DNA from: Pyrenophora tritici-repentis
Taxonomy: Eukaryota; Ascomycota; Dothideomycetes; Pleosporales; Pleosporaceae
NCBI RefSeq assembly: GCF_003171515.1
Contig: NC_089392.1
Span: forward strand, 2,976,001 to 3,040,000
DNA length: 64,000 bases
Direction: 5' to 3'
Part shown: positions 1 to 64,000 of the stretch, one piece after another
Layout of the letters: each line of letters starts with the position of its first letter
Numbering within the stretch: the first letter of the stretch is position 1
The notes under the pieces: model-generated
Told to the model about the DNA's origin: nothing
What the model saw: the letters and a program-made list of their open reading frames with translations, nothing else
Database searches by the model: none
Position numbers and translations under genes: made by a program

Positions 1-1881
1 CACAGAAAGATGCGCTGGCACTGTCTTCACACACACACACCTACCTCCCTCTCGTCTCAATCAGAATTGCAATTGCCGACAGGGACAGCACGGTAATCAT
101 CCACCAGCGCACGTACACGAAACATCACACATGATCACCAGAAAAATTGTCGGTTCATCATCGTGTCCCCAATCCAAGGCTACGGGCACAAGAACCGAGC
201 TGGCCTAAGCAGAAGCGTTAGTTGCTAAATGCGCCGAACTAGCCTAACCAACCAGACTAAACAAGGCCAGCGAATTGCCGAAACATGTCAGAAGTGAAGC
301 TTGGGGTTAGATACCTAACTAGACAGAAAGAGTGACAGCACGAGCTAGACAGAGGACGTGCAGCATCCGCAGGTGCCACGTCAACGAACGTGGATTTCCA
401 TTTTTTTTCCTCTGTGTGGTGTGTGTGCTTGCTCCCAAAAAGAAGACTAAGAGAGACTTTACTTGGGTAGGAATGTTTCACACTAGAGCCCAGCTTGCTT
501 ACCACATGATTGATGTTCTTTGCGGCTCCGAGACGAAAATGGGGTTGGGCAGGTTTACATGTTGCAAGGCGCTTGCTTGGGTATGGGCGGCGCACCGCGT
601 TCGTTAGCTCTGCATGTATGCGACGGCTGTTTTCCTTTCGTAGCATGGATTGTTGGAGGGGGGTTCCATGCAGCTTTCCGGCGCAAAGGAACTGACGTAC
701 TATCTGTCTGTTCACTTGGGAGATGTCAGGTCATCACAGACAGAACACAGCAACAAAGGAAGCGTTGGAGACAGTAATTTGAATGTCAAAATTAAAACTT
801 CGACTTGACGCATCGCTGCGCGGAAGCTTATGGTATCATTTCTAAATGTTGAGTGGTATCTTCCTGATTGTGTGATTGTGTCCCCCGCCTTGTGATGATC
901 CCATGCAATGCCACGCCGATGATGACCCCATCCGTATTTCCCAAGCCACAAAAGAAGGCAACATTGGCCGATGCACCCATTTCCTTGCAAGCAAACGAAA
1001 AATGCCCGGCCCGGCCCATGTAAACGATTTAGAAAAGAAGCCCCCAAACCATGTCCTGCATCGAAGCTAACATTGGCCTACAGCCTATCGCATCCCAACA
1101 AGCACAGGTCCATTGGGATGCGATGAGAAAGGTAAGTTGAGAGAAAAAGAAAGGAAAAAATAAAAACAAGATCAGCACCGCACCACCAAAGTCCCGCACG
1201 ACGGGGCCGAATGAACTACGCAAATGCTTATTTGTCGTAAAGTCGTAAAGCTGCCAACAGAGGAAACAAAACAAGATGTTGGAAAAAAAAGGTCTGTACA
1301 GGGTAGTGCTCGAGCAACGAAGCTCCATGAGGAACAAAGCAAGTCTATAGGATATCGCCAAAATGCAGTGAAATAAGGTTGCTCGCCGGCAAACCCTGTA
1401 GAATCCCCATAGTGTTGCTGCGCCGATGACCGATCTGAAAACAAAGTGTTGGTCAAGAAAGGGTATATGCTAGAATGGAAGGAAAGAAAATGAAGCGATC
1501 GACGTCCAGTAGGACGATAATCTGGGATAACTTTTATGAGCTAGGCGCCGAGACCGCGATGGGTCCCATGTCAGGCACTGTTGTTCGATGGATTCTCGAT
1601 AGCCGTCGGAAGGAAGCGCTCTATGCAGAGTCGTTGCGTAATGTTTCAGTCTCCGATCCGCGGTTCGCATTTGTTGGTGGTAGGGAACGGAATTAAAGGC
1701 CGTATCCCTGGCTGTGCCGCAAGGCCAGCCCGAAAGCAAGGAACCCAAACGCCGTAGGTTACCAATACAAGTCGCTGTAGAAAATGATGGTGTATGGTAC
1801 AAATGCAGCTGACAGAACTTGCCGAACGGCCGCGTGGCGGCGTCGTCAGCTGGAAGAGTGGCGTCATCCTACAAGCTTTTG
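1..1881. other. Gene-free stretch, left edge of window
   Basis: I see no convincing gene here. Open frames are short, overlap on both strands and have no recognisable domain. There is a short CA-dinucleotide run near positions 31-42. The right part is the 3' flank of the phospholipase C gene, which is read leftwards, so its 3' UTR and poly(A) site should lie just below 1882. Confidence 0.6.
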
Positions 1882-4800
1882 CTATCGCTCAAAGGTACTC
1901 GAGCGGCTAATTGTGTCAAAGTCGGATTCGCGCGACTCGCTTCCGGTGCGCTGCTGCTCATCTTTGCGTCTTCTGCGCTCACTGGGCGCACGGCTAATCA
2001 AGCGCCTGACAAAGTTGCGGCTCGATTTAGCGCTTGTAGGCTCTTGAAGCGGGCTGGCTGGCTCAATGGACGATCCGCAGGAAGCGATGCCTGAAGGTTC
2101 GGGTGCATCGACAATGTCTTGCTTCTTGATTTTGCAGAACAGGGTGGAGAACAGGTATTGCTCGCCATTGCTGTCGTAGAGCGGGAGATGGCGGTAACCC
2201 TGTTGGATGCTGTTGAGCTTGGCGGTAAAGGTAGCAAGAGGGGCATGGTTGGTTGTGCGTGCATCGAGCGAGTTCCAGACAGTCCAGCGGACGAAGACAA
2301 GACTGGGATACCTTGTCGTGACTGTCATATCAATTTCGTTACCAAACTCGGGGTTGTACCCATTGCCCTCGACGATGCGAGTACGCTTGCGCAGAGGGTT
2401 GCCGATCCCGGAATGGCCGTTGCGAGCTGACGCATCCTGTCCACCAACACCAGTGGCATTCGCACCCATGTCTTCTGCACAGTACATCTCAAACTCGACA
2501 TACGGGTTGATGTTAGCTTCCTGGCCTAGACCGCGGGGGCGCGGTAGCTGTTGAGCGGAGATGATCTGCACAGTGAACTTGACTTCCTTCTTGGGTGCCT
2601 TCTTGTGGTCGATGTTGGGTGACTCCAGACGGAGCGCGGCAGGCTTGAGGACGTAGCCCGTGCGGTCGTCACCACTCGCAAACATGGCTTCGTTTAGCTG
2701 TTGGCCAAGATCGTACGTTTGCCAGTTCAGAGCAGCCATCTGAACACCGCGACGCCAGCACTTGAGAGGATCAAAGTTTGACGAGTTGATGCGGAAAGCG
2801 TGAGGGTATACACGCATGAGGCACCGCATGTTGTGTTCCTCAAGCAGGTGCTTTTCGCGAGCTCCAGGCTTGGTAAGCTTATCGAAAGCTCGCTCGTTGA
2901 TCGAGAAGACGTGGTTGTAAGTGTTTGCACTTGCACTAGCGAAGTCGGTGAACTTGACTCCTTTAGTGTATACACCGAGATTGCCAAGCTCCCTTGTAAT
3001 GTTACTAGTCTTGTTCTTCTTCGGCTTGCGTCGGTCATCTGCAAGCTCGGTGGTTTCAGCGGTAGTCACATTTGGGCTGTCGCTGTCTTCAGCTGAGCTA
3101 ACAACGGCCGAAGTGGGCAGCGTGTTGTTTGAAGTTCGCGGTGTCGCCCAAAACGTAGCGGCTCGCTCTGGCGGGCTAAACGAAGAGGGACTGGAAAGAA
3201 GAGGCGAGTTCGGAATAAGGTTGTCGTTCAGATGCACTGGTCGGGACCAGGGAGAGCTGTAGCTGCGCTGTCTTCGGGACGTGATTTCGCCCACGAGAGC
3301 CCTGGTATCAAAGTCTTCACCAGCTGCGGCCTTGACTTTGATCAGAATTCGATGCTTCAGTTCCTCGGGGCTAGGAAGCGACTGTGACTCAAAGTCCAAT
3401 GGCTGAAGAACCAGCTTGTCGCCGAATTCTTGGATCATGATCTTGGCCATGGCGGATTGCTGGATCGCGGAGCAGTGCACTTCAAGCGAAAGAATGACCG
3501 GGTAGGGCGACTCTGTAAAGGCGTATTTGTTGATGACCTTGATGGTGTCCTGGAACAGGATGCTCTTGGTCAAGGTGCGGCCGTGCATCACAACGGGGAT
3601 GTTGTCAGCGCCGTCCCAGCAGTCAATCTCGAGGCACCGGCAACCCTTCTGAAGCGCGGTAATGTAGGCCTCAGTGCTTGACTCGCCTGCGACTTGTCGA
3701 CCAAGAAGGTATGTGTTGTGAGAGCTGGAGATGTAGTACTCGTTCAAGGGTCGGTTCAGCTCTTGCTTCTTACCGACCGACCTGAGGGGGTGGTTGGCAG
3801 CAGATGTGAGGTATGTCTGGAAGCCAGGGAAGTTCATCGACAATGGTAGTGGGACTTCACCGCCTTCGGTTGGCGTGGCAGTCGCCCTTGGCCTTGTAGC
3901 GCGGGCAAACTTTTCAAAGGTGGCCGTCCAGTAGTCGAGATCTGTGTTGACATCGATGCCTTGCTCTTTCTGCAGGAAGGAGAAGAAGGTGACCTTGTCC
4001 ATTTCAATCTTGGATCCTGAGGTGTAAGACTTGTAGATCATCTTGATATCCTTGCGCTCCTTTAGGCGTCGGACAAAGGACAGAAACTGGGATTGGTTAA
4101 GTTTTCCGGCGTCCAGAGTATCGGCCTTTTGGAAATAGGCGCGGAGTGTCGCTTCGGTGCAGTTGATGTGCAAGCTGCGGCACAACTCAACAGTGCTAGG
4201 GAAGTCGAGAGATTCTTCACTCTCGCCTCGCTTCTTCATGGCACGTTGCCAGACGAGCTTAGCGCTCTTGTCAGCAAAGCCAAGGAGGCCGGCCATGAGG
4301 TCAATGCGGTTGCGTGATACTGACTCGAGCGTCTGGGTCCACATGTTGAAGATGCCGACGTCAGGTGCAATCAAGTGCATAGTCCTTATGCGGCCTTTAG
4401 AGCGTGTGGTATCGGTGTAGACGATGGTAAACCAGTAGGGCGCCCAGTTCTCCGAGAGACCACACTCCTCGCGGTAGTGCTTGGCCTCTGGACCTGAGCG
4501 GATCTCCTTTACATCATCAATGTAAAAGGCCTTGGAGGGTCTTGAGGGGTCCCAGAAGACCTTTGCGGATTCAAGGTCAAGGCGTAGGTTGATTTCCTTC
4601 TTCTCTTTCTTGGTAATCTTCCTTAGGACGGTTCCTTGTTCCAGGCGGGCGTTGCGTACGGGGGCGACGACGGCGGCGTCTGGGATTGAGCTGATGCTGG
4701 GGGTCGAGTTGGAGATGCCAAGGCCAAGGCAGGGCTCAAAGGGATCTTCAATGGCCTCTTCCTCCTCAAAGGCGTCAAAGTCGGAGAGGGGGGCTTCGGC

Positions 4801-5220
4801 GTCGGCGGCAGTCCTGCTGTCGCTGCGACGGCGCATAATGACGGGACCAGAGCTCTTGTCGCGCTGTGTGTTTGCGTTGCCGCGACGGAAGCGGTTGGGG
4901 ATACCTTGTGCGCCACGGCTCACTCGTCGAATCAGGCCAGGGCCCTTTCCGAGAGCTTCGGCCATGGCCGAAGGCGACGAGGTGGGAGCTGGTGAGGCGA
5001 CGGGGGGCGGTAGTAGCGACTCGGGAAGGGTGTAGGAGGGAATGGCAGGCAACGAGGATGAGACGGGGACGATGCCTTCGGGGGTGGATTGGAGGGAGCC
5101 ATTGTAGTAGGAAGCAGTCAGAGCCGGACTGGCACGGGCTGGGATGGTGATGGCGCGGTGGAAGGAGGGCGAAGGTGAAGGCATGCGCGGTCGCGCATAC
5201 GAGTCGTGGAGTAACGACAT
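1882..5220 (-). CDS. plc1: Phosphoinositide-specific phospholipase C (PH, EF-hand, X, Y and C2 domains)
   Basis: One uninterrupted frame encodes 1112 residues. The product should hydrolyse PIP2 to IP3 and diacylglycerol at the plasma membrane. The order seen is a Ser/Pro-rich disordered N-terminus (about 1-180), a PH-like region (about 190-315), EF-hand-like helices (about 320-450), the catalytic X box with SSSHNTYLLGRQ and CLEIDCWDG (about 485-640), a Ser/Thr-rich linker, the Y box (about 740-860, with KFTDFAS and MRVYPHAFRINSSNF) and a C2 domain (about 880-1035, starting near KFTVQIISAQQLPRPRG). The tail is basic and Ser-rich. The X-box histidines and acidic residues expected for catalysis are present. 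Length and domain order fit fungal delta-type PLC. The start is the first ATG of the frame. The symbol follows the common fungal name; paralogues exist, so the orthologue is not certain. Confidence 0.95.
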   Translation of the reverse strand: MSLLHDSYARPRMPSPSPSFHRAITIPARASPALTASYYNGSLQSTPEGIVPVSSSLPAIPSYTLPESLLPPPVASPAPTSSPSAMAEALGKGPGLIRRVSRGAQGIPNRFRRGNANTQRDKSSGPVIMRRRSDSRTAADAEAPLSDFDAFEEEEAIEDPFEPCLGLGISNSTPSISSIPDAAVVAPVRNARLEQGTVLRKITKKEKKEINLRLDLESAKVFWDPSRPSKAFYIDDVKEIRSGPEAKHYREECGLSENWAPYWFTIVYTDTTRSKGRIRTMHLIAPDVGIFNMWTQTLESVSRNRIDLMAGLLGFADKSAKLVWQRAMKKRGESEESLDFPSTVELCRSLHINCTEATLRAYFQKADTLDAGKLNQSQFLSFVRRLKERKDIKMIYKSYTSGSKIEMDKVTFFSFLQKEQGIDVNTDLDYWTATFEKFARATRPRATATPTEGGEVPLPLSMNFPGFQTYLTSAANHPLRSVGKKQELNRPLNEYYISSSHNTYLLGRQVAGESSTEAYITALQKGCRCLEIDCWDGADNIPVVMHGRTLTKSILFQDTIKVINKYAFTESPYPVILSLEVHCSAIQQSAMAKIMIQEFGDKLVLQPLDFESQSLPSPEELKHRILIKVKAAAGEDFDTRALVGEITSRRQRSYSSPWSRPVHLNDNLIPNSPLLSSPSSFSPPERAATFWATPRTSNNTLPTSAVVSSAEDSDSPNVTTAETTELADDRRKPKKNKTSNITRELGNLGVYTKGVKFTDFASASANTYNHVFSINERAFDKLTKPGAREKHLLEEHNMRCLMRVYPHAFRINSSNFDPLKCWRRGVQMAALNWQTYDLGQQLNEAMFASGDDRTGYVLKPAALRLESPNIDHKKAPKKEVKFTVQIISAQQLPRPRGLGQEANINPYVEFEMYCAEDMGANATGVGGQDASARNGHSGIGNPLRKRTRIVEGNGYNPEFGNEIDMTVTTRYPSLVFVRWTVWNSLDARTTNHAPLATFTAKLNSIQQGYRHLPLYDSNGEQYLFSTLFCKIKKQDIVDAPEPSGIASCGSSIEPASPLQEPTSAKSSRNFVRRLISRAPSERRRRKDEQQRTGSESRESDFDTISRSSTFER

Positions 5221-8120
5221 GTTTGGTGACAGGCAAGGCGGAGCTTCGGGTCGTGTGTGCTAGTACTTCTTCATGGCGTGGGTGGTGATGACGGGGAAGG
5301 AGCGTGTTGGAGGGCGGGCGCCACTCTATAATAAAAGCAGACAGGATCAACAGCCTGCTGGGTCCTGGAGGTGTCGCTCAGGCTAAGAGCTGGTTCGCAT
5401 CGTGAGACTGACGGAATGAAAGCGGCTATGACGGACTGGGAGTTTGAAGCGCGCGCTGCGCGAAATGCAGACGCAGGTCAGCTGGGATTACCGTCTCGTT
5501 GACTTGCATGCAAGACGCATGGGTAATTTAGGATGGAGCTGGATGTCCTTCGGAGCAGTCGTGGGGGTTGGCAAGCGATTGGGCAGACTGGGGCGGGCCC
5601 GTATAAGCAGGCTCAGTGGGTGCGGTAGTATGCGGTATGCAGTCTGCAGTCTGCAGTCTGCGGTATGCGGAATATGCGGTCGTGTGCGGACAAGGCCTTC
5701 AGCTGGAGGGCGAATGCTTGGACTTGGTGCGTGTTTTGGCCGTAGTAGTAGTCTAGTCGGCAAACGTTGTTGTTGTTGTTGGGTATGATTGTGATTTGAT
5801 GTGGTGCGGAATGGCCTGAGGAGGGAGAAGGGTAGTATATGGGCAACGGTGACGCTTGGCGGCCTCTTAATCCAGGAACAGACAAGCCGCACACCGAATT
5901 TTCAGCTAAATCTTACAACCACACGCCTCTACCTGGGACTCCTGGTCGCTCGGGCTCACGGCCGCCTCGACGCAATTCGGGCTCCGAGGGGCCTTCCCTG
6001 TTTGTCTCCTGTACTAGCGTTCCTCAGTGCGCGCCGCGACACTGGTTAGGGCCCCACCGAGCAACGGTGTCTTGTATGACGCAGCCGGCTCCTATAGCAT
6101 GGGGCCCGCCAATCATGACCTCTTCGCACCCACATCGCTGCAAGTCACAATTCGCTGCTACATGCACTCTGTCCAGCGACAGCGACAACGACAGCGTGCA
6201 GCAGAGGTGGTGATCAAGGACGGTGTCGGCGTCGAAAGCGACATGCACTGCCCTGCCGGGTCCCGTGGTCAGGCAACGACCAAGTCGCACCACCAGCACG
6301 CAGTATTACAGCATTTCCAACAAGCGCGACACGGTATTGTCAAAGTTTGCCGTGACATCCGGCCAACGGCCCTGATGCTGTTCGTTGTGCGCTGGCCCTG
6401 CTGCGAAACGATGACTCCCCAGCGCATGCCCGTCGCAATGAGTCGCTCTCGAGCAATGGGCAATATCCAAGGTTCTGCCCAGTAACGCCGACGCTCAACC
6501 TTAACAGCGAGGATCAATTGGTAATTGCCGCCTACGGCCGATGCGCAACCAGAGCAGACGATGATAGCAGTGCACGCGATGGCGAATTGTGGTCCGCCCA
6601 GTGCCCAACAGTACCGCTGACTGGCTCTGTCAACAACGATACGGTGAGTGCTGGTAACACGAAAGCAGCAAGCAGGCTGAGTAGCAAGTAGCGGTCATGG
6701 CTACCGTCCATGACTATGACTATCAAACAAAGCGTCCATCCACTCGCAGACGCCGCATGTGTGGCTGCCCTCGAGCTTCCTACACGTGGCGCGCGGGAAA
6801 GTTGAAACAAAGTGCGAAGCCGGCACTACGGTACGATCATCATTAGACGGTTGCTGACGGCGCAAGAGCAAGGTCAGGGATCCGCAACTATGCCCGTCCA
6901 AGCCCAAGTTTCCCTCGCCTTGGCTGCTTCACAATTATAGCACGTCCCGCACATGCTCCAACAACTGTGAGTCGCCATGGCGCGACACACTGCGGTACGG
7001 CTAATGCTCACATCCGCAATGCTCTGCCCTGCCACCAAACCCACGTCGTCCGAGCGTCGTGTGATTTGCCCTGGACACCGTGGGCAATCTTCTGGAAGCA
7101 CTGCGACGCACTGAGCCGGCAAGCCCTGCAAGCCCTGCGAGCAAGCAAAGCACTATGCCCCTGAGCTCCGACGCCCACGCGCCAATCAGCCCACCGCGCC
7201 CCCGCACCGCAACGCTGTCGTGCCGCCTTGCTGGACTTTTCCACTTTTCCCTCCTCATCCCGAGCCTGTCCATGTGACCTGGTGGCGGTGTGATGCCTTT
7301 GTCTTCATCCTCGAATCCTGTCCAATCGCTTCTTTGACCAACATCGTCCTTCTCCAGCACATAGCTCTCGTGCCTTCAAAGCCTTGCTCGTGCCTCGTAA
7401 ATTACCCAATTGCACATGTATGTATTCGGACCTTGGGCGCCAGCGACCGCTAACCAGCAATCACTGCCGTCCGCTAAAGCAAGGATGCCCGGCACTGTCT
7501 TGTCACAACTGTTGGCTCAATCCATAGGGCTCCCCCAGGAATATTCCGTGCACGCAGCTATGCCTGCTCTGAGCCCCCTTCGAAACATTCGCAACTGATG
7601 ACATGCATAGCGGTAAAGGTGCGCCGCATTAAGTATCGCCGTTCGCATTGCACCGTGTCAAGGCATATTACCTCCGCATATTTGTGTCACCGTTACTGTG
7701 TAGCCTCCCGCTTTGACCACGTCCATCACTACTGGGAGCTGCACCACTGCCAAACAGGTGAGTCACGGGCGATAAGATTCCTACCTAGGTATTCTGCATA
7801 TCCTTTCTGAACGTGCTTTCCCAATGTGACACAACTGCTCTTCTCAAACGAGCGCCGCCAAGAGACCAAGAGAACCACCAGCCTCACCACCACACTACAT
7901 CCGCTGAGGACTTCACATCCCAGCATCATCCCACTCCCGTAGATTATACTAACCTACCAACATAGCACCACCACCACCACCACTATACACACAGGCCCTA
8001 CTGATTCCCAGTCATTTGACACATGCAAGGCCTAGGAGTGGATTAAGCTTGTGGAGCTACAGTCTAAACACTCCCGTCTTCCCTTTGAAACGGCCGCCAG
8101 GCGTGCACCTATCACGCTCA
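5221..8120. other. Gene-free stretch with simple repeats
   Basis: This 2.9 kb lies between the start of the phospholipase C gene and the 3' end of the 749-aa gene, so it should hold the PLC promoter. Open frames are short and have no known domains. It contains simple repeats: a 7-mer array near 5641, about five GTT units at 5765-5780 and a CAC run at 7965-7983. I see no RNA gene. Confidence 0.55.
5621..5680. repeat. Short tandem repeat, AGTCTGC units flanked by GGTATGC
   Basis: Three perfect copies of AGTCTGC occupy 5641-5661. They are framed on both sides by related TGCGGTATGC copies (from 5631 and from about 5660). This looks like a small minisatellite produced by replication slippage. No function is implied. 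Confidence 0.8.
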
Positions 8121-10370
8121 TCACCGTTTGTTAGGATCAACAATGTCAAGGACCTCGTCATCGGTGGCCGGGGTATCGTAGAATGAACAAGACCCTCTGA
8201 AATTTCGGATCACGTTGTGCCCGCCTGAGCTCGTTGTATCTGGTGGGTAACAGGGTGCCCGTGCACGTGTGAGCCGCTCTAGCGTACTGCGGGACGTTGT
8301 GGTGGTATCCACGACCCTGGAAGAGACGAGATCGTAGGATGCGTTGTTTACCAGAGCTGCATGTGTTGCCGACCGCCTTTCGAACGCCTTGGCCTCAGTC
8401 TCTGCGGGTCCCTGCTCGCCGCTGCTCAATTCGATGCGGCTGTGGAAGGCCGGTGAGCGTGCGTTGCGGAACCTCGGTGGCGCAGGCGGTGCTTGCTTCT
8501 GTGCGTTGTGCCTCATGTAAGAAGCGAATCGGACTTCCGTATTGGCCGGTCGAGGGCTGGCAGTGCTGACAGCCCTAGAATGTCGGAGGTACATTGAAGA
8601 GGCATCCTCTGAGTAATCCACCAAGTTTCCACCCGCAGCATCATGTGCCGATTGTACAGTTGACTGGTCGTCACTCCCAAAGACAAACGTTCGCCAATTC
8701 AGCCCATCATTATCCAAGGTTTGAAGAATCGTCTGATTTTGTATCCCTTGGCAATTGGCATCCATGTCGATGCGTCTTCCGACTCCCCGCTTCAGAGAAG
8801 GCAAAGAGGCGGAAATTGAGGACGGACTAGCGCGACTTCCATCGCCTCGACTGGCAGTGGCGTACTGTGACCAATTCGCTGCAGCTTCACTATCATTCCT
8901 GGCTGTGGAGATAGCCTGCAAAGTGATGTTTCCGGGCTGTGTGGCTGTATCAGAGTGGCTTGATGTTCCATCAAAAATGGCGAGGTACCTTTTCCAGGGT
9001 TCTTCATCGACGATTACGAATATGGCCGAAGCCTCTTCAGCACATGATTGCTCCATCTCAATATTGGCCTGATGCATATGCTCTGTTCGGGACATGGGTG
9101 CCAAGTCTGATTCGTCAAAGGTTTGCGTTTCACCGATCTCGTGGTTGCCGGGCGCGATACGAGTACGGCCACCTGCAGGGCCCCCGAAGACGAGACGCAA
9201 AGGACGCGCATCACCATGACCATAGTGCGTGAGTCGATAACCAGGCGTAGAGTTCTCGACTGATTTAGGTTCCACTGCAGCATGCTGAGCATGCAGCTCG
9301 AGCGGGTTGCAAGCGAGCATTCCTTGCTCAGAAGCATCTCGACCTGGAGGACGTCCATGGTGCCAACCAATGTGGCAGTACTGAGCATTCTCACCGGTCA
9401 ATGGTGCAAGGGGACTGTGAATAATCTGCTCGGAAGCATCACATGCTGCATGAAGCTGAAGGTTGACCGGTGATGCAGTATCCAGCTTCTCTGGGTGTTG
9501 CAGTGCAGGTGGGCTTTCTTGGTCGAAGAGCATAGGGTCTGACGAAGCATGAGATTGCGCATGCTCGTCCGCTTGGGTAGAGTAAGTGTTCTTCAATGCA
9601 TCTGCGCCGATTCGGATTTTGATGTCCTCGTCTTTGCCGTGCATGGCACCACCACCAAAGGGCCTGACAAAGGCCTCGCCCACAGCATGAGGCTGTCCTC
9701 CACCGAAGTCGTCATCTTGTCTTCTTCTTGGAATAGCACAGTGGCTTCTTGATTTTCTCCTACGTTTACCGATCTTATCGTCCTCGTTTGATAGGAATCG
9801 TAGGCTGACTGGTTTAGACGGATCGATGCCGACCCAGTCTTGCTGTGCCAGAAGTCTCTTCCTCTTTTCCTCGAGTAGTTGGACCTCGGGATTAGCCCTT
9901 GTAGTCTTGCGTTTCCTGCCACGAAAACCTGTCTGGTCATTGTCTTCCTTCACGTGACCTGGACGACCATATAGCAGTTCGTCACGACGGACCTTTTTAG
10001 TACCCTGTGAGTCATGTGACCAAGCAGGAGGCCTATCGATGGAACGTTCAAGAGATAGTCCATGGGGTGGCCCTCGAGAGTGTCCCATAGTGGAACACGC
10101 GCCGTTTGGCGTAAGGTCTGGTACCATTCTCCCACTTCTGTGCCTCGCTGAATGACCAGTGTGTCGGACCGAACCAGTGCCAAACGAAGATATCCCTAAG
10201 AGTCCAGGATCCTCGCTTTCGCGCAGATAGTCCGGGTAAAAGGGCGCAATAGGCGAGTTAGTCGCATTGTGAAGGTGGGTTCGCGCTTTTGCGAAGTACG
10301 CTCTCTGTTGCTGCAGGACGCCTGAGTTAGCTTTCTTGGTGCGCTGCAATGAACCTCCCGTCCAGTTCAT
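8121..10370 (-). CDS. Hypothetical protein, 749 aa, basic and disordered
   Basis: A single 750-codon frame without introns. I do not recognise a named domain. The N-terminus (MNWTGGSLQRTKKA, then QQQRAYFAKARTHLHN) has a short WTGG...Q..YFAKAR pattern that looks conserved rather than random. Around residues 150-215 is a very basic stretch (RGRKRKTTR, EEKRKRLLAQQDWVGIDPSK, GKRRRKSR) that could be a bipartite nuclear localisation signal. The remainder is polar, His/Ser/Gln-rich and probably disordered. There is no signal peptide and no membrane segment. The length of the frame and the motif-like N-terminus argue that it is a real gene. A nuclear or chromatin role is only a guess from the basic patches. 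Confidence 0.75.
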   Translation of the reverse strand: MNWTGGSLQRTKKANSGVLQQQRAYFAKARTHLHNATNSPIAPFYPDYLRESEDPGLLGISSFGTGSVRHTGHSARHRSGRMVPDLTPNGACSTMGHSRGPPHGLSLERSIDRPPAWSHDSQGTKKVRRDELLYGRPGHVKEDNDQTGFRGRKRKTTRANPEVQLLEEKRKRLLAQQDWVGIDPSKPVSLRFLSNEDDKIGKRRRKSRSHCAIPRRRQDDDFGGGQPHAVGEAFVRPFGGGAMHGKDEDIKIRIGADALKNTYSTQADEHAQSHASSDPMLFDQESPPALQHPEKLDTASPVNLQLHAACDASEQIIHSPLAPLTGENAQYCHIGWHHGRPPGRDASEQGMLACNPLELHAQHAAVEPKSVENSTPGYRLTHYGHGDARPLRLVFGGPAGGRTRIAPGNHEIGETQTFDESDLAPMSRTEHMHQANIEMEQSCAEEASAIFVIVDEEPWKRYLAIFDGTSSHSDTATQPGNITLQAISTARNDSEAAANWSQYATASRGDGSRASPSSISASLPSLKRGVGRRIDMDANCQGIQNQTILQTLDNDGLNWRTFVFGSDDQSTVQSAHDAAGGNLVDYSEDASSMYLRHSRAVSTASPRPANTEVRFASYMRHNAQKQAPPAPPRFRNARSPAFHSRIELSSGEQGPAETEAKAFERRSATHAALVNNASYDLVSSRVVDTTTTSRSTLERLTRARAPCYPPDTTSSGGHNVIRNFRGSCSFYDTPATDDEVLDIVDPNKR

Positions 10371-12680
10371 GGTCGCGGCCTAAGAGGTGCTATGGGAGGT
10401 GGGCAGGATTCCACGTAGGCGCCTGGTCTTTGTGGAAGCTGGTCCTCGTGCCTGCCTGCCCATCACAATCAGCTCCTTCCCCATCCCCTTCAACATCAGC
10501 ACACGCACTTTGTATTTTGCACTGCCTACCTACACATCTTCCTCGGGAGGTTCTGCTTAGGCATCACGCGCAATACGTGCCCGGATATGGCGTGCCGGTC
10601 GCAAACCAACCACGAATGAAGGGGCCCACCCACCCTCTTCAGCTTGATCGGCATCTGCGTATCTCCCCTCCGCAAAAATAGTGGAGCGCCGTAGATGAAC
10701 CGAGTCCCTGCGACGGGAACCCCAGGACGTTGAAAATCTTTCACGTTCACGTTCGTAGTGAAGGGGGCGGAAGCAGGGACCGGATGGGCGTGGCGCCGCC
10801 ATTGCAACGTCAGACACGTGTAGCAACATGTGCGCCGAGTCTTCTATCTGTGTAGTACCGAGGTCGCCCGCAGTTGAAACACTGGAACCACACCTGGGGA
10901 AAACGTGGAGACGTGGAGAATACTGGGTTGACAATCAGAGGTCGACTCTGTCCCCGGATCGCCACGCCGAACTCCTTTCATCCGTCTCTTTGCAATCAAA
11001 AGCAATCCACTCGGTTGCAACAAGGGCGCTCGATACATGCCATGGCACTACCTTCTCGGCACCATTATCGGATCACTGCTCCATGCAGCGCGGATTCCCG
11101 TCTTCCACGGGGTTGCGGCATGGGGAAGCGCCTCTCGCATATAACGCCTGACTTGAGTCGTTGCCAGGCGTATTCTCCCAAAGCGGTAGTGGTGTTGCAA
11201 GCACCCATATGCCTCAGTGCCTCTCTCACTATGGCAGTTTCATGGTCGTTTGCAGGCTGTGGGAAAGTAGGTGCAGTCGCAGATATTGTAAATACGTTAC
11301 ACCTACTCAACCTGGCGGCCTGGTCAGGCCCTGAGAGCTGAGCGCATACCTGCTGCCGCAGTCGATTCCATACCAGCTCGGTAAGTTGCGGTGTATCTCC
11401 ATGTACAGTTACGTCAAGCGTGAAGTGTTACAGGCTGTGACTCTTGTTGTGGATACTCCTTCTGCTGGCGACCCACTGCATGTACGCTGGATACTACATA
11501 TGGCTCATCGCATGCGCCTATTGTACTCGGGCAGCATGTGAAAAACAGTGACAAAAATAGTGCCCAGGCTATTACACATACAGGCAATTGCTGGGTGAGT
11601 ATGCTTTTTAAACGCAGCTGCTTGATGAAACGTGCCGGCTCCCAAATACGAGCGTCTTCGCCAAAAGGGTTGGCACGTCTGCCGAGATAGCCTATGTTTG
11701 AGCCTCAAGTTGCCTCATCCAGTTCCCGAAGCTTGGCGAGAACGACCGCCGACTTGTTCTCGCCGGCGACTAGGGACAATCGATCCGCGCTCATGCTAAA
11801 CTGCACACATCGGGTCATATTCAAGGTTACCCTCAAGGCTGCCCTGAGTCCCTGAGGCTCTTCATTTGCGGACAAGGCAAGCCGATGGTGATGACCACTC
11901 TTGAGGCGCAGCGGCCATATGCAAGCTAATCATCGCTGACATCATAGCGCCGAAGTTCCTCAAAATTCTGCAACACCGTTCCACACGAACATCATCAACC
12001 GCGGCCGTCTACCACATGGCGCGCATAGCACGGCAAGAATCCGAAACGGCCTGGTATGCACGAGGTCCTGAGCCGCGGCCGCATACCCACTGTTATGGCA
12101 ACCTGCCTGGGCGTGCTTATCGAGTGGCCATCGAGAAACATGCCACAATCTCGTGCTTGTTGAAAGCGCACGCTTAGGCACAGCCTACCGCTATCCAACT
12201 CCCATGTCGCAAGGCGGCGTCCCTTGCTCTGATTGTGACGGATGACGACATCGAACTACGCAATTCCATCCAACAGAATCCTGAGCGATAGGCGCTCTAC
12301 TCAGGGTCTTGCATTGGGACGTAGACGTGCAGAGTCTTGCCGCTAGAGTTGCCATCATATGGCTAAAGTGCATGTTAGCAAGAGATAGCCCTCGTTCCTT
12401 GAATATAAAATATCTCTGTATTCTTCGCAAAAACTTACTCATCCATCAATATACCCACCTCCGCATATCCACATACCCACATATCCACAGTTCTCTCCAC
12501 CTGATTGAGGGGTTTTCTGGAGAACCAAACTCTCTGCCGGGCTCGACTGCTATAAAGGCCATTAATCTTCCCACGTTTTCTACCTCCAAGCCCACAAAGC
12601 AACAGACTTGTCCACTTGCCACGAGTGAACACTGCTCAAACTCTTCGCTTTGCACTATCACTGTCCTATCAACTTTCACC
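10371..12680. other. Intergenic region between two divergent genes
   Basis: This 2.3 kb separates the start of the 749-aa gene (leftward) from the start of the HAD hydrolase gene (rightward) and should contain both promoters. A TATAAA stands at 12404-12409, about 270 bp before the HAD start codon. A CCACATA/CCACATC-type simple repeat occurs near 12460-12490. Only short unsupported open frames are present. Confidence 0.5.
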
Positions 12681-14067
12681 ATGTCGACAGCTTCTCTTGC
12701 AATCCCTTCCACAGGGAGTCGCTTCGTGCGTCGCCTCTCATCCACCGAAGCCACCCGCGAGAACATCAAGATGGGTCCAACCGTCGTCGTTCCCCCTCAA
12801 CATCTCATGGCCCCATCAAACGCAGCGGAAGTTGCCAGCGGCTTCGAGACGGCTAGACGTCATCTTGAGACCCCTGGATCACCTGGCTACACACCTCCCG
12901 AGACTTCAGTTACCGACAAATACGCATTTGCTTTCGGTAAGCTAGCGGAAACACTCTCTGACATGGCCCATTCTAATATGCCACAGATATCGACGGTGTC
13001 CTCATCCGAGGTGGTCGTCCAATCCCGGAAGCCATCGAGGCTATGAAGATACTCAACGGCGAGAACGAATATGGTATCCAAGTACCGTACATATTCGTAA
13101 CCAACGGTGGTGGCAAGACTGAAGCCGAGCGCTGCGTTCAGCTCAGCAAGCAGTTGGAGATGGAAGTCTCGCCGGGACAATTCATCTGCGGTCACACTCC
13201 CATGAGGGAGATGGCAGAAAAGTACAACACCGTTCTCGTCGTCGGTGGTGAGGGCGAGAAATGCCGTATTGTCGCCGAAGGTTACGGCTTCAAGGATGTG
13301 TAAGTTTACTTTGCCATGCGCTCGCACAGACAGACACTAACAATGTTCTTAGCGTCACTCCTGGAGACATCATCAAGGACAACCAGGACACTACGCCGTT
13401 CCGCAAACTTACAGAGGAGGAGTATAAGAACTCGCGAACCCGAAATTTTGCCGAGGTCGAAATTGAGGCCATCTTCGTCTTCGCCGACTCCCGCGATTGG
13501 GCTTCAGACCAACAGATCATTCTGGACCTGCTCATGTCAAAGAAGGGTCGTCTTGGCACTAGGTCAGCCAACTATGACGAGGGTCCACCAGTCTTCTTCT
13601 CACACAACGACGTCGTCTGGAGTGCTTCACACGACCTTACTCGCATTGGTATGGGTGCTCTCCGCGTCTCTCTCGAAGCTATGTTCAAGGCCGTCACCGG
13701 TCGCAACCTTGAGACAACCGCCTTTGGTAAACCTCAGATCGGCACCTTCCAATTCGCTACTCGTCTCCTCAAGGAGTGGCGCAAAGAAACTCATGGCATC
13801 GACGCGGCTCCTTCAACTGTCTACTTCGTTGGTGACACACCCGAGTCCGACATCAGGGGTACCAATGAGTACAACGAGCACACCAAGGACGCCAACTGGT
13901 ATTCGATCCTCGTCAAGACCGGTGTCTTCCAAGACGGCACCCAGCCCCGCTTCGAGCCCAAAGCTATTGTCAACACCGTTCTCGATGCTGTCAAGCATGG
14001 CATGGAGCGCGAGTACAAGAAGGCTCTCAAGGAGAGTATGATTGCCACTGGTGTGCTTGAGGACTAG
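12681..14067 (+). CDS. HAD-superfamily hydrolase, CECR5 / YKR070W type
   Basis: Exons 12681-12936, 12987-13299 and 13353-14067 give 427 residues; the introns are 50 and 53 nt, and the second has CACTAAC before its acceptor. The first intron is placed so that the HAD nucleophile motif is restored across the junction (AFAF|DIDGVLIRGG). Other HAD motifs are VTNGGG and the acidic GDTPESDI near residue 360. The basic, Ser/Arg-rich N-terminus (FVRRLSSTEATR) looks like a mitochondrial presequence, matching the known location of yeast and human relatives. The substrate of this family is not established. The ATG at 12681 is preferred because it follows TTTCACC; the same frame is open upstream to 12309, but that segment looks like leader. 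Exon phases all agree. Confidence 0.9.
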
Positions 14068-16479
14068 GCTGGCTGTTTTCGCTTCTTCGTTTCTTCTCTA
14101 GTTTCTTTTTGCATAGCACTGGCGCATGGGTAGTACCTCGTTTGATTTTCTTTCAAGTGCGGCGGTTGCTGCTGTAGATCATAGCTTCTACAAACGTAGA
14201 TACACTGCACACTTATGATATACCATACTGGCATTATATGCCACGTCATTTCAATCGATCGTATGACATCTCTCACAGCTCGCTCCCTATCACTGCAGTT
14301 GCTGCCCTCGTGCTTATCCATATGCCCCTATCGGCGGTATCAACCCCACGTGACAACCCTCCACAGCAACCTGACGTACCAGCGCCCTTGCACATAGCAA
14401 CGGCAAGTCGATCCGGCCATACTCTCCGGTTGCACCTGCCCCTCGATTCAACCGCTACCCCCGAGGTAAATACCGCAGAATGTCGATCTCCATTGCATTC
14501 GTGCATGCGCGTGACAACGGCCGCGTTACCCGGAACCTTCCATACAACACAACAGCACCAACACCAGCAACCCAGTTTCTTTCTACGCCGCAAAAAGCTT
14601 AATCGGGAACCAAAAGTGTCTGTCCAATCGGCCCGAGGTTTGCTGCTGCTTCAAATTCCGCCGGCTTCTCGTTGGCTCACGGCTCATGACGAGTTACCCA
14701 CCGCCATAGCCATCTCCCATTGTTCATCATCGACATCAGGCCACTTTTGTTGGTTGTGGGTTTATTGGTAGGTTTAGTTTCGAAATTTGCTTGCCGTGAA
14801 TATCCTCGCGGCAGATCAAGATTGCGCACTTGAACAAAGCGGACCAGGTAGGGAATAGTTTTAGGTGGGGTTGGTTTTTGTGAGCGTGAGTACTAGTGGT
14901 GGGGGATTCACGTCGTTGAACCTTTCCTATGCTGGACATAGCTACGTACAGTACAGTAGCGGACTAGACTAAACGAAACTAAACTACATGAGCAGTAGGC
15001 GCAGATGCGTGTTGGTCGGTTCCGCACGACATAAGCGGAAGTTTGTGCAAAAAGAAGGCCACGTTGTATCCCGGTTTACCTTATTCAGAGGCAAGCTTTG
15101 GAAAGTCCCATGTGAGTTTGTCTGTCTGTGTGGATCCTGATCAAAAGGCTAATGAAAGGACTGAAAATCTACGTTGTGTTGGTTGTTTCAGATGGATGTG
15201 AACCTGACAACGGTCAAGGTCGGCGGGACAACATACGTACGTAGATTACGACGATGCTAATGTTAATGATGACCATAGACGGGAAGAGATAGAATAAGCA
15301 AATTACGGGCATCGCAAATCGGGGACTCAGGACGGCAGGAGGGAAGGGGGGACGGGGATCCGTGCCGTAGGGCAAAGATTCCCAATCTTGCGGTCATGTA
15401 ATTGATCGTGCACGTCGCAAACATGTCGCTGATGTCTCGGACCCGGGAAGAACACAAGCCCGCTAGGTCGACTAGTTCCCAAAAAAAGACACTCGTCGCA
15501 CGTTAACCTTCGGCGCAGCGTCGCCATAGTTGAAACTCTTGACACGCCTTGTCAAACTACCTAGGTACTTTGAGACTTGGTGCACGAGTCGTCAGCCAAC
15601 CCTCTTCAGCTCCTCTATATTGCGATGCACGCGACAATTACTCCAAATGCGCGAGTCGGGGGCAGAAGAAGGGTGATGATCCGGGGTCAGGATTACGGGC
15701 TTCTCGTCATCACCAGGGTTTCTCCTCGGAAAATTTCTTCTCTCCAGCGCACAGACGGGGAATAACCCTGAGTTTCATTAGACTGGGTGGTATGTGCAAC
15801 GAGGATAGCTGGTCATACCTGAGGGTCCAAATTGACAGGTGCAAGGGCCCTGGACCCCGTCAATCCTGTCCATCTCTTTCCCGGCTCGTCGAGCGAGGTC
15901 GACTTCCGCTTCCCCGCTGTCGCGTTCGTGCTGTGGTGCGGCTTTAACCCAAACCGACTCCGTAATAAAGCCAAACTGGTTCTCCTTAGGAGCTTCCGGA
16001 CGCGCGAGGAGCTCCGGCTGGGCGCCACGATTGGGCCTTGTTGCATGCGCGTGAGAGGTTCACAGTAGTGAGGGCGTAGATAGTAATAGATGGGGTATCT
16101 GAAGCGCCCCAGAGGTCCACAATGGAGTGTAAGAAATATCTTCTATACAGACGTCTTACCTTGGCTGCTGCGCTTTCTCCTGAATGATTGTCGCGCACCA
16201 TGTGGGCTTCCTGGTCCTTGTCCGACAGTAGTTATTTCTTTCGCTTTTCGCTGACTACTCACCTGCACCTTGCCTATATAGCATACCTTGCTTTCTTAGC
16301 GTAGTCTAGCCTACAGGTGCCAAAAGAGGAATGAGGGCTAGACATGGTGTTGGGTTGTTGGAAAGATGAATAATTTTGTGAGACGCCATTCTGTATCCCA
16401 TAGACCTCTGAAACCACCTCAACCAGATATCCTCTGCTTGGCTGCCCCCTATATGTGCTACAAAGCACTGTATCTGAGC
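14068..16479. other. Gene-free stretch
   Basis: About 2.4 kb between the HAD gene and the tRNA-Asp gene. Frames are short, shadow each other on both strands and show no domain. CAA/CAC-rich simple sequence occurs around 14548-14570. No other tRNA-like B box was found in this stretch. Confidence 0.5.
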
Positions 16480-16487
16480 AAAAAAAA
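16480..16487 (-). terminator. RNA polymerase III terminator of the tRNA-Asp gene (T8)
   Basis: Eight consecutive T residues on the minus strand begin 15 nt past the 3' end of the tRNA-Asp gene. A run of four or more T is the standard pol III stop, so the tRNA gene appears to keep its own terminator. Confidence 0.8.
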
Positions 16488-16502
16488 GTCTGATACTGAG
16501 AG

Positions 16503-16638
16503 CTCCCAGACGGGGAATCTACAGCTGTTAGTAAGAAGAATCGAATGGAGAGTCTAGAACTGCACTTACCGAACCCCGGCCTCCGGCGTATCGTCCTGAG
16601 ATGACAAGCCGAAATACTGACCACTATACTATCTGGGA
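16503..16638 (-). tRNA. tRNA-Asp(GTC), interrupted by two introns
   Basis: The 136-nt gene yields a 72-nt cloverleaf after removal of two segments. Acceptor arms TCCCAGA and TCTGGGA pair over all seven positions, with G as discriminator. The D arm is the usual Asp GTATAGTGGTCAGTAT. The anticodon stem is TCGGC/GCCGG around loop TTGTCAC, anticodon GTC at 16603-16605. The T arm is CGGGG-TTCGATT-CCCCG. Segment 16589-16601 (13 nt) sits at the canonical 37/38 intron site, and its GACGA can pair with TTGTC of the anticodon loop, as in typical pre-tRNA introns. Segment 16519-16569 (51 nt) looks like a spliceosomal intron and lies in the T-loop. A T8 terminator follows. Whether the gene still makes functional tRNA cannot be told from sequence. 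Confidence 0.9.
16519..16569 (-). other. Spliceosomal-type intron inside the T-loop of tRNA-Asp
   Basis: Read on the minus strand, the segment begins GTAAGT and ends CTGTAG, with a perfect TACTAAC branch-point sequence 8 nt before the terminal TAG. Its 51 nt match the length of mRNA introns in this window (48-80 nt is common). Removing exactly this segment joins GGTTCG to ATTCC, recreating the invariant T-loop and the pol III B box. It is not at a site used by tRNA introns and has no bulge-helix-bulge partner that I can see. Confidence 0.88.
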
Positions 16639-16654
16639 TGTGGTTTCCTGTTTG

Positions 16655-16775
16655 ATGAAGTAGAGGAGCCACTATTAATATATAATGAAGTGAGAGAATA
16701 GAGACGCAGTTCGACATTGATGAAGTGAGGGAACGGAGACACGGTTGGACATTGATGAAGTGAGAATGGAATATA
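16655..16775. repeat. 35-bp tandem repeat next to tRNA-Asp
   Basis: Units beginning ATGAAGTGAG start at 16685, 16720 and 16755, an exact 35-bp period. The first two are full length and differ at a few positions (GAGACGCAGTTCGACATTG against GAGACACGGTTGGACATTG); the third is partial. A related ATGAAGTAGAGGAG starts at 16655. The array begins only 17 bp upstream of the tRNA 5' end. It has no spacers and is not CRISPR-like. Confidence 0.8.
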
Positions 16776-16921
16776 TTGATATATATGTTATTACAAGGTG
16801 ATAGATAAATACTATTAGTGGGCCGTTGAAGTCTACTTTAATAGCCTGTTACAAACGCCGATATCGATATGTTGACAGACTTGCTGAATGGCCATATGGT
16901 CGATTGCTTGAGACCATGAAT

Positions 16922-18931
16922 CTATGAACTGGTCTCCCATTCAGAGGTCTGGTTGTACGCATCTAAACTGTAGAACCAATCTAGCTTCTTGTATATCGCT
17001 TCCTCCGTATAGTCTTCTGGGTTGGCATCTTTAGGTCGGAATCGCGGCTCCATGGGGTCAATGAAGATTGTCGAATTGTCGTATCCCCACTTCTCCAATT
17101 GCGTAACGTTGAAGGCCACCAACATGCTTTTTTCTTGTTAGCATTAGAATTGAAGAGACAATATGGAAGCTTACTCATGGTCTTCGTGGATGAGGTTGTG
17201 ACAATGAAACATGTATACACCTTTCCATGGCGCATATCTTGCCACAACCCTGACAACCTCACCCGGAGCGATCCAAATCACGTCCTTCATTCCCGCTGCC
17301 TCATATGGCAACACCACATTCCTGCCACCCTCGCGAGACAAGACCTGGAAGTCAACAAGATGAATATGAACAGGATGGGATGCATTGCCCCCTCCGTGTC
17401 TGAGTTCCCAGATCTCATCCTCGCCTAGGGTCGGCCTTGTCAGGATACGGTTCTCGATATCCGCCCAGCCCACGCCGTTGATGACCCAATCGCCATCAAT
17501 ACGTGAGAACGTAAAGTTCTTGGTGACAGCCGTTTCCGGTGCGGGCGGAATGTACCGGAGGTTTTCTGGTATTTTACCATTGTTGGTGCAGTCGGTCATT
17601 TGGTCGCCAACGATAAAGCGCATGATACGATCCGTTGCCGCGTAGTCGAGGTTTCCGGTCATACCGCACTCGTTAAGCATGGTGATATTCTTGCCCGCAT
17701 AGCTGGCAAAGTCGACAATGATCTCGTAACGCTCACCATTGGCGATCCCAATGTGATTTGTGTTGACTGGGTGGGAGAAAAGACCTCCGTCGGATGCGAT
17801 GACATCAAAACCGATAGTCTTGTTGTACTCGTCTTCTTGGAGGGACAGATCGAAAGCTTTTGATGTTAGCAAAATGATCTTCACTACAATGGTACGGCAG
17901 AGCATACATCGACTAACGGCACCGTTGAGCAGACGGAAGCGATACTTGCGTGGCTCGACGTTCAAGAAAGGCCAAGGCTGACCGTTGCTATCTGAGAGTT
18001 AGTCGTAGAATTGGAAGTGCTATAAGGTTTGCTTACACTTGGAGAACATCACCCCAGAGACCAGTGTGGTTGTGCTCTTCGTCTACGAGAGAGCCATCGG
18101 TGGCATATTGCTTCGCGCTCAAGGACAATGGTATATCGTAATCGCCAGCTGGAAGGTTAAGGGCTTGCTCCTCCTCGTCGGTTAAGATATAGAACCCCTC
18201 AAGGCCCCTGTATACATTTGTGGCAGTCTGATACTCGGTGTGGTCCTGAAAAACCGTCAACGGATGCTCAAATAGGGTACCTAGATACAATCGGGTGCTA
18301 GGGGATGACTAACATGATACCAGATTGTCCGGGCATTCTGCGCGTTGGGATAGTAGTAATCTTTGTACTGGCCGGGTAAAGCATAGTCCGCGGCCCAACC
18401 GTCGAAAGGAGCACGGTTGTACTGGCCGTGGACATGGACTGAAGAGTTTGTTGGGCTGTTATTGGTGAATCGTACCACAGCCTCTACAGGATGAGGTCAG
18501 CGCTGACTTGCAGGGGCGAATCATCTCAGGCTTACGTCGGCCTTTTTGCATCATAAACGTCGGTCCAGGTTGTATGCCATCATATGTGTATAGGGTAGTA
18601 GCAGGGAGATCAGGATACACCTGCTTTTCGATAGCCGTGACTTCGACCTCGTAGTAGTCGATGACGGCACCAGTTTCATTGTTTGTGTAAGTACTATTTC
18701 TTGTTAGAGATGAAACGAGCTGCCTTACGTCAGTTTCACTACTCACAATTTCGGTTCTTTCACGGGAGGTATAGGCAAAGGATGATCAAACATCCACTTA
18801 TATTCCGGGCTTTTCCATTTAGTTGTTTCGTTATTTGGAGGGAGTGTGTCTGGTGGGTAAGGAGCGGCATGTGAGCTTATTACTAAACAGCTAAGCAAAG
18901 CAAGTAAATGAGTGACTGTTGAAGGGAACAT
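16922..18931 (-). CDS. Multicopper oxidase, bilirubin-oxidase-like, secreted
   Basis: Seven exons (18747-18931, 18536-18693, 18314-18483, 18037-18245, 17908-17987, 17175-17856, 16922-17126) give 562 residues with all phases consistent. The N-terminus is a signal peptide ending near SSHA. All four copper-ligand motifs are present: HVHG (H131, H133), WYHDH (H171, H173), HPVHIH (H428, H431, H433) and HCHNLIHED (H485, C486, H487, H491). The HCHNLIHEDHDM form is typical of the fungal bilirubin-oxidase group rather than classical ascomycete laccases, which usually carry a C-terminal DSGL-type plug that is absent here. It should oxidise phenolic or tetrapyrrole-like substrates outside the cell with O2 reduced to water. 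The substrate is unknown. The donor of intron 3 is the less common GTTAGT. Confidence 0.92.
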
Positions 18932-20381
18932 GTTGAGATGGTATGCCTTTCAGACTGAGGGCATCATCAAGGCATTTCCAAGGCTATAAGAGAAGTTGGA
19001 GCAAGACATTGTGTGGAGCCACGCCTATTGATCGGTAACGACATAAGATATCGAAGCCGATCATTCAAAAGACACAGCCAGCTGCAGGGCACGCGAGTGT
19101 GGCAGAGTGAGGATAAAAAGCAGGGGCGCTTGTGGCTTGCTCGAAGATGTTCGGATGTGGTGCTTCCGCTCATAGAACCGGGTCCGTAATCTCGGGTGAG
19201 TACCTCTGAAGTGGACAAAACTACATCTTACGGGAGGCTCATCTGAAACCAATGAAGCTAAGTAAAAAAGGAACGCAAGGGGACATGCGCCATTGATTTC
19301 ATATAATAGGGGTTACGAGCAGGTACGCCGATAATATAGAATATAGTGAGACCATCTATACATGACTAGGTGGAGAGCGTGTGATGGAGGGTTAACAGCT
19401 GTCGTGGCTGAAAGCGTGATGACGCCTCCCCCCACTAAAGGCATCGTCTAAGCCTAGACAGGATGCGCTAGCACAGCCTCCGGCCACGCTCCTTGCTTCT
19501 CGACGGTCTTTCTCGTCGAAACCACTCCACGTATACATGATCCAGATTGCCACCACTTTTCTAGATACACACCATAGAGCCTTTAAGCATGCCGCCGACT
19601 GTTTGCGTCGCCGACCTGTTCCCTCAACAGTACAACTCTAGATGTAGTGGTGAAAGAAGACGCAACACTTGCTTTCTGCATGCTTTTCTTTGCGGATTTG
19701 CTTAGTACCCACCACGAAGTTTTCGATATCAGAAAAAATGAATATAATTAGCAACTCTACGAAAAGCCTTCTTGCGCCTCTAGTCAGCCATGCACAAGGT
19801 GATTGCCAGACATCGGTATCCCTTGCCGACGCGTGGTTGCTACGCCTGGTGCTACGGCCTCGGATACCACGTTTTGTGCGGGCGCACAACATGCTGTGTA
19901 CACAGGATCTGCGCGATTCCCACTTTATCTGATGCAGTTTGATAGAGAAGCTATAAATTGTCATGGGATTTGATATCGTTAATCGGTAAATATGTAGATG
20001 TCGGTCGGCCAGTGAAGACTGCCAAAAGTTTCGGCTCGGCTCGGGGTATTTGCACACTCTGTTCGACTGACCACACTATCGATCTATGCGGTGTCACTTT
20101 GGAATATGGAAATGCATAGAAAATCAAATCGCCGGCCCAAGTATCGAATCACGACAAGGAGCTTGTAAAGCTTGCCGACTGGCTCATCAAGGTAGTGCAA
20201 CTCCCCAGCATTGTCTCGAGCAGCTGCCACGGGACGCGGATCTCAACGCATGTGTCACCTGTATTAGAGCTTCCACGCATTGCAAAGGCTTTTCCACGAT
20301 TAATCAAATTTGAGACGATCAGAGCCACTATGGAAGTCCTGCACTAGCAATCTCTAAAGCAGTGCTGTAGTTTCGATCTAG
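18932..20381. other. Gene-free stretch
   Basis: About 1.45 kb upstream of the multicopper oxidase start and downstream of the small 173-aa gene. It should hold the oxidase promoter. Small frames are present on both strands, but none has a domain or a convincing start. No repeat or RNA gene was seen. Confidence 0.5.
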
Positions 20382-20903
20382 CTATACATCCGACTGTTCA
20401 CCAGGCTCATCTACTTCTGGTACCCCAGACTCGTTCGCCCCTGGTCTGCTAGACTCATCTGTCTCTGAGGTGTTAAAGCCAGCATTTTCAAGAGCCTGAC
20501 CGACTTCCTCTTTCCAATCGGAAATCAGTTCATCAACTCCTTTCTGTTTATCTCCCAAAAACTTCTCACGTTGCTCCCAAGGTCGATCCGAGAATTCAGT
20601 CCAACCTGTCTCAAGATTCCCTTGGAAAGAACCCAGCTCCACACCTTTTGTAGAGCAGTTGTTCAGTAGTCCGGTTAGGATGGTTTCGTTCTCAGATATT
20701 TCCTGTAGTAAAGGAGCTGCCGCTGAGGTATTTTGTATTTGCTCTTTCCAACGGTCGCATGCGAGCATCCAGCCTTGAAGCATACCAATGGACCTGCCGA
20801 TATGGATCCGCATGTTGACTATGTCATGCTGTACATCGAAATATTCTCGGTCTTGGCGTATTCGGCGGGTGCGTTCCGATAACTGAGCTAAAGTAGACAA
20901 CAT
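20382..20903 (-). CDS. Hypothetical protein, 173 aa, acidic C-terminus
   Basis: A single frame of 174 codons. I do not recognise the family. The first 60 residues are helical and charged (SERTRRIRQDREYFDVQHD, then GRSIGMLQGWM) and could form a coiled coil. The C-terminal third is acidic with Ser/Glu/Pro runs (DESSRPGANESGVPEVDEPG). There is no signal peptide or membrane segment. Sequence around it is AT-richer and lacks other long frames, which favours a real gene, but there is no homology evidence. Confidence 0.5.
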   Translation of the reverse strand: MLSTLAQLSERTRRIRQDREYFDVQHDIVNMRIHIGRSIGMLQGWMLACDRWKEQIQNTSAAAPLLQEISENETILTGLLNNCSTKGVELGSFQGNLETGWTEFSDRPWEQREKFLGDKQKGVDELISDWKEEVGQALENAGFNTSETDESSRPGANESGVPEVDEPGEQSDV

Positions 20904-21403
20904 GATTCAAGAGTATGATGAGAGAGGAGAGTGAAAATGTTTGGATATGATGCGTATTAATATATGCGGATATTATTGATTGTTGTTTGCTACTTGCTGT
21001 CATGGGCACAGATGTTCAGATTTGGTCTGAGGTCATCTGCTTATTGTCAGTATGGAGTCTTCGTTCCCCGTCGTTTGCTTTGTCATATACCTCCAGGATG
21101 AAATTCATCAGCTTACCACTGTTCATCTTAGTTTGAATTGAGACAGGGTATGGCATTTCTCTCGAGATTTTGTTCTTTGAATCAAGTTCATTTAATTATA
21201 TCAATATGTACTATCGTTACTCTATGTGATAGATTGGTAGCAATCTGAAGGTTGTTAGGGCGAAGCCTGAAGCGTGGTGAAATGGTGGTAGTGAGAAGGC
21301 CGAGGTAGTGGTTTCGCGCTAAGTTAGATCGGCCAAAAGTTGGCGGCGCGTCATCTCTGCTCACATTTCCAACCCTTTGCGCCTCTGCTCAACACGACTC
21401 GAC
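20904..21403. other. Divergent promoter region
   Basis: Five hundred bases between the leftward 173-aa gene and the rightward U-box cyclophilin gene. It is AT-rich near 20930-21230. I see no gene and no clear regulatory motif. Confidence 0.5.
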
Positions 21404-23083
21404 ATGGGCAAGGGAACCGACAAACTCTACATTACCCACTCGGAGTGGTCGTCCTCGGACGCCTTTGGCAACGCGCGCGGCGCCAACAGCTCAAATAGGA
21501 TCTCTGCTGCCGGCCTCTCGTCGACGTTCAAGCGCCTGCCCTTCAATTACTGCGCCGTCTCGCTGCAGCCCTTCACAGACCCCGTATGCACGGCGTCGGG
21601 TACCATCTTTGATCTTACCCATATTCTCACCTGGCTGTCGAAACACCCGGACACAAACCCTGTCGATGGAACACTATTGAAGCGCGCCGACCTCATTACA
21701 CTCAACTTCACCAAGAACGAAGACGGCGAATATGTAGACCCAGTGACGTACAAGGTCTTTACAGACAACACGCACATTGTTGCGCTGAAGAAGAGCGGCA
21801 ACGTGTTTGCATGGGACACTGTGGAAAGGCTGAACATCAAAGCGAAGAACTGGCAGGACCTGGTTAGCGATGACGAGTTTACGCGCAAGGACATCATAAC
21901 ACTCCAAGATCCGCAGAGTGTCGAATCCAGAGATTTCAGCTCATTCAAGCACGTCAAGGATGGAGATACTGTTGTGGCCGAGGCAGACAGCGGTGTGAAC
22001 AAGGAGGCGCTGGGCAACGCGGCCAAGATTCTCAAGGCGAAGGAAGCTGTCGCAAAAGCGCGTGAAGCCAGAAAACGAGGCACAAATGCATCCAAAGCCC
22101 TTGCAAACGTCCCCAAAAATGGCGCCGCAGCGTCGACCATGGCAGCGCCCAAGAAACCCGCCTACAACGCGGCCGTCTATACCTCTGGTAAAGCTGCGGC
22201 ATCCTTCACGTCGACCGGCGTCACACCACATACCTCGGGCGAACGCGCCCTCCTCTCCGATGAAGACTACATGCTCAAGCCGAAGCGTGTCAAGAACAAG
22301 GGTTACGCGCGCATATCCACCTCTCTTGGCGATCTCAACATTGAACTTCTTCCCGAATATGCACCGCGCGCAGTATGGAACTTTGTGAAGCTAGCACAAA
22401 AGGGATACTACAGCCACACCATCTTCCACCGAAATATCAAAGGCTTCATGATACAGGGTGGGGACCCCACAGGCACAGGAAGAGGCGGCCAGAGCATATG
22501 GGGCAAGCCTTTTGAAGACGAGTTCGAGGGTCCGGAGAGGCATAACGCGAGAGGAGTATTGAGCATGGCAAATAAGGGCAAGGGTACCAATACGAGCCAG
22601 TTCTTCATCACGTACCGCGCGGTACCGCATCTCGACCGCAAACACACAATTTTCGCACGAGTAGTAGGCGGACTGGACACCACCTTGCGCTCCATGGAGA
22701 TTGCAGAAGTCGGTGAGAAGGACAAACCAGTCGATGATATTGAAATTCTGGATATATCCGTCTTCGTAGACCCCTTCGAGGAGTGGCAGAAAGAGCGCAA
22801 AGACAAGGAAAACAAAGAACTAGAAGCCGAAGAGATCAAGAGGCAGGGTGGCATTGCTGACGATAAGACAACTTGGACGGGCAAGCGCATACGTGCAGAT
22901 GGCACAGTTGACAACAGCAGCGGGGAAGGCCTGGGCGTAGGCAAGTACCTCCAAGCCGCGAAACAGGAGATACAAAACCAGGGTGATGATGAGATAATCG
23001 GCTACGTGGATGAAGAGGAGGATGTGGCGCCCGTCAAGAAGAAAGCCAAGACTGGTGGCTTTGGTAACTTTGATGCCTGGTAA
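21404..23083 (+). CDS. U-box cyclophilin (peptidyl-prolyl isomerase-like 2)
   Basis: An intronless frame of 559 residues starting MGKGTDKLYITHSEW, the usual PPIL2/Cyp60 N-terminus. The frame is open nine codons further up, but this ATG is the conserved one. A U-box (about 40-110: FNYCAVSLQPFTDPVC, then HPDTNPVDG) should bind an E2 enzyme. A cyclophilin domain follows (about 305-460) with the catalytic FHRNIKGFMIQGGDPTGTG and SQFFITY. HTIFARVVGG has His where classical cyclophilins have the cyclosporin-binding Trp, as is usual in this subfamily. The tail is charged and ends KTGGFGNFDAW. Relatives act in the nucleus as spliceosome-associated proteins. Isomerase and ubiquitin-ligase activities are inferred from the family. 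Confidence 0.96.
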   Translation: MGKGTDKLYITHSEWSSSDAFGNARGANSSNRISAAGLSSTFKRLPFNYCAVSLQPFTDPVCTASGTIFDLTHILTWLSKHPDTNPVDGTLLKRADLITLNFTKNEDGEYVDPVTYKVFTDNTHIVALKKSGNVFAWDTVERLNIKAKNWQDLVSDDEFTRKDIITLQDPQSVESRDFSSFKHVKDGDTVVAEADSGVNKEALGNAAKILKAKEAVAKAREARKRGTNASKALANVPKNGAAASTMAAPKKPAYNAAVYTSGKAAASFTSTGVTPHTSGERALLSDEDYMLKPKRVKNKGYARISTSLGDLNIELLPEYAPRAVWNFVKLAQKGYYSHTIFHRNIKGFMIQGGDPTGTGRGGQSIWGKPFEDEFEGPERHNARGVLSMANKGKGTNTSQFFITYRAVPHLDRKHTIFARVVGGLDTTLRSMEIAEVGEKDKPVDDIEILDISVFVDPFEEWQKERKDKENKELEAEEIKRQGGIADDKTTWTGKRIRADGTVDNSSGEGLGVGKYLQAAKQEIQNQGDDEIIGYVDEEEDVAPVKKKAKTGGFGNFDAW

Positions 23084-23732
23084 TGCTTCACGGACCAGGA
23101 CTTTGGTAGCATGCTACAAATGATACCCCACGATGTCTTTTCGGATCCAACATGCGAGGCCAAGCAAATATCACCGTTGAGCAGCCAATGAGACGCGAAC
23201 AAGTCCGCCGAGTATGCATCACATCAGCTGCGGAAGCTGACTATTCGAAAGAGTATGTTAGGCAACAATTCACGGCATGCGGAATTACTGCTCTTGACTC
23301 CGTCGGCGATAATGTAAAGCCTAAGGCATTACACGAGGCGGCATGAGAACAGTAAGCCCAGCCCAATGAGCGCGAGGGTGGCGGGCTGAGAGCTGCCGAA
23401 AGGATTGCATAGACGATGATGCATAATGTAGATAATCGCTGGGGGTCGTAGGCTCATATCCTATCATATCCCGAGCGCATTGCTTATACATCGGTGACGT
23501 ACATGTAGTCGCCTGTGACTACAAAGCGGGGAGCATACCGATAACAACAATGATGTTGTAAACTGATGGTGGGTGTAGATAAACAAAGAGGCTCACGCCT
23601 GACTATGACGATTGCCTCCCGCAGTTAAATACTGAGAATATCCTCACCATCTGTGGTTGTTGGCACTTGCATAACATCGTTGCTTTTCTTACTTGTCCAT
23701 AGTAACACACTCTTAACCTAGCCAACACAACC
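23084..23732. other. Intergenic region
   Basis: About 650 bp between two rightward genes, holding the 3' flank of the cyclophilin gene and the promoter of the zinc alcohol dehydrogenase gene. I see only short frames without domains. Confidence 0.5.
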
Positions 23733-24841
23733 ATGCCTTCAGACATGCCCTCTACTTGTCGTGCGGTGGTATTAGAGAAAGTCGGCGCACCTTGGACTAT
23801 CAAGGAAGTCCCTGTCTCCAAGCCCGAGTCCGGCGAGGTCTTGGTTAAAGTACTTGCCTGCGGTGTCTGCCACTCGGACAGCTTCCTTCATCAGGGCCAC
23901 CTCGGAGATAAGGTGTTCCCCCGTGTTCCTGGGCATGAGGTGATTGGGACGGTGATTGCCGTTGGCGATGGGGAGAAGAAGTGGAAGGTTGGGGATCGCG
24001 TTGGAGGAGGGTGGCATGGCGGACATGACGGGCTATGCAAGGCGTGCAATCGCGGTCTGTTCCAGATGTGTGAGAATGAGCTTATCAACGGAGTTAGCAG
24101 GGACGGCGGATGTAAGTCTTTGGTTCCCGGTTCCCACTTATGCACACGCTTGAAGTTTACGTTTACGAGAACATGGCTGATGCGGGTCTAGACGCTGAAT
24201 ATTGTACCCTCCGCAGCGAGGCTGCAGTACGTATTCCGGCCGATGCGGATCCGGCTGAATACGCGCCTCTACTGTGTGCTGGCGTAACAGTTTTCAATGG
24301 CATACGCAACATGCACATTCAGCAAGGCGATACTGTCGCTATCCAGGGTCTTGGTGGGCTCGGTCATTTGGCGCTCCAATACGCACGTAAAATGGGCTAC
24401 CGCACCGTTGCACTTTCTTCATCTGCCGACAAGAAAGACTTCGCGTTCCAATTGGGAGCAACTGATTACATCGATACGTCCAAGGAGAGTGCGGCAGATG
24501 GGCTCCAGAAGATGGGTGGGGCAAGCCTCATTGTCGTCACAGCGCCCAACCCCGAGATCATAGGTCCATTAGTCAACGGCCTAGGCCCACTAGGCAAACT
24601 ACTTGTTCTCGCACCCGTGGGTGACGTGCCGATCAATACGGTTAGCCTGGTTATGGGAGGACGCTCGGTTCACGGGTGGCCGTCTGGCCACGGACTCGAT
24701 AGCGAAGAGGCGATTGATTTTGCAGAGAAGCAAGGTGTAAAGTGCATGATTGAAAAGTTTCCGTTCGACAAGGTGGAGGATGCTGTACAGCACATGCAGA
24801 GTGGCAAAGTGAGATTCAGGAGTGTCATCGTCATGGAATAA
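23733..24841 (+). CDS. Zinc-dependent alcohol dehydrogenase (MDR superfamily)
   Basis: Exons 23733-24111 and 24192-24841 give 342 residues; the 80-nt intron (GTAAGT...TCTAG) joins GG|YAEYC in frame. The catalytic zinc site is visible as GVCHSD and GHEVIG, and the Rossmann motif as GLGGLGHLALQYA. The structural-zinc lobe (GLCKACNRGLFQMCEN) has three of the usual four cysteines; the first is replaced by HDG, as in several fungal AdhP-like enzymes. It should oxidise alcohols or reduce aldehydes with NAD(P). The substrate cannot be deduced. A second ATG four codons downstream is an alternative start. Confidence 0.93.
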
Positions 24842-26377
24842 TGGAACAGTCTACCGTCTAGGCTGAGATTCTGGGCTGGAACAGGTTCAGTAGTAGTTTG
24901 GATGATGGAAACATTGAGCAGAACCTTACAAGGCTGGAATGAGACCAGGATGAAGCTTGCCAGAACAGAAGTGACAGCAAACTATAATCCACACAATAAG
25001 GAAACAGTGAAACGGTTGTTGTTCATGCAATGTGTCGTACCGGATTGACCATTTGGTCTAGCTAAATGGCGGAAGTTCGGGATGAAGGAAGTCGTTCGCC
25101 ATGAGCGGGCGCGGGTATCGAGAGGCTCAAGCAGCATCCGCCAAGGCGTCTCTGGTACAGTGTATTTCCTATGAGCATGGCAAAGCCAAGACAAACAAGA
25201 CACACAGCATTGCCGCCGAGAAAGCTAAGTATTTGCATTGCACTGTCACCCACTCTGGGCAAGCCCCACGTGAGAACGCACGCAGGCCTCAGCCACGCAG
25301 CCGCCAGCAGGCTTCGCGCCCGGAGCCGCCGAGCTTTAATATATGGCTGCGCGATACGTATCTCTCACTAATAGCTCCTGTACGACTCCGCGTACCTGCA
25401 TCTGAAGCGCGGTCGCGACATGTAACGCTTGCACTGCATCGCTGGGCCAATGAGTGAACCAAGGGCGCGGCGTGCACTAACGCTGGCAAGCTCCGTTGTT
25501 TCAGAAAGTGAAATGTCGGCCATTCGCGACACTAACACAGGGTCTGCCGGTCCCGAAGTGAACCTGCCAATTGCTCTGCAGAATTGCAAAGGATTAGTCG
25601 ACGGGGTAAGAAGGTGGGTGATGAGGCAAGGCTGGCGTTCCTTGTAGATCTGGCTTAAGATGTACCGCGTCCCCGCTGCAGGGCCGCGCGAACGAGCCTT
25701 GGTTGTTGACCGACTACACCATCAACAGCTCTCTCCTTTCTGCTGCTTCTTGTGCTCTTTCTTTTTCCTTCTTTTGCATCAACACTCTTGCATAACGCTG
25801 CGCGTCCTATTTTTAACCCTCGTTTTCGACAAGTACCGCTCCTTGCAGGCCCGGCGCCAGAAAACAAACGTTTAGGCTTCGGTGTCATCATTCACTTCCT
25901 TTTACAAACGTCGTTCGAGAAACGCTTTGTTTATTTGGTACTAGTTATACCTTTGTCCTCACAGTCACACTGCCGTGTCAGAAGATTCTTTTCTTACCTG
26001 AATCGCACCGTCCGAGTGTGGGCGTAACACCACTGTCGGGAACGCTTGACAGGAAAAGGGTCCGAAATTGGTTGTCCACAGCAACGCGCTAGATTCAGCC
26101 ATCGCAGCCTCACATCAATCCAACATTCCGGTACGATTATTTGAGATCGACTTTCCAATCTGTACACAACGCAAACGGCCCGCCAGTCTCGAAAACGTCA
26201 TACCATACATTCAAACACCAGTCGTCTCAGCACACCCGGAAGATCTCCTTGCCTTTGCAAGGACGCCCAAGCTTGGGGAAATAAGCCGCTTGTACATTGG
26301 CATTAGGAGCTTGCACGGCTATCTTTCAGCCTTGGGTTCATCAACCTTCTCTTCACATTCCCACACAAAACCTTACC
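24842..26377. other. Intergenic region with pyrimidine-rich leader
   Basis: About 1.5 kb between the alcohol dehydrogenase and the secreted Ser/Thr-rich protein gene. The stretch at 25730-25790 is strongly CT-rich, as is common near fungal transcription starts, so much of 25.7-26.4 kb may be promoter and 5' leader of the downstream gene. No gene is supported. Confidence 0.5.
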
Positions 26378-27145
26378 ATGCTGCCCACATCATTACGCGC
26401 AGCCGTGCTGGCTCTCGCCTTTGCATGCAGCACAGAAGCAGCAACCGTTTCTCTTGCATCTTTCATCCCACGGATCGATAACCTACCCACAGCCTGCAAC
26501 ACTGTCTATAGAACAGATATCTCCGGATGTACCGCCGATGACTTCAAGCCTGGCGCAACATGCACAGATGCATGCGTGCAGGGTCTCTCCAAGATTGGCG
26601 CGAGCGTGAGCGACAAGTGTGCAGGTGTAGATGCCGGCGAGTTAAGCATCATCGGAGTGTTCCAGAATGGCTTGGGCATTCAGAGTCTTTGTCCAGGCGT
26701 CACAATTCCCGCCATCAGCTCAAGTGGCGCGAAACCAAGTACGAAGAGTTCGACCGGGGCCACGACTACACAGGCGCCATTGCGTACAACTCTCACAAGC
26801 TCGGCAAGTACAGTAACATCGACTACGTCAAGTTCAACCGACGATGGAGATGGGGATGGAGATGATGATTCGACAAGCTCAGCGCCTGCACCAACATCGA
26901 CTGCAGATTTGACCCTGGACCCCAACACGAGCGCGGTACCGCCAGCATCCACTGCGCAAGCTGGATCGTCGTCATCAGATTCAACGCCAACCAGCGCGCC
27001 CAACGCCCAATTATCAAACTCGGACTCGGGCGGTGGGTCACCCTTTGACGTTGTAGCCACTGGTTCGTCTTCTCAACGAGAAACATTCGGCACAGCAGCG
27101 GTAGCCCTATTCGCAACAACATTCTTATTTGTCATGTGCGCATGA
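26378..27145 (+). CDS. Secreted Ser/Thr-rich protein, probable GPI-anchored wall protein
   Basis: The chosen ATG follows TTACC and opens directly into a signal peptide (MLPTSLRAAVLALAFACSTEA), giving 255 residues; the frame is open 27 codons further up, but that part is not signal-like. Mature residues 23-110 form a compact Cys-containing domain (C at ACNTVY, SGC, ATCTDAC, DKC, LCPG). Then comes a Ser/Thr/Asp/Pro-rich stretch likely to be O-glycosylated. The C-terminus (FGTAAVALFATTFLFVMCA) is hydrophobic after Ser/Gly-rich sequence, as expected for GPI attachment. I cannot name the N-terminal domain. A cell-wall or surface role is inferred from the architecture. Confidence 0.85.
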   Translation: MLPTSLRAAVLALAFACSTEAATVSLASFIPRIDNLPTACNTVYRTDISGCTADDFKPGATCTDACVQGLSKIGASVSDKCAGVDAGELSIIGVFQNGLGIQSLCPGVTIPAISSSGAKPSTKSSTGATTTQAPLRTTLTSSASTVTSTTSSSTDDGDGDGDDDSTSSAPAPTSTADLTLDPNTSAVPPASTAQAGSSSSDSTPTSAPNAQLSNSDSGGGSPFDVVATGSSSQRETFGTAAVALFATTFLFVMCA

Positions 27146-27701
27146 TTGCGCTGCAGCGTTTGTTTCTTTTGTTTCTGCATGGCTCATGTGGCTCACGACA
27201 TGGCGTTTGGGATTTGCATGTTTGTACTATATACCCGCATTGGTGGAACGATCAGAGGACGATGATCGGAACATGACAGCCAGCTGAGCATGTCAGTGAT
27301 AGTGGCAAAATACTCGTGTATATGCCAAGGAGAAGAGGCAATGTCTAATGTACCGTGTACATAGCAAGCAAGGGGGGCACCCATGGGCGAGTGTAATGTG
27401 ATTATGAATTAAATGCACAGCCATAGTACCGCCTCAGGCCACAACTTGGCGTCTACTTTACCTGCTTCACCGATACATTGATTGTTTTCACACTACTTGC
27501 TTGAAGTTTATGCATCACAAGCCCACGTGCGGGCTTTCGGGGATACGACGACACCGACTAAGTACTAACATCATCATCCCTGCGAGGTAAGCGAGTCCCG
27601 GAAGCCTAGACGTAATCGACCTTTTCTTGTGGTTGCACTCTTCCTCAGCCCTCAGCCCTCAGCTAACCTGGCCCCACCATGCAGGAGCACAGTCGGGGAC
27701 C
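27146..27701. other. Intergenic region with short CCCTCAG repeat
   Basis: About 550 bp upstream of the hydrolase gene. The promoter-proximal part carries tandem CCTCAGC/CCCTCAG units at about 27643-27663. No gene was seen. Confidence 0.5.
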
Positions 27702-27705
27702 ATGA
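27679..27705 (+). promoter_or_regulatory. Possible uORF overlapping the hydrolase start codon
   Basis: An ATG at 27679 opens an eight-codon reading frame whose TGA (27703-27705) overlaps the ATG of the hydrolase gene (27702-27704) as ATGA. If the mRNA begins upstream, this arrangement would affect initiation or allow reinitiation. The same place contains a CAG that could be a splice acceptor in the leader, which would remove the uORF. Confidence 0.35.
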
Positions 27706-29226
27706 GGAGAACATTATTGTTGTGTTTCATCCACGGCTTCAAGGTATGTTGTGTTTGTGATGGTGTATTTGATCAACTACGTCATCGCGGGGCCACAGCA
27801 CCATGTCTCGGCCCGGCCGCTGCCCCGTCCGAGAGTAACAGAGGCGAGATGAAGGATAAGAGCAATGCTAATGGCGCATTCATAGGGCGGAGACGAAACG
27901 TTCCGAACATTTCCCAGTCATGTGAAGGCGCTGCTGCAGCACGCCCTGCCAAAGGTCACCGTCCTGGCCATTACCTATCCACAGTTCGAGACGCGAGGCG
28001 ACTTGCACGAGTGCGTTGGCCGCTTCAAAGAATGGCTACAGAATAAAGTCATAGACCTCGAGGTCGCCAATTCGACGCCTTCGCCTACAGTCGACCCTTC
28101 TGTGCGCACCATCCTCGTCGGTCATTCCATGGGCGGCATCGTTGCGGCTGAGACACTTCTCTCTATTCTTGCCGACCAGCCCATTCACTCGCAGTCGAAT
28201 TCGCAGACGGCGGCAGGATCCACGGGCTCGCTATCTGACCACTCGACGCTTATGTTCCCGTATATACAGGGCATTCTCGCCTTTGACACACCATACTTGG
28301 GTATAGCGCCAGGCGTGGTTGCACACGGCGCGGAGAAGCATTGGAATACAGCGAGCTCGGCGTATTCAGCCTATAACAGTCTCGCAGATGCTTTCGGATG
28401 GGGCGCTAAGGATACTGCATCGGGTGCCGTCGATACAAGTAAGATGCTTCCTGCGCCCTCGGCATCTTCCACCGCAGACGTGGCATCGGCACCACTGTGG
28501 CAGAGATACGGCAAAGTGGCCATGTTTGCTGGAGCTGCGGGTGCGATAGCAGCAGGTGGTGCAGCAGCCTATATGAAGAAGGATCAGATCACCCAAGGCG
28601 TAACGTGGGCAACATCGCATTTGGAATTCGTCGGAGTCCTGGCCCGTCCCGAGGAGATGCGGAAGCGACTAGAGAAGATTGTGAAGATTACCACGACCCA
28701 GGACCTCGGTTTCTGTAACATGTACACCACCCTCGGCCATGCGGTAAACAGCGAAAACAAGGAACACGGTTGGACCGGAAAGGTCGCCGGAAAGGACCGT
28801 ACCTTTTGCAATCTACCCAAGGGGTCGCTCAAGAATTACTTCATGCCCGCCGTCAACGACAAAGCTACGGCAGAAACCTGGGCTCACATGTCCATGTTCG
28901 AACCCCGTAACAACCCAGGCTACTACACATTAAGCGAGACAGCCAAGGAGAAGATTATCGAGTGGACCGAATCGACCGACTGGTACGAAGAGAGCGAGGG
29001 CCCATTGACGGGCGAGGTGGGCGAAGAAGCAGAGATTGTAGAGCGCCAAGAGGTGGATGAGCAGATGCAGAAGGAGGCGGACAGGAAGCAGGCTGAGGAG
29101 GAGGAAGAGGCAAGAAATAAGGGAGATATTGATGCATTGGAAGTGGACGGCGGGTTTGTGGATCTGAAAAAGGGAGCTGAGGCTGCCGAGTGGGAGGATG
29201 AAGCGAATAAGAGAAAGGAGCTGTGA
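27702..29226 (+). CDS. Alpha/beta hydrolase (lipase/esterase, serine active site)
   Basis: Exon 1 (27702-27743, 14 codons) and exon 2 (27886-29226) give 460 residues. The 142-nt intron begins GTATGT and ends CATAG and fuses LLLCFIHGFK to GGDETFRTFP. The oxyanion-type HGF motif and the nucleophile elbow VGHSMGG (Ser about 95) mark a DUF676/PGAP1-like fold. A Gly/Ala-rich hydrophobic segment near 225-245 (MFAGAAGAIAAGGAAAYM) may touch a membrane. The last 90 residues are Glu/Lys-rich and probably a coiled coil. The substrate is unknown. The motif-bearing first exon makes the 27702 start convincing. Confidence 0.88.
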
Positions 29227-29310
29227 AGGAGTGTAGTATACGCTTTTATCCTACGACTTATAAAGTACGGAAAGCTGGTCAAGTGTGAAGAGATGCTGAA
29301 ACTTGTAATC

Positions 29311-29994
29311 CTAGTCCAAAATAACATGGAAGGTTCTCAAATACGTGTCAGCTGAATACAACGAAATGCTCTGGATAACCGTTACCCACTCACGGTCGCC
29401 TGGCTGGATAAGGTCAGGTCGAGTACGTCTCTTGGAACCTGTGACGACTTTCATGGACCCGATAACGCCTATCTGGAAGCCTGTCTCGTTAAAGTTGTGG
29501 ATGTCCTTGTCGAGGATGCCATACTTGGCTATGGTCTCTTCAACCAGCTTAAAGCACGCGCTAATCACCTCTGGGTCTTCCTGCAGCACTCTCTGCCTAT
29601 CCTTTGGGCGATTGAATGATATCTTAATCTTATCTGAACGCGTTACGAAGCGCGTAGTCCACTTCTTGCCAACAGGCTTCCTACCACGAGCACTCATAAG
29701 TTTATTAACCATATCTTCCACCTCGCACAGCTGGGGCGCAAATCCTCGCGAATTAAGGTTAAGAATATACTGGACAAGCGTCTGCTCTTCGGTAAGAGTG
29801 AGATTATGGCGGGGGTTGCGTAAATCTGGTTTTGAGCAAATTCCGTTATATCGGTCAATTAACGTAGACTTTGGGATTTTAAAGGCTTTAGCAGCGCGTC
29901 GGAGGCTTGAAAATTCGTTATTCTTATATTTAAGAAGAGCTAAATCAATTTTACCCTCTTGATTAGTTGTATTCGCATGTCGTTGTTGGGGCAT
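29311..29994 (-). pseudogene. Truncated Tc1/mariner pogo-like transposase
   Basis: From the ATG at 29994 the frame runs 227 residues. It has a psq-type helix-turn-helix (about 15-52: YKNNEFSSLRRAAKAF, PKSTLIDRYNG), a CENP-B-type HTH (about 65-125: GFAPQLCEVEDMVNKLM, KKWTTRF) and the start of a DDE domain. The motif HNFNETGFQIG has Asn169 where the first catalytic Asp belongs. Homology ends after EWVTVIQ, near 29372, so the rest of the DDE domain is missing. The Asp-to-Asn change is a C-to-T on the plus strand in CpA context, as RIP would make. There are no internal stops. The element is dead and abuts the 3' end of the hydrolase gene. I could not identify terminal inverted repeats. Confidence 0.85.
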
Positions 29995-30189
29995 AGTGTG
30001 AGAAAGATAGTTAGGGTGGTCTTGGCAAAACTGTCTGGGTCGATGGGGTTGTCCGGGTCGATGATCAACTACGTTGTATGGTTTTGATTTTAGGTAGACA
30101 TGGTATAAGGTAGAGTAGAAGAAGGAGAGGAGAAGAAGAGGATGAGGATGGGAAGATATAGAACCTGCCAAGGTCTCATTTATAAACTA

Positions 30190-30790
30190 GATATTTTCAG
30201 GGCGGGAGGAGAGACGCATTTATCGTGTTCTTCTCTTCTTTTAGTAAGAAAAAAGAACGGAAGAGCAGACATTAAACGGTTTATCGGGGCTTTTGTTATA
30301 GCAGGAGAGCATTTTGGGTCAGAAAGGAGAATAGGAAGGAAGAAAGGAGGAAGAGCCATATTACTCGATTGTGAGTGCTTTCTTGTAAATCAGATATAAT
30401 TTTGAGAAAGAGGAGACACATATGCTAGAGCGTCTGTGCCTTTTAGTAAGAAAGAGAAGCGGAAGAGAAGACATGATAAGTTTATATCGTAATTTTCATA
30501 TAGAGAACCTCCAAGGTAGAGCAGAGAAGTATTAAAAGCAAAATAGGGAAGAAAAACCATACTATCGTCCACTGTTCATTTTGGTAATACTAGCTTTTTG
30601 AGAAAGAGGTAAGACACACATGGTCATGGTGGTGGAATGTTTTAATTAAGAAGAAAGGGCAGGAAAGCAGACATGTGTTGGAGAATGTCAACTTTTAGAA
30701 TTGAGATCATTTTTAGGCGCAATGTTGTGGAGAGAAGAAGAGTAGAGAAGCAGAAAAGTAGAGTGCTTTTATACCGTTAGAACTAGCGCC
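30190..30790. repeat. Degenerate ~200-bp tandem repeat, at least three units
   Basis: Three landmarks recur at about 200 bp. TTTTGAGAAAGAGG-like sequence lies near 30193 (weak), 30399 and 30595. TTTTAGTAAGAA-like sequence starts at 30239, 30441 and 30640. A purine tract ending CCATAYTA...TCG lies near 30354 and 30557. The plus strand is strongly purine-rich. Similar TTTTAG plus purine plus CAT blocks continue, more diverged, to about 32900. I do not recognise the family. Its position beside a dead transposase suggests transposon-derived sequence. Confidence 0.65.
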
Positions 30791-33441
30791 TCCACGGAAA
30801 CCAGGGAAACATGGGCCAGTCAAGATAGATTTTAGATTTAGAAATTGTTTTAGAGCGCTGTATGTAGATAGAGGCAAGGGGAGAAAACATAGATGCCATT
30901 TTCACCTTTTTAAACCAGCTGTCCTTTTCACAAAAACAAAAAACCACACACAAATTGGCATTGAAAGATTTTAGTAACTGTCGGATCGTGAGTATCGGTA
31001 GAGACGTCGGCTGCTTGACACTTCGGCCCGACTTCGGCCCGACTTCGGCCCACCTTGCGCAGAGCTTAGGTATACCTTCGTAGCAGCTATGTTCGTAGAC
31101 AATCAATCAGAATCACCGAACAGAATGCATTCCTATTTATCGTTATTTCCCTTTACGCACTTAGTGCAAAGCCAACCAACAGTAACAGTTGTTTTTAAGC
31201 ATTTTTGAGGTAGAGGAGGGGAAGGGAAGCCATAAGTCTGAAGTAGTTAACGTTTAGGAAGAAAAGACACACATGTCCCAAGACGACACGCTATTTTAGA
31301 AGCCCATCTTTTTTATAAGGAATTGGTGGAATAGAAGAGGAGAGACAGCATAGAGAGAGGCTTATATACGCACTCTCCGTCCTCTTCTCTAGGGAGAGAC
31401 GCGGGAAAGAAAACATATAGGTCCTTAACCTTGGTATTGTACGCAATGTTTTGACGGAGGGAAAAGCTCATAGCCTCAGAGTTGGAGGTTTTTTGTTCCA
31501 CAAGGTGCTCCGCATATGCGACGCAAACGCTTTAGTTTTTATAGGAGAAACATGGAAAACTTTTTGCAGTAAAGATTTTAGAGCCCACAGGAAAGGGGAG
31601 AAAAGGGCTGGACATGGGAACATCCAAATGCTGATTTATTACCGCACCGCATTTGGTGGTGTAAAGCGACAACGAGAAAGAGGGACAGACGCTCCCGGGA
31701 AAAGTTTTTATACGCGAGCAGTCGAGACCGCAGAACAAACCCCATGACTTGGTTGTCCTGTATTTTTGATAGCATGTAAACAAAAGCAGAGATACCCAGC
31801 ATGTTACGTACTTCTGCAGGTTTTCAGAACAACAATCTCCAGCTAGAGGAACCGTCCTCGGTGTTGTTCAACGTTTTCACCTCCTCTCCAGCGGCATAGT
31901 CAATCAGTACGTCCTTTTTTGCGCAACATGCGACCTTGTTGTTATCATTTTAGTCGCTTCTCCACACATAAGAACATGATTGAAGTTGTTTTTGCGGGCG
32001 ACAAGGACACGGTCATATCGCCGTGCTCTGGCATGTTTTGGAAATCGAGGTTGAATGGTGTTGATAGAGGAGAAGCGATGAGGAGACAGAAACGTTTAGA
32101 GTAGGGGATTTAATATGTGTGGGGTGTTTGGCGAAAGCCATTTGGGACATAGAGGATTGTTTCAAGTAGGTCTGACAGTGAGGTAGACAAGAGGTCTCAA
32201 ACATGTGGGTCCAACTCTTGGTTTTGATACCAGGGGAGAGACGCCGTCATTTTATTGTTCGCGGTTGATTTTAAGTCACCGGGTTTGTATTTTTAGTGTT
32301 CGAGAACGAGAAAAGAGGAAAAAGAGGAGCATAGTATGTAGAGGGTATGAGTTTTCACATCGTGCGTTTCACTTCACACGTACGGAATCATGTACGGCTG
32401 TAAACAGCAGAACACACTTCCATGGGCAAGGACTTTTTCGGTTTAGAAAGAACAAGTATTTTTTTTTAAAGAAAAGGTAGTTTTACACACTTCAGCTACT
32501 CCCACAGCATCCACGTTCACAGCTTTTGGAAATACGCACTTTACAAACACGTACACGCGAGCAGGAAGGAGAAACCCTCCCGTTAACCTCCATCCGTAGT
32601 CTTTTTGAAAACCATAACCCTAGCCAAACAAGTGCACAAGAAGATCAGAGCCAAGTCATCGATGACAGCAGCTTTCAATTTCAGAACGCGTAATTTTAGA
32701 CTAAAGGACTATGTGGTGAAAAAAAGGAAAGACTCCAAGTGTTTTGGCAAAAGTAGGCCGTGAAAAGGCCAGGGAGAAAGCCATAAGATGGGCAGATTGC
32801 GATTTTAGAAATACAAATTTTGGAGTATTAATGTGTGCTGGAAGAAGGAGAAACACATCGTTTAACACATACAGAACCAATTTTCGCAATGCGGTCTGCG
32901 TAGTATATATGCGTAAAGAGGAAGCAGGAAATGTTTGGTGTGCAAGCATTTATATGCGTCCTGGCTAGCGGTGGATACTCCGCTATGACCATGTTCCCCG
33001 CCTTCTGCGTTGGCTGGTAGTCGCTGCATTCACACGTGTGCATCGGGTCATTTGCTTCACGTACCAGTGATACAGGTTCTGGGATGTGTGGCGCCGCTCT
33101 GGCATACCACCTTTCTTTGTCCTGTTCTATAGAGCTATTCGGCAGGAGTGATGCCTCGTCTCAAATAATTTCCAATCACTTTGCAATGGAAGTTCACGTT
33201 TCAGTTGTAGTTGATTGCACTTTTTAAAGTAGATACACACATCGAAACCCAAGCCAAAGTAACATCCAGGACCACATCAACGCCGACTCATGCCCATCAC
33301 CCCTACAAACACCTCGTCATGCACCAACGCTCTAATCTCCAGCCGTGCACCGTGTATGGGAGTAGAACCAAGGAAAGTAAGAAATCGCTCAAAATACTAG
33401 AGTCTGGCTTTCGCACTTTGGTCTTGGGGGCCCGAGTGTAG
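30791..33441. other. Repeat-like, purine-asymmetric island without genes
   Basis: This 2.6 kb continues the composition of the tandem array: TTTTAG or TTTTGA, then a GA-rich run, then CAT (for example near 31250, 31400, 31580 and 32300). Frames are short. Some minus-strand frames have Leu/Phe/Ser-rich strings because the GA runs read as CT on that strand; I do not take them as genes. An 11-bp repeat is listed separately. The last 400 bp are the 3' flank of the formaldehyde dehydrogenase gene. Confidence 0.55.
31021..31052. repeat. 11-bp tandem repeat CTTCGGCCCGA, three units
   Basis: Three adjacent copies of an 11-bp GC-rich unit stand inside otherwise purine-rich, AT-richer DNA. This is a simple slippage-type repeat. 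Confidence 0.8.
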
Positions 33442-34990
<1,549 letters not shown>

Positions 34991-35639
34991 AGTGATTGTG
35001 GTTTGAATTGAAAGGGCTATCTCAAACGTGTACAAGGACTTCAATTAAATAGAAATCAGGCTGAGGGGAAGTACAAGCTACTCCGTACTGCGCGAGCGGC
35101 TCCGGTAGCTTTTATGTGAGCATGTGGGGTTGCGCCGATAGCACAGCGTCATTCTGCGACGCAGCCCCTCCATGCCCCTCATTCGCGGGCGCGGTTCGGT
35201 ATACATCGCGCGATGCTCGCCCTTGAGGCTCAAACTCGTAGCTGGCTCGGAAAAGTCTGGTTGTCACGGCTTCTAGACGCGTTTGATGACTATTGGCCGT
35301 GCAAGACCGGGCATCTTAGCCACATGTGGAGAAGTGGCAGCTTCCCATGCCTCAATTGTTCTTCGGCAGTCGCGCTGCGGACCTACTTGCCGCTTTCGGA
35401 TGATGTAAACGAAAGACTGATGTGTAGACCTACGCCATTCAGCAATCCATCTCGCACCGCGATACCACGCTTTCTTCACCTTGGTGGCGCCCGTGCCCTG
35501 ATACTACTGGCATAATCATGCGTCTGGACCAAAGGACATGACACGTCCAGTAAGCATAATGTCTTGGTATAAAGCTAACCCTCATAATCGAACCCCTGCA
35601 CCTCGCTCCAAAATGCTTCATACCTTTCGCCATAGCCGC
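34991..35639. other. Intergenic region
   Basis: About 650 bp holding the promoter of the formaldehyde dehydrogenase gene and the 3' flank of the AhpC/TSA-like gene would lie on its far right edge. No gene or RNA was seen. Confidence 0.5.
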
Positions 35640-36726
35640 TCAAGCCGTAGAGTGCCCTGCAAGTTGCTTAGGGTCCTCTTCTACAATCTTTTCCGGCGTT
35701 GCCGCCCTACTACCGTCTATCGAAGAGTCCTGGGTGCTCTTGCTCCTACTTCGAAGTCTTCCCCAACTCATGACCCTCTTCCGTTCTTTCTCCTGCCCTT
35801 TGACACCGTGACTCCACTTCCTCCGAATAGGCGGCCGTGTGCCATCCAGCCCGATCAAGTTCCTCAGTTCTGACACCTCGGCATGGCCTCGTGTAGTCTT
35901 CATTCTATGCGCCCATGTGCATTCTCCGTTCTCGAACATGAACTCTCCGCCAACCTGCTTAAAGTCGCCGCCCTTTAGCGCTTTTCTGCCTGTGCTGAGG
36001 CCTTGAAATATTGATTGAACCGAGTTGATGAGCAAGTGAGTTTGCATGTATTGGGGCTTCGAGCCGAGATTATAGGTGCGTGTCATACCCAAATGGTCGT
36101 AGAGCTTGCGCGTAGGTTCGGCGTAGATGGGGAAGGGACAGCCCGTGGCCTCAATGTACATGGGTATGAGATCGGGCCTGCCGCATCCGATGACAGTGAT
36201 GGACGTAGGTGTGGGTAGCGCAAGGAGGTCTTCGGGCTTTACGGATGAAGCGAGCGTGCGGATGTATTCCTGACAGTTCTGCAGCCTGTCAGCCCTCGTT
36301 ACCCGTACTTGGTACCCGTGTAACTGTAATACATACCCCACAGAAAAAGTGCCGTATGAAGATGATCAGCTGTCGTGACGCGACATGCGGTGCCTGGTAG
36401 ATATCCTTGAACGGTGTGCTTTTGCCTTGGGCGTCCAGTATGAGGAAGTCGCCGACGGCGCTCAGGTCCTTTTGTGTCGGTATGTCGTTGTTGACATGGG
36501 CGGTACCCTCAAACTCTTCCTGCTCTTTCTGCAGGACAGGTGTCTGGCTCGAGGGTGAGAAGGGCGGAGTCGTGTTATCGGAGACATCCATCGAGGGCTT
36601 GGGGTCGGCCATGTGGTCGGATCGTGAATGTGGTGGTGAGGGTAGTTGTGTGGGTGCTGGTCGAGGTACTGAAGTCACAATGGGTGGAGGCACAGTCGCG
36701 GCCGTGTTACTATCTTGAGACTCCAT
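35640..36726 (-). CDS. AhpC/TSA-type thioredoxin-fold protein (PRXL2-like)
   Basis: Exons 36337-36726 and 35640-36278 give 342 residues; the 58-nt intron joins FIRHFFCG to NCQEYIRTL, creating a CGNC redox motif at about 129-132. Residues 1-85 are Pro/Ser-rich and probably disordered. The thioredoxin-like core (about 85-270: FLILDAQGKSTPFKDIY, ITVIGCGRPDLIPMYIEATG, FPIYAEPTRKLYDHLGM) matches fungal AhpC-TSA_2 proteins. The C-terminus is basic and Ser-rich (RRKWSHGVKGQEKERKR, RLRSRSKS). A peroxide-reducing or redox-sensing role is the family expectation; the substrate is unknown. Confidence 0.88.
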
Positions 36727-37482
36727 GCTGAGCTGGCTATGGAAAGATAGGGTTGTTTCTACGCTCGGGCATCTAGGTATTATACCGCTTCAGCTCGTGG
36801 ACGGAAGCAAGCTGGGCCGAGGCTAGAGGCTGTTACAGGATCGATCAGCAGCCGCGATACGGAGCAGCGTGTGTGAAGGAGGTAGTGTACAATCTGCAGC
36901 GTCAGCTTTCACTGCAGGAATGTACATGTCCAGGCGATAGATATTTCAACAGAAGAAACATCCGAAACATGCTACACTTGCGACACGCTCTGAGACACGT
37001 CGCCCAGGTACGAGCACATATACGTCAGCGGCTCTCCAGGCCTGCTGTTAGCTCCCGCTGTAGTGTCAGTGTATATGCGCGTCTGGAAAAACGCCATCCC
37101 TCCAGTATGTTTGGTCATCTGTTCTTTTCGCGAGCGTGGCTGCTATCCGATGTCTGAGTCATGGCTCAAGGCGTGCGCGGGTGTATTACGCTGTGCGGCT
37201 GCGGCCTGTGGAGATGTGATGCCCACCCTGTCTCACTGTCACGCTCTTGCGCAGGGTCTGGCGCTAACCGAACGTTCCTGAAAGGCGCGCGACCACCATT
37301 CATCCCATCACTAAAACATCACCATTAAGTTTCAGGGGACGTCTTTCCCAGTAATTCCATTCGCCATTCAATTTTGCTCTACCCAAGTGCACGACTGTCG
37401 TGCTATCATGCCTGGCCGCAGTGCCCTATTGGCCTAACCAATGTACACCTCAGCCCAAACGCTATCGTCATCATACGAACCA
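36727..37482. other. Intergenic region
   Basis: About 750 bp between two leftward genes: promoter of the AhpC/TSA-like gene on the left, 3' flank of the SET-domain gene on the right. Only short unsupported frames are present. Confidence 0.5.
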
Positions 37483-38716
37483 CTATGCACCCCTCTGCGC
37501 CTCCACCATGGCCAGCTTCGTTTTGATGCGATGAAGCGAATCTGCGTACTTGGTGTAGTTAGGAAAGTCAGTGCCTTGGCAGTCTTTCTTGACCTGCAAA
37601 GCCCTGACACCCGCCACCTCAGCCATCTTAAAGTCGCCCCTGTGCTCGCAGACTAGCGCGATATCAAGAAATCTGGTCAAAGTTAGCGGGTTTCCCGTGA
37701 CTGTAAGAGGGCTGTGGAGGTGATATAGAATACTTGATCGTGTATCTAAGTACCTAATAGGCGTGTCTGGCGCCTACAGTGACCTTTATACACTATCAAG
37801 TATCTTATATCACCCGCGTGGTACTCACACTGCGGCCAACCTGGCAGTATAGTCACCCTCGAACGTGTGAAGAGCCGCCATCTCGAGCAGCTTCTGGACA
37901 AAGTCATCCTGCTTGGCCCCCTCGGACAAGTTAACGCCGCGAAGGAATCGGGTCGCCCTCTCCAGCTCCTGGAGCCTGTAGCGTCTCTCGGCACTCTGAT
38001 AGGCGAAGGTCGACTCATCCTCGTCTTTACCACATGCTGGGCAGTCGCAAACGAAGCCGTAGTGCTTGCAGTCGTACGAACGCAACGCCTTGTCATGCAG
38101 CATGTCGCAGTAAGATAGGGTAATCTCTTCGTCGGTAGCCACGTCTTTGATGATGTGAATCGTCTCTTTTCCAATCTTTTCGTTCCAGCTAAAACATGCG
38201 TTTGGGTTGCAAGCATGGTTGAATCGCGCGGCGTACGGAAAGATTGCCGCACCCGCGTTCATCTCCATGCAGTTTATCTGGAAGACGCTGATCAGAGTAG
38301 GTTCCTTGCCAATTCTCGCTGCATGCTGCTCCTCGATTCGCTGACGCTCCTTGGGCTGTACTGATTCATGGATATGGGATGGCCACTGTTTCGGATCTTG
38401 ACCATGACCGGAATGCAGAGTGAAATATAGCTTCTTTTGTTCAGGCGTCAGCTCTTCGAAGGCCTTCTCGATGTCGCATAGCATGTAGTCGGCGATAGGG
38501 ACTATCAACAGTGGATCCTCCACTAGGATTCGGGTACCGCGCGCGATGGGTTTCAGTGCAAAGCAACCGTAGCCTTTGCCAGGAATCGCCCGGACTTCAT
38601 AGTACTCATTGCCTGCTGTGCGGTGTCAGTGTCTGTTCCCTGGCGATCGTCTGAAAGATTCCTGTGCAGAGCATACACTACGTACCTGGAGCTGCGGGAA
38701 GACTGGTAGACTCCAT
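37483..38716 (-). CDS. SET-domain protein (putative lysine methyltransferase)
   Basis: Exons 38686-38716, 37829-38612 and 37483-37672 give 334 residues. Exon 1 supplies only MESTSLPAAPG; the second intron is long for this window (156 nt). SET landmarks are the N-terminal YYEVRAIPGKGYGCFALKPIARG, the cofactor/substrate core RFNHACNPNACFSW (NHxCxPN), EEITLSYCD and a post-SET Cys cluster CDCPACG. The last exon is helical (LARFLD-like, EVAGVRALQVKKDCQG). Fungal relatives are of the SMYD/Set5-like class without an obvious MYND finger here. It should use S-adenosylmethionine; whether the target is histone or another protein is unknown. Confidence 0.88.
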
Positions 38717-40968
38717 TGTAGTCGTGAGGATGGCAAGGAAAGAACGGGTCGATAGTATGGTGTTGTTGCTTCTGTTTTCCGCAGTGATAGCTGTCAATGG
38801 GATTGCCCGCGTTTGCTGTGCGTTTGCTGCCAGTAGGCGGTGAAGATCGTGACAAAGTGAGGTGCTTTGGGCTTCACCTTCACATTACGGGCAGCCCGCC
38901 CACTATAGACACGTAGCACAGGTTCCCATGCTGTCAGGTAAGAGCGCAGCACATCTCTCGCCGCGCTGGTGGATTGAGTACAAAAGAGATTGCTAACAAA
39001 CGACTTCGTGACCGCCATGGATTGGGATCTAGACCTGAAATCATGCGGCCATTCAAACCGATACCTATCACGAAAACGCAATCCAGATCTGTTCAGAATT
39101 CCGAGAAGTGGCTAGGCCTTGATTGTGGGCCCGCTACACACTTCATGTTCGTCCACAAAAATTGCGGCCTTGGTTTGGAGATCAGCAAAACGTGGAATAA
39201 TCTCAGCTTTTTGCCACCCGTGGGACATGAAATACTTGACAGTTTAGTGTAGAAGTTTACTGTAGGCGCTAGATACGCCTATTTTGTGCTTACCTACTCT
39301 GTCAAGTGTTTCATGTCACCTAGGTCCCGCTCTTACGAACATCTGCCGGGCTTGGCCAGGATCTAAAACGGGCGCCCTCGGCGGGCCTCACTGTGTGACT
39401 GTGGCGGCGCCACTTCCCGAGCCCGTAGGATTGTTGATATGAAGTCGATCCTCCGAACTACAGCCTTGCCAACTGAATCAGGCCCGAACGATCGCCATAT
39501 CCATGCTTACATGGGCCCTAAGTAACCGTGATCGTGGGTAGCTAACCCTGGATAGCTAACACCTGTTTTGTAAATTACCTCCCCGTTTTTGATGTTGCGA
39601 ACAACTCCGCGGATCCCCAGGATACAATCAAATTAGGGTATCCACTGACGAGTAACCAAGAATGGTATGGTGCTCCCTTCTTCCCAGACCCCACTCAGCC
39701 AGATAAATCCACGGTGATATCAGGACTATGCAGAATCTATCGCCCGGACAAGTATGCGTGAGCTGCATGTCGAGAGCACCATTATCACCTCTATATTGTA
39801 CCATTATAGTCATATCTGCTATATATATTCCACATCGCTTGGATGTTGTTTAGTGTTCCCTGATTAACACTGAAGCTTACGCAAGCTAAGGCAAGTAGGC
39901 TCTGATGTGCTACTCTCATTTCACGATGATTGAAAGAAACCAAGGACTATATTGACTACAACAAGTGTTGTTGTCCCTGTCGAGATGTTCTAAACTCCTT
40001 GATACATCAACTTATTTCTACGTTTAGACATACAAGACTGTAGACAAACCACTCAGGGTGGGTCTGCATTAGATAAGCTTATTCGCCACACGAAAGCAAG
40101 GGAAGAACCGCTGGGTGCTTTTTGCTCGTGCACTCTGCAGTGACTCTGAATATAAATTTAGGTGGATGCCACAAAGGCTTAAGGATACTTTCAATGCTTT
40201 CTTTGCTTACGCGGAAATGTTGCTCGTGATCAGCATCTTGATCACACATCCGTGTTGGCATGTGTTGTTGTTGCTGCCCGAGCAGGGAACAGGGGAGCAA
40301 CCCCAACACCAACACCACTGCACAGTACTTTCGAATACGGCAACCATGGTGAACATAGATGTATATTAATACTATATATATCACATCAGACTACTCGGTC
40401 TTACCAAAAGCCCATAACTACAACACGTGAGCAATCCAAAACATAACCAAAAAGTATGGATATCCAGCCATACTCTCTGTATTCACCTATTCCGGCAATG
40501 GATCCGCAAAGAAAGACCAAGAGAATCCCAAAGGCTTTTGTCTGTCCTCCCCCACGTTGCAAGCCCTTGATTACCCGAATCCCGTCATCTTGCAGGCAGC
40601 ACCCGATACAGATTTAGCGCTACACAAGCTTTTTCGCTACCAGATCGTGTCAGTGCCAGCCCCGTGCGCCCGGCTTTCTGACTAACTGGACCACTCGTTG
40701 GATTTGCCTCGGTGTCATCATCTCCTATGGTCCCGGCCCGAACCCCACCATATCGCTCGCCTGTTATATAAGTGCCACTGGTAAGAGATGAGCTGGGAAA
40801 GGCAGGAAGAAAGACTTAGTGTACCAAGATTATTGTGGTCAATCTTCATTTGTTTATTGCAAAAGAGAAGTAAGCGGGGGTCTTCCTGTTGTAAAGTGGT
40901 ATGCAGCCCGACTAACGACATGAGTGTGGGCGACATTACACAGAGAAATAGAAAGCATCGTCGTCGTC
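38717..40968. other. Gene-free stretch with an inverted repeat
   Basis: About 2.25 kb between the SET gene start and the 3' end of the 404-aa gene. Frames are short and have no domain. A 21-bp imperfect inverted repeat lies at 39222-39319. The sequence near 39535-39560 has CTAACCCTGGATAGCTAAC, which resembles but is not a telomeric repeat. Confidence 0.5.
39222..39319. repeat. Imperfect inverted repeat, 21-bp arms
   Basis: GGGACATGAAATACTTGACAG (split at GGGACATGAA / ATACTTGACAG; 39222-39242) faces its near complement at 39299-39319; about 19 of 21 positions pair, around a 56-nt loop. It could be a miniature transposon remnant or a transcribed hairpin. No target duplication was identified. 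Confidence 0.6.
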
Positions 40969-42183
40969 CTAAGGCTCATCGATTTCCATGTCCTCATGGT
41001 TGTCGTCAACATCATCCATGTTCTCCCCACTACTTGATGAATCGGATGACTCGTAGCTGAACTCTCGCACCCTAACCACGAGCGTCTTATTACTCTCTTC
41101 AAATGCTTCGTTCCACTCCGCCATGCCGGTCTTCTTGTTACCAACGAAATAGAGATAGCTAATCTCTTTGGCTATCTTCTTGACCTGCCGCTCTAGTCTC
41201 TCATTTTCCTCCTGTTCATACAGCCTCGCTGCAAGGTCTGCATCGGCCTGTAAATCTTCGGAGGACAGCGAGTGCGACAAGGGACTACGTGGCGGAATGG
41301 GTCGTGTCTGCCCGCGCGCATTCCGCTGAGCTAGGCGGGCTTGGTTTATGCTGTATTCGTACACCTGGCGACTGAGCAGCAGCGATAAAGGAATATTCCA
41401 GAATTCTTGTGCGATTGTGTATTCCGGGCCCAGATTGTATTTGCTGCGTACCGCACGGTCCATTGTAGTTCGCTCATACCAGCCTTGTTCAAGTCTTTCC
41501 CTCTTTCTTGTCTCATTGCGAAGTGTCTGCACCGCTTGGCGCAAGCTCGGGTTTCCTTCCGTTGTTTGCGCGCACCGGCGATTTTGGTTGTGGTGCGGGG
41601 ACAGCGTTGTGCTGCACCTGGAAATGGGCGTGGTGGTAGAAAGTGCGCCTGATCGCTCCCACCATGCTGCATAGGCTGCAACTTGGGCCTCAGGGATATT
41701 CGTGGGGTAATACGCCACCATAGAGTCACATGCCGGACACAGCGAACAGGTCTCGGGTAAGACTGCTGCTGCCTGGGTACGTTGGAAGTCGAATCGCTCA
41801 TGCGCAAAGTTCCATGCCTGCTCACGTTCCCAGCGCAATTGCTCGTTTCTTCTCGCTCTGTCGAGTCGGTCTCTTGCAATATGGTACGCTTTCTTTGCCC
41901 GGTTCCACCGCTGGGTGCGCATGTAATCTGGTGGAAGCAAGCCGCCCTCGGTTACTACCTTCTGCAATGCAACTTCCGTCTTTGCTTTGGCCTGAGATAC
42001 AGCACACGGGGAGCACCATGGTGTATGTTGTGCGCTGGATGGATGGATATTGTGGCCACATTTGCTAGCAAACCGCATCTCGTGACCGTACTGTGAAGAG
42101 GCATATGGTTGCTTCTGGACAGGTAACATCGACGCCATGTCGGGCATATATGTGTCGGGCATGTATATGGGCATTGTGGGCAT
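40969..42183 (-). CDS. Hypothetical protein, 404 aa, Arg/Glu-rich helical
   Basis: A single frame without introns. I do not recognise a family. The N-terminus is Met/Pro/Tyr-rich (MPTMPIYMPDTYMPDM). A small Cys/His cluster (SKCGHNIH and PWCSPCAVS, about 40-62) could bind zinc. The middle is strongly charged and helical (DRLDRARRNEQLRWEREQAW), and a second pair of cysteines follows (CSLCPAC). The C-terminus is acidic (SSDSSSSGENMDDVDDNH). Start context is weak; an ATG at codon 8, 13 or 16 is also possible. Its divergent neighbour is the 520-aa gene at 43166. Confidence 0.7.
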   Translation of the reverse strand: MPTMPIYMPDTYMPDMASMLPVQKQPYASSQYGHEMRFASKCGHNIHPSSAQHTPWCSPCAVSQAKAKTEVALQKVVTEGGLLPPDYMRTQRWNRAKKAYHIARDRLDRARRNEQLRWEREQAWNFAHERFDFQRTQAAAVLPETCSLCPACDSMVAYYPTNIPEAQVAAYAAWWERSGALSTTTPISRCSTTLSPHHNQNRRCAQTTEGNPSLRQAVQTLRNETRKRERLEQGWYERTTMDRAVRSKYNLGPEYTIAQEFWNIPLSLLLSRQVYEYSINQARLAQRNARGQTRPIPPRSPLSHSLSSEDLQADADLAARLYEQEENERLERQVKKIAKEISYLYFVGNKKTGMAEWNEAFEESNKTLVVRVREFSYESSDSSSSGENMDDVDDNHEDMEIDEP

Positions 42184-43165
42184 AAACTTCTGGTTGATGT
42201 ATTCGGTGATTGATGTTCGCGGAAGAGCTAAGGTGCATTATTAGAAGTGCAAAATGATAGTACGGGTCGCGTGTGTGGTGAACCACGGATCAGCGAAGGG
42301 ACAAAATCGGTATATTACAACAGTGAATAGTGAGGCCAAGGGATGCGTGCAAACGTGAATGTTGAGTAAAGATGTTAGATGGGCTTCGGCAGTGCGAGGG
42401 ACCAAGTCAAAGATGTACTTTCGTCTATCTTCCTAGTGAGGCGTGGAGACTCGTAAGCGGCCATCGAGGCTATGATCGCGTGTGCTCGTGATTGGCCTGT
42501 TGCCTTGGAAGTAGCACGCGAGCAGTCATCGACGGCTGCCCGTGCACGCTAATACCCACTTCGCTGACAGTGTCAGTGGGGGTTTCCGACTTCAGATGAG
42601 CGCGGCAGCCGACAGTGTGATATGTGGCACCGGAGGCCAGCCTCAGGCATATATGTATTTGGCCGCCCAGACGGTACCTAGGTAGCTTTCTAGATGCATC
42701 GTGAATATCGCTGAACATGGCCGCCTTCACTTGCGCAACACAGCAGACGCCACCCATGTCGGGCTTCCATTCCACCGATCGGAGACTCACCTTCACCTGG
42801 ACTATGCGAGTGGAATTTATCGTAGTGGTCTCATTTGCGACCTTGTCCACACCACGGGAGACATTCCCCTTTGAAGACAGCATCTCTAGTCGCCTGGACC
42901 GTCAAGGAAGATACTGCTTGAATTCCTATTGACTATAGCGAAATCGTGTGTATACCGCCATTCACCGCAAGATCAATGCGCAAATTCCGTTTGTTGATGG
43001 ATCTGCGACGCAAACGAAGGCGACCGGTAATCTTAAAAATCTTAAAAAGCATGTTAATGTTATGTTCACTGCGACAATGGGACTTGGCGCCCTGCTCAAG
43101 AAGCGCAATTCAACTATCACCTTGGTCGCTCTCCTCATTGACTGTTGACTTTAGCAACTGCAAAC
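42184..43165. other. Divergent promoter region
   Basis: About 980 bp between the leftward 404-aa gene and the rightward 520-aa gene. It should contain both promoters. Small frames near 42946-43218 have no domain and I do not call them genes. Confidence 0.5.
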
Positions 43166-44826
43166 ATGGCGCCGACGCAACCCGCAGTGCCGCAGAGGTC
43201 TGTGTCTTTCAATCCTGAGGCGGCCACTTTCAGTCCCAGCTCTGTCAACCCTACGACAACGACTGCGGATACAGACCCAACTCCGCCAAAAGTTCAAGAG
43301 CATTCAAGAGTCCCGGATATGTTTGGTGGTGAGTTCCCCAATCCACATACTTGAGCCGTTGGCTAACAATCACGAAGAGAAATGGCGTTTTCGGTCAAGC
43401 AGACGCGGACGTGCTAACCGCCGTCGCTATCAAGGTGCAAGAATAGCATATCCGCTTCGCAGTACGGCTCGTACACTTGAGGGGGTGCAGCAAGGTAAGC
43501 ACAGAACGAATGAGAAGTAAAAGTTTGATACTGACTCAAACAGATGCAGCTCCTCGCGACACTCTTCCTAAAGACAACATCAACATTCCCATGCCGTTTC
43601 CTCCCCTCGGATTGTTATGTTCCGCACGTCGTGGACCCGACTTCAGTGCACCCCCAGTTGGCGAACTGAATGCGAACCTTGGCTTGTCTGGTGCCAAGAG
43701 AACTGACACTACTAACGACTCGCCAGTACAGTCACACGAGTTACCAGGATCTGATGCCGATGCCCTAGCCGGTCTCGATGGCAAGCTCATTGGACAAGCG
43801 CTGAACAAGCCCATGACCGCTAACGACCTAGCCCGGTACCTCAACGGCTTGACTGTTCATCAAGGAGGCCTGATTCCGCCGTCTCAGGGCACTCAGTATG
43901 GTTATGGCACACGTCTTCCGGAGATAGAGGCTAGCGAGGACAAGGCTACAAAGATTGTGAAGCCGCCTCCTGGTTTTGGTCGTGTGCAGTCAAGGAGGAT
44001 TCCGGCTGGAGAGTCAGGCGCTGCAGTTCTATCTGTCATGGATCCGCAAAACGTACCTACAGGTCCTGCTGCAATGACCCGACCCCGACGCTTCAGCGAC
44101 CTTCCCCAGTTTCCGCAACATGCCTCCGGTTCTGGACATCGTCGCCGTTCGCGAGCGTACACCCGCGGCAAACGTACTGATCAAGGCCCAGAGCCATCAG
44201 CTGCCGACATCTACCCTGAAGATGCCAACGTAACTCGCCGCTCTTCATACCTCCAACCTGCTGTTCCCTTCCTCTTTCCCAAGGCTGAGCCACTCCCTCA
44301 GTCACATTTCAGCGCCGAGGATCCTGTCAGCTGGCCAACTCCCGCAGAAGTGGATACACTTAATCTAAAAAAGCCACAAACTCCCCGTTCCCTCATCCGA
44401 CTCTTCGACCAGAAGTTTGGCAACGAAGCTGCCGCCGCAGCTCTCCCTGCGCCCCCTGCGCCCTTCGACATCTTCGCAGACCACAGCTACCCCACAAAAG
44501 ATGACTTCAACGCCGCTGACGACGAAGTTCGCTTCCTGCTGTCTTCTATCCCCACCTTCTACTATCAACAAGAAGTAGGCCAGGCTCAGACTCAGACTCA
44601 GCATCAAGACCAAGGCACCGCCTATCTCACCTGCGATACTCGCCCCCTTACCCCCGAACAACTCACGGGAGCACGTTACGGCATCCGCTACCACGGCATC
44701 GGTCTAGGCGATAACTGGAAGTGTCTCGAGGTCAAAGAGGGCGAGCCTTTCCGAGTGCGTCCTCGTAACCATGACGGTTGGGGCAGCTGGGAATGGGCCA
44801 TTCGCAAAGGATGGGCCAAAGAGTGA
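43166..44826 (+). CDS. Hypothetical protein, 520 aa, with conserved-looking C-terminus
   Basis: Exons 43166-43328, 43378-43494 and 43544-44826 give 520 residues; introns are 49 nt each with GTGAGT/GTAAGC donors, and the first has GGCTAAC as branch site. No known domain was recognised. Residues 55-93 are very basic (KWRFRSSRRGRANRRRYQGAR). The middle is Pro/Ser-rich. A short segment near 195-215 (LARYLNGLTVHQGGLIPPSQ) and the Trp-rich C-terminus (RYGIRYHGIGLGDNWKC, NHDGWGSWEWAIRKGWAKE) look ordered and conserved. An ATG seven codons upstream (43145) is an alternative start. Function is unknown. Confidence 0.78.
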
Positions 44827-45573
44827 GTATTTCCGTCTTGTAGAAACTATATCTGTTTTCTGAGACGAAGTGAAAGAAAATGTTCTTTTGCTAACCTATG
44901 AGAGATTCGGCGGCAGGATTGCGGCTTAGGGGCTTACATGGTAGCATTTCCGCTAGGCTTACAGGATAAGGCTGGCTCGCGGTATGGCTTGGGATTGGGC
45001 GTTTAGGTTAGGGCGTTGGCCGCTGGCTGGATGACCTGGGGAGTCTTTTCTTATCTGGATACCTTTTGCTTCTCTTTTGCAGAAGAGATGAGGGGGTTTC
45101 AGAAGCGATGCTTAACTTCGGCCATATGGCGACGAGATTTCATTTATGATGATGCATTGGGCTGCTCCCGATCTAGTCCCATTGGACTATTCAATTCATG
45201 AAATTCATAGCTGATGTCATTTTCCTCTTTCACACCGTGACATAGCAAGGGTGGTAAGAAGATGTCAATTAATAGTTCGAGTAGAGGACAACTGGGACAT
45301 CTGTGGTGAAACGTGTATGAAACTCAACACCTTTTCCAGCTGAAGTAGCAAGAAAAATGCAGCGATAAAGCCAAGATGTAATTTGTCATGTCTACAGTAC
45401 TATCACGCCCCTGCGCCCCTCGCAAGCATAAACCCGTGTTTCCATGCCGTGCCGAAAGTTAACTATGATCACCACCGTCTAACCGGCCCCTCAAATGGGG
45501 TCAAAATCCGTTTCTTGACTAGCCCTCTCATTGTCAAACGTGGCACCGTAGCGGCACTGATAACGCACCTAAT
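44827..45573. other. Intergenic region between convergent genes
   Basis: About 750 bp between the 3' ends of the 520-aa gene and the 6-phosphofructo-2-kinase gene. It should hold both 3' UTRs. No gene was seen. Confidence 0.55.
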
Positions 45574-47308
45574 TCACGATGACGGATTAATATGCGCCTT
45601 CAAGTTCAAAGGCTGGATACCGTGTTCACGGGGCGTTGCAGCGCCAGAGTCTACTTGGACCTGAGGAGTGCCCATGCCAGACAATGGACTTACCGCGCCA
45701 GAAGGTGCAACGGGTATCTTGATGTCCTCGGGGCTACCGGGGACCATTGATTCGGGAAGGTTGGGGATCTTGATGCGTTTGGCTACATTGTTGTAGGACG
45801 AGGGGATGATCTGATAAACTGTGAGCAGGAGTAGTGAGGGAATGACGGAGTAGCACTGGTACTTACCTCGATAATCTCATCGCGGGGGAACTGCAGCTTG
45901 GGGATATCGGCTGCATTACATGCCATGAGATAACCGTACAGCACACGGAGTACGGATTCGTGGGCAATGATGAGAAGATCGTTCTCTTCGCGTTCGAGCT
46001 CGAGAATGATGGGTTCCATGCGCACAGCTAGGTCGTGGTAGGATTCTGCACGTGGGTACCGGTGGTGGTATGGATCTGCCTCGTGCTTTGTGACTTCATC
46101 TGGGAATTCCTCGCGTATCTTTGCTTCAGACATTTTTTCGCACACGCCTGGGTTCATCTGGCTCATTTGCGATCGTTGCCTGACTCGGTAGCCCATGGAC
46201 GCTAGAACTTCTGATGTCTGGACAGTTCTCCGACGTGTTGAGGTCCAGATAGTCAATGGCTTCAAGGACGCGTCTGTTGCTCCAGATTCAATAAGCTTCT
46301 GCTTCTCTTCCTCGCGGTACTGCAATAAGACCTCGCTCATCTTCTTTGCATAGTCGTGCCCTTCTGGTGAAAGATTGGCATCGGCCTTGTAGGAATCCTC
46401 CTCCCGTGTGGTTCCAGCGCGAGCAAAGTAAGTTTGCCGCGACTTGATGTGAAGGTTGAGCAAGTAGAAGACAATTCGTTGGGAAAGGTATCCAAATGCG
46501 CAATTGTTGACTACTACTCGCTCGCCAGCGTTGATCATCTTGATCCAGTGCAGATCGGGCTCTTCCATGGTTTCAAAGTGCGGTATCCGTGCATTAATGC
46601 GGGCTAGGTAGTCGTGGACTGCGTCTTCATCCTTCCACCCCTGGTAGTCCGGCGAGGAGATTTTGACACGACGAACGTTTTCCTGGATGATGCGCTCATC
46701 GGTGCAGTGTGATTCGATAAAGACTGTCTGGATGCCGTTCTTTGCAAATTCCTTGGCCAGTGATCGCCGGCCTTGGCTGATAGCATTGACGGCGTCGTAG
46801 ATGGCCACTTGGCCCTTGTCGTTCTCCAAAAAGTGGTAGATATCCTCACGGCACTTCTTCAATATCTTGTTGCGCAACAAGACAGATTGTGGCGCTGCAT
46901 TTAGGAAGAAGTAGTCCTCCGGCACGTCATTGTCCGGACCTAGAGTAGCGCGACGATAGTCGCCAAGATGAAACACGTGAGTCTTGACACCCAGCCACCG
47001 AAGGTAACGGGCGAGGGCAACGGAGGTATGAGTTTTGCCTCGAGCAGGCAGTCCACAAGTAGCGATGACTATTCGCCCGGAATGGAAGAGGCGGCCCGAT
47101 TCTGTGCTATAGAGTTGAGCGGGCGCCATTTCTTCCTTGGTGGGTAGATCGTGGATTGCGTCGACATATGTACTAGACCGCCGCCTGAAGCGCGGAGAAT
47201 TCGCATATATCTCTGCGGTGCTGTTCATGATCAGTGAATGTTCGCAGCGTTGGTACTCGGATACGGCCACGGGAAGTGGGGTCATGCCACTTACAGTAGG
47301 GTGTCCAT
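45574..47308 (-). CDS. 6-phosphofructo-2-kinase (PFKFB family) with inactive phosphatase domain
   Basis: Exons 47295-47308, 45867-47220 and 45574-45810 give 534 residues. The kinase half has the P-loop GLPARGKTHTS and IYDAVNAISQGRR; it makes fructose-2,6-bisphosphate, the activator of phosphofructokinase. In the phosphatase half the catalytic RHG is RAG (YFARAGTTREE), so the phosphohistidine residue is missing, while GVCEKMSE and IIAHESVLRVLYGY are kept. The C-terminal exon, after a 56-nt intron, is Pro/Ser-rich (VAPSGAVSPLSGMGTP). The start is uncertain. A 14-nt exon 1 (ATGGACACCCTACT|GTAAGT) splices in frame to CACCGCAG; without that splice, ATG at 47228 or 47285 would start the same frame. 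Confidence 0.92.
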
Positions 47309-47846
47309 GATTGCGAATGGTAAATTCTATAAGAATAATGGAGGTAGGGAAGAAGCGGATTTTGAAGAAGAAGAAAATTGACCGATCATCAAACAAAGTA
47401 AGGTTGGGGGTTGATGGTTCAAGAGGGATACGAGTGCAGCTAGGGACCGGGCGTTGATATAAGTTTGCCGAGACTTGGAAGCGGATAAGGTGCGACAGTC
47501 AAGCGCGGCCAGTCTACCAGGACACGTCGCAGAGGGTCCGAGGGTCCAGGCAGCGTTTTGAGGGGAATGTCGCAGCTAGCTCGCCCAAAAAGCAAAGCTC
47601 AACGGTTCAATGTGAAGTCGGATGGCGCAGTGCATGTGGGTTAGCGTTCGGAGTCGATTACAACAGACACGTGATGGTGGATTATGTCATCAGGTAACTT
47701 TTCAAAATGTTCACCCATATCGTCACCGTCCAAGCGACCGGAACGCATCACAGCACCCAACAATCTGCTGCCATTTCCACACGACCCGTGCCGGCCCTCC
47801 TGCATCGTAGGGAGTTTCTAGTCCGACGTGCACGCATATTTCCACA
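47309..47846. other. Divergent promoter region
   Basis: About 540 bp between the 6-phosphofructo-2-kinase start and the tom40 start. No gene or clear motif was seen. Confidence 0.5.
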
Positions 47847-49050
47847 ATGGCCACCCCGCTGCAATTTAACCCGGCAAAAGAACAAGCCATCGCTGACGTT
47901 CTCTCGCAACCTCGCGCCGCCAACACAGGCCCGTTCGCACAATTCCAAAATGTATACGACGCATTCCTAGAGCGGAGAGAAGCATTGGGGCTCAGCAACC
48001 CTGGCACCGTCGAGAACATTGCGAGAGAAGTGCAGCGCGATGTTTTCCTGAACAACTCGAGCTTTTCTGGCCTGCGCGCCGAGCTCACAAAGGCCTTCAG
48101 CGCAGCCCCGCTATTCCAGGTTGCGCATTCGCTATCTATGGGATCTCAGGTTATGCCGCCATACTCTTATATGGTTCTCTATGGATCACCAAGAGTTTGT
48201 TGCCCAAATCTGCAACAGTCTTTTCAAAGCTGATGATACCAGGTTTTTATGCAAGGAAACCTCGACAACGAGCTCGCCTTCTCCGGACGCTTCAACTGGC
48301 GCTGGACGTCAGCATTCGTCACCAAGACAGCTGTCCAGCTCACGTCCCAAGGGAACATGGTCTCGTTCGAGAACGACTACACAGGTGCAGATTTCTCCGC
48401 TTCGCTCAAGGCCGTCAACCCCTCCATACTTGACGGTGGCATTACTGGTATGCTCATGGCAAGCTATCTTCAGGCCGTCACACCAAAGCTATCGCTCGGC
48501 ATTGACGCTTTCTGGACACGTCCGGCCATGGCCTACCCACCCGAGCTCAACGTTTCGTATGCCGCCCGCTACAGGGCTGTTGACTGGATGGCCTGTGGTC
48601 AGATTATTCCGGACCGGGGTGTATTAGAGGCTTCATACTGGCGCAGACTCACAGACAAGGTGGAGACAGGTATCAACTGCAACCTCGCATTTGCTGGAAT
48701 TGGACCTGGCGGACCCATGGCTGGCCCACAGAAGGAGGGCAATGTTACGATTGGTGCCAAATACGACTTCCGCCAGTCGTCATTCAGGGCGCAAATCGAC
48801 AACCAGGGCAAGGTGTCGTGTTTGCTGGAGAAGATGATTGCGCCGCCGATCCGCGTAACCTTCTCTGGAGAAATCGACCACAAGCAGGTACGTCATCTTT
48901 GACTTCAAACTTTGCTACGCCATGCTAATAAAGACGCAGAACGCCGCCAAGCTCGGTCTGGCTGTCGCAATAGAAGCCGCCGACGAGGCTGTCATGGAAC
49001 AGCAAGAACAACAGGGCGCCGCAATGTCAGCCGGCTCAATTCCCTTTTAA
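47847..49050 (+). CDS. tom40: Mitochondrial import receptor channel Tom40
   Basis: Exons 47847-48194, 48243-48887 and 48940-49050 give 367 residues, close to other fungal Tom40 proteins. The barrel begins after a helical N-terminus ([17 protein letters not shown]). Family landmarks are [21 protein letters not shown] across intron 1, [26 protein letters not shown] and the C-terminal [13 protein letters not shown]. The protein is the beta-barrel pore of the TOM complex in the outer mitochondrial membrane. Intron 1 (48 nt) uses the unusual donor GTTTGT. The gene runs tail to tail with tom22, whose product sits in the same complex, 556 bp away. Confidence 0.95.
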
Positions 49051-49606
49051 ACGCCTCTCCACACCCATGTACCGACTATAATACCATGACTCTTCTCTTT
49101 GCTGTATTACCACGTTTTCTTGGAGCGAGCGCAATCTGCGAATGTCTCCATGCCACCACTCGCGGATTGGGTACGGTTATGCAAGCGCACCGCTTGAGTG
49201 ACAGTTTGTTACAGCATCTCACTGGCGCACGGTTCGCATCTGATGTCTATGAGCATTTGGTAGACCGGGACACGGCGGATTACGTTTGTGCGCCAGATGA
49301 GTACGAATCTAGACGCTGTATTTGTAAGTATTGTTACATAGCCGACAGGCATGAAGAAAAGAATAAATGTACAGAGAAACTTCATCACTATGCTGAAGTT
49401 ATGGTCTCAATAACGTGACGCAATACATAATCGTGGAGTCGAGAAATATAGTACAGATCATTACGGCATCATTTTGGCCGCCTGTATGCACATGTTACAG
49501 TCCCGTCCATGCACCGTTTCCAATATCGTAGCAAGACAGGTGTGAAGAGCCCGCCGCTCATATTGAAGCGACCACCAGTCGAAAAGCGCTCAATCAAGAC
49601 AATGGT
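49051..49606. other. Intergenic region between convergent tom40 and tom22
   Basis: About 550 bp holding the 3' ends of both genes. No gene was seen. Confidence 0.55.
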
Positions 49607-50254
49607 TTACAAAGCCGGCTTTGCGCCCTGGGGTTGACCAGGCATCGGCGCACCACCAGGAGCCATAAACTATACATACGTTAGCAATTCGCACCTTATC
49701 AATCCCACATCATCCCGCAAAAAATGGAATAATTTTTAGCACATACCTCGTTCTGCGCCCGTTGCGCCTGCAACTCAGCCCTCTCCTGCTCAACAATCAT
49801 CTGCTCTTCACTGTACGCCAACGCCCACGGCACACCCAGCAGCAGAGCACTCGTGCTCACAACCCACAGCGTCTTGCCGCCCATGCTCAGTCCCGACTTG
49901 AACCACGAGGAGATTGTGGACGCTTTCGACGAGACGGAGCGGCGTGTGCTGGCGGGGATCATGTCTTGCAGGGCAAGGATGCGCTCGTAGAGCGATTCGT
50001 CTGGGTGCAGCGAGTGGATGGATGAGGTGTCGGACTCTGAATGGACCCCACATTAGCATTCATTCAATCATTAATCCGCTTATATCTTTTGTAGGGAACA
50101 TTGAATCACAGAAAGAATTCTTTCGGGAAAAACATGATCATTTGAGCGGGGTTTTTCTCTTCATACCGGAATCGGTGTCCCATTCATCGTCGTCGTGCGG
50201 GCCTTCCTGCTCACGCACAAACTCCTCGTCCATGACTTCTTCGAGTTTGACCAT
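49607..50254 (-). CDS. tom22: Mitochondrial import receptor subunit Tom22
   Basis: Exons 50167-50254, 49747-50036 and 49607-49669 give 146 residues with consistent phases. The acidic cytosolic N-terminus (MVKLEEVMDEEFVREQ, then HDDDEWDTDSES) is typical for the presequence receptor. Then come SLHPDESLYERILALQDMIP and one membrane segment (about 85-104, TLWVVSTSALLLGVPWALAY), as in single-span Tom22. The last exon adds a Pro/Gly-rich intermembrane-space tail (MAPGGAPMPGQPQGAKPAL). It is the central receptor and organiser of the TOM complex. The membrane exon would easily be found alone; the acidic first exon is needed for a full protein. Confidence 0.93.
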
Positions 50255-50895
50255 CTTGGCGGTATTTGGGGGGCTGCCGGGTTAGACTGGTAGGGTGGAG
50301 GTGGGGTGGATTTGATGGATGGGCGGCGTGGTGGTACGTAGTGGGTTCGTGGTGTTGGGCCGCGAAAGCTGTTTGTGCTTGCGACGATGATTGCGATGAT
50401 GAACTTTTAGTGCATGGACCATGTGCGCGCTGCGCTAGGCTGGGGTTCTACCGAACGGCAACTTCACCACTGCATGACGTATGGATGGGATTGTATTCGA
50501 ATTTCCCAGCATTTGCAATATATCATTAAAAGCTTGCCGGAATTTAATAGGTCGTAATGACTATAAAAGATCAAACTAATTTCATAGTAATTTTCCAGTA
50601 AATGCAATCTGTTGTTCCCAAGTCGCACTCCATGGCACATCTACCCCGTCATTAGCTACTATACTCAAGATCACTTTAAATTCTAGTAAAGTGTCCATTT
50701 CTATTCGCTTAGCGATAAGGTGTTGAAAGGTGGATTCATGTGTCTACGGTTGATATGACGATGCACCCGCAAATGCTGCCTCCAGAACTTCCCGATAGCT
50801 CTCAACCTTGCGTGGACTTTACGGACTCAATATGATTCAAGACCCATGGCCGCACGCGTGAGTTTCCGACCCCTGAGCACATACGATCCTTTTCT
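50255..50895. other. Intergenic region
   Basis: About 640 bp upstream of tom22, holding its promoter, followed by AT-rich sequence before the decayed phosphotransferase gene. No gene was seen. Confidence 0.5.
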
Positions 50896-51786
50896 GTGCC
50901 GACCCTGTGCCCTCACGTAGTAAGATTTCAACATCTTGGCCTTATTGTCAAGTTCGGACGAGATGTATCTACTTTGGAAGCAATAAATGCCTGGGCCATT
51001 CGGCGCGTCTTTCAAGATTTAGTCCCAATCTCTGAGGTCTACGGATGGAGAGTAGTCGAGCGCGAAGTTTTCATATATATGCAACTCGTCAGGGGCCTAC
51101 ACCCAAACAACAATGGCCCGCCCTATCTTTCGATAACAAGTATTCCATATGTAATGATCTTCGTGCCATCATATCAAGATTCTGCAACCTCCACGATAGT
51201 GATGTTTAGGGTCAAATAGGTGCGACATCGCTAAACTTCGAAAGGTTCCATAAATCACGGCCTTCCGCCGGATTACTGCCTGAAGCGCCTACCACTCCTG
51301 AGGCCATTTCCCACACGAGCCGTCTTCCACGACTGGCTTTCCTGGCTGTGGCGCCGGCATGTTCCTGATCCACAGACGATTGAAGATCCCTGGAGATACT
51401 TACTGCCGAACGACGGTCCCATTGTATTTACGCATGGTGATCACCACCGAGCCAATATCATCGTCACCGCTACAAGTCCCACTAAAGTAATTGTGATTCT
51501 TGACTGGGAATAAGCAGGCTGGTACCCGGAATATTGGGAGTATTGCAAAGCCTTGTTTACGGCTTCATATAATGGAGATTGGCATGAGTACGTCGATCGG
51601 TTTTTGATCCCCACACCGTCCCTGTGGAAGCATTCGATTTTTACACATGCACCCTCGGCAAGTTTTGAGCTTCAAATACTTAGAGCGAAGGTAAGGTTTT
51701 CATTAGCGTTCTTGATCAAAACGGTGGATCTTTTTGCGAGTGCTGGAAGAGCAAAACAAATACAAAAAACAAGGAGCCTGCTTTAG
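50896..51786 (+). pseudogene. Decayed aminoglycoside-phosphotransferase (APH)-like gene
   Basis: Pieces of the fungal APH-family fold lie in order on the plus strand in more than one frame. The N-lobe part includes VKFGRDVSTLEAINAW and VEREVFIYMQLV (50896-51110). A shifted frame has ICNDLRAIISRFCNLH (about 51148-51195). A third part includes GPIVFTHGDHHRANIIV and VIVILDWE (51415-51510). An in-frame TAA at 51511-51513 then interrupts the usual DWEQAGWYPEYW block, which continues to 51786. HGDLH is HGDHH here. At least one frameshift and one nonsense change exist, so no intact kinase is made. The stop fits CAA to TAA, a CpA to TpA change of RIP type. Confidence 0.82.
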
Positions 51787-51877
51787 ACAGGACAAGCGTT
51801 CAAGTATGCAAGTTTTGCAGCACAGGTCCATCAGTTCAATCTCATTTGGGACTGGTCATAAAAAAAGCAAAACAAAA

Positions 51878-51996
51878 ACATACAACAGCGGGGATTCGCC
51901 AGTGGTCACCCACCTGACTACTAATCCGCCGGTACACCGCTTGAGTACCGCTGAGCGAACGGGAAGCGCTATTGTCGATGTCCTATGGTCGTATGT
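51878..51996 (-). rRNA. 5S ribosomal RNA, copy 1 (divergent type)
   Basis: The 119-nt minus-strand sequence begins ACATACGACCATAGG and ends GTTGTATGT, pairing over nine positions as helix I. The core TTAGTAGTCAGGTGGGTGACCA and GCGAATCCCCGC regions match fungal 5S. Helix II is ACATCG against CGGTGT, still fully paired though its bases differ from the common fungal GTGTGG/CCACAC (recalled, not searched). A run of five T follows directly as pol III terminator, with more T runs after. Helix V pairs fully (GGATT/AATCC). A weak TATA-like CATAA lies at about -28. Confidence 0.88.
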
Positions 51997-52064
51997 GAAA
52001 GATCTGCTAGCTGCTAGCGTTATGACCAAAGGTAGAGATGGAGGTGGAATGCAAAATGGCAAAA

Positions 52065-52183
52065 ACATACAACAGCGGGGATTCGCCAGTGGTCACCCAC
52101 CTGACTACTAGTCCGCCGGTACACCGCTTGAGTACCGCTGAGCGAACGGGAAGCGCTATTGTCGATGTCCTATGATCGTATGT
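52065..52183 (-). rRNA. 5S ribosomal RNA, copy 2 (divergent type)
   Basis: A second 119-nt copy, same strand, 187 bp from the first. It differs at two positions: C to T at nt 9 (keeps a wobble pair in helix I) and T to C in the GGATT strand of helix V (creates a mismatch). TTTTT follows the 3' end. A clean TATATA lies at -28 to -23. Outside the gene, the immediate 5' flank (CTTTC) and the terminator are shared, but the rest differs, so only the gene and its edges are duplicated. Confidence 0.87.
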
Positions 52184-52205
52184 GAAAGAACTGGATAGAT
52201 TTTGG

Positions 52206-52211
52206 TATATA
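52206..52211 (-). promoter_or_regulatory. TATA box of 5S rRNA copy 2
   Basis: TATATA stands 23-28 nt upstream of the 5S transcript start. In Neurospora, dispersed 5S genes need an upstream TATA at about this distance, so the position fits. Copy 1 has only CATAA in the same place. Confidence 0.6.
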
Positions 52212-52423
52212 ACAGACATTAACAGTAACAGCACATTACCGGAAGCATGGCTTTTGGTATCCTGCCTGTGTTGATGGAATAACATGGTGGCGACCATCAA
52301 AACCCGAAAGATAGCATAAAATATAAAGACAAATAATTGCAGATTGTCTACTTCTCTTTTCATCTATGTACATTCATCGTCTATGTACCAAAATCGTTTT
52401 TTGTTTTACCCCCACTCTGTCCC

Positions 52424-54717
52424 TCAGCGACGCCTTCCCAGCATCTCAACTCCCAATCCATCACGACCCTCTGACTTTGTAATCTGCTCGGCAGCCTTGA
52501 CAAGGTCGTATGTAATGTCGTCGCTCACCACACTATCCTTCTTGTACTCTGGGTGCGACTGGACGAAATGCCTGATCCACTTCGCCGCCGTCCAGTACGT
52601 GCCGTTTGCGCGCTTGCGAATCAAGTCGAGGTAGGTAGCGAGATCACAGCGCGTCTCGACATCGACGTTCATACTATTGAGGTATGATTCGACGAGCGGG
52701 ATAAGACCAGGGAAGCCGTCACCGTCTGACGTGGTCTGTCCATTGATGACTTCATTGATGGTCATTTGTGTGTATTCGTCCTCGATAGGGCCAGTGGGTG
52801 TTGTTGGTCTGCTGAAGGTCTCTGCGGGCGTGGAGGTGCCCGTGCCGCTTGACTTGTGTGTCGAGAAGGGGTCCTTGCGGAACCAGAATTTCTGAGTCGA
52901 TACGGCGTCACGGATGTGTGCTGTTTCCATGTTCTCTGACACGAGGGTGATGGGAATGTAGAAGTTGAGGTTGAAAGAAAGGATTGCGCGCGTGAGTAGC
53001 ACAATGAAGATGGAAAACGCTGCATTCTCGAAATCGGTGATTTGGATTTCCATGGGTCGGAATTCGACTCGCCAGCCCATATCGGAGCCTGCTGGCGGTG
53101 GCTTGAAGCGCATGTGCTGCCAGTTGGTCGACTGCAGATTCTCAAAGTGATCGGCTTTAGTGAGGTCCAGCTCCTTGAGGTCTTCGGCGAACACAACAAT
53201 GGGATCCCGAATGAAGAGGTGGGCGAAGTGGGTTGCTAGCAGGTCGTCCATGCCACCTTCAACTAGGCGCTTCTTGATATCGGTATCAATGATGAGATCC
53301 GGGTCGAGGTACTCAGGCCGGAGACGCGGATCTTGGGATATGTACGTTGAGTTGGATGCATAGCGGGACTTGGGGAGTCGCCAACGGTCGTTTTGCAACG
53401 GCTATCACTAGTAAACACGCGAGTTTCTGCCACAGGATTTCAAACGTACCTTCTCTCCGAGTTCCTCTGGTGTGCGATCATCAACTGCATTGCTGATCTG
53501 GTTCCAGCGCACGTCGGTGTCGGCCAGGAAACCCTTGTAGATTGGCGTCGCCGCCGTCAATGCAAGCAAGATAGGGGCTATAGGACTGAGCTGGTCATAC
53601 ATTTTTCGTCCTTCTTCAATATTTTTCGCTTGGAACGTGATCTGTAGACAACAACTTCCCATGCCGAAAGCCATGGCATCCATATGGATGTAATTGTCTT
53701 TTGCAGCACCATTGCGGACGTCATCATCTTCCGGCCAGTTATGCAAATCATAGTTGACAGTAGGATCTTTCCAGGGCCACGGTGTGTTTTCATCTCTGAA
53801 AACTGGTACATTGACCTGTACTTTTCTGCCTCTCCGCCAGCGAATGTTTGCCGCTAGAGTTGGAAAGCGGATATGGGGGTTCGCAATCTCATCGGGGACA
53901 AACTGGGAGCGGAGCTTAGGCCCCGAAACAGGATACGAGGGCACAATGCAATCGGTCGATCCAAGACGGGGAAATGTTGTCAACGTGATCGGGAACTCGG
54001 TCTGGGCCATATGATCCTTGGCTATGGTTCGTCTGACAGATGTGAGCTACCGAATGATCGACGATCGGAAAATCTTGTCTACCTCCACTTCATGTTTGGT
54101 TCGACATCTAGCAGATCCTTGAAGCCGATGCCCCATGGCTTTCCTGGAGTCGCTTCAAGCATGAACCTTCCAAACTCGGGGTGGAAAACGGGGGCAGGGT
54201 TCTCCTTTGCCCTTTGACAGTCAGTATGATGAAATCAAGTTTGATTCTGTAGCCTCACTCGGCATTTCCGGCCTGGAGGTCAGGCACTCCCCCTCCCTGC
54301 TGCAGAAGCTTCTCATCATTGGCAAGGGCAGCTAGAATGTCTGCTTGGCGTAGTGACAGTCTGACCTTGCGGTTGTTTTGATCATAGCAAACAACCAGGT
54401 ACTCGATCTGGAGACCAGTTAGTTGCAGATTCTGTACCAGGTGAGTAACCGATGATGCTTCACCTCATCTCCCCAAAGGAGCGCGTCCCTCTCCTTGGCT
54501 TTGGCATTGCGCCATATGGCGAGCAGTTGCTGTCAATCACATTACTACACATGTCTCTCAAGCCTCACAGTCGAGCATACTTCAATCCCCCATGACCTGA
54601 CCTGGCCGGCAACCTTCTTGGCGTCGGGCCAGTCAAGAGGCGTTCCAAGGGCACTTGATATAACATTAGCGAGGGCAGGCAGCGATAGGCGTGGCACGGA
54701 TCTCACAGCAGACCCAT
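52424..54717 (-). CDS. gcs1: Glutamate-cysteine ligase (gamma-glutamylcysteine synthetase)
   Basis: Seven exons (54707-54717, 54581-54653, 54464-54529, 54259-54407, 54083-54211, 53450-54032, 52424-53401) give 662 residues with all phases consistent. Exon 1 has only 11 nt and restores MGLLALGTPLDWPDAKK. Conserved blocks are LLWGDEIEYLVV, FHPEFGRFMLEATPG, HMDAMAFGMGSCCLQ, FLADTDVRWNQIS, NWQHMRFKPPP, GWRVEFRPMEIQ and RKRANGTYWTAAKWIR. It catalyses ATP-dependent joining of glutamate and cysteine, the first and limiting step of glutathione synthesis in the cytosol. The family and length fit eukaryotic GCL (about 650-690 aa). Confidence 0.95.
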
Positions 54718-56679
54718 CCCCAACTTCTGTAAGGCGGTAAGTGATGCAATGCAGGCTGGTGCACGGGCGGGCCGAGGTGACGTGTGAATGGGTGGCTGCT
54801 GGTCTTGAACGGCGATTGCAGGAGGCCTTCGGGGAGCACTGCAGAATATGGGCGTGTTAGCGGGGTTTGGCAGAACACAGGGCTTTCGCAGATGTGGTCC
54901 AGCCGCAGACGCCGCAGTTCCCTGCGTAATCGGGGATTGTCAAATAACGGACAATGGGGGGAGAAGCAATTTCTACATCCCCCGCCGGCACACGGGCGAT
55001 CATGTAAAGACTAGAGGGGTGTAGTGATTATTAATGCGGGCGAGATGCTATGCCCTTTCCGAAGAAGAGAACCCTGCCCCGACACGCTTGCCTCTTTGGT
55101 AAGCTGGACACGACAGCAACAGCAAGCTCGCTGTGCCACTTCTGCAGTGCACACAATCCATCTTCCTTTGCGCAACATTGTTTGGGCATACGGACAGCGA
55201 AGCGCGTATGCACGGGCTACGGAACGGCGTGTCTCACTGTTGTCTCCAGAGTATGTGCCTCGCCTACCGTTATCATCAACCACGTGCATGCAGTCGTTAC
55301 GGATTTGCGCAGCCCGCCGACTGGATTGAGACGAGCTGGAGGGCTGCTACGGAGACGGGGATGGAGAGGGGGGGATCGATCTCGATCATGTACGTCGAAA
55401 AGAGCCGTTACCGCGGGCCGTCGTGACATGACATCTGCAGCGCCACCAAGGTTGACCTGAGAAGTGAAAAGACGACGAGTCCATTCGTCGTCGGTGTAAG
55501 CGATCCCGTCTGATGAGTATTTGGGCAGAGCGACCGCCATTGCGGCACTGCACGACCAGGATCGGCTGCTGCTTCGCGTGCCGCACCCAGCATCGTCGTT
55601 GTACGAATCGCCTTGCATGCCTTGGGACACTGGCTCGCAAGCTTATCGTTCTTCCTCGCTGCTCCGGGCCTTGTGCAGATTGATAGACCGCAAAGTACGA
55701 CCCCGATGACTTGTTATTGACATATGATACAATATGCGGGGAGCCTCGCCAGGTGCCCGCAGCACGCAGAGTTTATATTGGGAGGAGCCTGCGTCAGCAT
55801 GGGGGATAGCTATCGTCGTACGAGGGGTCCAACTCCTGTTTCCGCCCGTCATTTGGGACAGCAATATATCACACTGGGCTGCACATGGTCTGACAAAACG
55901 TGGAAGGGTGAACATGTAAATACTGAATAGCTTTTACCTTGATAAGCCTAGTAGCCAGTGGTATCTCTTTACAAACGCCGTCAAAACTGCCTCAAGGCCT
56001 TCGTACACTTCTAGTAAAGTGTGTGTCGTGCCAAAAATGCCAGGCAAAACATTGTCATCATCAGACAGTAAGCGCTTGCTAATGCGCGCCAAAGCGCCCA
56101 GTCCTATGATCGAGCCACCCTAGAAGATGGTCATGTACAGAGAACGCCAACAGCCATTCCATAGGCCTGAAAGCCCCCATGTATGTGCCAAAATGCAGCC
56201 GCTGCTACTAAAAGACAAGCAAAGAAGTAGGCTGTAGTATGCGTAAAACCCTAGCGCACGAAGCCGACGTGTAATTTTCGAGGACCGCGAGCCTGAACTC
56301 GGCATGCGTCGACAAGGGCGTGCTTCCTTCCGGTTGGTAACGCGCCCCTCTGTCCTCTTCACAATCGTCGATGTCCGTCAGCCAACTAAAATACGACATC
56401 ACCGAATCATTACATGGTACAAAGGTCTGGTCTCTAACAAGACAAACTCGTAAATGAAACCCTCCTGTAAATGCAAGCAAATTTCTGCGCCAGCGCTCCT
56501 GTGTGCCGAAAATAACTCGATGCCATCCTTGGATCAAGGCAAGTATCGATGTGAATATGTACTGGTGGGTGGGTGGCCGAGGTTTGCGTGATTATCCGCC
56601 GAGTCCGATAGACGTCTACACAACGCTTTCGGAAAGCCCGGTAGCTAGTGCTACATCGTCATACGATACCGGAGAGCCG
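54718..56679. other. Intergenic region
   Basis: About 2 kb between the glutamate-cysteine ligase start and the 3' end of nsdD. Frames of up to 137 codons exist on both strands, but they overlap each other and have no domain. I see no repeat or RNA gene. Confidence 0.5.
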
Positions 56680-58408
56680 TCACATCGTTGGTGAACCGTG
56701 ATCAACAGATTTGGGTCGTAAGTTGGAATGCGTCATCGCTTGCTTGCCGCCCATCTTGCGGGTCAACTTTGCATAATCTAGATGGAATGTTAGCCAATAA
56801 AGCACATGCATGATATTGCTTTGTACTTACGTAGACCACAAGCATTGCACAGAGTTCGGGCACCATCTGGCCCTCGTCGCCACTCTGGCGTCTCTGCTCG
56901 ATTGCAACTATGACATCGGCCTGGGGGAGCAGCTCGCTATTGATCTAGTCAGCATTTGTGTACCACTGTAGACTGGAGAAGACTTACGCCTCGTTTTCTT
57001 GTCTTGTTGTCGCCGCCGGCGAAGCCACCGAGTCCCTTGGTGTCGTCTCCATAATTGCTGCTGTTGTCATCATAACCGTTGACCGGTCGATAGCGCGGAT
57101 CTTGTGGGGGTTCCACGATGCTTGCTTGATGATGATTGAAGACAACATCTCGCATGCGCTGGAGAGACATGTGAATCCTCTCGCTTTGCTTTAGCATATC
57201 GTCCACTTCTTCTAATCTTGGCATGGATTGTGGTGTTAAGCCGATACGCTGGTTCTCGTGCGCCCGTTGGCGGTAGATTTTTGAGAACTCAGCAATGTTC
57301 CCAGATCCATCGGCCATCTCGTTTAATGAGGCCTCTAGATCGAAGCTCTCGAGGTGGCGCTTCACTGATTCACCATAAGGGGCTAGACTTGCACGGCCAA
57401 TCTTCTTCTCTTCCAGACGAGCCATTTCCGCGTTATCTTGCCATGTTTGCTGAGGATATCGGGGCGGAGCAGAATATGTTGAAGATGCAGGGGGGTAGGC
57501 CGAGTTGGGAGCACTTGCAGACTGGGCCGACGGAGGATAGCCAGGAGGATATTGTGAATAAGGGTGGTGCTGGCTCATTGGTCCCGCTGATGGAGGGGCA
57601 GCGCTCTCGTAGGTGGCTGCGGATGGCGGATATGATGAATAAGGAGGGCGAGCAGCGCTCGTTGGTGGGGATGGCGCGGTTTTGAGTGGATGGAGAGCCG
57701 GTAGCTTCTGGGTGTGCTGGGGAGTCGAATACGGTGGCCTTGGTTCGGAATATGGAGCACGAGGGAAGGACTCTTGCTGTGCCTGGGGTGGTAGAGGTGG
57801 GCCTGCTTGCGATGTAGGAGGAAATGGGCTTCTGGAGTGCGAGAATGGATTTGATGGTCCCTGACCGGCGTGCTGAAGGTCAGACGGCGAGTGGCGGGGC
57901 CTTTGGGTAGCAGGAGAAGTATTTGCAGATGGTGCGGGATAATGTTGAGGAGCTGAGGTGATGGATGAAGGTGGAGGCACAGTGGTAGAAAACGATAGTG
58001 ACGGCTGCTCAGAGCCCAGGGCCTCATGTATCGATGGAAGCGACTGGCGCGGTGTCGGTCGCTGCGAGTCTTTTTCATCGCCAGACGTCCGGCGTGATTC
58101 GGGAGGAGACAGCAAGCCTCCAAGCGAGCCGGGTACTGCGCTGGCGATTGAAGACTGGTGATTGATGTGCAGATGCAAAGGTCCGCCATAAGGGTGTAAC
58201 GGGCTGGACATGGAGACAGCCTGGCGTTTCCTCTGGTACTCGACCTCTTCGCGCTTGACTCTGTCGGCATCCATGTGGTTGATTGAAGGTAAGCCGATGC
58301 TACGGGCACAATTAGCACGGGCAGGATGGGCGGTCGGGAAGCGACGATGGGCGACGGGCGGAATCAAACAACATACCTTTGCCTGCTTGGGGCTTCTAGA
58401 GTTTCCAT
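56680..58408 (-). CDS. nsdD: GATA zinc-finger transcription factor NsdD
   Basis: Exons 58377-58408, 56988-58299, 56831-56936 and 56680-56777 give 515 residues. Exon 1 (METLEAPSRQ) splices to SIGLPSINHMDADRVKREE. A long Pro/Ser/Tyr/Gln-rich region follows, then a conserved helical block (about 335-430: ARLEEKKIGRASLAPYGESV, EFSKIYRQRAHENQRIG, LKQSERIHMSLQRMRDVV). The GATA finger is CX2CX18CX2C (C456, C459, C478, C481) in GRCHSCNRAETPEWRRG and TLCNACGL, the class with an 18-residue loop; an intron splits it just after the last Cys. The protein ends HYAKLTRKMGGKQAM plus a short tail. In Aspergillus NsdD promotes sexual development and represses conidiation; the same role here is inference. Confidence 0.93.
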
Positions 58409-61400
58409 GGTGGGTCGTATGTCGGGTTGATGTGTGGGTGGTGCGCTCCGGGATGCGAAAGCGAACTGCTGCGGGTGAGCGATGGCGGGGGATCGTGGGT
58501 CCCGCGACGTTGATGTGCCTTCCCGCACAACGTTTTCCGGCGCCCAAATTTGGAGTCGTTCCTCGAGGTATCGGTTCAGCCAAGCTCTTTGGTCACAACA
58601 CACACACGATGGTGCAAAAATCCACGCTCTTGTTGATCACGGGGGGTTTTCGGTTTTTCTGAGCTCGAAGCGGCAAAGTCTTTCGGAACGTCGTTTTTGT
58701 TTTTCTCTTCCCAACGAAAGTTCGGGTCAGTCTTGTCGAAGGCGGTGGTGGTTCCCCGGTTAAACGGTGGTTGCTGGTGGTGCTCTTTCTGGACTTGATG
58801 CTGTGGCTGACGTAGTGTCGCAGGCACGACTGGGCGGAGGGGTCGGTTCAATCTCAGCACACCTGGTGGCCACTTGTTCCGTCTCTTGCTTGGTTGCTTT
58901 TGATGGCCAGAGGCGGGCTTGGTAATAGGAGGATGTGTGTTTGAAGCTGGCAGGTGTGACGTGGGCGGAAAGGCGGAGCAAGGCCAAGGGCGTGATGGAC
59001 TGCAAATGCAAACTACTCGGAATTCAGTGCCTTGTCTATGCCTGCAGGCATGGTGTGAGAGGAAACGAGTGCTAAGACAAGGCACAGTGGGCTAAAGCAG
59101 ATGCGATCGGAGATGAACCGCGCCGGCAGCGAGTAGTGGCTCAGTGTGACGAGAGCAGGCAGCTTCACGGGCAAGGGTAAGCAAGGGTAGATGGATACGG
59201 CACGTCTGTTTGCCCCAGCAAGGATGCGGGTGGAGCAGGCGGTAGCTGGGTGTTCAAGATGCAACACTCTCGCGCTCCAGCAGACTCCCAAAGCGTCGCC
59301 TCCTTGGGCAAGGATGGGCAGCACGCCAAAGCCGGCCCTTGCAACGCTTGCCTGATCGGACTTGCATGCCCCTAAAAGCAGCAGAGCGTATTAGGGAGGG
59401 GGACGCGCAAAGATCAGCGCCAGCGAGCCTCGTTCGTGGGCCCCCCGTCGGTTGGTCAGCAACAGAGGGGGGTGCTGGGTGGCAGACTGCACTTGCAAGC
59501 TCTTCCAATCTGTTCGATCCGCAACCGTTACGACCAGGGACAAGCATCGCGACCGCCATCCGCGCAAATGGACGCCCCGCGCACACGAGGTGAGATGCGC
59601 CCAAACTGCAACGGGAACAGCCCGGCGCTATGGAACGAGTTATCGTTGTGGCATGCAATCGAGATGCAACCGAGCGCCCATCATGCACCAGCCCCCGGCA
59701 CCTATCCACGCCCATCTGTCACTCGGGGGCTTGGCCGCGACAGCCACAGACCGTCATCCGCAAAACCACCCGCGCCACGTCGGAACACGGTGGAAACACC
59801 TGCTGGACTATGTGGGAGCCGGCCTGGAATCCTAGAAAATGCTACATGGACGGAGTTTGCCAGACCCCGAAACTGCGGCGCCGTTGGGCCCCAACTAGTC
59901 AGAACCCTCCTCGATGGTGACTCAGGCAATTCGCGCGCCCTCGCCATCGAATCTGCATCCATCAGCCACCCGGGAATCTCCACCGAGCCAGGGGGAGCCG
60001 CCCATGTTGAATCGGTGGCAATGCGATTAGTGCAGCGGGGCTGCGGCCGTCAGAAGCGCCTACACACTCAAAGGCAGTGAGTGCCGAGCGCTGCCTGCCA
60101 TATCAGATCGCTTTCATCGGCCCGGACCTGACCTACACGACGACTCGTGAAGAGAAGAATAAACTTGGTTACTTTTACCACCATCAAGTCGAGACAGACG
60201 GACGCAGAGCCAATAGTCTCGCCGCCATTCCTGTCAGACCACCCGTTTGCCACTGACATGCAAAATCAGCTATTATGCGTCATGTCTCTACTACGTCAGA
60301 GAAGTGATCCTCGGACACCATCCATCAACGGACCTCACCCGCATCACGTGCACTTACTACACACTGTACACTTGTCAGGCCTCACGTGTATCGAGTCAAT
60401 ATCACGTGGTTTTTCGTCACTATCACGCAGCCGCCGCTCATCTGCATCTGCACACCTCCACGCACGTCCGTCCTTGTGGTCCGCTCATTTGGTCCGCTCG
60501 TCTCGTGTAACCGTGGATCGCAACTTCTGCGCCAGCCGTCGTGGTTGCCTTCGCGTCTACTTGCCCACACGTCTGCCCGTGTCCGTGCCTGTGTCTATCA
60601 TCGACTATTGTCAATGCGCTGGCGCTGGCGCTGTCAAGCCAACAAAAACGGTAACCGAACCAGCCATCTCTATCACGCTACCAACAAGTCTCCGTTGCGA
60701 TTTAGCTGCATTAGCGGGGCCGTAGGTCATCTAACCCCAAGCTCCTCATCTGTCATCACTCACGTAGAGTCACGACTCTCAGCTCCAATTCATGCTACAA
60801 CCCTGCACCCCATGCGATCAGGACGCATTTCCATCGCCAGCGCGCTCGTGTCATCCTGCAGAGTCAGTCATACGTTGCCGTCTCTGCTCGACTCGCATCT
60901 CGCAAAGTATTACGGAAAGTGTATCCATATGCTGACGACCGTTGACTTGGGGCCGGCCAGAGCGACGCTCGGCCTCATTGTTCCGCCCAGTGATGATCCC
61001 TTCGGCATGGCTTGAGATACCGAGTGCAACACTAAAGATGCTTTCACAGCTGATCACTGCAGGCAGCAACCCAGCCATGATATGTCCCACAGCCTGGGGC
61101 TCCTGGTACATACTACATACTTACGCACATGTCAAGTACGTACTCTGCTGCTCGTGACTATCACGCAGCCGTACCTGGCCGTGTCATGGACGGGCCGCGC
61201 ATCAACGCGATCGGTGGCTTGCAACGTCGAACCGGCGCAGAAGGCTCGCTTGCGCCACCATGAGCAATCATGACCAGACCATGTTGCCGGCCGCAACAAC
61301 TAAATTCGACTCACCGTTTGACGCCTTCGCAGCTCGCGCCCGATTGACCATTGTCCGATACGCTCTCACATTCGCATTTCCACGCACCCGGCATCTGACA

Positions 61401-64000
61401 AGCACCGGTTTGCGCAGTGTTACATGATGTCAAACCAAAACCCTGCACGCATGGCCGTTGTCGCGCCTAATCCATTTCTCCCAGGAACCGTAGCGTTTCG
61501 AAACGCATGTCATTACGAAATCTGACAAGACAGGCAATTGATTCTTGGGCCGCAACACACTGGCCCACAACTTCTCGCTGACATGCAGCACGATCCGACA
61601 AGTCCGCAGCACGATCCGACAAATCCGCAGCAAGGTATAGGTGCCTCAATCGCCGCGTGTACGTTTTGACACGGTTATATGCTACTTACGAGGAAAACGT
61701 GAGCATGTCCAAACGTTACATCTGCTTGACACAGATGAGTGGTTGCTCGCAGATACATGGGCCAACACCCAAGACCGGACGTGTTCGACGTATGCTAAGG
61801 ACAAGTCGATACAATCTGACAATTACGGGGAGTGTCCAGAGCTTGGTCAGGATTTGAATTTGGACCCTGTTCTCTCGGCATAGCCTCAACGGCCGGCATA
61901 CCTACAGTCACCCGCACAACTTGCTGCATTCTGGCTAATTGCACTTGATCTCCAGATGTCGAGACTCTTGGCCAAGTCGTTGAAACAGGAACGGCCATCA
62001 AGTAGCTGAAGGTCATGGAACAATTCGTCGCATCCAAGCCTCCAATTAGAAGGTGCGACGCATAGAAGCTTGCCTGCAGCTTAGCGATCCTTCGTCGTCC
62101 AGAAGAATGCCCCACAAAGCCCACAAATTCATTATTGATAAGTGAAGCCCCACAATAGCTCCAGCACCGAGTATTCACGAGTTTCATCTATTAGAAGATT
62201 GACTTTGGCAGCACATGTCATGCATCCGTCTCCATGTCAGGATGGGGCATCGGAGTCGGTTTCATGAGCTGAAGCCCTCGGCAGATGGTGTGCGTGGGCA
62301 GAAATGGCCGGTCTTGCGCAGCCAGGGTACTTCGAAACGGGTTCAAAACATTATTATCGGTGAGCTTTGATGCTCATGCATCCTTCACATGGCATGTCAC
62401 TCGCCGCGGCGTAGTCATCTCACAAAAAGCACATATCCCGTGAATCCATCCCAGGACCGCAAAAGTCGCCGCTGAAGAACGAATCAACCCCGACGCGCAT
62501 GCAGAAAATGCAATTAGATATACCTATCCCTGCAATAGCATTCTGTGCTGACTCGAGATCTTCCATTGCTTACCTCGCTTAGAGCGATCTCGATCTCCGT
62601 TCGGGCGCACCCTTTTCGTCTCACACATGCACCTTAGCGGATGTCAGCCTAAACAGGTCTAATGTACCGTCCCCGATTCGGTCGCCTGCCTAAGCGACCT
62701 GGTCAATCGACCAGTGCGCCGGTTGAGATGCAATAAAGGGTATTGCATCGTACGAGTCTTGACGCAAGCCCTGGAGTTTCTGCGAGTCGTGTTTCTAGAA
62801 TCAGTTCCTGTTCGAGCTTGGATAGCTGGCCTCTTCTCGGTCATATCATCCAGCTGGCATGTGATTGATCATCGCATCTAGTGGACATGCTGCGAGTCTG
62901 AGGCGAAGCGATTTTCACGCGGCACGATGCGGGCAAAAGAACCGTTCGACGTCCCATTCTACACAGGGTCCGTAGGAGGATGTCATCCCCTCTACCTTTT
63001 CTGGCCACGTGCATCAGACATGTGTTGATCAGAATATTGAGCCAGCCTTTATAGCCTAGCAGGTGCATGGGTGGTTACAGGATCAGAGCCGCTTATTTCG
63101 CATCAGGTGCCCGAGGCAATTGTTGCGAAAGGGATGCCCTTCTACGTAAGCAGACAGTGCTCATGGCAGTTGTCGGCAGATACATTGCGATCCTGCAATC
63201 GGACGGAAGGACAATTCTTAGCTGAGAATCTCTCAGGGCGAGTACGTACGTAGGCAAGCGCAAAGGCCCTTCGGTTGCTTTTTACGCTTGAGCCACTTTG
63301 CTCCGCTGCTTCCATGTTAACCTGAGAACGTACGACTTGAGGCGCTTGTGGCCCATGCGACGTGTGGGGAAACTAGAAACTTCCGCTATGCCAGCAAGTT
63401 GTGAAGGTGACCACCACGCCAGTACTTACAGTATACGAGCTTCTTGCCACTACATTTTATGCAGCATGATATTCGCATTGATGCCGCTGTCAGTTCGACC
63501 CTGTACGTATGTAGGATACAACTCCACACCACAGGACTGGCGAGGTTGTGCATCCCGGGAATCTCCAGAGGTGAATCAGCTGACGCTACGAGTGCATATA
63601 CGAAAGCGATCGATCAACAGCATTCCTTGGCTGCGCATACTCACATAAGTCGTTCGCATTGCGAGCATAATGGTTAAGACTCCAAGGCACGTTAAAATAA
63701 AGGTATGCCAGGTTGTGATGATGTATGGTTCTCCTGCATGCAGCAGATATCGGATGTCGTAAGATGCAAGTTACCTCAGATCTATAGATCTATAGATCGC
63801 AACAGGGTTGATATAGCAAAGGTAGCCAGTAACCCATGGAAGCCACGGTCCAAATCGCAGATGATCTGTGAGATCTGATACTGCATGCAAGCCAGACCTG
63901 CAAAAGATCCATGACGACATCGGTCTGCCCCTCCACATCGGACCCGTGCAATGCATAGAACGTCCAAGCCCAAGGTTCGCGCCTTCGAAACTGTTTGCCA
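58409..64000. other. Gene-free stretch upstream of nsdD, right edge of window
   Basis: In 5.6 kb I find no recognisable gene. Frames of up to about 210 codons (59436-60080, 60147-60725, 60386-61015) overlap in other frames, are rich in Arg/Ser/His in a way typical of non-coding GC-balanced DNA, and lack domains. Part of this is likely the nsdD promoter and 5' leader. Small repeats are a 21-bp pair at 61585-61626 and ATCTATAG copies near 63780-63797. A gene with very short exons cannot be excluded. Confidence 0.5.
61585..61626. repeat. 21-bp tandem duplication
   Basis: Two adjacent 21-bp units beginning GCAGCACGATCCGACAA differ at one position, followed by a third partial GCAGCA. This is a simple slippage repeat in non-coding sequence. 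Confidence 0.8.

Follow-up and report, generated by a model that had tools for sequence, protein, structure and literature searches.

A 51-nt segment that interrupts the T-loop of a nuclear tRNA-Asp(GTC) gene in Pyrenophora tritici-repentis is, judging from its sequence, very probably an active U2-type spliceosomal intron in a functional gene, and it would be one of a set, as we identified 17 interrupted nuclear tRNA genes, with 19 inserts between them, on seven contigs of this genome. We propose, with good confidence, that these inserts belong to a second class of nuclear tRNA intron, one that is spliceosomal, that lies in the D-arm or T-arm of many filamentous-fungus tRNA genes, and in which the Pol III B box has been relocated to the intron wherever the insertion disrupts it. 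All copies found of tRNA-Arg(ACG), which should be indispensable to the cell, have such an intron, so translation would depend on the spliceosome, and some of the tRNAs for Glu, Asp, Gly, Gln, Arg and Lys would need both splicing machines.

A tRNA-Asp(GTC) gene with two insertions

The original prediction, made on one stretch of 64,000 nucleotides (hereafter the window), was that a complete tRNA-Asp(GTC) appears on the minus strand only if two segments are removed, and the minus strand from 16638 to 16503 does read this way (Table 1). With the 51 nt omitted, ARAGORN calls a tRNA-Asp(gtc) with a 13-nt intron in the anticodon loop, whereas the unspliced 136 nt (16638..16503, minus strand) gave no tRNA, nor did ARAGORN find one in the whole 64-kb window. 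The shorter segment occupies the 37/38 site and can pair with the anticodon, as had been proposed. The longer one starts with GTAAGT, has TACTAAC 8 nt before its 3′ end and ends in TAG, all exactly as first described. Removing it restores the T-stem, and the joined sequence forms a full tRNA-Asp(GTC) cloverleaf in which 21 of 21 stem pairs are standard.

Table 1. Features of the interrupted tRNA-Asp(GTC) gene, in window coordinates
Feature	Position	Strand	Description
tRNA-Asp(GTC) exon 1	16602..16638	-	positions 1-37; acceptor 5′ strand, D-arm, 5′ part of anticodon stem-loop
Conventional 37/38 intron, 13 nt	16589..16601	-	includes GAC, complement of anticodon GTC
tRNA-Asp(GTC) exon 2	16570..16588	-	positions 38-57; anticodon stem 3′ strand, variable loop, T-stem 5′ strand, T-loop TTCG
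Spliceosomal-type intron, 51 nt, at 57/58	16519..16569	-	GTAAGT...TAG
B-box-like element CATTCGATTCT inside the 51-nt intron	16537..16547	-	TTCGA core 16541-16545, start 27 nt from 3′ end
TACTAAC branch-site motif of the 51-nt intron	16527..16533	-	presumed branch A = 16528
tRNA-Asp(GTC) exon 3	16503..16518	-	positions 58-73; remaining T-loop, T-stem 3′ strand, acceptor 3′ strand, G73
T8 run, presumed Pol III terminator	16480..16487	-	starts 15 nt past gene
Upstream element CTTCATCAAA	16651..16660	-	common to most intact tRNA genes examined

Four other tRNA-Asp(GTC) genes were found in the genome, each with an intron at 37/38 and none with a T-loop insert. The window gene differs from them at 17 of 72 sites; these differences include six double compensatory changes and one single change, with no broken pair. 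At gathering cut-offs, the only Rfam matches in the window are two 5S genes, which leaves no match to a Group I or Group II intron there; the inserts themselves are 50-83 nt long.

Three other features of the window were recorded. Several repeats of an upstream element of the CTTCATCAA type lie upstream of the tRNA-Asp gene (16651-16765). The two 5S rRNA genes form a tandem pair without introns at 51877-52183 on the minus strand. An ORF at 29311-30171 resembles, by eye, a pogo/Tigger-type transposase that is missing its 3′ part.

Interrupted tRNA genes across the genome

The gene had initially been treated as a single oddity, a view we rejected upon finding 16 further interrupted genes with inserts at several D-arm and T-arm positions, making this a recurrent feature of the genome. 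The assembly searched comprises 40.9 Mb in 41 contigs. A TOM40 segment of the window matches a P. tritici-repentis cluster at 100% identity over 98% of its length, and Alternaria clusters at 98-99%, which fits a Pleosporales fungus. An exact search for GGTTCGGTAAGT hit 7 places, 5 of them tRNA genes interrupted in the T-loop in the same way: the window Asp gene, two Gly(GCC), one Glu(CTC) and one Gln(TTG). Exon searches, in which no splice motif was favoured, yielded a third Gly gene (Gly c), a second Glu gene (Glu b), two Ser(AGA), two Ala(AGC), one Lys(CTT) and three Arg(ACG) genes. The Rfam search recovered a Ser(TGA) gene, and a tRNA model flagged a further Arg(ACG) gene (Arg a) upstream of Gly b. 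The set therefore contains Asp, three Gly, two Glu, Gln, three Ser, four Arg(ACG), two Ala and Lys. Because 11 of the further genes came from exon or Rfam searches without a splice motif, with Arg a added by the tRNA model, the inserts are more than chance matches to a motif. The first patterns are weak evidence by themselves: GGTTCRGTRNGT occurs at 77 places (43+34) as compared with 169 (81+88) for a reversed control, and HGTTCRGTAAGT at 22, where none of the 20 examined was a tRNA by inspection. Among the 75 of 77 GGTTCRGTRNGT occurrences examined, T-stem and acceptor pairing was 13/13 in four and 12/13 in three; five were judged to be tRNAs (the four with 13/13 and Gln), and the other two with 12/13 were rejected by eye.

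All gene counts are lower bounds, as the genome search scores best candidates only. The Rfam tRNA search scored 63 of 1172 candidates, and the exon searches recover relatives of the query and best candidates; one of them missed the Glu gene on contig C5 that the motif search had already given. Within these bounds, nine isoacceptor groups are concerned, and 17 of the 33 gene copies found in them are interrupted: 4/4 for Arg(ACG), 3/6 for Gly(GCC), 2/3 for Glu(CTC), 1/2 for Gln, 2/3 for Ser(AGA), 1/1 for Ser(TGA), 2/4 for Ala(AGC), 1/5 for Lys(CTT), where two of the intact copies were judged from match pieces only, and 1/5 for Asp. The Thr, Gly-TCC, Met, Arg-TCT, Arg-CCT, Lys-TTT, Leu, Ser-GCT, Val, Ile and Pro genes that we met had no D-arm or T-arm insert. 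Nuclear genes for Phe, Asn, Trp, His, Cys, Tyr and elongator Met were not recovered in this incomplete census, in which one ARAGORN call of Tyr (locus L022) was read as Arg-TCT instead.

Joining the exons gave a tRNA call by ARAGORN in 17 of 17 genes; of the 17 unspliced sequences, two gave one, those of Glu b and Ser-TGA. Those two remain callable with a weaker 5′ half, where the end of the insert can mimic a poorer acceptor strand. For Gln and three Arg genes ARAGORN misread the anticodon, because the 37/38 intron can be placed in different ways. Conventional 37/38 introns are also present in many of the interrupted genes, the window tRNA-Asp included. An assembly or contamination artefact has a negligible probability as the source of the inserts: 17 genes on seven contigs have different inserts at defined tRNA positions, which no single error can give. 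The Arg exon-intron junction had no match in the viral and prokaryote contigs scanned.

Several loci met in the census are recorded here in their own right. A set of 19 Rfam matches of 84 nt was rejected as tRNA-Asp; these near-identical tRNA-like copies (loci L032-L050) share a common 3′ flank, are scattered genome-wide and constitute a dispersed SINE-like repeat. They recall a tRNA-Ser SINE described for P. tritici-repentis in an earlier study (PMC3538342). On contig C4 (~2537064-2537345; locus L060 ~1295-1576), a tRNA-Arg(ACG) and a tRNA-Gly(GCC) gene, both with T-loop inserts and 37/38 introns, lie 12 nt apart with only T4 between them and are likely a dicistronic pair. On contig C1, an intact tRNA-Ser(GCT) is followed after ~16 nt by an interrupted tRNA-Ser(AGA) (locus L168, ~8051451-8051690), and a 45-nt 5′ fragment resembling tRNA-Gly(TCC) is probably a truncated copy (locus L179, 1788412-1788456).

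Splice signals, promoter elements and exon conservation

The cloverleaf or a paralogue limits the register of each insert to between one and five possibilities, and in all 19 an allowed register has GT-AG ends. Fourteen of the inserts were found without a donor motif, and all 14 have the GT-AG register; the other five were found with a motif that demands GTAAGT. The GTAAGT donor is present in 11 of 19 inserts (6 of the 14 found without a donor motif) and the looser GTRNG(T/C) in 18, the remaining one being GTTAGT. A CTRAY branch site, with its branch A 9-17 nt from the 3′ end, occurs in 18 of 19. Lengths are 50-62 nt in 17 inserts, and 63 and 83 nt in the others. The inserts sit at 9/10 (2), 13/14 (3), the Gln D-arm (1), 52/53 (1), 53/54 (2), 55/56 (4) and 57/58 (6), and none is at the conventional 37/38 position. 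As a comparison we used 26 candidate mRNA introns from the window, a rough set chosen partly by motif, many members of which are probably false; these are 43-91 nt long, with GTAAGT in 4/26 and a CTNAY branch in 9/26. This comparison shows that the tRNA inserts have ordinary size and signals for this genome, to the extent that so rough a set can show it.

Cyanidioschyzon and other algae offer a precedent for extra introns in nuclear tRNA genes, located in the D-loop and T-loop and tied to bulge-helix-bulge (BHB) folds (PMC3978253), and the inserts could by analogy be ectopic introns cut by the tRNA splicing endonuclease. The two sets are alike in location. They differ in that the algal introns are linked to the BHB and the endonuclease, whereas here GT-AG ends occur in 19/19 and 18/19 inserts lack a full 4/4 central helix in any allowed register (by a simplified test of one BHB geometry). 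Introns of the endonuclease type require neither GT-AG ends, nor a donor consensus, nor a branch site, yet donor and branch site are each present in 18/19. The exception to the lack of a central helix is the 83-nt D-arm insert of the Gln(TTG) gene (locus L063:1340-1640), a gene that also has a T-loop insert. It has GT-AG ends, CATTCGATTC and BHB-like pairing (4/4 central and 4/5 outer helix in one register), lacks a CTRAY branch, and is the least certain of the 19. For the set as a whole we consider removal by the endonuclease extremely unlikely. Nor do the conventional 37/38 introns account for the inserts; the two co-occur in many interrupted genes, but place and signals differ, and removing the former leaves the D-arm and T-arm inserts unexplained.

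Under removal by the spliceosome, a second question is how the precursors are made. Inserts at 55/56 and 57/58 (n=10) split the Pol III B box, whereas those at 52/53 and 53/54 leave it nearly whole. The TTCGA core of the B box is present in 8 of the 10 inserts that break it, in every case 26-29 nt from the 3′ end; among the 9 that spare it, one has the core (the Gln D-arm insert; Fisher p=0.0045). None of 5000 shuffles had eight inserts with TTCGA, and the core occurs in 1/26 of the rough mRNA introns. The two B-box-breaking inserts without TTCGA are those of Gly b and the Gln T-loop. The Gln gene carries the element in its D-arm insert instead, and Gly b may be co-transcribed with Arg a, which it follows at a distance of 12 nt that contains no T-run longer than T4. 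Relocation of a complete 11-nt B box is not supported: the full consensus match scores 5.9 against a shuffle mean of 5.43 and a maximum of 6.2 in 2000 shuffles, only slightly above the shuffles, so that the TTCGA core alone is enriched. In the window gene, GGTTCRANNCC is split by the insert, which contains the TTCGA core and a match to the full consensus not clearly above shuffles.

The breaking of the B box by ten inserts could also mean that Pol II makes the precursors as parts of longer RNAs from which the spliced tRNA is later cut, which would account for access by the spliceosome. Against this, a run of T5 or longer lies within 45 nt downstream of 16 of the 17 interrupted genes, the window gene with its T8 at +15 among them, and the exception, Arg a, is 12 nt upstream of another tRNA. 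In addition, YATCAA, the upstream element of intact genes, is found within 60 nt upstream of 22/27 intact and 8/17 interrupted tRNA genes (three of the 17 flanks being only 30-40 nt long), as compared with 3.8% of random 60-mers. The TTCGA cores argue in the same direction, as does the absence of TTTT from all 19 inserts, although the latter is weak evidence because only 2/26 of the rough mRNA introns contain TTTT. Together, the T-runs and upstream element favour Pol III, and we regard a Pol II origin as very unlikely.

The exons of interrupted paralogues are 96-100% identical, whereas the insert cores are 44-69% identical. Interrupted copies show no exon differences within five groups: Arg (71 nt), Gly (72), Ala (72), Ser-AGA (81) and Glu (73). 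Three of these, Gly, Ser-AGA and Glu, also have intact paralogues with the very same exons, which represent empty sites. The Ser-TGA exons are 96.3% identical to those of Ser-AGA; for the two Ala copies, identity to the intact Ala compared is 94.4%. Some of the identity between paralogues could come from gene conversion. Certain insert-core pairs match no better than shuffled sequence; Ala, four of the six Arg pairs and Gly a-c are among those above the 95% point of the shuffles, and by sequence these seem related. The two tRNA-Ala inserts (loci L177 and L178) are clearly related, with 69% core identity; both contain CACCTT and AAGGTT, two motifs with the potential to pair. The inserts do not, however, form an introner-like family of near-identical copies, given the 44-69% identity within groups and a genome-wide search with the window insert plus 5-nt flanks that, among the best candidates scored, gave one match at E<=10 and no second copy.

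The original prediction had offered two readings, a tRNA that needs both the endonuclease and the spliceosome, or recent silencing of the gene by intron gain. Exon identity set against insert divergence, together with Arg(ACG), now lends better support to the first and less to the second. Silencing would mean that interrupted genes decay while intact paralogues do all of the work; 7 of 9 isoacceptor groups do have intact copies (for example Asp 4/5 and Lys(CTT) 4/5), and the ten broken B boxes would fit. Conserved exons beside diverging inserts do not, and neither do the TTCGA cores and the terminators. Even the window gene, with its 17 differences, has six double compensations and every pair intact. 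Finally, a genome exon search found four tRNA-Arg(ACG) copies, all interrupted, and a pattern of the joined T-arm, allowed up to 3 mismatches, had no match in the genome. This tRNA decodes CGT, CGC and CGA, which make up 173 of the 3196 codons in six window ORFs. The absence of an intact copy among those found, in a genome that uses these codons, argues against silencing, which we consider quite unlikely.

We infer that a functional interrupted gene would be expressed as follows. Pol III would transcribe it from the upstream element, the A box and the B box, the last either left intact by the insertion or substituted by the intronic TTCGA element, and would stop at the T-run. Working in the nucleus on this uncapped Pol III product, the spliceosome would then remove the D-arm or T-arm intron, as happens with fission-yeast U6. 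The D/T elbow could form only after this step, and the ends would therefore be trimmed, the RNA exported and the 37/38 intron cut out by the tRNA endonuclease at a later stage.

Relation to known introns and significance

Among the closest known systems is fission-yeast U6 snRNA, the B box of which is located within its intron. In both cases a spliceosomal intron lies in a Pol III RNA, and the B box inside the U6 intron parallels the TTCGA core inside the tRNA inserts. The difference is that U6 is one RNA and itself a component of the spliceosome, whereas here 17 tRNA genes are interrupted at several positions. Two papers describe the U6 intron as an mRNA-type intron in a short Pol III transcript (PMC8917221, PMC10484740), and one of them places it near the catalytic bases and ascribes it to reverse splicing (PMC10484740). 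In this genome, the two full-length U6 matches have no intron. One locus on contig C2 (1204189-1204631; loci L065 and L067) holds a full-length intronless U6 gene and, ~280 bp on and on the opposite strand, a 66-nt U6-like match that seemingly lacks the ACAGAGA motif.

Some fungi have spliceosomal introns in rRNA genes, and rRNA is a Pol I transcript; those introns likewise interrupt a structural RNA and differ in that the host is a Pol I product and not a tRNA. A review states that noncoding RNA genes are sometimes interrupted by spliceosomal introns, but its text never uses the word tRNA (PMC2586383). The claim that no such intron had been described in a nuclear tRNA gene was not contradicted by searches of CC-licensed full texts in PMC. 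The phenomenon is not categorically new, because spliceosomal introns are already known in another Pol III RNA.

In the textbook view, nuclear tRNA introns are the intron class that is removed by protein enzymes only. If the inserts are spliced, the work of the spliceosome extends to tRNA processing, its regular substrates include Pol III transcripts besides U6, and two splicing systems converge on one molecule. Genes of this kind can be missed by annotation, as ARAGORN calls no tRNA in 15 of the 17 when they are unspliced. They also provide an intron-bearing gene set with mature RNAs of 71-81 nt (in the groups compared), an exactly known function and intact paralogues as controls, so that intron gain, promoter relocation, and splicing free of cap and coding constraints would be directly testable.
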